DNA from: a virus
IMG/VR virus record: IMGVR_UViG_3300045974_000197
Coordinates: 1-31,582 of that record
Reading direction: 5' to 3' (one strand)
DNA length: 31,582 bases
Part shown: positions 1 to 31,582 of the stretch, piece by piece
How positions within the stretch are numbered: the stretch's first letter is position 1
Layout: every line of letters begins with the position of its first letter
Notes under the pieces: generated by a model
The model's input: the letters and a program-made list of their open reading frames with translations, nothing else
What the model was told of the DNA's origin: nothing
The model's database searches: none
Position numbers and translations under genes: made by a program

Positions 1-20
1 GTCGAATTCACCCGCGAGCC

Positions 21-117
21 AGGTACCCCTGGAAGTACCTACGATACCCCCATAGGTATGCACTTATCCACAGGCTTATTTAATGCTATAGAACCAATAG
101 CACGAGGCTGTGTATAA
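21..117. other. Candidate replication origin: DnaA boxes and inverted repeats
   Basis: TTATCCACA at 64-72 is a perfect DnaA box. TGTGTATAA at 109-117 is the reverse complement of TTATACACA, so it is a second match to TTATNCACA in the opposite orientation. Between them lies AT-rich sequence (about 77-100). Just upstream are two inverted repeats: AGGTAC 21-26 with GTACCT 35-40, and ATACC 45-49 with GGTAT 54-58. A third box, TTATGCACA, lies at 305-313. Clustered DnaA boxes beside AT-rich DNA are typical of bacterial and plasmid origins. That this is an active origin is inference. Confidence 0.45.
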
Positions 118-271
118 CTTCAAACGCATGGTTTTGCATGGGTTTCGAATGGCCAATGAATAGGCGCATCATTCGGGCGCGCCTACCAATGAAGAAACAG
201 AAAACAGCGCCAGCACCTGGCGCCATACGATGGCCATGCATTGACGTATTTTGAAAAAAGAAAAATATTTC

Positions 272-299
272 TTGCAAGATCAAAAAGCGCCGCTATACT
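272..299 (+). promoter_or_regulatory. Sigma70-type promoter for the 371-3541 gene
   Basis: TTGCAA (272-277) and TATACT (294-299) are separated by 16 bp. An A/T-rich stretch at about 249-270 could act as an UP element. Transcription would start near 305-306, inside the DnaA box TTATGCACA (305-313), so DnaA binding could repress this promoter. The leader runs about 65 nt to the ATG at 371. Confidence 0.6.
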
Positions 300-370
300 C
301 GCAGTTATGCACAGCAGTTCAGCAGTGCATAAATCAGGCGATGCGCCTGGCAACTTTAGGAGTTTTCAAA

Positions 371-3300
371 ATGGCCACAATCAATGCTCAGACAATCATC
401 AATGCTGTGACAGTAGCCGCAGCCCTTGCGCCTGCTTACCATGACAGCGCCGTAAATGACGCCATGCCAAGCGGCGCGCCGCATGGATACGATGGCGCCG
501 CAGAGTATGGCGAGCTGGCTGCATATGAGAACAACCCGCACGGCTATTGCTACGATGCCGATAAATCCCGTAAGCAGGCCATCCGCACGGTTGACGATAT
601 GCAAGACAGCGCGCGCGCAGAGCTGCGCGCCATGTTCAATGTTCCATTGAAGATCAAAATCCAAACTAGCGAGCGCGGATTTATGCGCATAGTAAACACA
701 CGGGCGCGCCTGGAAGCACTAGCCGCAACAGTTCGCAGTAACGCCAAAGCCTTTGGCGGTGGATTGGTGCGAGCACCCAAAGCAAAGCCCGCACAATCTT
801 GGAATGCTGGCATTGTGCGCACAGTACGCGAACTGATAGAAGATAGGGATTATGCGGGCGCTGCAGAGCTGGCAGAGCGCCAATGCGGCGCGGTGTTCTA
901 TTTGAACGATAAGGGCAACCACGCTAAAGGCCATGCGTTTTTCATGTATGCACCCATGGCCGTGCAGGGTTTGCCTGATAGCTTGGTAAGTGGGCGCTGT
1001 GACAATGGCAAGTATTCAGTATTTGGCTTGGAAAGTGGTTTAAGTGTTGATGGCCAGCAGACAACCCGCAAAGCCGCAGAGCAGCGCGCCATCGCAAAAG
1101 TGCAATATGTTGGCCTTGAAAAATTGGAGCAGGCCATTCAAAAAGGCGGCGTAACAGACCATGCCGCAGCCCGTGCCGAATGGTTTATTGAGCATGGCAT
1201 TCAAGATGCGCAAGAAATAGCCGCACGCATTGAAGACAGCGAAGCCGCAGACGATACAGCAACCAATGGCCCGGACCTGGCCATGCTGGAAGCCATGGCG
1301 GCGCAAGATGTGGCGCAAGTGGTGGCCAGTGCAACAGCAGGCGCCGCCATTGAACAGGCGCAAGAGGCTGCAGCCCTGCAGGAAGTGGCGCAAGTGGTGG
1401 CCAGCATGAAGCCAGCACGGGCGCCCGTTATTTTGCTTAATGGAACAGTGATTTTTCACAAGCGCATGCCGAATGGCTCGCAAGATGCATACATTGAAAG
1501 CGGGCGCGCAATGACAGGCGCAGAGTGTTTTGATTATGAACAGCAGGTTAAAGCTATGGCCGAATGCGAAGCAATCGAGCAGGCGCAGCCAGTGCGCGAA
1601 CTGGAAACCGTATGCGAAGCCAGCAGCGCTGCGAATGGCGCAGGCATGCAACAGGGCCAAGCCAGCACCAGCGCCGCACCTGGCGCCGTTAACGCAAGCC
1701 GCACGGGCCAAACAGTACAGGGCAAGTCCGGCCATTGGATTGCATTTATGTTCCGTAACGCCGCAGGCTTGCCAAGCCTTGAATTTACTGGCCCGGATGG
1801 CGCCCGCGAGCCCGTGCAATCTTTTGAAGATGGGCGCGCCCGTATGGCTGCGCTGCAGAAAATGGCGCGCCGCGCCGATGATATAGCCGCAGGGTTTGAA
1901 GATGACAACACCGAAAGCGCCGCAACACCGATAAACATCGGCGCCGCTTTGCTGGAAAATGTGGACGTGTCAACCCTTGGAAGTGCAACCGTGCAACGGT
2001 GGGCGCCTGAACTGTACGCGGGCGCCGTGGCTTACCTGGAAGACATAAATTATCACAGTGAAGTGCTTTTAATCCGGGCCTTACGCACGGATAACGGCGC
2101 CGCCATCGGGTATGCGCGCCGCCTGTTGAGCGTGCAGGCTGCGGCAGGGCATCTAATCCCTGAGGCTGCAGCCATGGCCGGCGAACTGCACGCCGCACTC
2201 GATACCCTGGCCAAAGAGCCCGGCAGCACCGATACCCGCAAGACCTTGGAAAACGAAGGCGCGCAACTACACGGCACCCCGCAAGACCTTGGAAAAAATC
2301 CGGCGCCTGGCCCCTTGACAATCACCATTACCCGCGCCGAAGGCCTGAGCATTGAATGCGGTAAGCCTGTTACGGTTGCCAGTTTTGCGGATGCCGATAA
2401 AACATTGAATGCCTGGAGTGATACGGTACGGCCTGGCGGATGTTCGGATAAGGTTGATTTTTCGATTACGTGGCCGAATGGCGAGACATACGAAGGCACC
2501 TATTCATTGAAACACCACAGCAGCGAAGCGCCTAGCCTGGCGCGCCACCTGATTGATTTTGCAGAGTTTGAAACAGGCCTTTTTTGCCCCGCCCATATGA
2601 CGCAAAAATCATATGGCGCATATCTAAAAACTGTAACGCCTGAGCGCCGCGCCTTTTTTGGTGGCGTGCTGGAAATCCTGCGCGGGCTCGGTGTGTATTT
2701 TCCACGGATGCGCCCCACCGCTTTAGACTTGCGCGCACTGTTGCAGGCGGGCGCCACACCTGCGCAACTGGTAGGCATTGGCGTGGACTACACACCACAC
2801 CATTACAGCAGCGAAAGCGGCACGGGCGCGATTGTGAGCGCCACCCCTTCGGATTGGTGCGGCATGCGGGTGGTGGTTAACCTGGAAGATGGCCGAACAC
2901 TAAATGCGGAAGCCGCAGAATTTGCAGATGATGGCAGTTTTCGTTTTAACATGAAAAGCCACGGCGCCCCGTACCTGGCGCAACTGGCTGCAGCCGTGGC
3001 CACAGTAAAGGCGAGCGAGAGCGCAGCCAAAGAACAGGCAGAGCATGCGCACGCGGTAGAGCTGCAGCGCCTGGCCGCTGAATACCCGCAGCTTAAGCGC
3101 GCAGAAAGTAAACACAGCGGCGGAAAACATGCCGCCATCAATGCGCGCATTCTGCTGAAGGCCGCATTTAAGGGCATTAAATTTAGCGTAACAAGCAGCT
3201 ATAACAGCATGCGGGTAAATTGGATTGATGGCCCCACGGTAGCGCAGGTAAATGATGTTATCGGGCGCTTTGACATTGGCGCCAGTGATTCACAAACAGA

Positions 3301-3541
3301 CTATTTTTACACGGTACGAACTGCGTTTAGCGAGCTTTTCGGCGGCGTGCAGTATATGAACGTTGGAAGAGATGAAACAGACGGAATGATTTTGCGCGCC
3401 CTGGCGCATTGTTTCCCGCAAGATGAAAGCCGCCCAAGTGTGGAAGATTACCGCAGGGCACTCGGCCTGCTGGACTGGTGCGGCGCCATGCGGCGCGAAG
3501 TGCAGGAACACATCGCCGCCATGGATGCCCGCAACATTTAG
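371..3541 (+). CDS. Large polyvalent-type phage protein (LPD29-like C-terminal region)
   Basis: A 1056-aa protein. The ATG at 371 is preferred over upstream in-frame starts because AGGAG (358-362) precedes it at good spacing. No enzyme motif is evident. Residues about 310-350 are Ala/Gln-rich with a duplicated VAQVVAS motif; residues 450-515 form a compact region with GHWIAFMF. Residues about 650-745 resemble LPD25 (W-x-NGE-x-YEG-x-Y). Residues about 915-1005 resemble LPD29: KFSV, then VNWIDGPT, then a late Phe/Tyr-rich segment. LPD domains are known from polyvalent proteins that phages and conjugative elements make early in host entry. The domain calls are from memory of family patterns. The linker before the LPD25-like region carries two copies of a repeat also found at 4459-4580. 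An intrinsic terminator follows. Confidence 0.7.
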   Translation: MATINAQTIINAVTVAAALAPAYHDSAVNDAMPSGAPHGYDGAAEYGELAAYENNPHGYCYDADKSRKQAIRTVDDMQDSARAELRAMFNVPLKIKIQTSERGFMRIVNTRARLEALAATVRSNAKAFGGGLVRAPKAKPAQSWNAGIVRTVRELIEDRDYAGAAELAERQCGAVFYLNDKGNHAKGHAFFMYAPMAVQGLPDSLVSGRCDNGKYSVFGLESGLSVDGQQTTRKAAEQRAIAKVQYVGLEKLEQAIQKGGVTDHAAARAEWFIEHGIQDAQEIAARIEDSEAADDTATNGPDLAMLEAMAAQDVAQVVASATAGAAIEQAQEAAALQEVAQVVASMKPARAPVILLNGTVIFHKRMPNGSQDAYIESGRAMTGAECFDYEQQVKAMAECEAIEQAQPVRELETVCEASSAANGAGMQQGQASTSAAPGAVNASRTGQTVQGKSGHWIAFMFRNAAGLPSLEFTGPDGAREPVQSFEDGRARMAALQKMARRADDIAAGFEDDNTESAATPINIGAALLENVDVSTLGSATVQRWAPELYAGAVAYLEDINYHSEVLLIRALRTDNGAAIGYARRLLSVQAAAGHLIPEAAAMAGELHAALDTLAKEPGSTDTRKTLENEGAQLHGTPQDLGKNPAPGPLTITITRAEGLSIECGKPVTVASFADADKTLNAWSDTVRPGGCSDKVDFSITWPNGETYEGTYSLKHHSSEAPSLARHLIDFAEFETGLFCPAHMTQKSYGAYLKTVTPERRAFFGGVLEILRGLGVYFPRMRPTALDLRALLQAGATPAQLVGIGVDYTPHHYSSESGTGAIVSATPSDWCGMRVVVNLEDGRTLNAEAAEFADDGSFRFNMKSHGAPYLAQLAAAVATVKASESAAKEQAEHAHAVELQRLAAEYPQLKRAESKHSGGKHAAINARILLKAAFKGIKFSVTSSYNSMRVNWIDGPTVAQVNDVIGRFDIGASDSQTDYFYTVRTAFSELFGGVQYMNVGRDETDGMILRALAHCFPQDESRPSVEDYRRALGLLDWCGAMRREVQEHIAAMDARNI
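2235..2293 (+). repeat. Intragenic copies of the CCCGCAAGACCTTG repeat
   Basis: CCCGCAAGACCTTGGA occurs at 2235-2250 and again at 2278-2293, the second preceded by ACTACACGGCAC. Both are in frame, giving RKTLEN and LHGTPQDLG at residues about 622-641, in what looks like a linker. The same unit recurs outside any recognised gene at 4459-4580, in the same order. Confidence 0.75.
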
Positions 3542-3557
3542 GACAGACAACAACCAG

Positions 3558-3583
3558 GCGCCCGCAGCCCGCGGGCGCTTTTT
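3558..3583 (+). terminator. Intrinsic terminator after the polyvalent gene
   Basis: GCGCCCGC (3558-3565) pairs perfectly with GCGGGCGC (3571-3578) around a 5-nt loop and is followed by TTTTT (3579-3583). It lies 17 bp after the stop at 3541 and 16 bp before the next start. The following genes therefore probably depend on readthrough. Confidence 0.9.
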
Positions 3584-3598
3584 ACTGGAGCTTATGCC

Positions 3599-3847
3599 AT
3601 GGAATACCGAGTAATAAAAATGAGTGATCGCAGCACCTGCGATTGCTGCGGAAAGACCTACCTAAAACGCACGGTGCATATGGAAAACCTGGCAACCGGA
3701 CAAGATGTTTTTTACGGCGTTGATTGCGCGGCGTCCGCACTGCGCCAACGGTATCAGGGAAAGCGCTACCCGGTATCGCGTGAAGCCGTTAAGAGCATGG
3801 CCGCACGGGCCGGGCGTGATCGCGTGGTGCTGGAGTCTGCCCAATGA
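3599..3847 (+). CDS. Small CxxC zinc-binding-type phage protein
   Basis: An 82-aa protein. CDCCGKTY at residues about 14-21 is a zinc-knuckle-like pair, followed by VDCAASALRQRY, which adds another Cys. The ATG at 3599 has GGAG (3587-3590) at 8 nt; an in-frame ATG at 3620 is the alternative. The basic C-terminus suggests nucleic-acid contact. The stop overlaps the next start (ATGA), so the two genes are translationally coupled. Its partner resembles an anti-CRISPR-associated regulator, so this gene is a guilt-by-association candidate, but the motif alone points only to a small metal-binding protein. Function unknown. Confidence 0.75.
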   Translation: MEYRVIKMSDRSTCDCCGKTYLKRTVHMENLATGQDVFYGVDCAASALRQRYQGKRYPVSREAVKSMAARAGRDRVVLESAQ

Positions 3848-4425
3848 AGCAAGACGACTACATGACCGGCGCAGAGATGCAAACCTTGCGCGAAGCATGC
3901 CACCTATCCCGCGAAGATTTGGCGAGCCTGGCGAGCGTGCAGGCCCGCACGGTAAAGCATTGGGAAAACGGGCGCGCCGCAGTGCCGGAAGATGTGGCGG
4001 ACATTGTGCGCAGCATAGATGCCACCATCCAAGAGGCTGCAGCGCAAGAGCTGCACCTGATACGGGCGCGAGAACATCCCAGCGTGAAGCCTGGCACGTT
4101 TGGCGCCGTGCTGTTACGCTACAAAACAGAATCGGGAAACCTAGCAGGCCTGGACATACTACCGGCCACCATAACGCCACACCACCACCTGCGCGGCGCC
4201 ATTGCGGCACGGGTGCAGGCGGGTGCCCTATGGCTGCATGATGCAATGGGCGGCGCGCCTGCTGTGGTGCGGGTGGTGTGGTTTGACGTGGCGCAGTTTG
4301 AAGAATGGCGCAGACTGCAGGGACTGGCCGGACTGCACGATTCGCATGCCCTGCGCCAGCAGTGGGCAGGCCAAGCCCTGGCAAATCAGGCTATACCCCA
4401 CCGGTTTGACCAACCCCCGGCATGA
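3844..4425 (+). CDS. HTH protein with Aca2/YdiL-like N-terminus
   Basis: A 193-aa protein. Residues about 7-55 form an XRE-type helix-turn-helix: TGAEMQTLREACHLSREDLA, then VKHWENGRAAVPEDV. The WE-x-GR-x-AVP-x-DV signature matches the DUF1870/YdiL and Aca2 families as I know them. Aca2 is about 115 aa, so the 80-130 extra C-terminal residues (including VRVVWFDVAQFEEW) are unusual. It would bind DNA in the cytoplasm, possibly autoregulating the 3599-4425 pair. No other gene recognisable as an anti-CRISPR is adjacent. It starts inside the previous stop codon. Confidence 0.7.
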   Translation: MKQDDYMTGAEMQTLREACHLSREDLASLASVQARTVKHWENGRAAVPEDVADIVRSIDATIQEAAAQELHLIRAREHPSVKPGTFGAVLLRYKTESGNLAGLDILPATITPHHHLRGAIAARVQAGALWLHDAMGGAPAVVRVVWFDVAQFEEWRRLQGLAGLHDSHALRQQWAGQALANQAIPHRFDQPPA

Positions 4426-4458
4426 ACTACACCAAACCCCGCCGTTCTAAAAACACGG

Positions 4459-4580
4459 ACTACACGACACCCCGCAAGACCTTGAAATTTTTGGACTTCA
4501 ATTCAAACTGCCAACTACACGAACCCCCGCAAGACCTTGAACTACACGGGGTGCTGCAAGACCTGAAAATTTTGGCAATC
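4459..4580 (+). repeat. Tandem degenerate repeats of ACTACACG..CCCGCAAGACCTTG
   Basis: Three units follow the 4425 stop. ACTACACG starts at 4459, 4514 and 4541, each followed by a version of CCCCGCAAGACCTTGAA. The third is degenerate (GTGCTGCAAGACCTGAAAA). An open frame at 4422-4610 (62 codons, ATG overlapping the previous stop) covers them and would encode a repeated LHxxPQDLE motif. Because it consists mostly of repeats I do not call it a gene. The rest of 4426-4721 shows no supported gene. Related copies lie at 2235-2293. Confidence 0.75.
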
Positions 4581-4592
4581 GCACCAAAATTT
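4567..4592. terminator. AT-rich hairpin between convergent operons
   Basis: AAATTTTGG (4567-4575) pairs perfectly with CCAAAATTT (4584-4592) around an 8-nt loop. It lies between the rightward operon ending at 4425 and the leftward operon ending at 4722, so a bidirectional terminator is plausible. It lacks a GC-rich stem, which weakens the call. Confidence 0.4.
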
Positions 4593-4721
4593 CTACTTCT
4601 TCTGCACTGAGCGGCGTTTCGTCTTGGTCCGGTCTGCGAACCCCTAATTCCCATCCCGGCCAGTACAGTGCGCGCCACACGCCAGTGGGTGCCGCCCCAC
4701 ATCTTGGTGGCGATACTTCGC

Positions 4722-4919
4722 TCACACTGCGGCCTGTTCGCCTATGCCAAGCGCATTGCGCGCCATTTGCAGGGCTGTGGGCGTGGACCGGTATTCGCCG
4801 GATTCGTGCCGACGAATGAGTTTGCGCGCCCAATCGCGGTTCTCATTGCGTGGCTGCATTACCGCTTTTTCATGCGGCTGGATTGCCGTCAATGTTGTTT
4901 CGGAACTACGCATTTGCAT
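4722..4919 (-). CDS. Small phage protein at the end of the replication operon
   Basis: A 65-aa, basic, soluble protein. Its central stretch, DWARKLIRRHESGEYRSTP, looks like phage proteins found downstream of replication genes. The start at 4919 overlaps the last 14 bp of the replication gene, which argues for a real, coupled gene. No catalytic motif or membrane segment is visible. A role accessory to replication, such as helicase loading, is only a guess from position. Confidence 0.55.
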   Translation of the reverse strand: MQMRSSETTLTAIQPHEKAVMQPRNENRDWARKLIRRHESGEYRSTPTALQMARNALGIGEQAAV

Positions 4920-5850
4920 GCCCCCTGCGCTTACCTGTTAGCGTTGCAATCTGGTGCCGAATTTCTGCAGTTATTGGGGTGAAATTCTTGGCATCGTGGT
5001 TCAATTTTTCAAGCGCCGGGTCCACATCATGGGCAGCGGGAACGGTGACACGGGACACGTCAAAACACGGCGGTGCGGGCACCTTGACCCCGGCATTTTC
5101 TGCACTCATGGCATCCGTAATCTGCTTTCGCAACACACCCACCGCATAAGCAAACGTGGGCCTTTTTTTGGCGACGGCTATTTTTGCTGCGGCCTCAAAC
5201 ATCGCCACATCCACGCCATTCCCCAACAGAGAAACAAGGTCAGGATGCGAAGGGCTTACCGGCCCCATCCCCAAGTTTTCAAAAATCACACACACCCGCT
5301 GCCTTTGCGTGCCGATTGCGTCACTTTCTGCCAACTCGGTTGCGCTTGGCCCTCGCGCAAAAGAGAGAGTGTGTGTGTTTGTCAGGGAGTCAGGAGTCAG
5401 GGAGTCAGGAGTCAGGGAGTCAGGAGTCAGCCCGATTGCCACCGTATTCGCACCATTCTCGCATGGTGCTTGCACAGTGCTTGCATTGTGCTGACCATTA
5501 TCTTGCCCTGAATCGCCATGATTTTCATAGGGTGTTGGCAATGTACTGGCACGCTCGTCACGGTGCGGGTTTTGGTGTTTGGTAAAGTTGCATACTTGCA
5601 AATAACGTTTTCCACCCACTTGATACCGGATAAGCATGTCGGTAGATGCCAACAAATCAAGCAGGCCATTGCAATCCACATCATCGCCGGGGAAGATATC
5701 CACTTTGATTTGCTTGGGCCTATCTTCTAGGCGACCTTCGCGGTCCGCTAGTGTCCACAAGCCAATAAACAACAAACGCGCTTCAAAGGGAAATTCCATT
5801 AAATCTGCATTGCGAAAAAAACTCGGCTTAATGCCGCGTGCTCTGGCCAT
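4906..5850 (-). CDS. Phage replication initiator, O-like (replisome organizer)
   Basis: A 314-aa protein. The N-terminus (residues 1-90) has the pattern of phage replisome-organizer proteins: RGIKPSFFRN, ARLLFIGLWTLADREGRLED, then YLQVCNFTKHQNPH. This domain is a winged-helix DNA binder in known families. Residues about 140-156 are three TPDSL repeats, encoded by 15-bp iterons, followed by a C-terminal region that would recruit the host helicase. Lambda O has the same layout, with ori iterons inside the gene. The ATG at 5850 follows a GGTGGGG ribosome-binding site. It is the largest gene of the leftward early operon. No helicase gene is adjacent, so host DnaB is probably used. Confidence 0.8.
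   Translation of the reverse strand: MARARGIKPSFFRNADLMEFPFEARLLFIGLWTLADREGRLEDRPKQIKVDIFPGDDVDCNGLLDLLASTDMLIRYQVGGKRYLQVCNFTKHQNPHRDERASTLPTPYENHGDSGQDNGQHNASTVQAPCENGANTVAIGLTPDSLTPDSLTPDSLTNTHTLSFARGPSATELAESDAIGTQRQRVCVIFENLGMGPVSPSHPDLVSLLGNGVDVAMFEAAAKIAVAKKRPTFAYAVGVLRKQITDAMSAENAGVKVPAPPCFDVSRVTVPAAHDVDPALEKLNHDAKNFTPITAEIRHQIATLTGKRRGHANA
5381..5430. repeat. 15-bp iterons inside the replication gene (candidate ori)
   Basis: GTCAGGGAGTCAGGA is repeated exactly three times (5381-5395, 5396-5410, 5411-5425), with a partial fourth copy to 5430. Each unit is itself a doubled GTCAGGGA/GTCAGGA. It is flanked at 5361-5380 by a GA/GT dinucleotide tract. By analogy with lambda ori in the O gene, this could be the initiator binding site. 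The protein repeat could instead be a simple linker expansion. Confidence 0.6.
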
Positions 5851-5853
5851 GCG

Positions 5854-6189
5854 TTACCCCACCAATCGCGCTTGCGTTGCTGGCACCCGCACCGGATGGA
5901 TATCGCGCCCGGTAACCTGGCATGCACGGGCTATGGGGCAGCGCTCCAAGCGGCCAGCGTCTATCAGGCCTTTAACGCGGGCACTGATGCTGCTGGCGTC
6001 AATGCGCTTGCTGTAGATCAGCTCATAGCGGGCCTGGATTTCTTTTCCGGATATGTCGCCGCGACCATTGCGCTGCGCAGACAGGCAAATATCGTGGATT
6101 TGATCTTGCAAGTGCTTTAACTTGCGCTGTCCTATGGCGTTAAGCGCCTGCGCGCTGGTTTGCGCGGTGTTGGCTTGCTGGGTTTGCAT
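5854..6189 (-). CDS. Phage protein with winged-helix-like segment
   Basis: A 111-aa protein. Residues about 42-80 (GDISGKEIQARYEL through ISARVKGLIDAGRLER) read like a helix-turn-helix with a wing. The C-terminus ends in CQVTGRDIHPVRVP, a pattern I associate with phage DNA-binding or Holliday-junction-type accessory proteins. The stop lies 3 bp before the replication gene start, so the two are probably co-translated. It probably binds DNA in early replication or regulation. The exact role is unknown. Confidence 0.65.
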   Translation of the reverse strand: MQTQQANTAQTSAQALNAIGQRKLKHLQDQIHDICLSAQRNGRGDISGKEIQARYELIYSKRIDASSISARVKGLIDAGRLERCPIARACQVTGRDIHPVRVPATQARLVG

Positions 6190-6226
6190 GGTGGCCTCCT
6201 AGTGGGTTGAATGGATTTGCAAGCGG

Positions 6227-6553
6227 CTAACGCCACGCCTGGCACGCGAATGCGAGCGAATCAATGGGTTGTGCTGTTGGGTGCATTTGCGCTACGCCAT
6301 AGACCACTCGTGGGCGCCCTGCCCTGACGCGGGATACAGGTGGCAATGGGTGGGAGCTAACATAGCCCGCGCGGCGCATATCCCATAACGTGGTGCGCGC
6401 CTGGTGCGCGGGAATGCCCGCATGGTGTGCAATAACATCAAACGTGCCAACTACGCCCGAATGCATTACCGCCAATAAGGCAGCGCGTAGCGATAGTTTT
6501 TTCTGGCTTGACTGTTCGATATCGAACATTACACGGGTATTTTGGCGGGTCAT
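6227..6553 (-). CDS. Small winged-helix DNA-binding protein
   Basis: A 108-aa protein. SLRAALLAVMHSGVVGTFDV through ARTTLWDMRRAGYVS (residues about 21-66) looks like a MarR/ArsR-style winged helix: a helix pair, a recognition helix and a wing leading into a basic RAGRPRVVYGV. The ATG at 6553 overlaps the previous gene's stop. Sitting early in the leftward operon, it could be a CII-like activator or an accessory replication factor. No family assigned. Confidence 0.6.
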   Translation of the reverse strand: MTRQNTRVMFDIEQSSQKKLSLRAALLAVMHSGVVGTFDVIAHHAGIPAHQARTTLWDMRRAGYVSSHPLPPVSRVRAGRPRVVYGVAQMHPTAQPIDSLAFACQAWR

Positions 6554-6783
6554 TCGTCGGCCCCGTGTTGTGCTTGCGCTGTGCCTTGAACACCCAGCAC
6601 ACTGCGCCGATGATTGGCAACATGCTCGCCATATGTCATTCCGTACAAATCCATGTAAATCAAATCGCGCAGGTACTCGCTACGATCACACGCAGCCAAA
6701 CGCGCCTTGCTGTTGAGCGCCACAAAGGCCTCCTCGCACACTGTGGTCTTGACCACTTCGGTTTTTTTGAAGCTGATGGCCAC
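6550..6783 (-). CDS. Small early protein, possibly ribbon-helix-helix type
   Basis: I choose the GTG at 6783 (78-residue reading frame including the stop) because AGGG lies 8 nt upstream. Upstream extension to an ATG at 6855 would overlap the Cro-like gene. The sequence (ISFKKTEVVKTTVCEEAFVAL, then ACDRSEYLRDLIYMDLYG) has the short strand followed by two helices expected of ribbon-helix-helix proteins, including the SEYLRDLI helix. It lies 10 bp after the Cro-like gene. Regulation of the early operon is likely. The start is uncertain. Confidence 0.6.
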   Translation of the reverse strand: MAISFKKTEVVKTTVCEEAFVALNSKARLAACDRSEYLRDLIYMDLYGMTYGEHVANHRRSVLGVQGTAQAQHGADE

Positions 6784-6793
6784 GGTGCGCGCC

Positions 6794-7045
6794 CTATGCA
6801 GAAATGGATAGCTCGCTGTTTTGCAGTGCACGGCGCAATTGCGACCAATCCACATCCGGGCGCATGTGTTCAGGCTTCAACACAAAGCCCGATTCGATGG
6901 ATAGCCGCAAACAAAGACCCTCGCCCATGGGCACATTGGTGGAACACAGCTTGCGCAGATACCGCACGGTGGTATTGCAGCGGCGGGCAAGGTCTTCTCG
7001 CTCATCGGGCGAAAGGCTGTTTATGTAGGTGCGCAGGTTTTGCAT
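6794..7045 (-). CDS. Cro-like / YdaS-like repressor
   Basis: An 83-aa protein starting MQNLRTYINSL. Residues about 12-45 form a helix-turn-helix: EREDLARRCNTTVRYLRKL. The next part, GEGLCLRLSIESG, is typical of Cro-type proteins of the YdaS family. It is the first gene of the leftward operon and faces the repressor across the operators. I use the ATG at 7045 instead of 7087 because the upstream codons overlap the operators. No Shine-Dalgarno sequence is well placed, and the likely -10 ends 7 nt before the ATG, which suggests a leaderless mRNA. Role: turning down repressor synthesis and committing to lytic growth (inferred). Confidence 0.75.
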   Translation of the reverse strand: MQNLRTYINSLSPDEREDLARRCNTTVRYLRKLCSTNVPMGEGLCLRLSIESGFVLKPEHMRPDVDWSQLRRALQNSELSISA

Positions 7046-7052
7046 ACCCCAA

Positions 7053-7081
7053 ACTTTACCATTAGGTGTTTTTATATGCAA
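7053..7081 (-). promoter_or_regulatory. Leftward early promoter for the Cro-like operon
   Basis: On the minus strand, TTGCAT (7081-7076) and TAAAGT (7058-7053) are separated by 17 bp. Only 7 nt separate the -10 from the ATG at 7045, so transcription would start at or beside the start codon. One operator (7057-7068) overlaps the -10 and the other (7082-7093) abuts the -35, as expected of repressor-controlled promoters. Confidence 0.55.
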
Positions 7082-7093
7082 TACCATTCGGTG
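7057..7093. promoter_or_regulatory. Twin operators between the repressor and Cro-like genes
   Basis: TACCATTAGGTG (7057-7068) and TACCATTCGGTG (7082-7093) are near-identical direct copies 25 bp apart, each with an ACC-N4-GGT dyad. They occupy the 84-bp gap between divergent regulators. Related sites occur at 8217-8228 and 8242-8253. Confidence 0.75.
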
Positions 7094-7129
7094 TTTTACT
7101 TTTCAGTACTGCCCGAAAACAATGCGGGC

Positions 7130-7585
7130 ATGACAACCGAACACATCGACGCCCCCGATGTAGCCCAGCGCCGCCGTCAGCTTTGGCAGTGGCTTTTAGA
7201 CAACTTTGGCGGCTCACAGACTGCATTCCTGGACGACCTGCAGGAACGCGGCCACGAAATGAATCAGGGCGAACTTTCAGGACTGCTAAAGAAAAAATCT
7301 TTTGGTGAAAAAAAGGCCCGCAGCCTGGAGACCAAAGCAGGCATGCCGCACCGATACCTGAATCCTACTTTTGACGTTGTAGAGTTGCGCTTGCGTGAGC
7401 AGGCGACAACAGCCTACCTTTGGCCGTTTGCCACTATCACGCCGGACCTTTACAACAACGTGCTGCGCGACATGGACCGGGCCATCATTGAAACCATGGC
7501 TATGACGTTGTTAGAGGCCCGCGCCAATTCAGAAAAACACGCACCGCCCGCGTACAACACGATTGATAAATCGGCAGCAGCTTGA
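7130..7585 (+). CDS. CI-type repressor without protease domain
   Basis: A 151-aa protein starting MTTEHIDAPD at 7130; longer in-frame versions would run back through the operators. Residues about 10-65 form the helix-turn-helix region (RRRQLWQWLLDNFGGSQTAF through LLKKKSFGEKKARSLE), typical of betaproteobacterial prophage repressors. The C-terminus (LWPFATITPDLYNN through AIIETMAMTLLEARA) resembles the tail segment seen at the end of many phage repressors. The S24 peptidase domain and its Ser/Lys dyad are absent, so RecA-driven self-cleavage is unlikely. Role: lysogenic repressor acting on the sites at 7057-7093 and 8217-8253 (inferred). Confidence 0.75.
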   Translation: MTTEHIDAPDVAQRRRQLWQWLLDNFGGSQTAFLDDLQERGHEMNQGELSGLLKKKSFGEKKARSLETKAGMPHRYLNPTFDVVELRLREQATTAYLWPFATITPDLYNNVLRDMDRAIIETMAMTLLEARANSEKHAPPAYNTIDKSAAA

Positions 7586-7594
7586 GCTGGATTT

Positions 7595-7625
7595 GCGGGT
7601 ATCAACCGCACGCATTTTTTGTTTT
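7595..7625 (+). terminator. Weak terminator after the repressor
   Basis: GCGGGT (7595-7600) pairs with ACCGC (7604-7608) with one bulged base, followed by a T-rich run (7615-7625) interrupted by one G. It is placed correctly after the stop at 7585, between convergent genes. The short stem makes it tentative. Confidence 0.4.
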
Positions 7626-7678
7626 CAGAGTTACAAAAACAACCGGGCCAGAGCGGTATAACCGCCAAGACACTAGCG

Positions 7679-8116
7679 CTATCGCACGGCGCCAGTGACT
7701 ACATTCATTTCATACGTGGCGGCGCCCGTGCCATCGCGGTAACGCATACAAGCCACCGAGTACACATCGCCTTGCAAGTGGGTCATAGCCGTGACGTTGG
7801 CACAGAGCTGGCCACTCAGATTGATGACTAACGCCGCCTTTTGTTTAATCTCGTCATCAAGCGCCACACTACCGGGCGCGGGCGCCGCATAACCGCCTGG
7901 CGCGCTAGGCTTGTCGGCGTGGAACATGGCGCTGCACATCCCAAGCACCAACATGGCACAGCCTGCAGCAATCCAGCCAAACGCCGCGTCTTTGGTGGGC
8001 GGTACGCGCACTTTGCGCACATCCACGGGCGCCCGACTGGCGATGAAAAGCTCCATCGCCTCGCGGCTGGCAAACACCTGACCCTGGTAGCTGTAGCCGT
8101 CTGATTCTTCCAGCAT
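7679..8116 (-). CDS. Single-pass membrane protein in the immunity region
   Basis: A 145-aa protein. The ATG at 8116 is preceded by GGGAG at good spacing. Residues about 47-66 (FGWIAAGCAMLVLGMCSAMF) form one membrane segment. The N-terminal 45 residues (YSYQGQVFASREAMELFI) look like a small folded cytoplasmic domain, and the remainder would be periplasmic with two Cys (QLCANV, VACMRY) that could form a disulfide. It sits alone, convergent with the repressor and divergent from the early operon, a position often held by lysogenic conversion or superinfection-exclusion genes. Function not established. Confidence 0.65.
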   Translation of the reverse strand: MLEESDGYSYQGQVFASREAMELFIASRAPVDVRKVRVPPTKDAAFGWIAAGCAMLVLGMCSAMFHADKPSAPGGYAAPAPGSVALDDEIKQKAALVINLSGQLCANVTAMTHLQGDVYSVACMRYRDGTGAATYEMNVVTGAVR

Positions 8117-8216
8117 AAACACTCCCGTTTTTGACTGCGGCACCACCGCACAGGCCCATGGTAGTCATGGCCTAGGCCACTTGCAAAAAATAATTTGGTA
8201 ATTTTTGCACGATTAT

Positions 8217-8257
8217 TACTTTTTGGTGTTGACACTGCAATCACCGTTTGGTAATCT
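8217..8257 (+). promoter_or_regulatory. Rightward early promoter with repressor operators
   Basis: A perfect TTGACA (8229-8234) is followed after 17 bp by TAATCT (8252-8257). TACTTTTTGGTG (8217-8228) abuts the -35, and CACCGTTTGGTA (8242-8253; reverse complement TACCAAACGGTG) fills the spacer. The two are 25 bp apart, the same spacing as the operators at 7057 and 7082. Upstream, GCAAAAAAT and ATTTTTGC around 8183-8208 form a further inverted repeat. The promoter would drive 8299-14240. Confidence 0.65.
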
Positions 8258-8298
8258 TCAACCCAAGCCGACCCAACACGCCGGCATGGAGCAAATAA

Positions 8299-8565
8299 AT
8301 GGAAGCGGAAACACAAAAATGCATCAAGCGGATGCGCAGCCGATTGGAGCGCTGGGAGCTGTCTCATCTGCGCGAGCTGGCCGCAGACCTGCACACCCAG
8401 CTTGAAGCCTCCCAAGCCCGTGCCGAAGCAGCCGAAGCCATGGCCGAACTTTGGCAGCAAGATTTTGAAATGGCAATGAGGGAAGTGCGCGAGGCTAATC
8501 CGGATGCAGCCATTGTCCTGACATTGGACGGTGCAATGCACATCGTGCAAGGCGGTGTGATATGA
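8299..8565 (+). CDS. Small coiled-coil early protein
   Basis: An 88-aa protein and the first gene of the rightward early operon, with GGAG at 8287-8290 before its ATG. Residues 10-60 are charged and helical with heptad-like spacing (RMRSRLERWELSHLRELAAD, then EASQARAEAAEAMAELW), so a coiled coil is likely. The end, AIVLTLDGAMHIVQGG, would be a short strand pair. Overlaps the next start by 4 bp. Function unknown. Confidence 0.6.
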   Translation: MEAETQKCIKRMRSRLERWELSHLRELAADLHTQLEASQARAEAAEAMAELWQQDFEMAMREVREANPDAAIVLTLDGAMHIVQGGVI

Positions 8566-8837
8566 GCATGCACCGCCTGATTAACTGGCTATTGGCGCTG
8601 GCCATCGCCGCTATGCTTTCTGCGGGCTGCTTGCTGGATGGACCCAGCCTACACAGTACCGAGCAGGCTACAGCTAGCAGCCTGATGGATGCACAAAACG
8701 CCGCTGCTGCTGATCTGCGCTTTGCGCATGCTGCAGCCGCTGTCTGCGGCCCCAACGCAGCCGCCAAAGACCTGGGTGATGGCACAGTGCAGTGCTACAC
8801 GCACAAGGGCCGTAAGACGGCGAGGGTTGCGCTGTGA
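8562..8837 (+). CDS. Small predicted lipoprotein
   Basis: A 91-aa protein. MSMHRLINWLLALAIAAM is a signal peptide ending in the lipobox LSAGC (Cys at about residue 22), with Leu at +2, which would favour the outer membrane in the usual sorting rule. The mature part is Ala-rich with two Cys (AAVCGPN, VQCYTHKG). Gene starts and stops overlap neighbours (ATGA before, GTGA after). It could be an early surface-modifying or exclusion lipoprotein. Its early-operon location argues against a spanin. Function unknown. Confidence 0.65.
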   Translation: MSMHRLINWLLALAIAAMLSAGCLLDGPSLHSTEQATASSLMDAQNAAAADLRFAHAAAAVCGPNAAAKDLGDGTVQCYTHKGRKTARVAL

Positions 8838-9169
8838 CTTGCTGCACCCAAGACTGCAATCAAGGCCGCAATTGCCCGGCCCGCGCTGGCCACGTACTGC
8901 CGCCCGCAGTGTCCGGCGAACTTATGCAAATACCGCACCTACGCCGCACCTGTGATGAACTGGGTGTTTGCCAAAACTATCAACCGCGTTGCGGTATCTG
9001 CAGTGACAAAGCTCGCCTGTCGGACGGCGGAAATGTGAACGTCATCAGTGGCCTGGATGCGCTGTGCGATGAAATTTTTTATTGGGCGATTGTGCCCATG
9101 ATGATTCTTATCACGTTTGCTTTTACAGCCGGTTTTGCTGGCTACCTCTATGCGCGCTTTTTTCAGTAG
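8834..9169 (+). CDS. Cys-rich single-pass membrane protein
   Basis: A 111-aa protein with a GTG start at 8834 that overlaps the previous stop. The N-terminal half is Cys-rich (TCCTQDCNQGRNCPAR, then TCDELGVCQNYQPRCGIC) and could bind metal. The C-terminus (residues about 83-108, IFYWAIVPMMILITFAFTAG) is one membrane segment with a short basic tail. The DCNQGRxCP motif recurs in small phage proteins I have seen. Function unknown. Confidence 0.6.
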   Translation: MTCCTQDCNQGRNCPARAGHVLPPAVSGELMQIPHLRRTCDELGVCQNYQPRCGICSDKARLSDGGNVNVISGLDALCDEIFYWAIVPMMILITFAFTAGFAGYLYARFFQ

Positions 9170-9203
9170 CGCGCCCAATTTTTCCACCACCCCAAAGGAA
9201 CCC

Positions 9204-9575
9204 ATGAACGGTAAAAAATGCAAAGTCCTGCGTGCGCAAGCGGGAAACCGCAAGAGCTATCAGCACCTGAAAAAATCTGTGAGCGCACAAGCCCGCACGG
9301 ATGCAGCGCAGGCACCAACGCCGGTGAAGCTGCGCACGCACAAGCGTAAGCCCGCCATTCAATCCACATGGCCCGGTACGTTTAATCAGCACACCCAGCG
9401 CAGGCCGTTGATTGTGATGCGCCCCATACGCGCCCTGGTGCGTGCACTGATTGAAATGACCCCGGCAAACCCCGAAACAGGCCAGCGATTTATCAGCCGC
9501 AGTGACCTGGAAATGGTGGCATGGGTTTCCAAGATGCCCAAGCATGCGATTGATGCACGCGTGTGCAGCTTCTAG
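9204..9575 (+). CDS. Basic early protein of unknown function
   Basis: A 123-aa protein. The ATG at 9204 is preceded by AAAGGA at 9195-9200, whereas the longer frame begins inside the previous gene. The first 60 residues are strongly basic (KKCKVLRAQAGNRKSYQHLK, KLRTHKRKPA) and probably bind nucleic acid. Residues 65-120 look helical and globular (ALVRALIEMTPANPETGQRF, ISRSDLEMVAWVSKMPKHAI). No family recognised. Confidence 0.55.
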   Translation: MNGKKCKVLRAQAGNRKSYQHLKKSVSAQARTDAAQAPTPVKLRTHKRKPAIQSTWPGTFNQHTQRRPLIVMRPIRALVRALIEMTPANPETGQRFISRSDLEMVAWVSKMPKHAIDARVCSF

Positions 9576-9584
9576 GGGATAACC

Positions 9585-10010
9585 ATGAAAGCATTTGGAT
9601 TATTCCTGGTAGACCTGAACAATGGCAGCACGCATGCCGGGCTGACTGGCGACTTGAATGAGTTGCTGCAGGCCGTCAAAAACACGGGCCGCACGGGCAG
9701 CATGACTTTGAAAATCAAGGTCAGTAACGGCAGCAAGGCTAGCGGCGATGTAGACCGAATCATCATCGTGGCAGAGCGCAAGCTAGAGCTACCCAAGCCC
9801 GAGCAGCCGCAGGATTTCTTTTGGCTCACAGACGATGCAGAGCCCACCCGCCAACACCCACGCCAGCATGCGCTGGACTTGCGCAGCGCGGGCTACGAAC
9901 GCGGCGGCGTGCGCGACACCATTACCGCTGCCTTTGTGGCCAGCGCGCCCACCACCTTTACCCAACCTGACGCCGATGGCGTTATCACTCACCTGAAAGA
10001 AGCCAAATAA
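9585..10010 (+). CDS. Conserved phage protein upstream of DUF2303 gene
   Basis: A 141-aa protein. Residues 1-65 (MKAFGLFLVDLNNGSTHAG, then TLKIKVSNGSKASGDVDRII) form a small beta-rich domain, followed by a Pro-rich segment ending DFFWLTDD. This architecture is what I know from phage proteins placed directly before the YfdQ/DUF2303 gene, and that gene starts here in the stop codon (TAATG). Function unknown, but the pairing suggests a shared pathway. Confidence 0.65.
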   Translation: MKAFGLFLVDLNNGSTHAGLTGDLNELLQAVKNTGRTGSMTLKIKVSNGSKASGDVDRIIIVAERKLELPKPEQPQDFFWLTDDAEPTRQHPRQHALDLRSAGYERGGVRDTITAAFVASAPTTFTQPDADGVITHLKEAK

Positions 10011-10855
10011 TGGAATACAACGATATCCAAAGCAAGCCGGAATATCTGGTGCTTGCGGGGCAGTTAACAGACCTGGCTACCAGCGCCATTGCGCCCGAAA
10101 TTATGGGCCACTATGCGCATGTGGTGGTGCCACAAGGTTATGCCATCAAAGACATTTCCACGGACATAGAAAAGCAAGAAGATACGCCTAACCGCAAGCG
10201 CGGAACGGTGCAACTAAAAAGCCTGCAAAGCCTGTTGGATTACATGCACGCACAGCAGATTTCCGATGCTGCAATCGCGGATGCATTTGTTTATGCAAAT
10301 CCTGACCAGCGCACTATCACTGCCATTTTCAATGACCAGCTCACTAAGCCCGGCTGGCGCGATCACCGGGCCGTATTCAGCGCTGAATTCACGCCAGAAT
10401 TTAAGCGGTGGATGGACTGGAATAGCAAGCAGATGGGGCAGACCGAGTTTGCGGAATTTGTCGAAGACAACATGGTAGACATTACCGAGCCCGCATCCGC
10501 CAAGCTGCTGGACATGGCGCTGACCATTCAGGCCAAGACGGACATTAATTTCAGCAGCGCCAAACGGCTGCAAAACGGCCAAGTGCAATTGCAGTACACC
10601 GAAGCCATCAACGCCACGGCAGGAACCAATGGCGGCATGGAGATACCCAAAGAATTTACGCTGGGCCTGCGCATCTTCAAAAACGGCGAAGGCTACAAAC
10701 TGCGCGCCCGCCTGAAATATCGCCTGAACGCGGGCGCCATCAAGTTTTGGTATGAGTTGGACCGGCCAGAGCGCAGCATTGAAGATGCCTTCGCGGGCTA
10801 TGTGGAAACCCTGCGCACCACCAGCGGCTTTACCGTGCTGTTGGGTACACCGTAA
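10010..10855 (+). CDS. DUF2303 (YfdQ) family phage protein
   Basis: A 281-aa protein. The order of motifs fits DUF2303: an N-terminal helical part, KRGTVQLKSLQSLLDYM, then TAIFNDQLTKPGWRDHRAVF, then EFAEFVEDNMVDI, and a C-terminal FTLGLRIFKNGEGYKLRARLKYR strand-rich domain. Length is as expected for the family. DUF2303 proteins are early or accessory genes of many temperate phages; no biochemical role is settled to my knowledge. It overlaps both neighbours by 1 bp, in the core of the early operon. Confidence 0.9.
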   Translation: MEYNDIQSKPEYLVLAGQLTDLATSAIAPEIMGHYAHVVVPQGYAIKDISTDIEKQEDTPNRKRGTVQLKSLQSLLDYMHAQQISDAAIADAFVYANPDQRTITAIFNDQLTKPGWRDHRAVFSAEFTPEFKRWMDWNSKQMGQTEFAEFVEDNMVDITEPASAKLLDMALTIQAKTDINFSSAKRLQNGQVQLQYTEAINATAGTNGGMEIPKEFTLGLRIFKNGEGYKLRARLKYRLNAGAIKFWYELDRPERSIEDAFAGYVETLRTTSGFTVLLGTP

Positions 10856-11061
10856 TGCCTGGCGCAATGAGTAACGCGATTGACAGCATTGAAGTGATCG
10901 AGCGCCAAGCGCGTGAAGCGGCACACCAATATGTCGATTTGAATGATGCCTGCCCCTGGAACTTTTACAGCCCGCAAGGTCAGGTTTTCAAAAAGGCATT
11001 CACACAAGAGCGCAGCGCCATGCTGATGGCAGAGGCAAAGAAACGGCGGGAGGGTAAGTAA
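10855..11061 (+). CDS. Small early protein
   Basis: A 68-aa protein. The ATG at 10855 overlaps the DUF2303 stop; MSNAIDS at 10867 is an alternative start. The middle is DLNDACPWNFYSPQGQVFKK, and the end is basic and helical (MLMAEAKKRREGK). No motif known to me. The stop overlaps the next start by 1 bp. Confidence 0.6.
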   Translation: MPGAMSNAIDSIEVIERQAREAAHQYVDLNDACPWNFYSPQGQVFKKAFTQERSAMLMAEAKKRREGK

Positions 11062-11273
11062 TGGGGCAAGGTATTGATTTGGCGCGCGAACATGCGCCAG
11101 AGCACGCACGGGTAATGGAAAACTTCCGCGACCAATTGCTGATTGCACTTTTGCTGCGCGCAGGGCCAAACGTTTGCATGCCAATAGCGGAAGTGGACGC
11201 TACGGGCGACTACGTTGTGGCCATGAGCGTGACCGATGGGAATTTCAATTTTGAAGTGAGGCTAAAGCAATGA
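11061..11273 (+). CDS. Small early protein
   Basis: A 70-aa protein. The N-terminal helix (VMENFRDQLLIALLLRAG) is followed by a strand-rich part (PIAEVDATGDYVVAMSVTDG, FNFEVRLK). It looks like a compact alpha/beta fold and is soluble. It overlaps the next start by 4 bp, as do most genes here. No family recognised. Confidence 0.6.
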   Translation: MGQGIDLAREHAPEHARVMENFRDQLLIALLLRAGPNVCMPIAEVDATGDYVVAMSVTDGNFNFEVRLKQ

Positions 11274-11572
11274 GCCTGACAACAGACCCCAATGACCCAC
11301 GCTTGACGCGCGGCGTGGATGTTGAGCCTACAGAGCAAGCGAAAACCTATCTGGTGCTGAGTGAGGACGAACGCGCCAAAGGCTTTGTGCGACCGGTGCG
11401 CGAATCGTATTTTCATAAAGATTGCAGCACTATTACCCGCATGGGTCTGGCGCTGGCGGAAACGTATGCACGCGACCCTAAGTTTTATGGCGCCACCTAT
11501 TGCGTGAGTTGCCAGAAGCATCGCCCTGTGCATGAATTTACCTGGATGGATGGCTCGGAGCTGGGGACGTAA
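11270..11572 (+). CDS. Conserved small phage protein with Cys motif
   Basis: A 100-aa protein. The stretch SYFHKDCSTITRMGLALAET is followed by ARDPKFYGATYC and CVSCQKHRPVHEFTW. This is a common small protein of tailed phages in my recollection. The C-x2-C with nearby His and the earlier HKDC suggest a structural zinc site. No enzyme motif is present. Function unknown. Confidence 0.75.
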   Translation: MSLTTDPNDPRLTRGVDVEPTEQAKTYLVLSEDERAKGFVRPVRESYFHKDCSTITRMGLALAETYARDPKFYGATYCVSCQKHRPVHEFTWMDGSELGT

Positions 11573-11574
11573 CT

Positions 11575-11829
11575 ATGAAATTCATACTCCCTGGAACTTC
11601 CCAAGAGCTGGGTGAAGACATGTTTATAAAAGCCATGATGCCTGTTATTAGGGTGCAGGCTCACGGTATGAGCCCGCAGAACCTGGCGAACTTGTATGTA
11701 GGCATCATCGGCGCCGCTTATGGCTCTATGGCCGCAGACTTTGGCAAGGAAAGCGCCCAACAAATCATTGACATGATGCAAAAGCAATTTGGCACCGTGT
11801 TTATGGATACGCAAAGGGTAATCCAATGA
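11575..11829 (+). CDS. Small early protein
   Basis: An 84-aa, largely helical, soluble protein (FIKAMMPVIRVQAHGMSP, NLANLYVGIIGAAYGSM, ESAQQIIDMMQKQFG). The Gly/Ala-rich centre could be a buried helix, but it is too polar for a firm membrane call. It ends overlapping the next start by 4 bp. Function unknown. Confidence 0.6.
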   Translation: MKFILPGTSQELGEDMFIKAMMPVIRVQAHGMSPQNLANLYVGIIGAAYGSMAADFGKESAQQIIDMMQKQFGTVFMDTQRVIQ

Positions 11830-12074
11830 ACCAAACCCGAGTTGGCTCGCTGATTGAAGCCTTTATGAATGTGGCTATCGGCTTTGGCATCAACATGTGC
11901 GCAAACTTTTTGATATTGCCGCTGATTGGGTTTCACATAACCCTGAGCCAAAACCTGTTTATCGGCGTGCTTTATACCGGCATCAGCGTGGCGCGCAGCT
12001 ATGTTATTCGACGTTGGTTTAATGCTCGGCTGCATGCGGCGGCGCAGCGCCTGGCCGGTAGGGCGGCAGCATGA
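11826..12074 (+). CDS. DUF7220-like two-helix membrane protein
   Basis: An 82-aa protein. The sequence pattern SLIEAFMNVAIGFGINMCAN, then NLFIGVLYTGISVARSYVIR and RRWFN, matches small phage membrane proteins I know as DUF7220. Two membrane segments are predicted (residues about 14-35 and 43-60), with a basic C-terminus inside. Role unknown. Early expression argues against a holin role. Confidence 0.7.
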   Translation: MNQTRVGSLIEAFMNVAIGFGINMCANFLILPLIGFHITLSQNLFIGVLYTGISVARSYVIRRWFNARLHAAAQRLAGRAAA

Positions 12075-12253
12075 AGCAAGGTTTTGTATTGGTGTGGCCC
12101 AACGGAAAACCCCGCAGCATGGGTGGTCCGTTTGACATTCTTTATGCACCACGCAGCAAGCTGGCCACAGCCACACCACCGGCCAAACGCGGCCCAAAGC
12201 CTAAGCCTATGACGATCAAGGCGAAAAAATCTATGGTCGGGGCATATGAATGA
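12071..12253 (+). CDS. Small basic early protein
   Basis: A 60-aa protein. A short folded start (FVLVWPNGKPRSMGGPFDIL) is followed by a Lys/Pro-rich tail (PPAKRGPKPKPMTIKAKKSM) that looks like a nucleic-acid-binding tail. The stop lies 8 bp inside the methyltransferase start, so translation is probably coupled to it. Confidence 0.5.
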   Translation: MKQGFVLVWPNGKPRSMGGPFDILYAPRSKLATATPPAKRGPKPKPMTIKAKKSMVGAYE

Positions 12254-13173
12254 GCTACATCTATTCGCAGGCGCTGGTGGCGGAATACTCGCAGGGCAGT
12301 TGCTCGGGCACCGATGTGTTTGCGCCGTTGAATGGGAACCCTATGCCCAAGCTGTGCTTTTGGCACGACAGGACGATGGAAGTTTCCCACCATTCCCGAT
12401 TTGGACTGACGTGCAAACCTTTGACGGAACGCCATGGCGCGGCCTTGTTGACGTGGTGGCGGGCGGGTTTCCGTGCCAAGACATATCCGTTGCGGGGGGG
12501 GGGGGCGGGCCTTGACGGCCAGCGCAGCGGAATGTGGCACCACATGGCCCGCATCATTGGCGAAGTACGACCCAGCTACGCATTCATTGAAAACAGCCCA
12601 GCACTCGTTAATCGAGGACTTGACCGGGTGCTCGCTGACCTTGCCAAGCTCGGGTTTGATGCGCGATGGACAGTGCTGGGAGCATCCGACGTGGACGCCC
12701 CGCACCACCGCCAAAGAATCTGGATACTGGCAAACGCCATCAGCCAGCGATGCAACACGCGGCGGGACGATCACCGACAAGATGACCGGCCAGAGCCTGG
12801 TGCAGATGGTGAACACACCCAGCAAGTGGCCGACGCCAACAGCTTGCGGGAACTACAACCGCAAGGGTATGAGTGCGACCAGCGGGGATGGGCTGGCGAC
12901 AGCGGTAAAGATATACCCCACAGCCACAGCCACAGCCTACAAAGGATGGTCACCGAACCACAACCGTGCGGAGACAAACGACCGGCCGGACTACACGATA
13001 GAACGTCAGGGTTTTGCCCCTGGCCAGCAGACCCCGCCGATGCGCTTGAACCCCGATTGGGTCGAGTGGCTAATGGGGTGGCCTATCGGGCAAACCGAAT
13101 TAAAGCCATTGGAAACGGCCAAGTTCCAAGAGTGGCAGCAACAGCATTCAATTTTCTAAAGAATCAACTATGA
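12246..13173 (+). CDS. C5 cytosine DNA methyltransferase, interrupted by frameshift at G12
   Basis: The first 89 codons (12246-12515) carry motif I (HLFAGAGG, residues 5-12), motif II Glu in VEWEPYAQ, and motif IV GGFPCQDISVAG with catalytic Cys77. They then run into a 12-G tract (12494-12505) and stop at 12513-12515. In the +1 frame the protein continues with GLDGQRSGMW, motif VI-like AFIENSPAL, motif VIII HHRQRIWILA, a target-recognition region and motif X GNGQVP, ending at 13173. One G fewer restores about 308 residues. Its stop overlaps the next start (ATGA), so the +1 frame is the true end. The tract could be phase variation, a natural mutation or a read error. Target site is unknown. 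Confidence 0.85.
12473..13159 (+). CDS. Overlapping phage protein ending in the WVEWLMGWP motif
   Basis: Up to 228 aa in a third frame, read across the methyltransferase. GTG at 12473 is one start; TTG at 12512, just after the G tract, is another. The sequence looks like a real family: LAKYDPATHSLKTAQHSL, LPSSGLMRDGQCWEHPTW, WQTPSASDATRGG, WPTPTACGNYNRKG and the C-terminal NPDWVEWLMGWPIG. I recall these motifs from phage proteins beside, or fused to, cytosine methyltransferases. The strand is therefore coding in two frames over about 650 bp. No catalytic residues are identifiable. Function unknown. Confidence 0.7.
   Translation: MPRHIRCGGGGRALTASAAECGTTWPASLAKYDPATHSLKTAQHSLIEDLTGCSLTLPSSGLMRDGQCWEHPTWTPRTTAKESGYWQTPSASDATRGGTITDKMTGQSLVQMVNTPSKWPTPTACGNYNRKGMSATSGDGLATAVKIYPTATATAYKGWSPNHNRAETNDRPDYTIERQGFAPGQQTPPMRLNPDWVEWLMGWPIGQTELKPLETAKFQEWQQQHSIF
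12494..12505 (+). repeat. G12 homopolymer in the methyltransferase gene
   Basis: Twelve consecutive G between motif IV and GLDGQRSG. In related enzymes this place reads VAGKGAGL, so the tract falls within codons for small residues and tolerates change. Such tracts are a known substrate for slipped-strand mispairing. Confidence 0.95.
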
Positions 13174-13649
13174 ACCACCGTCAAAATCTGGCATTAAGCC
13201 CCGTGCAACGCAAGACTATCAATCTGATTAAACACCCGGTATGGCGCGCCCTTGCAGTCGAGCCCCTGGAGAAAAAAGAACAGGTACGGCTATCCCTGGA
13301 CTCGCATGCCGCGTTTGATGAAATCGTGCATGGCCGTGGCACTACTGCCCACATTGATGAATTGGCTGTAGCTGCAAATACCTGCCTGGTGCTGTGCGAG
13401 CGCGGCTTTGGCCCCGAGTGCGAGCCAAAGATTATTGAAGGCCAAGAGGCCATTGTGCGTATCAAGATGCGCTGTTTGCAGGGCAAGGCTATTGGGCTAG
13501 ATGGCCTGGGTGCGCAAGCCCTACGCGATATGTTGGATATTCAAGCCCAGCAGATGGAACATGCAGGACAAAAGGAGGTAGCGATTGCGATTCTTGAAGT
13601 GCACAAGCGCGCCACCAGCGGGCATACGTTTAAGGTAGTTGCAGCATGA
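13170..13649 (+). CDS. Early protein of unknown function
   Basis: A 159-aa protein starting inside the methyltransferase stop (ATGA). It is mostly helical (EKKEQVRLSLDSHAAFDEIV, THIDELAVAANTCLVLCERG-type segments). A middle region IIEGQEAIVRIKMRC is followed by a long C-terminal helix (LRDMLDIQAQQMEHAGQKEV). Related proteins occur in betaproteobacterial phages in my recollection, without a role. Overlaps the next gene by 4 bp. Confidence 0.65.
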   Translation: MNHRQNLALSPVQRKTINLIKHPVWRALAVEPLEKKEQVRLSLDSHAAFDEIVHGRGTTAHIDELAVAANTCLVLCERGFGPECEPKIIEGQEAIVRIKMRCLQGKAIGLDGLGAQALRDMLDIQAQQMEHAGQKEVAIAILEVHKRATSGHTFKVVAA

Positions 13650-13879
13650 CCGACTTAATTAAACGGCTGCGCGATACGGCAAGTAAAGGCGTGTCGGTGT
13701 GGGGTGACTTGCAAATAGAAGCGGCTGCGGAAATTGAGAGATTGCGCCTTGATTCAGTTCGCCTAGATTACCTAGACAAAATGGGAAGTTTCCATAACGG
13801 TGCGCACATTTGCTGCATTTCTGGTGGGTTGCGTACAGCTATTGATTTTTCCCGTGCAGCATCGGGAGCTAATAAATGA
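13646..13879 (+). CDS. Small early protein
   Basis: A 77-aa protein. MTDLIKRLRDTASKGVSVWG and AAAEIERLRLDSVRLDYLDK form helices of the kind common at the N-terminus of small phage ead/Ea22-type proteins. A short Cys-containing part follows (HICCISGGLRTAIDFS). It overlaps both neighbours by 4 bp. Function unknown. Confidence 0.6.
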   Translation: MTDLIKRLRDTASKGVSVWGDLQIEAAAEIERLRLDSVRLDYLDKMGSFHNGAHICCISGGLRTAIDFSRAASGANK

Positions 13880-14067
13880 CCGTTTCTGAATTGATTGAAA
13901 AGCTAACTTCCATGCCTGGCCATATTGATGTATTCATTGAATCGCCTTGCGACGGTAGCGGTGGTGGCGCAGAAACCGACTACTTATACACATTGGATTG
14001 CGAGCTTAGTTCATTCCCAACACGTGGCCGCATCGCCGTAATTTTGATGAATAAGGCGCCAACATGA
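13876..14067 (+). CDS. Small acidic early protein
   Basis: A 63-aa acidic protein. MTVSELIEKLTSMPGHIDVF is the pattern of a small phage family in which a short helix leads into a DVxI/F strand. A Gly-rich loop and a C-terminal strand (RIAVILMNK) follow. The stop overlaps the excisionase-like start (ATGA). Function unknown. Confidence 0.6.
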   Translation: MTVSELIEKLTSMPGHIDVFIESPCDGSGGGAETDYLYTLDCELSSFPTRGRIAVILMNKAPT

Positions 14068-14240
14068 CTGACCGCATCATCTTCCGCACCGATCTGTGCG
14101 CCCAGCTAAAAGTGGGCAGCGAAGCCATACGCCGCTGGATTAAGGCCGGGAAACTCCCGGCGCCCGATGTGAACATCAGCCTACGCACCCGCGCCTGGCG
14201 CCTGTCCACTCTGCAGGCGGCTGGCATCAATCTTTTGTAA
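14064..14240 (+). CDS. AlpA/excisionase-like HTH protein
   Basis: A 58-aa protein beginning MTDRIIFRTDLCAQLKVG. Residues about 6-30 form a MerR/AlpA-type helix-turn-helix (LCAQLKVGSEAIRRWIKAGK), followed by LPAPD and a wing, then RAWRLSTLQAAGINLL. It is the last gene of the rightward operon, and its final 60 bp overlap the 3' end of integrase on the opposite strand. That position makes an excisionase or integrase regulator the best call. A Cox-type transcriptional regulator is the alternative. Confidence 0.75.
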   Translation: MTDRIIFRTDLCAQLKVGSEAIRRWIKAGKLPAPDVNISLRTRAWRLSTLQAAGINLL

Positions 14241-15371
14241 CCAGTTAGCCCAATCTTGCAAAATCTTGCGGCGCTCAGGCAGGTACTTGGCCATGTTGTA
14301 AATGGCGCGTACCTCGTCATCATCGGAGTGGGCGAGCTGTGCCTCTATGGCATCTTTGCTGTAGCCGCCCTCATTGGCCCACGTACTGGCCACACGCCGC
14401 CATCCGTGGCCGGTCATCTTGCCTTTGTACCCAATGCGGTGAATCAGATAAAGAATTGCATTCTCCGACATGGGCCGGTCTATCCGATGGTCAGCCGGAA
14501 ACACGTACACACCGCCCCGGCTGCGCGCTTTGAGTGTCGCAAGCAGTTCCAGCGCCTGGGTGGATAGCGGCACAAGGTGCTCGCGGCGCTTTTTCATTTT
14601 ACCTTCGGGGATACGCCATACATTCCCTTCTATTTCACTCCAGAGCATAAAGCGCAGCTCTTGCGTGCGCACCCACGTTAAAGCCAACAGTTTGTTGGCC
14701 AGCACCGATTGCAAATCATCTTCCATGGCCAGCCGGGCCATGAAGTCTGGCACTTCGCGGAGCTGCAGGGCCGCATGGTGTAGCACCCGCTTTTTGCCAA
14801 AGGCTTTTTTGGGGTCAATCATCCCGGCCACATTGACCGGACAATAGCCGTGCTCCACCGCCCAATCAAACACCTGGCCAGCCCACACCCGAAGGCGCTT
14901 GGCATACACATACTTGCCCGCCGCATCCAGCCGGGCCAATTGCTCTAGCAGTGACTCCCGCGTAATGGTGGCAATCGGGTGCGTGCCAATGAATTCTTCA
15001 ATGTGCATGGCCAGCCCGCGTGTTGCATTAGCCTTGTACCCGGCAGAAACGTCCGCCCGGACCGCCCAATACGCCGTCACCGCATCAGAAAAAGAAATGG
15101 ATGCCTTGCCCTTGGTTTTGATGTTGATGCCGTCTAAGAGCTTCCTGCGCAATTCGTCCCGCTTGGACCGGGCATCTGCCAACGATAAAAGCGGGTATGG
15201 CCCCAATACTTCGGTTTGTTCTTTACCGTGCAGCGTGTAGGCCATACGCCACACTTTGGCGCCTTTGGGCGTGACAAACAGGAACATGCCATGCCCATCA
15301 CTGAGTTTGCGGGCCTTGTCAGCGGGTTTTGCAAGCCTGCATTGCGCATCGGTGAGCTTGTTGGTGGCCAT
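14181..15371 (-). CDS. int: Tyrosine-type phage integrase (DUF4102/P4-like)
   Basis: A 396-aa protein. The N-terminal DUF4102-type arm-binding region (LTDAQCRLAKPADKARKLSD, VWRMAYTLHGKEQTEVLGPY) is followed by a core-binding domain (about 90-185) and the catalytic domain. Catalytic residues visible: Arg235 (WVRTQELR), a Lys near 258-261, His322-x2-Arg325 (GHGWRR), His348 (LAHS) and nucleophile Tyr358 (AIYNMAKYL). All are intact, so the enzyme should be active in site-specific integration and excision. The 3' end overlaps the excisionase-like gene tail to tail; paired repeats upstream are probably the attP arms. Confidence 0.95.
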   Translation of the reverse strand: MATNKLTDAQCRLAKPADKARKLSDGHGMFLFVTPKGAKVWRMAYTLHGKEQTEVLGPYPLLSLADARSKRDELRRKLLDGINIKTKGKASISFSDAVTAYWAVRADVSAGYKANATRGLAMHIEEFIGTHPIATITRESLLEQLARLDAAGKYVYAKRLRVWAGQVFDWAVEHGYCPVNVAGMIDPKKAFGKKRVLHHAALQLREVPDFMARLAMEDDLQSVLANKLLALTWVRTQELRFMLWSEIEGNVWRIPEGKMKKRREHLVPLSTQALELLATLKARSRGGVYVFPADHRIDRPMSENAILYLIHRIGYKGKMTGHGWRRVASTWANEGGYSKDAIEAQLAHSDDDEVRAIYNMAKYLPERRKILQDWANWLQKIDASRLQSGQAPGAGA

Positions 15372-15374
15372 TTC

Positions 15375-15645
15375 CGGGTATCCAAAACAGGGTGGAGCTG
15401 CGATACCCGAACAAATACCCGGCCACTATCTGCGTGGATGGGGTTGTTACGGTGGGGTTAAGTTGCCTTTGGTGCCCCAGAATCGCCGCTAAGGCCTTGA
15501 TTTTGCACTGTTTTCGGTTGGCTTGTAAGGTTTTCAGTTGCCTCCGGTTGGGGGTAACTGGCGGAAACGGAGGGAAACGAATAGCTAGCATCCATGCGGG
15601 TTGCGAGAGCATTTATCACACGATACCCGGTTTTGTACCCGGTAT
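15375..15645. other. Candidate attP region with paired arm-type repeats
   Basis: ATACCCGA (15403-15410) and ATACCCGG (15415-15422) start 12 bp apart. ATACCCGG (15623-15630) and GTACCCGG (15635-15642) form a second pair with the same 12-bp spacing. An inverted copy, CGGGTAT, lies at 15375-15381. The region adjoins the integrase start and has no convincing gene over 15372-15734. Paired arm sites flanking a core are expected for a tyrosine integrase. The core crossover site cannot be picked out without attL or attR. Confidence 0.55.
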
Positions 15646-15661
15646 GCCGCCCGCGCACCAG

Positions 15662-15694
15662 AAAAAAGCCCCGGCGCCGCAAAGCGCTGGGGCT
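15662..15694 (-). terminator. Intrinsic terminator of the late operon
   Basis: On the minus strand, AGCCCC with GCGC arms (15694-15667) forms a strong stem with one G-T wobble around a 6-nt loop, followed by a U run encoded by A at 15662-15667. It lies 40 bp past the holin stop and closes the leftward late operon. Confidence 0.85.
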
Positions 15695-15734
15695 AAACCG
15701 GTGCGCCTTGAACACACCGGAGGGAGGTACTCAA

Positions 15735-16331
15735 CTACTTGAGTTTGGAAGTGGCTGCGCCGATTGCCTTCGCAAGATCAGCACTGACCTGGCGGCTGCC
15801 GGGCGATGAGCCAAAAAAGAAACCATTAGCCTGGGATGAGTTGGACATAAGCCACTGCACCACAGCACCCACCACGGTGCCCACGGTGGCCGCTAGGCCT
15901 GGGTCAACCCCCTGCATGGATGTGCCGGTCAAAACCCGGAAACATCCGTACAGGATTGAAAAGATGCAGCCATAAGAGGCCAGATTTATCAGGTAGCCAA
16001 GATACAGAATGCCATCGGTATGGGCATTGAACTTGCGCGAATCCTTCACGTCATCAATGATTGCGGCGTCACTGGCCGCATCAATGCGCTTGTCTTCGGT
16101 ATCCAGCTCACGAAAGCGGATTTTTAGATCGGCGTCAATCTTTTTAAGCGCCGCAAGCTGTTCAGGCGTTGCCGCTTTCAGCGTAGTGTCAATAGCCTCT
16201 GGCGTAGCATCCACCTGGATGCCAAACACATCACCCAGCGCCGATGCTGCCGCGATGATGGCGCCCGGCACGTTGCCGGTAACGGCTGCACCAATAACGG
16301 GCAGAACTTTTTTCCAATCAAAATCGCTCAT
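15735..16331 (-). CDS. Holin, 3-transmembrane type
   Basis: A 198-aa protein. VLPVIGAAVTGNVPGAIIAA is the hydrophobic start, followed by ATPEQLAALKKIDADLKIRF and then two membrane segments (ILYLGYLINLASYGCIFSIL; LAATVGTVVGAVVQWLMS). This order matches the Holin_3TMs family used by tailed phages and gene-transfer agents. It would permeabilise the inner membrane and release the endolysin. It is the last late gene before the terminator, two genes after the peptidase. The final 20 residues are polar. Confidence 0.8.
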   Translation of the reverse strand: MSDFDWKKVLPVIGAAVTGNVPGAIIAAASALGDVFGIQVDATPEAIDTTLKAATPEQLAALKKIDADLKIRFRELDTEDKRIDAASDAAIIDDVKDSRKFNAHTDGILYLGYLINLASYGCIFSILYGCFRVLTGTSMQGVDPGLAATVGTVVGAVVQWLMSNSSQANGFFFGSSPGSRQVSADLAKAIGAATSKLK

Positions 16332-16537
16332 AGTCCACTCCAGTTGGTTGGTTGCGTTGCCTCAAAATCACCTTTCAGAATCGTCCACATGATGTGCGCA
16401 GCGCGGGCCATGCCCCGCGCCTCCAAATCCCGGCCCTGCGCCTGGTATTGCTCGTGCTTATCAAGCAGCGCATGTAATATGGCTACTTCAACAGGCAAGA
16501 ATTCGGGCTCATTGATGGGTATATCCAAACGGCTCAC
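16328..16537 (-). CDS. Small protein of the lysis cassette
   Basis: A 69-aa protein with GTG start at 16537, 7 nt after the endolysin stop; longer in-frame starts would run deep into the endolysin gene. It is soluble and helical (VEVAILHALLDKHEQYQAQG, EARGMARAAHIMWTILKGDF) and lacks a membrane or lipobox motif, so it is not an obvious spanin. The stop overlaps the holin start. Function unknown. Confidence 0.6.
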   Translation of the reverse strand: MSRLDIPINEPEFLPVEVAILHALLDKHEQYQAQGRDLEARGMARAAHIMWTILKGDFEATQPTNWSGL

Positions 16538-16544
16538 AGATTTT

Positions 16545-16973
16545 TCATGCCAGTTGCACGTCCGGCACTTTGCCCGCTTTGAAGTCGGCAATCTGAAAGC
16601 CGCCCGTGTCCTGCATATGAGGCATATCGGGAAATGAATGCCAATAACCGCCCCACTCCAGCCCGCAAGACTTGCCAATCTCGCCACAAGTACGCCATAA
16701 CTTAATGTCATCCCACATGGCTTTGCCATTCACCACAGGCACAAAGTCAAAGGCCACACGCCAGTTATGGAACGAATCGCCACCCGCTACATTGGTAACC
16801 CGTTGGCCGGGCGATGTGCGGCCCTGGCGATATAAGGTATCTTGCGATTCAGCATCCCGGTATGTGCTGGTGACAATCACATCAATACCAGCGCTTTTGC
16901 ACTTAGCCACAAAGCTATATAGCTTGGCACGCGGGCCGGGTAGCAGTTCCTGCGGGTCACGGGAGTTAATCAT
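16545..16973 (-). CDS. Endolysin, M15-family peptidase (L-Ala-D-Glu type)
   Basis: A 142-aa protein. The zinc site is visible as SFHNWRVAFDFVP (His69, Asp76) and WHSFPDMPHMQ (His119), with the catalytic acid at Asp116 or nearby. The upstream TSTYRDAESQDTLYRQGRT matches the YRS/QGRT block of CwlK/VanY-like phage endopeptidases. It would cleave peptidoglycan stem peptides at lysis. There is no signal peptide, so export depends on the holin. The 3' end (DFKAGKVPDVQLA) is typical. Confidence 0.9.
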   Translation of the reverse strand: MINSRDPQELLPGPRAKLYSFVAKCKSAGIDVIVTSTYRDAESQDTLYRQGRTSPGQRVTNVAGGDSFHNWRVAFDFVPVVNGKAMWDDIKLWRTCGEIGKSCGLEWGGYWHSFPDMPHMQDTGGFQIADFKAGKVPDVQLA

Positions 16974-17320
16974 TTAGGCGCCCTCTCAATAAGCCGGTCT
17001 AGTTTGTTATCTAGCAGTCGGTATTGCTCTTGCATAAGTTTTAATGCCTCCCGAACGGCATCGCTATTTGTAGTATCCCGCTGGTGCAGAACCGTTATAT
17101 CCGCTTTGACAAGCTCCAAATCTTTACGCTGCTCTGCAAGTTGCGAAGTAACCCACCATGCGCCAATAAATACCTGCGCAATCATTCCTGCAATAAGACT
17201 AATGGGAACTTTTTTATCTAAATGCCATCCTTCATTTTTCTCTGGCTGCAATGGCAACGTTTCAGGGGCGCGCCTATCACCCTTGCGTTGCTCAAAGCCA
17301 GATGGTCTAAATTCAGTCAT
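16970..17320 (-). CDS. Single-pass membrane protein with coiled coil (lysis-associated)
   Basis: A 116-aa protein. WHLDKKVPISLIAGMIAQ and VFIGAWWVTSQLAEQ (residues about 32-62) give one membrane segment after a basic, Pro-rich N-terminus. The remainder is a coiled coil (RKDLELVKADITVLHQRD, REALKLMQEQYRLLDNKLDR). This layout is common among phage holin-associated or i-spanin-like proteins. It overlaps the endolysin start by 4 bp. Which lysis step it serves is not clear; no o-spanin partner is seen. Confidence 0.7.
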   Translation of the reverse strand: MTEFRPSGFEQRKGDRRAPETLPLQPEKNEGWHLDKKVPISLIAGMIAQVFIGAWWVTSQLAEQRKDLELVKADITVLHQRDTTNSDAVREALKLMQEQYRLLDNKLDRLIERAPK

Positions 17321-17553
17321 TGCATATCCTGCGGTAAGTTAAATTTGGCGCGGTCATAGGACCGTTGGCAGTGATTGGGCTGAAACCAAAACAGTGCGTC
17401 TATCATTGGGCGAAACTTGCCGTAAAACATTCCCCTGCTTTCCGCACGCCATGCCGCACTGCTGAAACTCTCGAATGGATAAGCAGCACCGAGCGTGCAG
17501 AGACTGAACAGAAAACAGTCTGCGATAAATAGGATATTTATAATGCGGGTCAT
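17317..17553 (-). CDS. Small conserved phage protein
   Basis: A 78-aa protein. The hydrophobic N-terminus (IINILFIADCFLFSLCTLGA) could be a membrane segment. It is followed by SFSSAAWRAESRGMFYGKF, then RPMIDALFWFQPNHCQRSY. I recall this ordering (ETLSSAAWR, then a LIDALFW-x-HC block) from a family in phages and mobile elements of betaproteobacteria, next to lysis genes. Overlaps both neighbours by 4 bp. Function unknown. Confidence 0.65.
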   Translation of the reverse strand: MTRIINILFIADCFLFSLCTLGAAYPFESFSSAAWRAESRGMFYGKFRPMIDALFWFQPNHCQRSYDRAKFNLPQDMQ

Positions 17554-18185
17554 AAAGCAGCATTCACGGCTTTTGCAATGGCAATATGCGCAGGCTCACA
17601 TGGATGTTGGTCACGTTTTAGATCACACCACCAATCGGTTTCACCGAGCGGGTCAATCACGGTAGCGCCTGCAATGGAGTCCAGTGCGGCGCGGTACTGG
17701 GGCAGCAGCAGCTTGATGCTTGCATCAGTCGCAGGGTCTGCCGCCGGGAAATGCACCGGGGGTTTGACGATGATGTATTTGCTAGGCCGCGCAGCAATCT
17801 GGTACTTAAGGCTATCAATGAAGGTAGCTACAGGCACCCCCGCTGCGCTTTCGTTTACACCGTACAGCATGACAACGTAATCCACTGGCAGGAATGCACT
17901 CAGTGCGAATTCATAGCTGCACTTAACCAATTGGCACCCCGCCGCAGCATAGGACGATACATTCAGGCGCGGATTCAATGCCGCCAGCTTCGCAGGCCAT
18001 GCTTTGCTCTGCACGGCACGCGGATAGCAATCCATATCCCCCGCATCACGGTCACACATAAACGCCTGCGTAATTGAATCCCCCAGCGCCGCCACGCGCA
18101 ACGGCTGGGGCACAGGCGTAGCTGTAGCCCCGCCGCAGCCTTGCAGCGATAAGGCTATTGCAACGATGGCGAGCGTGAGCTTCAT
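17550..18185 (-). CDS. SGNH/GDSL hydrolase lipoprotein
   Basis: A 211-aa protein. MKLTLAIVAIALSLQGC is a signal peptide with lipobox Cys17, and Gly at +2 would send it to the outer membrane. The SGNH blocks are visible: GDSITQ (Ser37, residues 35-40), block III-like YGVNES, and a C-terminal DQHPCEPAHIAIA holding Asp and His. Substrates of such enzymes include acetyl groups on polysaccharides. The lipid anchor means it stays in the host envelope instead of joining the virion unless the particle carries it. Its place between fibre genes and lysis genes suggests surface-polysaccharide deacetylation or envelope weakening. Confidence 0.8.
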   Translation of the reverse strand: MKLTLAIVAIALSLQGCGGATATPVPQPLRVAALGDSITQAFMCDRDAGDMDCYPRAVQSKAWPAKLAALNPRLNVSSYAAAGCQLVKCSYEFALSAFLPVDYVVMLYGVNESAAGVPVATFIDSLKYQIAARPSKYIIVKPPVHFPAADPATDASIKLLLPQYRAALDSIAGATVIDPLGETDWWCDLKRDQHPCEPAHIAIAKAVNAAL

Positions 18186-18523
18186 GCAACTATCTCTGCT
18201 GCACGACCCGCAGCAAGCAAGCCTGCACCTTCAAGCATTTGCAAGCCACCGAGCGTGTCAGGGTCACTGAGGCTGATGAACTCTGCGAGCAGGAATTGCT
18301 GCCAGTAATAGTCAACCGTAGTGTTTGCACCGGCTGCGGTTTTTATTGCCCCATACTCTGTGGGAGTAAAGAGTTTCAGGAACTCGCGCTTAGAGATTGA
18401 AGGTCGAACCACAGGGGCTACAACATCAGGCGCCAGCGTGTAGTCGCCGGGGTAGTGCTGATCCATGAACGCTTGGTCAGAGAGAACCAGATTGCCGGTG
18501 GAGTTGATTTTGTAGGTAGACAT
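18182..18523 (-). CDS. Tail-fibre-associated protein
   Basis: A 113-aa protein. The C-terminal half (ISKREFLKLFTPTEYGAI, WQQFLLAEFISLSDPDTLGG, LLAAGRAAEIV) matches a family I know after phage tail fibre genes, possibly involved in fibre assembly. The N-terminus (MSTYKINSTGNLVLSDQAF) is short and polar. It abuts the glycine-rich fibre upstream. Chaperone role is inferred from position. Confidence 0.65.
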   Translation of the reverse strand: MSTYKINSTGNLVLSDQAFMDQHYPGDYTLAPDVVAPVVRPSISKREFLKLFTPTEYGAIKTAAGANTTVDYYWQQFLLAEFISLSDPDTLGGLQMLEGAGLLAAGRAAEIVA

Positions 18524-19528
18524 TTATGCGATCCTTTCGATAACGATGAGGCCAGCACCGCCAGCGCCGCTAGTACCCACTGAAGCAGCGCCAGTAGCGC
18601 AGGAAGCACCGCCGCCGCCGCCGCCAAAACTTGACGCGAGTACGTTCGAATCGGAGGTCGAACTCGTAGACATATACGTTCCCCCGCCACCTAACGCGCC
18701 CGCTACCTTGCCCGCAGATGAAAAGTACCCGGCTGAACCGCCGCCACCGGGGCCAGCCACTCCATTTGCACCTGCACCACATCCGTACAAACTTCTGAAT
18801 GGGTTTGAATAGCTTGCGAAAACTGATGGGGCGGACGTACCGGTTAATCGAGTGGGGTCAATCAATAAATTTACAGCCCCGATACCCCCAGTAGCTCCGC
18901 TAGCTGCACCACATGATCCGCCGCCGCCTCCACTGGAACTCAAAAATGGTGCACCAGCCCACCCGCCTATACCTCCACCGCCGGATGGGACACTGGCCGT
19001 GGATATACCTCCATTGCCACCCGTTCCTTTGGGCGACCCCGCCGCCCCGCCGCCAGATGCGCTAGGACTCGATGTGCAAGCCCCGCCAGCACCGCCCGTT
19101 GCGTTGACGGTTGTTCCGCCGGATGCAGTTCCTCCCGCCCCGCCGGACGCCACGCCTGCGGTTACTGCTCCTGCGCCACCGCCGTTCGCGGTCATGGTCG
19201 TCAAACCAGCACCAGTGACTGAGGATGCCCCGCCAGCGTTCCCCGCAGACGTTGTAGCGGTGGCTACTGATGCACCGCCAGCGCCAACAACAAGCGTCAG
19301 CGAAACTCCCGCAGCGAGACTAATTTCAGTCTCACAAAATCCGCCGCCACCGCCACCGGATGCACTATTCACAGCCGCCGTACCAGATGCTCCACCGCTG
19401 CCGCCGCCACCCAAAACACCGATACGGTATTTGCCTGCGGCTGGCGTTACAAACGTAGCACTTACAGGAAAGAACTGCGTAAAGATATTGCTGTTGCTGC
19501 TTACCGTAAATTGACTAAGTGTTGACAT
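18524..19528 (-). CDS. Glycine-rich tail fibre / adhesin
   Basis: A 334-aa protein. Residues 1-30 (TQFFPVSATFVTPAAGKYRI) form a beta domain, and then Gly-rich runs with Ala/Ser (GGGGSGG, GGGGGGF, GGAGG) continue to the end, closing with AGGAGLIVIERIA. Such sequences fold as polyglycine II bundles in tail-tip adhesins like gp38 of T-even-like phages; this is the family precedent. It would contact the host receptor at the virion tip. The variable segments between Gly blocks are where host range is expected to be set. Confidence 0.75.
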   Translation of the reverse strand: MSTLSQFTVSSNSNIFTQFFPVSATFVTPAAGKYRIGVLGGGGSGGASGTAAVNSASGGGGGGFCETEISLAAGVSLTLVVGAGGASVATATTSAGNAGGASSVTGAGLTTMTANGGGAGAVTAGVASGGAGGTASGGTTVNATGGAGGACTSSPSASGGGAAGSPKGTGGNGGISTASVPSGGGGIGGWAGAPFLSSSGGGGGSCGAASGATGGIGAVNLLIDPTRLTGTSAPSVFASYSNPFRSLYGCGAGANGVAGPGGGGSAGYFSSAGKVAGALGGGGTYMSTSSTSDSNVLASSFGGGGGGASCATGAASVGTSGAGGAGLIVIERIA

Positions 19529-20236
19529 TTATACAAGCCTCCAAGAAGAATTAACAAACCGTAGTTCGACGGTCGCGTTTTGGTTGTCGATGGTCATATC
19601 CTCTGCAACCCCCATGATTAACTGCGCGTTGCGCGCAATAGTGTTTGTTGATAACCCGTTAGTAACAGTTACCCAAACCGTATCGCCCGATGCAGGCGAA
19701 GCGGGCAAGGTAACCGTAGTGGCCGCAACATTAGTCAGCACGTAGTGATTGAATGCCGTTGCAGCCTGCGTGGTGCCGCTGACAATTTGCACCACAGGAT
19801 TGGCATCGACTGACTTCCAGTTAGTGCCATCTGCGCTTGGGTCAGTTGCACCCGCGCCATTGGTCAGGCGCCTATACACCCGCAAGGTAATAAGGCTGTA
19901 GCGCACATCCCCAATGGCATAGGTAGTGCCGCTTACCCACGCGGCAGCACCCGCACTTATCGCAGCGGCCAGCGCAGACTGAACTGCCTCTGCCGCACTG
20001 ATTGCAGCATTACCCGCTTGCGTGGTGGCGTTGGTTACCTGGGATGCTGCCAGTGTTGCGCTGCTTGCCGCATCCACCGCATTGGCATACACATTTGCAG
20101 CCAGCGCATTTTGCTCAGTCTGATAAGTTGGCAGGCCACCTAGAAACGTATCGGCCCGGCTGTCAAAGTTGGCAGGACTAATAGTGCTGGGTGGAGTAGG
20201 TAACGAGGTTACCGAAGGTGGCGTTATTACGGCCAT
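19529..20236 (-). CDS. Tail fibre protein with helical shaft and C-terminal module
   Basis: A 235-aa protein. A strong GGAGGAAA ribosome-binding site precedes the ATG at 20236. Residues about 50-95 are an Ala-rich helical shaft (VDAASSATLAASQVTNATTQ). Then AAWVSGTTYAIGDVRYS begins a small carbohydrate-binding-type fold ending NWKSVD. The last 65 residues (TTVTLPASPASGDTVWV through LIMGVAEDMTIDNQNATVEL) are a module shared with the fibres at 21142 and 22597. Trimeric fibre likely. Confidence 0.75.
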   Translation of the reverse strand: MAVITPPSVTSLPTPPSTISPANFDSRADTFLGGLPTYQTEQNALAANVYANAVDAASSATLAASQVTNATTQAGNAAISAAEAVQSALAAAISAGAAAWVSGTTYAIGDVRYSLITLRVYRRLTNGAGATDPSADGTNWKSVDANPVVQIVSGTTQAATAFNHYVLTNVAATTVTLPASPASGDTVWVTVTNGLSTNTIARNAQLIMGVAEDMTIDNQNATVELRFVNSSWRLV

Positions 20237-21145
20237 TTATATTTCCTCCAAAGATAGAGTGATGGTTGCATAGCCGGTATTCTCCATAGAAATATTGAAC
20301 TCTTTATAAGCCCCCAAAATCAATAAACCCTCAAAACAGGCGTTATTGATTTTGTCGTCCATGCCGCTCCATACCATAGGCATAGCATTGCCCAACGCCC
20401 GAAGGTCGCGCAGGCTATCCACCATTTCATTTGTTGCGTGCAGTGTTTGCGATGTGAGCGGGATAGTCCTACGCGGCACCAACGTGGCATTGCCAAAGGC
20501 ATCGCGGGTGACGGTGGAAAAATTCATGGCCTCGCTGCGGGCCTGAGTTAATACCTGCCCCATATAAACCGACTGGCCAATAACCAGCGCACCAAGCCCA
20601 ACAGTGCCAGACGCCCGACTAACGGTTATGGTAATAACGCCATTGGTAAACGGCGGCAAATCAAAATGCACTGATGTGCCACTATAGGCAAAAGCACCAA
20701 AGAAATATTTGTACCATGTGGTAGTGTTGCGCAGAATCAGGTTATCCGTTACCGAATAAACCGTAGTGCCACCCGATGTAACGCTAATGGAAACTGATTC
20801 AGCCACCAAGCCTATAAGCGCAATACTGTCAATGCGCTTACCTGGCGTAATAACCACCGTCATGCTGGTGGTGGCCGTGGTGGAGCTGTTGCGCAGCGTA
20901 TCAAACATGGCCCACTTGTTGGTGGGTCCAACATCTAACCAGTTGGCATAATCCACATCCGGCGTCAAAGTGCCCGCACCGGCCACAAGGCGCTGATACT
21001 TGCGATGTGTGGAAGTAAGAATGCGAATATCATCCACCGCATAGGTGGTACCGCTAACCCATGCCGTTTCACCCGCACTTGGCTCGGCCACGGTGCTGCT
21101 GGTAAGCATGGCATCCGTAATGGTTAGGGGTGGTATCGCTCTCAT
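20237..21145 (-). CDS. Tail protein with carbohydrate-binding-type fold
   Basis: 302 aa starting MRAIPPLTITDAM at 21145, where ATGA overlaps the previous stop; an ATG at 21157 is an alternative start. TAWVSGTTYAVDDIRILTS through YANWLDV resembles the module in the neighbouring fibre. A jelly-roll-like domain (SVSISVTSGGTTVYSV, HFDLPPFTNGVITITVSRAS) follows. The end, MPMVWSGMDD through ILGAYKEFNISM and TLSLEEI, matches tail proteins of other phages as I recall. A structural tail-tip or fibre role is likely. Confidence 0.7.
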   Translation of the reverse strand: MRAIPPLTITDAMLTSSTVAEPSAGETAWVSGTTYAVDDIRILTSTHRKYQRLVAGAGTLTPDVDYANWLDVGPTNKWAMFDTLRNSSTTATTSMTVVITPGKRIDSIALIGLVAESVSISVTSGGTTVYSVTDNLILRNTTTWYKYFFGAFAYSGTSVHFDLPPFTNGVITITVSRASGTVGLGALVIGQSVYMGQVLTQARSEAMNFSTVTRDAFGNATLVPRRTIPLTSQTLHATNEMVDSLRDLRALGNAMPMVWSGMDDKINNACFEGLLILGAYKEFNISMENTGYATITLSLEEI

Positions 21146-22596
21146 ATTAAAACCCATCCCCTGGTTGCATCCACAAACACCAATTCAGCGCAGTAATTGA
21201 TACCGTCAATAGTCATATCTTCCGCAAGGCCCATGATGTTTTGCGCATTGCGACCAATAACACACGTTGATGTGCCGCTGCGGTTTGAAAACACCACACT
21301 GGCGCCTGCAGACGGTGACGCCGGTAACGTAAGCGTGAGCGATGCCGTAAACGCATACGTGGTGCCCGCCGTTGCCGTGGTGTTGGTACTGATAACTGAA
21401 ACCGTGCGCCCGCCTGGGTTGCTGGGTGTGTAACCCAGCGCAGTGGTTACCTGCGACGATGTGAGGCCCGTAGCACCCGCAACGCTTGTCACTGTGGCCG
21501 CATTGCCACCACTTGCGGCCCGCGCATCGCTAAGGCGAGAGTCATTGCCCTGGCACACCGTTGCCGCTGTCGTGCCGTATGTAACACTGACTGCATTGAC
21601 CGAGCGCGAAACGCCACCAGAGAATGTGAGCGGCACTTCATAATTCGTACCGGCGACGAAATTGTCGGTGGCTAAAAGTGTTTTCCATGATGTCCAGCTA
21701 TTACCCGTCGAAACATCATAATTGCCGAATCGAACCTGTATACCTGTCCCACCATATGTAGGTGAGTAAGGGATATACATTTGAAGCGAGCCGCCGCCGC
21801 CACTGTAAGTGCGGGTGTTTATGACCGAACCATAATTAGGCCATCCGTCTGCGCCCTGCACAAAGGAATTTGATTCCCCTAGTGGGAAGGATAGTGGGAG
21901 ACTAGCCGATGTCCAAACGTAAGTACCCAATGTGGATAGCAGTGGGCTAGATGAAGCGGTCCCTGCATTCCCGCTTATGTTCGTCTGGTCGCCAGTATTT
22001 GTACCCGAGCATGTACCTGAACCCGTTGGGTACGACCCTGCTACTTGCGCCCCCACTTCCGTGTAGGTGTACGTCGGCTTGACCGAAGCCTTGGCCCATG
22101 CAAAGACATCCGACGCTACACGTGCATCACTCAGGCGCGAGTCATTGCCCTGGCATACGGTGCTGGCCGTGGTGCCATAAGTGACAGTGATTGCATTAAC
22201 TGAGCGAGAAACCCCACCCGAGAACGTCAGTGGCGCCTCATAGCTGCCCGCCGCCTGGTAAGAACCAGCCGCCTGCGCCCCAATAGCTGCTGGCGTAATG
22301 CTCGCAGTGGTAACCGCCGTCAACCGGCCTTTGGCGTCATAACTGATGACCGGCACAACCGATGCACCACCCGTGGGCCCACCGGCTGTAATGATGGATG
22401 CCAGCGTCAGCGCTGTGGACCCCGTTACATCGCCGGTATGGGTGGCGTTGCTGATTTCCAGCACAGCGCCCGCCGCCGTCTTGGTAAACAGCTTTCCATC
22501 TGCCGTATTGATGGCCAGCTCGCGCACGGTCAACGCACCAGCCGCAGGCACTGCCGCTGCTGTTGCATTGAACTTGTGCAAGATGGGGTTTGCCAT
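21142..22596 (-). CDS. Tail fibre protein with internal repeats
   Basis: A 484-aa protein. The N-terminus (ANPILHKFNATAAAVPAAGA, LAINTADGKLF) is a virion-attachment pattern common in modular fibres. YEAPLTFSGGVSRSVNAI plus CQGNDSRLSDARVAS occurs twice (residues about 118-162 and 318-362), flanking a GDQTNISGNAGTA stretch. The C-terminus (LTLTLPASPSAGAS through NIMGLAEDMTIDG) is the module shared with two other fibres. The two repeats point to duplication. It abuts the fibre gene upstream in the operon. Confidence 0.8.
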   Translation of the reverse strand: MANPILHKFNATAAAVPAAGALTVRELAINTADGKLFTKTAAGAVLEISNATHTGDVTGSTALTLASIITAGGPTGGASVVPVISYDAKGRLTAVTTASITPAAIGAQAAGSYQAAGSYEAPLTFSGGVSRSVNAITVTYGTTASTVCQGNDSRLSDARVASDVFAWAKASVKPTYTYTEVGAQVAGSYPTGSGTCSGTNTGDQTNISGNAGTASSSPLLSTLGTYVWTSASLPLSFPLGESNSFVQGADGWPNYGSVINTRTYSGGGGSLQMYIPYSPTYGGTGIQVRFGNYDVSTGNSWTSWKTLLATDNFVAGTNYEVPLTFSGGVSRSVNAVSVTYGTTAATVCQGNDSRLSDARAASGGNAATVTSVAGATGLTSSQVTTALGYTPSNPGGRTVSVISTNTTATAGTTYAFTASLTLTLPASPSAGASVVFSNRSGTSTCVIGRNAQNIMGLAEDMTIDGINYCAELVFVDATRGWVLI

Positions 22597-24087
22597 TTAG
22601 TACGTGCCCCCATCCAGCGTGCTGGTATTTGTCAGGTATGCGGCATTGATTGAAATGATGCCCGCCGCCATGTCAATGCCCGTGCCGATCTTGACCCCAC
22701 CCAGCACCGAAGCGGATGCCGTGGGCAGCGTGTAGGCCGTGGCTGCATCGGTGATGCCGTACCCGGCTATGGTGGTTGGCTTGGATGTAATGGTTGACCA
22801 ATCGGTTGTGAGCACCGAGCTGGATGAAATATCGGTCAGGTACCACCCCACCGAGCCACCCACAAAAACTGCGCTTGCGGAGCTGAACAGCACATCCAGC
22901 GTCAAATCTTCGGCCAACGACATAATGAGCTGGGCATTGCGTGCAATGGTGCACACCGCACCCGACGAATTGGCAAACACTACCACGGTGCCAGTGGCCG
23001 GACTGGCAGGCAGTGTGAGCGTAAGCGCTGCCGTAAAGACATAGTTGCTGCCGCCCGTGGCCGTAGTGTTGGTGGAAATGAGGGACGGCGCACCAGAGCC
23101 ACCAGCCGCAGCCAGCACACCCGTGCCATCAATCGTTAACCCCGAACCCACTTTTATGCCACCCAGCGCACCCGCAGAGGCAATGTTTACCGATAGGGTA
23201 TTGCCCACTTTGGTAAGGCCCGTGCTCGCCGTGATGGACCCTGCGCCCGTGAACTGCTGGAACGTGATAGCCGTCGTTCCCAACGTGCCGCCCTGGTCTA
23301 CCGTGCACAGGTAGCCCACATCTGCATTGGCGGTGCCCACTTCGGCAAACACATAGGCGCCGGGCAGCTTTGTCCACGCATTAGCATCAAGTGCCCGTGT
23401 GGGCGCGCCCGATGCGTTGACGGTGTAAATACCGTTTTCAGCCGGTGCGGCCTGGTCTTTGACAAGAATGCGGTCACCCGTGGCCAGCGTAATGCCATCC
23501 ACCACCGAACCATTGGCAAAGCTGGATGCCAGCGTACCCGCAGCCGCCGTGGCTGCGCGCACCGATGCCTTGGGGTCTAAGCCCTGGGCAACCGTGTCAA
23601 CATAGTTTTTGGTGGCTGCATCTTGCGCAGAAACCGGGTCTGCCAAAGAAGTTATCTTGAATGAGCTCCATGGCACATCTGCCGTGGGCGCGCCGATGCT
23701 GCTATGCGTTGGCATAGCGTGCACATGGTCTGCACGGGCATAACGCAACGATGAGCCTATGGCGGCAGAGCCCAACGCCACACCCGCCACCGCAGACGCC
23801 TGGCCAATAACAAACGCCGTGGTGGCTATGCTTGTGGTGTTGTTATCTGCAGCTACTGTAGGCGCGTTTGCAGCCGTGGTGAACGTGGGCGAGTCGATCG
23901 GCGCCGCATAGCCAGAGCCCGCAATGGGAATGATGGCCGTAGCCGTGCCCGCTGCGCCGCCCGTGCCAGTACCGTAATACAGAATATTGGTCTGTTCATT
24001 AAACGCAAGCTCGGCATTTTCTAGGGATGCCGGTGCACCAGCACCGCCGCCGCTTGCCCTGCGCTTGATTCTGATTTTGTTGGCCAT
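22597..24087 (-). CDS. Tail fibre protein, main modular fibre
   Basis: A 496-aa protein. MANKIRIKRRASGGGAGAPA with SLENAELAFNEQTNILYYG is the base-attachment domain found at the start of many fibres. SSLRYARADHVHAMPTHSS is a shaft repeat (the DHVH motif). QDAATKNYVDTVAQGLDPKA with GDRILVKDQAAPAENGIYTV is a widely shared fibre domain. The tail module (LTLTLPASPATGTVV, LIMSLAEDLTLD) is followed by a 90-residue extension ending LDGGTY. The protein is fully in frame. Confidence 0.85.
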   Translation of the reverse strand: MANKIRIKRRASGGGAGAPASLENAELAFNEQTNILYYGTGTGGAAGTATAIIPIAGSGYAAPIDSPTFTTAANAPTVAADNNTTSIATTAFVIGQASAVAGVALGSAAIGSSLRYARADHVHAMPTHSSIGAPTADVPWSSFKITSLADPVSAQDAATKNYVDTVAQGLDPKASVRAATAAAGTLASSFANGSVVDGITLATGDRILVKDQAAPAENGIYTVNASGAPTRALDANAWTKLPGAYVFAEVGTANADVGYLCTVDQGGTLGTTAITFQQFTGAGSITASTGLTKVGNTLSVNIASAGALGGIKVGSGLTIDGTGVLAAAGGSGAPSLISTNTTATGGSNYVFTAALTLTLPASPATGTVVVFANSSGAVCTIARNAQLIMSLAEDLTLDVLFSSASAVFVGGSVGWYLTDISSSSVLTTDWSTITSKPTTIAGYGITDAATAYTLPTASASVLGGVKIGTGIDMAAGIISINAAYLTNTSTLDGGTY

Positions 24088-24350
24088 TAGAAATTGCCTC
24101 CGTCATAGACGTTTGTCGGCTTCCACTTTGCCGTTGCGGAGTCGTAATACAAGGTATCGCCGGGGTTAACGGCAGACACATTTACATCGGTTAAAGCCGC
24201 GAGCGTGGTAGCCCCACCGCCGCCACCGCCGCCACTTGGAAACAGCGAAACAGCGGCCTGTTTTGATATGCCGCCCTGCATTACAAACACCAAATCAGTG
24301 CCGCTGATGGTGCTGGCTGCGGGTAGGTCAGATATGCGCTTGACGGTCAT
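24087..24350 (-). CDS. Short tail fibre-like protein
   Basis: An 87-aa protein. The N-terminal KRISDLPAASTISGTDLVFV is the interface motif of fibre proteins. A 7-Gly run follows, then LAALTDVNVSAVNPGDTLYY and WKPTNVYDGGNF. The end (YDGGNF) resembles the end of the next fibre (LDGGTY). It overlaps the tape measure stop (ATGA) and shares 1 bp with the next fibre gene. Possibly a linker between the tail tip and the larger fibre. Confidence 0.7.
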   Translation of the reverse strand: MTVKRISDLPAASTISGTDLVFVMQGGISKQAAVSLFPSGGGGGGGATTLAALTDVNVSAVNPGDTLYYDSATAKWKPTNVYDGGNF

Positions 24351-27300
24351 ACGCCTATTACCGTTACGCTGGTGTCGGTAGTGACTTGCATGGCATCGCC
24401 ATTGCGGGTAACCCGCGTGAGCATCTTGCTGGTGGATAGCGAAGAATCTGCCGTCTTGTCAGCCGCAGCCTGCAGGGCTTGCAACATGATGCGCATGGCC
24501 TGCAGCTCTGCCACCATATCGCCATTGGGTGCGCCCGCGCCATTGGCCGGGTTGTAAACGGCGGGCACTACGGCCTCGCCGGCGTGAATCATGGCAATCA
24601 TGTCTTTTGGCACCATGTTGGTACCGGTGGCCAGTTTGGGTATGGTTAAGCCAAACTGGTTTGACAATTGGGTGCCGGTGGTGGTGAGCGTGCCAGCCAC
24701 CTGGCCTTGAATGGAACGCAGTTGCAGCAGACTGGTGGCCTGCGCTTCGGCTAACGTCAACAGCGTTTGGCTCAAACCTGGCAAGAGTTTGGCGGCATCC
24801 TGATTACCGGACTGCGCCTGCGCGTTGGTCTGGTAGAAGGCCGATTGCGCCTGTGCAAACGACTGTGCGCCGTTGGTGGACATAAGCCCACGAATGCGCT
24901 GCACTTCGGTAAATATGCTGTCGGTGACCGATTGCCATGCCGATTTCAATTGTTCAGCGGCTTTGGCGGCTGCGTCCGCCGCCTGTTGCTGCGCCTGCGC
25001 CGCCGCGTCTGCAGCCGTCTTGGCATTGTTCAGCGCTGTGATTTGATCTTCCAGCGCGGTGTTATAGGCATAGGCTGCGGCGACTTTGGCGGCATCCGTG
25101 GTGCTCATTCCTTCGGTGAGTTTGGCCAATTCATTTTTTCGCGTCAGTGCCAGCGCCCCGGCAGGGTCGCCGTTGGCGGTGAGCACCTGCGATTCAAGGG
25201 TTTTCCTGTTACCAGCCAATGTGCCAATAACGCCGTTAAGCGCATCCACAGCCGTTTTGTCGGTGGCTATTGCCGCGATTTGGCCTTTGATAGCCTGGTT
25301 TGCATCGTATTGCGCCACCACTTTTGATGCGGCGGCATTGTTGGGGTCTACGCCCATCGTTAAAAAATCTGCCGCACGGGTGTTTCCCTGCGCACGCAAC
25401 AGGTCCGCAGCCAGCGTCTTACTGTCGGTGGTGAGCTGGTCGAATGCTTTGGTGATGGCGTCAGCCGTTGCATTGACCGAAGCAGTGACCGAATCGAATG
25501 CGGGCGCCAGCGTATCCACCGCGCCTTGCAATGACAGAATGCTATTGGTCACCATGGCATTGCCGGGTATCGACTGGTCTAACGCAAGCTGGTTTTCAAC
25601 CAAAGTTTTATACCAATCGCGCATGCCGGAGTCGGCTGCAGGCATAACTATGCCAAGCGCATCAAACGCCTTGGCTGTGCTCTTAGTGAGGTTGGTTGTT
25701 TTCTCGGCAGACGTATAGAACTTATCGTAGAACGTGCCTAGGCTGGCAGATACCTTATCAATTCCGCCGCCATACAGCGCAAGCGTCTGAATGGTCTGGT
25801 AACTGAGATTCTTTAGGCTTTCCCATGGTGACGCCTGCATCGTGTCGTTAAACACCTTGATGGCGTCCGCGCCCTTGTACCATTCGTCAATTTGCGCTTG
25901 GGTCAGTGTGCTGACAGTGATGCCATCAAAAGCACCCGCTAGATATTTTGGCAGTTCAGAGCCTTGCAATGCTGCCAGCACGGCGCGGCTTGCTTCAAGT
26001 TGCATGGCATCCGCGCTGTAGAGCGTATTGTCTGCAGTTTGATAAGACTTGCTGCCAGCAGCCGACCCAATAGAAAAATGGGGGTTGGTGCCATCGCTTG
26101 ATATGTTTGAACCGGTAGAGAAACCAGTTTGCACAGCGCCTATACCCAACTTGGCCGCGCTGGTTATGTAACTTGATTGCAGTGCGCTGATAACGGCGTC
26201 GGTCTGTGCAGTGGCGCCGCCAAATTGTGCCGTTGCCTGTGTGTCTATGATCTTGCCAGTCTTATCAAACGTCTTTCCGGCTGACCCGGTGCCAACACCA
26301 TGCACGCTGTTGCCATTCATGCCAAGAAATGCCGCAACACCGAGTGCGGCCCATCCCCACCCTGGAACGGCAGCAAGGGCAGCAGTGGCGCCAGACATAG
26401 CCGCCGAACCTGCAGCCATGGCAGTTGCGCCGCCCGCCAAAGCAGTGGTGCCCGCTGCAACCGCGCCCGCCACCGCAGTGGATGCCACACCCGTGGCGAA
26501 GCCCTCCAGCCCGCCTTTGCTATAGGCTGCAATAATTCCGCCAATGGGCAGTTGCGAAACCAAATTACCCGCAGTAGTGTTTGCCAAGCCTGGCCCCGCA
26601 TCGGTGGCGATGGTCTGGCTTAACCCCATGCTTTGCCCTAGTCCAGACTGAGCGAAACCGGCGAGCCCTGCGCCATTGAAGGCCGCAGCCATTGCACCCA
26701 AACCCTTAAGTGCATTCAAGCTGCTTTCAGCAACCGCAGCGCCCCCACTAAATGCCGCAGTGCCAGATACACCCGGCCCACCGGTTGCAGAGGCATAAAT
26801 CTGAAACATGATGGGTTTGAGGGTGGCATCGTAGATGGCGGATAACAGGGCCGTCTTTAGCGTGTCGCCAATCTTTTTCGCGGCACTGCTACCGTCTGTA
26901 GCCCATGCGGTAAACACTTCGCGCCCGATGCGGTCCGTTTCATTCCAGCCTTTTTTCCATTCGGCTACCGTATCTTCTGCAGCCTTTTTAGCGGCCTCTG
27001 CATTGGCGGTGCGCACTTCTTTATCGCCTAGCAGTTTGATGATTCCTTCGCGGGCAGTAATTTCTTTTTGCAGTGCCAACAGGGTTTGGCCATCGGCATT
27101 GTTAGCGGCTTCTTTGGCGTAGGTTTCGCGCACGCGGGCTAGGCCAACTTCTTCAATGGCTGCGGCCAAACTTATTTGCTGTTCAGCGGCAATGCCTACC
27201 GCCTTTTCTTCGTCCTGCAGTTTTTGCATCCGGGTAGCCTCGCCCGTTGCTGACCTATCAAGCTCTTTTATCTTGTCTTGATGGGCTTTTACTTCTTCTT

Positions 27301-28927
27301 CGTAAGCCTTGATGATGGCCTTTTGGGCATCTGCATGGTCTTTGGCAATGCCAATGTTTACCTTTTGCTCGGCATTCAATTCCACCAGTGCGGTATTCAG
27401 GTCCGTTAGGCTGATTTTTCCCTTGGCATAGGCTGCAGATAGATATGTTACTTTTTCGGCATAGTCAGCGCTGTAGCCTCCAGACTTACCAATCAGGTCG
27501 CTATACAGCTTCAAGCCTTTGGCCGCATCGCTGGTATCTGTCACGGGCTTGATAAAGTGCGCACGGATGCGGCGCTCTAGGTCTGGCGTAAACAAGTCGC
27601 CCAATAAATCCTTTTGCTTCTTTAATTCAGCAGTCAGGTTTTCGTTAGGCGTGGCATAGGTGCCCATGGCGGCTTTCAGGCCGTCTTGCTGCGCTTTGAT
27701 TCTGGCCTTGCGTGCAGACTCTGCGGATGCACTTTCAGAAAATCGCCGGTCTTCGGCGGCTGACTGGTTGCCCCCGCCCGGTCCGGTCATCAGCTCGCGC
27801 TTTTTGGCAATGGCAATTGCCAGCACGGTTATCCAGTCTTGGGTGGATGCAATCTCTTTTTGCAAAAAGTCTCGGGTGTAGGCGTCTGCGCCGGTCATGC
27901 TCTTTTGCAGGGAAACCACTTTTTGGTTTGCCATGTCGAGCTGCACGGCCAACGTGCGTGGCGCATCTACCAATGGCAAAAAAGTAGCCAGTGAATCGCC
28001 GGTAAGTTGAATGAACTGCCGGAAAAACCCGCCCCCGTTAGCTTTTACCACCTGCAGGTTTTCAGAAATTCCGCCCACACTGGTGGCAATGCCACGCATG
28101 GAACCCGATAGGCCACTAGCCACCGCCCCATCGGCAAACGTCTGCTTAAAATCCGTCCACGCATTGGCCATCAGATTCACACTGGCCTGCATGCTTTGCG
28201 CTGCCGCAGCCACTTCGGGTGCCGTCTTGCGCGTGAGCACGGCGGCAAACTTAGGCAAAAAGTCTTCGGTGAGCACATTGCCGGTCTGCAGCATTTTGTC
28301 AAGCTCGCCGGTAGTGACGCCCATGGCTTCGGCAGCAATCTGAAACGCACCTGGCAAGCGCTCGCCCAATTGCCCGCGCAATTCTTCCGCCTGCACTTTT
28401 CCTTTGGAAATCATTTGCGTCACAGCCAGCAAAGCGCCTTCGGTTTCCTGTGCGCTCAGGCCCATTACCATGCTGGCCTGGGCAATACTGGTGAACACAT
28501 CGCGCACCTTTTGGCCCTGCAGGCCAGTGTCACGCGCAGCCGCTGCCAGCTTGGTGTATTGGGCTGCAGTGCTGACAAACTCTAAGCCTAAGTTTTTGGC
28601 GCTACTGCGAATGAAATCAATCTCGCCCGCGCTATTGCTTCGCCCCACCGCAAAGTTCAGTCCGTTGCGCAGTTTGTCGGCTTGTATCTGCGCCTGAATG
28701 AGTGCCTGGGTGAATTCACCCACGGTGTTTTTCAGGCCAATAATACCCACGGCAATGCTTGACCCGACGAAAGCGCTTTTAAGACCATTGGCCAGCGCAT
28801 CCATGCTGCCTGCGCTGTCTTTGATCTTTTCAGAAAACTCGCGCACGCTGCCGCTGGCGCCCTGCAGGCTTTGTTGCAGGCCGGTGGCGTCACCCGTGAT
28901 CTTGATGCCAATGACGCCATCAGCCAT
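24347..28927 (-). CDS. Tape measure protein
   Basis: A 1526-aa protein; its length sets tail length in siphophages (about 0.15 nm per residue by the usual rule, so roughly 0.2 micrometre). The N-terminal domain (AAAARDTGLQGQKVRDVFTS, GLSAQETEGALLAVTQM, KGKVQAEELRGQLGERLPGA) is the conserved tape-measure region. Coiled coil follows. Residues about 760-880 are hydrophobic and Gly/Ala-rich (GALMA-type membrane segments), which may cross the host membrane at injection. AAGG ribosome-binding sequence AAGGGG precedes ATG 28927. It directly follows the chaperone frameshift product. Confidence 0.95.
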   Translation of the reverse strand: MADGVIGIKITGDATGLQQSLQGASGSVREFSEKIKDSAGSMDALANGLKSAFVGSSIAVGIIGLKNTVGEFTQALIQAQIQADKLRNGLNFAVGRSNSAGEIDFIRSSAKNLGLEFVSTAAQYTKLAAAARDTGLQGQKVRDVFTSIAQASMVMGLSAQETEGALLAVTQMISKGKVQAEELRGQLGERLPGAFQIAAEAMGVTTGELDKMLQTGNVLTEDFLPKFAAVLTRKTAPEVAAAAQSMQASVNLMANAWTDFKQTFADGAVASGLSGSMRGIATSVGGISENLQVVKANGGGFFRQFIQLTGDSLATFLPLVDAPRTLAVQLDMANQKVVSLQKSMTGADAYTRDFLQKEIASTQDWITVLAIAIAKKRELMTGPGGGNQSAAEDRRFSESASAESARKARIKAQQDGLKAAMGTYATPNENLTAELKKQKDLLGDLFTPDLERRIRAHFIKPVTDTSDAAKGLKLYSDLIGKSGGYSADYAEKVTYLSAAYAKGKISLTDLNTALVELNAEQKVNIGIAKDHADAQKAIIKAYEEEVKAHQDKIKELDRSATGEATRMQKLQDEEKAVGIAAEQQISLAAAIEEVGLARVRETYAKEAANNADGQTLLALQKEITAREGIIKLLGDKEVRTANAEAAKKAAEDTVAEWKKGWNETDRIGREVFTAWATDGSSAAKKIGDTLKTALLSAIYDATLKPIMFQIYASATGGPGVSGTAAFSGGAAVAESSLNALKGLGAMAAAFNGAGLAGFAQSGLGQSMGLSQTIATDAGPGLANTTAGNLVSQLPIGGIIAAYSKGGLEGFATGVASTAVAGAVAAGTTALAGGATAMAAGSAAMSGATAALAAVPGWGWAALGVAAFLGMNGNSVHGVGTGSAGKTFDKTGKIIDTQATAQFGGATAQTDAVISALQSSYITSAAKLGIGAVQTGFSTGSNISSDGTNPHFSIGSAAGSKSYQTADNTLYSADAMQLEASRAVLAALQGSELPKYLAGAFDGITVSTLTQAQIDEWYKGADAIKVFNDTMQASPWESLKNLSYQTIQTLALYGGGIDKVSASLGTFYDKFYTSAEKTTNLTKSTAKAFDALGIVMPAADSGMRDWYKTLVENQLALDQSIPGNAMVTNSILSLQGAVDTLAPAFDSVTASVNATADAITKAFDQLTTDSKTLAADLLRAQGNTRAADFLTMGVDPNNAAASKVVAQYDANQAIKGQIAAIATDKTAVDALNGVIGTLAGNRKTLESQVLTANGDPAGALALTRKNELAKLTEGMSTTDAAKVAAAYAYNTALEDQITALNNAKTAADAAAQAQQQAADAAAKAAEQLKSAWQSVTDSIFTEVQRIRGLMSTNGAQSFAQAQSAFYQTNAQAQSGNQDAAKLLPGLSQTLLTLAEAQATSLLQLRSIQGQVAGTLTTTGTQLSNQFGLTIPKLATGTNMVPKDMIAMIHAGEAVVPAVYNPANGAGAPNGDMVAELQAMRIMLQALQAAADKTADSSLSTSKMLTRVTRNGDAMQVTTDTSVTVIGV

Positions 28928-28938
28928 GATTCACCCCT

Positions 28939-29639
28939 TCACCGGGCGCCGGGCGCTTTGTCTTGCTGGCTTTTGAGTGTCCAGCCGTCCAGCGTGCCGC
29001 GCTCTGCCGCAGTGATGCCCGCCCATACCTCGCCACGCTCGGGCGGCTGCAGGTTGCATTCGTCCAGATAGGCGCGCACGCCCGCATAGTCCAAACCAGT
29101 AGCGCCACCCATACCGCCCGTGCGCCACTGTGTTTGCACAGCAATCCAGTGCGCCCATGTGTTGACATTGCAAAACCACAGATAGGCATGCTCTTGCTCA
29201 GGCTCGCCACCGGGCAGTAATGCCGCAATGAATGGGTTTGCAAGTTCTGCGGGGTCATGGTCTTCGGTGGCTTTGTGGGCGGCTATCTGGCGGGCGAGCG
29301 CGGTTAGTTTTTTTCTTTGGCGCCAGACTCTGCAAAGTAGGTCTGGAACGTCAGCCGGGCTAGGCCCGATATGCGCAACAGTTGGCGCAGATTGGATTCG
29401 TTATAGGGCAGCACGTTGTCATCGGCATCGCGCACGCCGCTCCAATCCTCCACTACATCCACCATGAAATCGGTGAATGAGGCTTCGGTTTCGGATTTGA
29501 GTTTTTCCTGCACCTGGTCGCTATTGAGGCGAACGCAAGTAAGGTTGAAATGAAAAGGCTGCGGGATGCCCTTTTCGTCATTGATAGAGCCTTTGACCTT
29601 GAATGAAACAGTGTCAGAAACGATGATTTTGATTGCCAT
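28939..29639 (-). CDS. Tail assembly chaperone, -1 frameshift fusion (gpGT-like)
   Basis: Ribosomes shifting -1 at A AAA AAC (29313-29307) continue in an open frame for 122 residues past the 29304 stop, ending at 28939, for about 233 aa. The added part contains PFIAALLPGGEPEQEHAYLW, then WIAVQTQWRTGGMGGATGLD and LDYAGVRAYLDECNL, a DUF1799-like phage tail protein pattern. It has no start codon of its own near the junction. The arrangement copies lambda G/GT: both products bind the tape measure during tail assembly. The shift efficiency cannot be read from sequence. Confidence 0.85.
29304..29639 (-). CDS. Tail assembly chaperone, zero-frame product (gpG-like)
   Basis: 111 aa from MAIKIIVSDTVSFKVKG at 29639; longer in-frame versions to 29750 include a hydrophobic stretch not expected for this family. 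The sequence PFHFNLTCVRLNSDQVQEKL, then FMVDVVEDWSGVRDADDNVL and LLRISGLARLTFQTYF, is typical of tail assembly chaperones (the DWSGV-DADGN-LPYN block). It lies between tail tube and tape measure, as in lambda. It is the major product of the frameshift pair. Confidence 0.9.
   Translation of the reverse strand: MAIKIIVSDTVSFKVKGSINDEKGIPQPFHFNLTCVRLNSDQVQEKLKSETEASFTDFMVDVVEDWSGVRDADDNVLPYNESNLRQLLRISGLARLTFQTYFAESGAKEKN
29307..29313 (-). promoter_or_regulatory. Slippery heptamer for -1 frameshift
   Basis: On the minus strand the codons GAA AAA AAC end with TAA; A AAA AAC is the canonical X XXY YYZ heptamer, one codon before the stop. Confidence 0.9.
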
Positions 29640-29701
29640 GGTGTGCCCGATAAGTAGAAACAACAGGCCCGATAGGGTAAAAAACATCTTGCGATGCAGT
29701 C

Positions 29702-29777
29702 GCGCACGGCGTGCCAAGCTCGGGCAAAACCGGGCAGGCAAGGCCTGCATTGCTGCAAACCCTGCCCTGCCGTGCGC
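29702..29777. other. Nested inverted repeats between tail tube and chaperone genes
   Basis: GCGCACGGC (29702-29710) pairs with GCCGTGCGC (29769-29777). Inside, GGGCAGG (29732-29738) pairs with CCTGCCC (29761-29767), and a small GCAGGC/GCCTGC hairpin lies within. No gene covers the 147-bp interval 29640-29786, in a region where other genes overlap. It may limit expression of genes past the tail tube by partial termination or RNA processing. No U run follows. Confidence 0.55.
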
Positions 29778-29786
29778 AAAACTGGT

Positions 29787-30425
29787 TTAGTAGCTGATCG
29801 TGCGGCCAATCATGGAAATGGCGCATGTCACCTGGTCCACCTGGCCAGATTGTTTTTGCGGCACTTCGGAAACCGACATATAGCCGTAGCCGTAGGACGT
29901 GCCCGCTGCACCCACCACCCGGAAAGCCACTTTGGTGAAGCTGCGCGAAAGGTCTAGCATGGTTTGGTATGCCACCAGTGCGGGGTCATGTGCTAGCGTT
30001 AGTGTGGTGCTCGCAGCATTGAAGCCGGTAGGGATTTGGATGGCGTTACGGCTGGCCAGCGGCTGCACCGTGGTGAAACGCGCATCGCCCCCCGTATTGG
30101 AAATGCTCAGGACTTGGGGCACATCGGTCCAGCCGGAAATTTTCTGCACACTACCAATGCCGGTACCGACGCCAAAATACGTGGTGTTGGAGCTGTTGAG
30201 GCCCAATACACCGAAGGTATCGGCAGTCAGCACGTTGGCGCGAAATACGCTGTTGGTTGCATCTTCCCAGCCGCTGGTGAACAGGAATTCGTCTGCCGTG
30301 GTGTAGCCGTGAGCTACAGAGGTTGCGACTGCCGGGTTTGCATTGGTGATGGCAGTCACCGTTTTGGCGGATGCGAAGGTGGTAGAAAACTGGAATTTGC
30401 TACCTTCGGGAAAGTTATAGGCCAT
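29787..30425 (-). CDS. Major tail tube protein
   Basis: A 212-aa protein beginning MAYNFPEGSKFQFSTTF. AGGAGAAATTTC before the ATG at 30425 is a strong ribosome-binding site, as expected for an abundant protein. ITNANPAVATSVAHGYTTAD is the Ig-like/tail-tube beta motif, and SRSFTKVAFRVVGAAGTSYG, YMSVSEVPQ and CAISMIGRTISY form the conserved end. It polymerises as the tail tube. Position (after tail terminator, before chaperone) fits lambda V. Confidence in the class is high. Confidence 0.9.
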   Translation of the reverse strand: MAYNFPEGSKFQFSTTFASAKTVTAITNANPAVATSVAHGYTTADEFLFTSGWEDATNSVFRANVLTADTFGVLGLNSSNTTYFGVGTGIGSVQKISGWTDVPQVLSISNTGGDARFTTVQPLASRNAIQIPTGFNAASTTLTLAHDPALVAYQTMLDLSRSFTKVAFRVVGAAGTSYGYGYMSVSEVPQKQSGQVDQVTCAISMIGRTISY

Positions 30426-30440
30426 GAAATTTCTCCTGGA

Positions 30441-30875
30441 TTACGAAAGGGTTACGCCTGCATTGCGATACAGGGCATTGAAGACAAGGGATGCGCATGT
30501 GCTTTGCTCACCATCCACATCAAAGTCATAAGAAATACCTTTGGGCTGCAAATCCGCCACAACACCGGATAACGTGGGGTCCGCCATCAGCCGGGAATAC
30601 ACCGATTCCAGCAAGGCATCTACCGCCATATCAGCCGGGGTACTGGCGCCAGACCTGGCATAGCACTCCACTGATATGGTGGTAATCCAGCTAACCGGCA
30701 TGCCAGCTATCAGATACTGCTGAACCTCGCTTTGCACCGGGCGCACAGCAATGGCCAAGTCAACCGACTGCGCAACAGGCCGCAGGCGCACGCGATCAAT
30801 ATGGCTGCACACTGCGGGCGCGCTGTTGAGCGCACTCACAATGGCCGTTATGGTCGTATTGATGCGCGTGGTCAT
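30441..30875 (-). CDS. Tail terminator / minor tail protein U-like
   Basis: A 144-aa protein. TITAIVSALNSAPAVCSHID, VQQYLIAGMPVSWITTISVE, DALLESVYSRLMADPTLSGV and CASLVFNALYRN follow the order expected of lambda gpU-like tail terminators, which cap the tail tube. It sits between the head-tail joining protein and the tail tube. It overlaps the upstream stop by 4 bp. Confidence 0.8.
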   Translation of the reverse strand: MTTRINTTITAIVSALNSAPAVCSHIDRVRLRPVAQSVDLAIAVRPVQSEVQQYLIAGMPVSWITTISVECYARSGASTPADMAVDALLESVYSRLMADPTLSGVVADLQPKGISYDFDVDGEQSTCASLVFNALYRNAGVTLS

Positions 30876-31156
30876 GCGACCTCCAACAGCAGGCGGCTGA
30901 TGCCCGTACCGTCCGGCTCATGTGCCGCCACCACATAGGTGGCAGCACCCACCACCGCCGTGGCGCCCACCGGGTTGGTGGGCACGCTGGCAGTAGCAAG
31001 CACAAGGGATGGCTGCGTGCTGGACATGCCGGTCAGCCCTGCATTGCCAAAGGCATAGCCGTTGTCGAAGATGGCAAGCACATCTACCCCGGCCAGCGTT
31101 GCGGCTTGCGCAAAGTCGGCAGGTAGGAAAAATGCGCTTAGGTCTTCGGCAAACAT
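30872..31156 (-). CDS. Head-tail joining protein (FII-like)
   Basis: A 94-aa protein. MFAEDLSAFFLPADFAQAAT with VDVLAIFDNGYAFGNAGLTG, then ATYVVAAHEPDGTGISRLLLE, matches the head-tail connector class placed after the capsid genes in lambda-like phages. It abuts the upstream gene and is coupled to the tail terminator. Joining head and tail is inferred from family and place. Confidence 0.8.
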   Translation of the reverse strand: MFAEDLSAFFLPADFAQAATLAGVDVLAIFDNGYAFGNAGLTGMSSTQPSLVLATASVPTNPVGATAVVGAATYVVAAHEPDGTGISRLLLEVA

Positions 31157-31159
31157 GGC

Positions 31160-31438
31160 TTACTCGGCTGCGGGCAAAAGATTGGCTTGCGTTTCAAGCG
31201 CCGCTTGCGCGGCAGCGGCTTCGGCCTGGGATTGCGCCTCGGCTTCGACTGCAGCCTTGGTAGCGGCATCCGCATCGTCCTGCGCCTTGGATGCGCGGGG
31301 TTTGCGGGCCTCTACCGTAGCGGCGCCACTGGCCACAAGCTGGGCAATTTGTGCATCGTCATTGACGGTGAACGCATCGCCCTCGGCAACAGCCTTGCCA
31401 TCGTGTTCGATGGGGTGGAGTGCGGTTAGCTTTGCCAT
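31160..31438 (-). CDS. Small head-region protein (DUF7210-like)
   Basis: A 92-aa protein. MAKLTALHPIEHDGKAVAEG, DAFTVNDDAQIAQLVASGAA is the pattern of a small phage family between major capsid and joining genes, at the place of lambda FI. The C-terminal half is an Ala/Gln/Glu-rich helix (AEAQSQAEAAAAQAALE). Possible role in capsid or connector assembly. It is 5 bp from the capsid stop. Confidence 0.65.
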   Translation of the reverse strand: MAKLTALHPIEHDGKAVAEGDAFTVNDDAQIAQLVASGAATVEARKPRASKAQDDADAATKAAVEAEAQSQAEAAAAQAALETQANLLPAAE

Positions 31439-31443
31439 GGGGT

Positions 31444-31582
31444 TTAAGCCACCGCGCCGGTAATGAGGTAGCCAGCGCTTGCGGATGCCAACACAGGCGC
31501 CTCGGCACGGGTTACCGGGAAAACCCAGCTCTTGGTGTTGCGGTCGTAATAGGCCTCCTCGGCCAATGGGTAGCCCTGCAGC
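31444..31582 (-). CDS. C-terminal end of probable major capsid protein (partial)
   Basis: 45 residues are visible, cut by the window edge: LQGYPLAEEAYYDRNTKS, then WVFPVTRAEAPVLASASAGY and ITGAVA before the TAA at 31444. Gene order (capsid, FI-like, FII-like, terminator, tube) makes the lambda E-type capsid the likeliest call. The fragment is too short to prove the family. Confidence 0.5.
   Translation of the reverse strand, partial: LQGYPLAEEAYYDRNTKSWVFPVTRAEAPVLASASAGYLITGAVA

Follow-up and report, generated by a model that had tools for sequence, protein, structure and literature searches.

Poly-G tracts of Campylobacter phages reportedly lie in receptor-binding genes, and phiX174 is an example of nested overlapping viral genes. 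In bacteria, phase-variable modification genes carrying poly-G or poly-C tracts are well known (PMC3711429). Hypermutable poly-G tracts of Campylobacter phages have been linked to phage diversity and to the evasion of bacterial resistance (Sorensen et al. 2021, Cell Rep. 35:109214, as cited in PMC10877375). Nested overlapping viral genes created by overprinting have been reviewed (PMC8227390). Within a literature coverage that was partial, and hence as weak evidence, no published overlap in phage DNA methyltransferases (MTases) and no published phage poly-G MTase were found.

The locus described here belongs to the IMG/VR record IMGVR_UViG_3300045974_000197, positions 1 to 31,582 (31.6 kb, hereafter the window). 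Integrase, replication initiator, tail and endolysin genes are found in the window, which most likely derives from a temperate tailed phage. A 1096-aa ORF (251-3541) shows a weak PHROG match near its end only (phrog_15549, 5e-9). A tract of twelve G (G12) is the sole run of at least eight G or C in the window and, like the hypermutable repeats of phase-variable genes, it is located inside a coding frame. The features of the locus are collected in Table 1, where A designates the MTase (A1 before the tract, A2 after) and B the other frame (B1 and B2).

Table 1. Features of the MTase locus in the window.
Feature	Coordinates	Strand	Description	Evidence
G12 tract	12494..12505	+	slip site, glycine loop after PCQ	7-17 G at the homologous site of 118 unique contigs, among the matches listed
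A1	12246..12515	+	MTase N-terminal half, motifs I-IV, 89 codons at G12	PF00145 8.3e-12, PHROG_363 5e-25
A2	12493..13173	+	MTase C-terminal half, motifs VI-X, frame +1 relative to A1 at G12	PF00145 1e-13, PHROG_363 1.1e-33
B1	12250..12493	+	start of the overlapping +1 ORF up to the tract, ATG 4 nt after the MTase start	stop tests
B2	12506..13159	+	rest of the overlapping ORF, ends LNPDWVEWLMGWP...QQHSIF	PHROG_1008 2.9e-21, PHROG_26627 3.6e-16; profile and stop tests
B1-A2 chimeric ORF	12250..13173	+	307 aa, without motifs I and IV	longest frame at G12
Upstream 60-aa ORF	12071..12253	+	TGA (12251-12253) overlaps the B ATG (ATGA), possible coupling site	ORF list

A1 carries motif I (FAGAGGG) and the catalytic PCQ of motif IV (12471-12479); A2 carries an ENV-type motif VI (ENS, 12589-12597), a QRR-type motif VIII (QRI, 12712-12720) and motifs IX-X (GNGQVP, 13111-13128). 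In the window, these motifs of PF00145 C5-cytosine MTases are split at G12 between two frames. Among the matches listed, they stand in a single frame in 82 of the 114 scored tract contigs. Judging by these motifs, a C5-cytosine MTase of the HhaI/Dcm type, with predicted methylation activity, is encoded at this temperate-phage locus. An initial annotation, made from the window alone, had placed motifs I-IV in frame 0 and motifs VI-X in frame +1, meeting at twelve G, had the first frame end after 89 codons and had proposed that the loss of one G restores a full enzyme. The profile matches and coordinates (Table 1) bear out this description, the two frames do join upon loss of one G, and 82 of 118 tract contigs have them in frame. 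The next gene (13170-13649), whose first 4 nt overlap the end of the MTase gene, matches PHROG_20828, a function-unknown family.

Comparison with related phages, as the initial annotation had proposed, shows that the tract recurs at the same site with lengths that vary among near-identical contigs. A degenerate scan retrieved at least 119 IMG/VR contigs with eight or more G at the homologous site; a phage-borne tract of this kind is thus less unusual than had been supposed. Among the matches listed, tract length ranges from 7 to 17 G across 118 unique contigs, with the MTase in frame in 82, A1 joined to B2 in 17, the state of the window in 15 and 4 undecided. Clustering of these assembled, mostly metagenomic contigs at 90% identity gives 60 lineages, and the length varies in 13 of the 17 multi-member lineages. 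Some lineage members also differ beside the tract, so that the closest pairs weigh most: L154 (G14) and L242 (G15) are 98.4% identical, L220 (G10) and L238 (G11) 98.1%, and L170 (G17) and L253 (G10) 100% over 366 nt. Length differences between near-identical sequences, another mark of phase-variable genes, are accordingly seen in the relatives, and slipped-strand phase variation is the best reading of the differences within lineages, as the initial annotation had proposed for a phage cytosine MTase with a G tract. In 440 kb from 80 related loci, selected solely through peptides of the downstream MTase part, this site accounts for 12 of the 20 G or C runs of at least eight (Fisher odds ratio ~136, p ~3e-19). 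The tract pattern occurs in 1 of 398 genomes of the phylum of the Gallionella MAG.

Other runs were encountered in these relatives. Just downstream of the MTase match, the close relatives L064 (3642-3656, C15) and L066 (3642-3651, C10) have a C run that may be another variable tract. Within the MTase gene itself, G runs of 8-10 in the A1 region of L023 and in the downstream half of L020, L021, L022, L055 and L099 are possibly further slip sites.

The initial annotation regarded a read error as the main alternative. The window is one virus contig, G12 is hard to count and could be off by one, and its exact flanks were found in no second contig among the viral contigs searched. An assembly or read error, the true tract here being 11 G, is nevertheless rather unlikely, since 32 of the 114 scored relatives are off-register and the 13 variable lineages come from different samples. 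Such an error could concern the window contig but would leave the family-wide pattern without explanation; even if it had occurred here, the tract and B would remain.

The distribution of the states also bears on whether the tract is maintained. The three frame states are far from uniform (p = 2e-17), and such a surplus of on-state contigs points to selection on function. Neutral expansion of G in a tolerant glycine loop, or in a decaying gene, would fit the glycine coded by the loop and the fact that some tracts have only 7-9 G. However, the glycine loop of motif I is equally rich, yet a single run of at least seven (in L023) is present in 28.5 kb of A1 sequence. Moreover, off-register contigs keep both downstream frames intact. 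Together with the uneven states, this makes neutral expansion very improbable.

The WVEWLMGWP segment (13058-13084), which the initial annotation had treated as an alternative tail of the MTase, lies in the B frame. This frame does exist, but it is no mere tail: it is part of a conserved ORF extending over the whole MTase gene. The start arrangement is ATGAATG, with the MTase start followed 4 nt on by the B ATG, and after the tract the open frame of B2 extends from 12473 (12473-13159). The matches of B to PHROG_1008 and PHROG_26627 cover nearly the same bases as the PHROG_363 match in the MTase frame, and PHROG_1008, PHROG_26627 and PHROG_35493 are matched by B in 45-46 of 46 relatives. PHROG_1008 bears the name DNA methyltransferase, but Pfam detects no MTase domain in the B frame. 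Searches of Pfam, NCBIfam, PADLOC and PDB sequences gave no function for B (the best PDB match, 3nng_A at E 0.025, was disregarded). B would have stayed hidden because most gene-calling programs choose a single frame at each locus. In the RefSeq records of the Paenibacillus phages Leyra and Jacopo, both frames appear under the name DNA methyltransferase; their annotation of the B frame under this name (L288:597-1301 and L289:597-1301) looks like a misannotation.

Relatives were collected by scans with B and with A2, which gave 46 and 80 viral loci, respectively, plus 2 genome loci, and 6 phage records were added. Loci obtained with B are biased towards B, but those obtained with the MTase show the same picture. 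Wherever both frames were matched, including loci fetched by the MTase query alone, B is the frame of A2 plus one. Most relatives have no tract, and A1 and A2 are in one frame. Of 66 dereplicated loci, 55 have an ATG 4 nt downstream of the position where A starts, preceded in 50 cases by an NTG start. From there, the +1 frame stays free of stops in nearly all loci until a few tens of bases from the MTase stop. In L016, L027, L032, L037 and L038, which have no NTGAATG start, the MTase frame seems to continue from upstream.

Whether such an open frame is expected by chance was evaluated by holding the MTase protein fixed and shuffling codons among synonyms. Across the 66 dereplicated phages, the +1 frame contains 12 stops, compared with about 309 expected: 6 versus 83 in the B1 region and 6 versus 226 in the B2 region. 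All 12 are confined to L124 and the distant L132 and L133, those of B1 to two distant phages, and relatives of the MNEL type have no B1 stop at all. The +2 control frame shows no depletion (349 stops versus 264 expected upstream, 652 versus 615 downstream). Neither does the +1 frame of MTase genes from bacterial genomes (358 versus 366), with one outlier, L275, which looks phage-like. B is therefore kept open beyond chance given the other protein.

Its residues are also conserved beyond what the MTase frame imposes. A B profile scores 193 bits on held-out loci versus 83 for shuffles, exceeding all 100 synonymous shuffles in 63 of 63 loci downstream and in 57 of 63 upstream. Bacterial MTase controls give no real signal against this profile except for L275, the next best score being 5 bits. 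The +2 frame also beats its own shuffles, which would follow if B constrains the third positions; the profile test by itself is therefore not specific and was judged insufficient, and the stop test and the bacterial controls, which are specific, were added. In loci with less than 60% MTase identity, four-fold sites of the MTase are identical in 60% of comparisons versus 30% expected. Between the window and its nearest relative, L002, substitutions number 84, 25 and 47 at MTase codon positions 1, 2 and 3, position 1 of the MTase codon being the third codon position of B, and identity is 76% for B versus 59% for A2. The upstream half is under less constraint, with 60% of the changes at MTase third positions. 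The B profile beats every shuffle in the MTase genes of Paenibacillus phages Shelly and Jacopo, Mycobacterium phages Spikelee, Royals2015 and Graduation, Salmonella phages SEN5 and S9-5, and E. coli phage Golestan. Both frames are present in Acinetobacter and Microcystis phages, and B is detectable in phages of four bacterial phyla. At the level of sequence comparison, these tests demonstrate that selection keeps B open and conserved.

The same tests bear on a simpler view, in which the tract switches the MTase only and the +1 frame is a by-product. The on-state prevails (82 of 114 scored contigs, among the matches listed), the MTase motifs are intact, and bacterial modification genes switched by poly-G or poly-C are well known (PMC3711429). 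However, depletion of +1 stops and conservation at third positions are both strong here and both absent from bacterial MTases, which makes a by-product quite improbable.

It is instead probable, in our judgment, that the MTase gene also encodes B over its whole length and that the slipping G tract switches both proteins together. As B extends over all of the MTase gene, the tract is shared by the two genes, and a single slip in this common DNA would switch both proteins simultaneously. In the on-state, median products are 256 aa for A and 251 aa for B, and B is full-length in 79 of 81 on-state tract contigs. With one G less than in the on-state, the medians are 252 aa for A1-B2 and 87 aa for B1; with one G more, they are 105 aa for A1 and 293 aa for B1-A2.

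The initial annotation went further and proposed a three-state switch. Gain of one G, or loss of two, does join motifs I-IV to the WVEWLMGWP frame, and 17 contigs are in this A1-B2 state. In addition, the tract-less L100 has motifs I-IV, B2 and motif X fused in a single ORF, and its MTase frame has a stop. Against the idea that the A1-B2 chimera, reached with 13 or 10 G or by a ribosomal slip, is a selected product, this state is no commoner than the dead frame (17 versus 15, binomial p = 0.86), and off-states of nearly equal frequency speak against a third output with a role of its own. Moreover, the chimera is devoid of motifs VI and VIII, and B1 would have no need to be open. We thus give a selected A1-B2 product little probability. 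L100 (2750-3745; apparent isolate accession 649633076), where the stop in the MTase frame lies between motifs VIII and IX, may represent an A1-B2 fusion that has become fixed, or else a relic shifted twice.

Two translational devices were considered and rejected. A programmed ribosomal frameshift at the tract does not agree with most relatives, in which the tract is absent and the two open frames begin at neighbouring starts. The idea of a conserved -1 slippery heptamer was discarded too, as the junctions usually read GGAAAAGGC and the frames start separately.

For the joint switching of A and B, the following mechanism can be proposed. The G tract in the glycine loop after PCQ would slip at replication by slipped-strand mispairing. 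With 11 G (modulo 3), A and B would both be whole, corresponding to the on-state. With 12 G, as in the window, A would stop after 89 codons and B1 would run into A2. With 10 or 13 G, A1 would run into B2 and B1 would stop. The chimeras may be inactive, because motifs from one half are missing. Initiation of B would occur at the +4 ATG, either from a ribosome-binding site shared with A or by coupling to an upstream stop. Where recognisable, the ribosome-binding site is usually 3-5 nt before the A start, hence 7-9 nt before that of B, and an upstream frame of at least 40 codons ends at the B start in 15 of 66 loci and at the MTase start in 32. The benefit would probably be that individual phages or lysogens differ in DNA methylation, either as a protection from restriction or as an epigenetic switch; the likely use is thus to diversify phage methylation at the population level. 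As a guess, B could be an accessory protein acting with the MTase.

Extended to the family, the proposal is that phage C5-MTase genes of several phyla contain an unrecognised nested +1 gene, B, and that in many lineages one slip of the G tract switches both; this generalization appears reasonably likely. If true, a widespread hidden gene would be added to tailed phages, and a PHROG family named 'DNA methyltransferase' (PHROG_1008) would correspond to the other frame of the MTase gene. Phages would also vary their own DNA methylation by phase variation, and a stock in which some variants methylate and others do not could be insured against both type II and type IV (methyl-dependent) restriction.

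The locus resembles several known systems. As in phasevarions and type III mod genes, a repeat tract is located in the coding frame of a DNA MTase and its slippage acts as an on/off switch. Unlike in bacterial phasevarions, the gene is a phage gene for an HhaI/Dcm-type C5-MTase, and two overlapping frames share the tract. The Campylobacter phages likewise have poly-G phase variation, but an MTase plus an overlapping ORF is concerned here. The annotated gp56 of Paenibacillus phage Shelly (KP296795, note 'g55 internal gene') is, like B, a +1 ORF inside an MTase gene that matches the B profile. However, only its downstream part is open and it has no tract; no published claim of conservation for this internal gene was found in the partial literature coverage. 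Finally, as in overprinted viral genes, an older gene has a second ORF, B, superimposed on it in the +1 frame, but B spans nearly a whole enzyme gene, occurs in tailed phages of four phyla and has a slip tract inside.

Follow-up and report, generated by a model that had tools for sequence, protein, structure and literature searches.

The locus analyzed here raises the question of whether one piece of phage DNA encodes two proteins in two frames of the same strand and, if so, what the second protein might do. The window (the whole stretch analyzed, i.e., all 31,582 nucleotides of IMG/VR virus record IMGVR_UViG_3300045974_000197) is a 31.6-kb virus contig carrying an integrase and tail/head genes. 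A reading made from its sequence alone had proposed that the C-terminal half of a methyltransferase and a "WVEWLMGWP-type" phage protein are read from the same bases at 12512–13159. Both frames are open on the plus strand at this place, and the pair of segments quoted as an example, IENSPALVNRGL opposite LKTAQHSLIEDL, occurs in the two translations. The overlap of the methyltransferase stop with the next gene, the end of the second frame 14 bp earlier, and the presence of motifs VI, VIII, and X in a C-terminal half matching PF00145 were likewise confirmed (Table 1). Below, "MTase" denotes the C5-cytosine methyltransferase frame and "ALT" the frame at +1 relative to it. The MTase frame matches Pfam PF00145 (1.7e-13) and PHROG 363, and ALT matches PHROG 1008 (2.9e-21) and PHROG 26627, in keeping with the claim that two recognizable families are encoded. 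Searches of Pfam, NCBIfam, and PDB gave no match for ALT; a glycolipid transfer protein returned by hmmsearch of the PDB was rejected as a chance-level hit (E 1.2). No match was obtained when most of the window was compared with INPHARED by megablast. Elsewhere in the window, a 281-amino-acid ORF at 10010–10855 matches PHROG 210 (1.3e-61), a family whose function is not known.

Table 1. Positions of the two overlapping frames, their motifs, and the adjoining genes in the window
Feature	Positions	Strand	Basis and remarks
Upstream ORF	12071..12253	+	Stop TGA 12251–12253 overlaps ALT ATG as ATGA
MTase N-half (alpha)	12246..12515	+	Pfam PF00145 8.3e-12, profile positions 2–78; translation; holds motif I (FAGAGGG) and motif IV (GGFPCQDIS); frame lost past G12 tract, stop at 12513–12515
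ALT N-part (beta)	12250..12493	+	Begins with ATG 12250, 4 nt past MTase ATG 12246
Poly-G tract (G12)	12494..12505	+	G11 is the in-frame length
MTase C-half (alpha)	12506..13173	+	Pfam PF00145, PHROG 363; stop TGA 13171–13173
MTase motif VI (ENS)	12589..12597	+	
MTase motif VIII (HHRQRIW)	12703..12723	+	
MTase motif X (GNGQVP)	13111..13128	+	
ALT C-part (beta)	12512..13159	+	PHROG 1008 2.9e-21; stop TAA 13157–13159; holds KYDPATHSLKTAQ region and PTPTA repeats
ALT motif IX-like segment (NPDWVEWLMGWP)	13049..13084	+	
Next gene (PHROG 20828, function not known)	13170..13649	+	ATG 13170 overlaps MTase stop (ATGA)

The sequence-only reading had not noticed that the MTase is broken in the window copy by a run of 12 G residues, which no other homopolymer in the window equals in size. 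This tract puts the MTase N-half, the MTase C-half, and the ALT C-half in three different frames, such that PF00145 matches both MTase halves but in different frames; with 11 G, the MTase would be a single ORF. The twelfth G makes the ORF at 12250–13173 a chimera of the ALT N-part and the MTase C-half, and the ALT C-part is cut off from its own start. Scanning IMG/VR contigs for motif IV codons followed by at least eight G residues yielded at least 119 virus contigs with such a tract, its length ranging from 8 to 17 G; these lengths are mostly taken from metagenome assemblies, in which long G runs may be miscounted or break contigs. An assembly error may lie behind the tract length of any one contig, that of the window included. 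Among the matches listed, 115 tract contigs could be scored, with 83 in frame, 20 at −1, and 12 at +1. The −1 alleles join the MTase N-half to the ALT C-part, and the window copy is of the +1 type. ALT always lies at +1 to the MTase C-half in the tract contigs listed, with the exception of L311, in which an indel joins them. Within the same set of matches, the in-frame share (72%) exceeded one third (p 2e-17), and out-of-frame alleles were found in 32 of 115 loci with the tract versus 1 of 193 without it (p 2e-14); both p-values are upper bounds on the evidence, since some contigs are near-identical and not fully independent. Frame-broken loci were also considered as cases of odd ALT frames, an interpretation that was rejected since they are poly-G slips.

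Slippage-driven phase variation predicts that tract lengths should vary between near-identical contigs. Contigs L305 and L382 carry G17 and G10, respectively, between flanks that are 100% identical across 1,622 bp, and the near-identical pairs L346/L379 (G11 versus G10) and L293/L372 (G14 versus G15) also differ in the tract. The locus thus has a repeat within a coding region that takes both in-frame and out-of-frame lengths among close relatives, as phase-variable simple sequence repeats (SSRs) do, and we consider it very likely that the tract is a phase-variable site in the MTase/ALT family. Switching would presumably be reversible. There is nevertheless an appreciable, if minority, chance that G12 in the window arose from an error of assembly or sequencing and that the real phage has G11, both genes intact, and no switch at this site, given that G homopolymers are error-prone and that several contigs end at the tract. 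Against such an error stand the number of contigs with tracts of 8 to 17 G, the division of the matches listed into 72% in frame and 28% out of frame, and the length differences between near-identical contigs. That the window copy is truly OFF, and not miscounted, seems reasonably probable; the error would in any case concern the tract alone and is compatible with the two-subunit interpretation developed below.

Whether ALT is a genuine coding frame was addressed by counting stops across homologues. Homologues were gathered with ALT as the query (46 virus loci and 80 bacterial loci) and, as a guard against bias, with a second query consisting only of the MTase N-half; in plasmids, ALT was represented by only eight weak records. 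In 210 non-identical loci, ALT occupies the +1 frame relative to the MTase, with its end mostly within a few codons of the MTase stop. Expected stop counts came from shuffling synonymous codons while keeping the MTase protein. Over the C-terminal part, the +1 frame contained 46 stops versus 623 expected (198 loci; a 13-fold depletion), whereas the +2 control frame contained 1,994 versus 1,844 expected, i.e., about as many as predicted. Homologues with stops in one frame, named by the sequence-only reading as the evidence that would speak against double coding, proved to be the exception, with the C-terminal part of ALT stop-free in 171 of 198 loci versus 8 expected. Since stop depletion also holds over the MTase N-half (21 stops in the +1 frame versus 250 expected, with the ALT N-part open in 194 of 202 loci versus 59 expected), ALT covers the whole gene. 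The overlap of about 650 bp first described is thus open throughout but too short, as ALT spans the entire gene from a conserved start at 12250. Double coding of this kind had been called rare; within this gene family, overlap is the rule.

Comparison of codon positions across homologues, the check originally proposed for this overlap, showed purifying selection on both frames. Over 70 independent pairs, the ratio dNN/dNS for ALT (wALT) was 0.48 (bootstrap, 0.42 to 0.55), and dNN/dSN for the MTase (wMT) was 0.41. Part of the departure of wALT from 1 is a bias of the measure, because simulated evolution under MTase constraint alone gave wALT values of 0.58 to 1.06, varying with transition bias; the observed wALT on the pairs used against this null was 0.39, and the null left ALT open in just 2 to 6 of 43 cases. 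Selection was also distributed differently along the two frames, a pattern that the MTase-only null does not reproduce. wALT and wMT were 0.34 and 0.17 over motifs V–VIII, 0.32 and 0.74 over the variable region, 0.17 and 0.64 over the IX-like region, and 0.39 and 0.09 over motif X, respectively. The MTase is therefore constrained at motifs I–VIII and X and nearly neutral in between, where ALT is constrained. In several pairs ALT is better conserved than the MTase (91% versus 78% for L088/L091; 87% versus 73% for L149/L177). Both frames are thus open beyond chance and under purifying selection, as in a same-strand overlapping gene pair. We regard it as practically certain that ALT is a conserved, selected frame and that the dual coding is real, and the sequence evidence suggests that both frames are translated.

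The two frames begin almost together. In the context (A/G/T)TG-AATGAG, 161 of 199 loci have the ALT ATG 4 nt past the MTase start, and the second MTase codon, an Asn codon, is AAT rather than AAC in a ratio of 162:6, versus 116:112 at other Asn codons (Fisher p 3e-26). The ALT start codon is under selection. A Shine-Dalgarno-like sequence was found in 121 of 168 loci, mostly 4 to 5 nt ahead of the MTase start and therefore 8 to 9 nt before the ALT ATG. An upstream ORF ends at the ALT ATG, with the same offset as in the window, in 53 homologous loci; in 83 loci, such a stop coincides with the MTase start. A main ALT start within the MTase, near codons 89 to 93 (TTG/ATG past the tract), was rejected: no start codon is conserved at that place, and the ALT frame upstream of it is kept free of stops.

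What ALT contributes is suggested by what the MTase frame lacks. The C5 MTase motifs I, IV (PCQ), VI (ENV/ENS), and VIII (QRxR) occur in order in the MTase frame, but the PF00145 match ends after motif VIII, and a target-recognition domain and motif IX were not found in this chain; its residues 181 to 282 are predicted to be disordered (pLDDT below 50), and in the model of the homologue L008, the similarity to M.HhaI and M.HaeIII is confined to their large domain (Foldseek 1e-14, about 170 columns). ALT, on the other hand, contains a KYDPATHSLKTAQ region and PTPTA repeats (a probable target-recognition region), followed by the motif IX-like segment; all three are conserved in the 118-sequence alignment A5, and wALT over them is 0.34, 0.32, and 0.17, respectively. 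By strict patterns, 140 of 210 loci have a IX-like motif in the +1 frame and motif X in the MTase frame. The distribution of motifs shifts in nine related loci (L016, L018, L066, L106, L110, L132, L142, L179, and L202), in which the MTase ORF lacks motif X, in most of them ending shortly past motif VIII, and ALT carries IX and/or X. In these loci, motif X in ALT comes after the target region and IX-like segment, and the C-termini of the ALT ORFs match the MTase motif X end (hhalign P 98.9, E 2e-17). In L090, L095, and L311, an indel joins motifs I–VIII in frame to the ALT target region and IX. A single-chain counterpart is the MTase of mycobacteriophage RitaG, which holds motifs I–VIII, LLPTPSASDGTGG, RLTAAFPEWMMGWPAGWVT, and CGNGVCP in one chain. 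In a search of only 16 sequences, the ALT profile matched the RitaG MTase over the target region and IX (2e-10) and those of the actinophages Papez, Graduation, and CheeseTouch over IX (5e-5 to 7e-5). Against the classical bacterial MTase motif IX (RRLTPRECARLMGFP), ALT aligned in the correct register, which was not significant alone (hhalign E 0.09). The AlphaFold model of ALT was poor (mean pLDDT, 56; pTM, 0.26), with confident parts only around residues 100 to 145 and at the motif IX helix; such a result might be anticipated if ALT folds on its partner, but it does not support that reading.

Other loci show further arrangements. The MTase frame of L056, L134, and L191 stops just past VIII, and ALT has IX without X; with motif X seemingly on neither chain, these may be decayed copies or a different arrangement. 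In Gordonia phage CheeseTouch (L398) and in Papez (L430), motifs IX and X have their place in the MTase frame, and the ALT N-part and PTPTA region are still present at +1, a mosaic state that should be useful for ordering the exchange between frames. In the prophage of Escherichia coli PCP07014 (L429, 1200–1961), RefSeq flags the MTase as a pseudogene owing to an internal stop, and ALT also contains one stop, both frames decaying together; this copy was left out of the analysis because it is decayed in each frame.

On this evidence, ALT is likely to be one of two subunits of a split C5 MTase, with the MTase frame encoding the other. Against this assignment stand the poor ALT model, the lack of Pfam, NCBIfam, and PDB matches, the motif IX alignment that is not significant alone, and the few loci (L056, L134, and L191) seemingly without motif X on either chain. 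What the sequence-only reading called a WVEWLMGWP-type phage protein is a recognizable family, and it looks more like the MTase's own partner than like an unrelated protein. ALT might instead be translated as an independent phage protein, e.g., a regulator or counter-defence factor, that merely lies on the MTase gene; the selection on ALT over motifs V–VIII, where it is unlike any MTase part, and the lack of a Pfam match would fit such a protein. We nevertheless consider this improbable, as the essential motif IX, and X in the nine loci, are found in ALT and not in the MTase ORF, the RitaG MTase has the target-region and IX segment in its own frame, and relatives of ALT in the 80 bacterial loci overlap an MTase wherever scored, with none seen alone. 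It is more improbable still that a single polypeptide is made by ribosomes that shift into ALT past VIII for the target region and IX and return for X. The resulting motif order would equal that of a single-chain MTase such as RitaG's, but two shifts of opposite sense would be required, the selected ALT start and stop-free ALT N-part would serve no purpose, and the selection on ALT over motifs V–VIII would be left unexplained. Finally, an untranslated ALT, left open by the codon and amino acid make-up of the MTase or as a fossil of a frameshifted small domain, can be dismissed almost entirely: some conserved ALT segments are indeed by-products of MTase motif X (LETDKFQEWQQQH, over which wALT is 1.07 in 49-pair windows), but the stop depletion was measured against shuffles that keep the MTase protein, wALT is 0.17 to 0.34 over three regions versus 0.58 to 1.06 under the null, and the start codon is selected.

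A model of the locus is proposed that builds on the dual open frames, the selection on both, the selected start codon, the distribution of motifs, and the tract variation, all observed by computation; taken as a whole, we judge it likely to be correct. Two subunit genes of a C5-cytosine DNA methyltransferase would be superimposed on the same DNA in two frames, with ribosomes starting either at the MTase codon, to give alpha, or at the +1 ATG 4 nt downstream, to give beta (ALT), probably from one ribosome-binding site. Alpha is hypothesized to fold into the large catalytic domain, with motifs I–VIII plus X, and beta to provide a small DNA-reading domain comprising the probable target-recognition region and motif IX. 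The predicted heterodimer would form an active enzyme whose putative methylation activity marks phage DNA, most likely against host restriction, a role that we infer. In a subset of phages, that of the window included, the poly-G tract in the shared part would change length by slippage, and changes by a number of bases not divisible by three would break both subunits together and produce chimeras, the pair thus being switched ON or OFF; the G12 of the window would be an OFF length. A broader generalization, toward which we lean only slightly, is that in several bacterial phyla the majority of phage C5 MTases of this kind work only as heterodimers encoded on exactly the same DNA from twin starts 4 nt apart, a subset of them with a poly-G contingency switch that disables or rejoins both subunits.

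To our knowledge, few long same-strand overlaps with two recognizable products, both selected, are known outside small viruses, and overlaps of this type are discarded by annotation pipelines. The overlap described here is ancient, is conserved in hundreds of phages, and occurs in phages and prophages of many phyla; what it encodes looks like a single enzyme divided into its two domains. If true, this would account for the apparent lack of motif IX and of a folded target-recognition domain in many phage C5 MTases, for the absence of catalytic motifs from PHROG 1008, a family labeled "DNA methyltransferase," and for the failure that such genes might show upon expression in recoded form. One slip in the tract would also rewire two proteins, joining the alpha N-half to the beta C-half or the reverse. 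The locus lends itself to a clean test of what overlapping genes do, and it is a candidate contingency locus in phages.

The ALT frame can also be traced in existing annotation. PHROGs 1008, 26627, 27243, 31772, and 35493 match it, of which 1008 and 31772 are labeled "DNA methyltransferase" although the matching ALT products lack catalytic motifs. In Acidovorax phage Alfacinha1 (L432, 259–1392), UYL85549.1, annotated as a "cytosine-specific methyltransferase," matches the ALT profile (1.3e-29) and lacks MTase motifs I–VIII, i.e., the ALT frame is annotated under the MTase name. In Paenibacillus phage Shelly, the ALT frame in the C5 MTase gene is annotated as SHELLY_56, "g55 internal gene," and in coliphage N15 it lies unannotated within gene 58, a C5 MTase gene; neither has a poly-G tract at this site. 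Acinetobacter, Microcystis, and Salmonella phages also carry the ALT frame.

Among split C5 MTases, M.EcoHK31I has a small subunit that is read from another frame within the large gene. Most C5 MTases are monomers, and M.AquI consists of two polypeptides, with motifs I–VIII and IX–X, respectively (PMC3404938). According to the passage of the same article that cites Lee, Kam and Shaw (1995), M.EcoHK31I (YGGCCR) has I–VIII, X, and the predicted target-recognition domain in one polypeptide and IX in another. Our locus shares with M.EcoHK31I, as portrayed in that passage, the placement of I–VIII and X in a large polypeptide and of IX in a second one. It differs from that description in that the predicted target-recognition domain of M.EcoHK31I is in the large subunit, whereas selection here places this region in ALT (wALT, 0.32; wMT, 0.74), and in that our frames, found in phages and prophages and in some cases with a poly-G tract, overlap completely from twin starts. 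The arrangement of M.AquI is approached only by the nine relatives in which ALT, rather than the MTase ORF, carries motif X; in most loci, as in the window (13111–13128), this motif lies in the large frame. Precedents for the overlap itself are an "apparent total overlap" of two C5-MTase frames in Streptococcus thermophilus 5093-group phages and earlier cases in Streptococcus pneumoniae phage MM1 and Tn5252 (PMC5601072). There, too, one stretch of DNA yields two products from different frames, each named a C5 MTase, but these overlaps were presented as a striking feature of a few elements, without a selection test, subunit model, or poly-G tract; in the literature that we found on such overlaps, none came with a selection test, subunit assignment, or tract. 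Overlapping C5-MTase frames in a few streptococcal elements and split C5 MTases were thus already known, whereas the breadth, twin start, selection evidence, subunit assignment, and tract are new. With respect to the tract, our locus resembles bacterial SSR MTases in having a homopolymer in coding sequence with lengths in and out of frame, but here the gene belongs to a phage and the tract is shared by two overlapping genes, such that one slip would disable both and make chimeras. Phase-variable MTases of bacteria, e.g., of Neisseria and Campylobacter, are SSR contingency loci. Collectively, these comparisons place the locus among the natural split C5 MTases as a variant, not as a separate kind.
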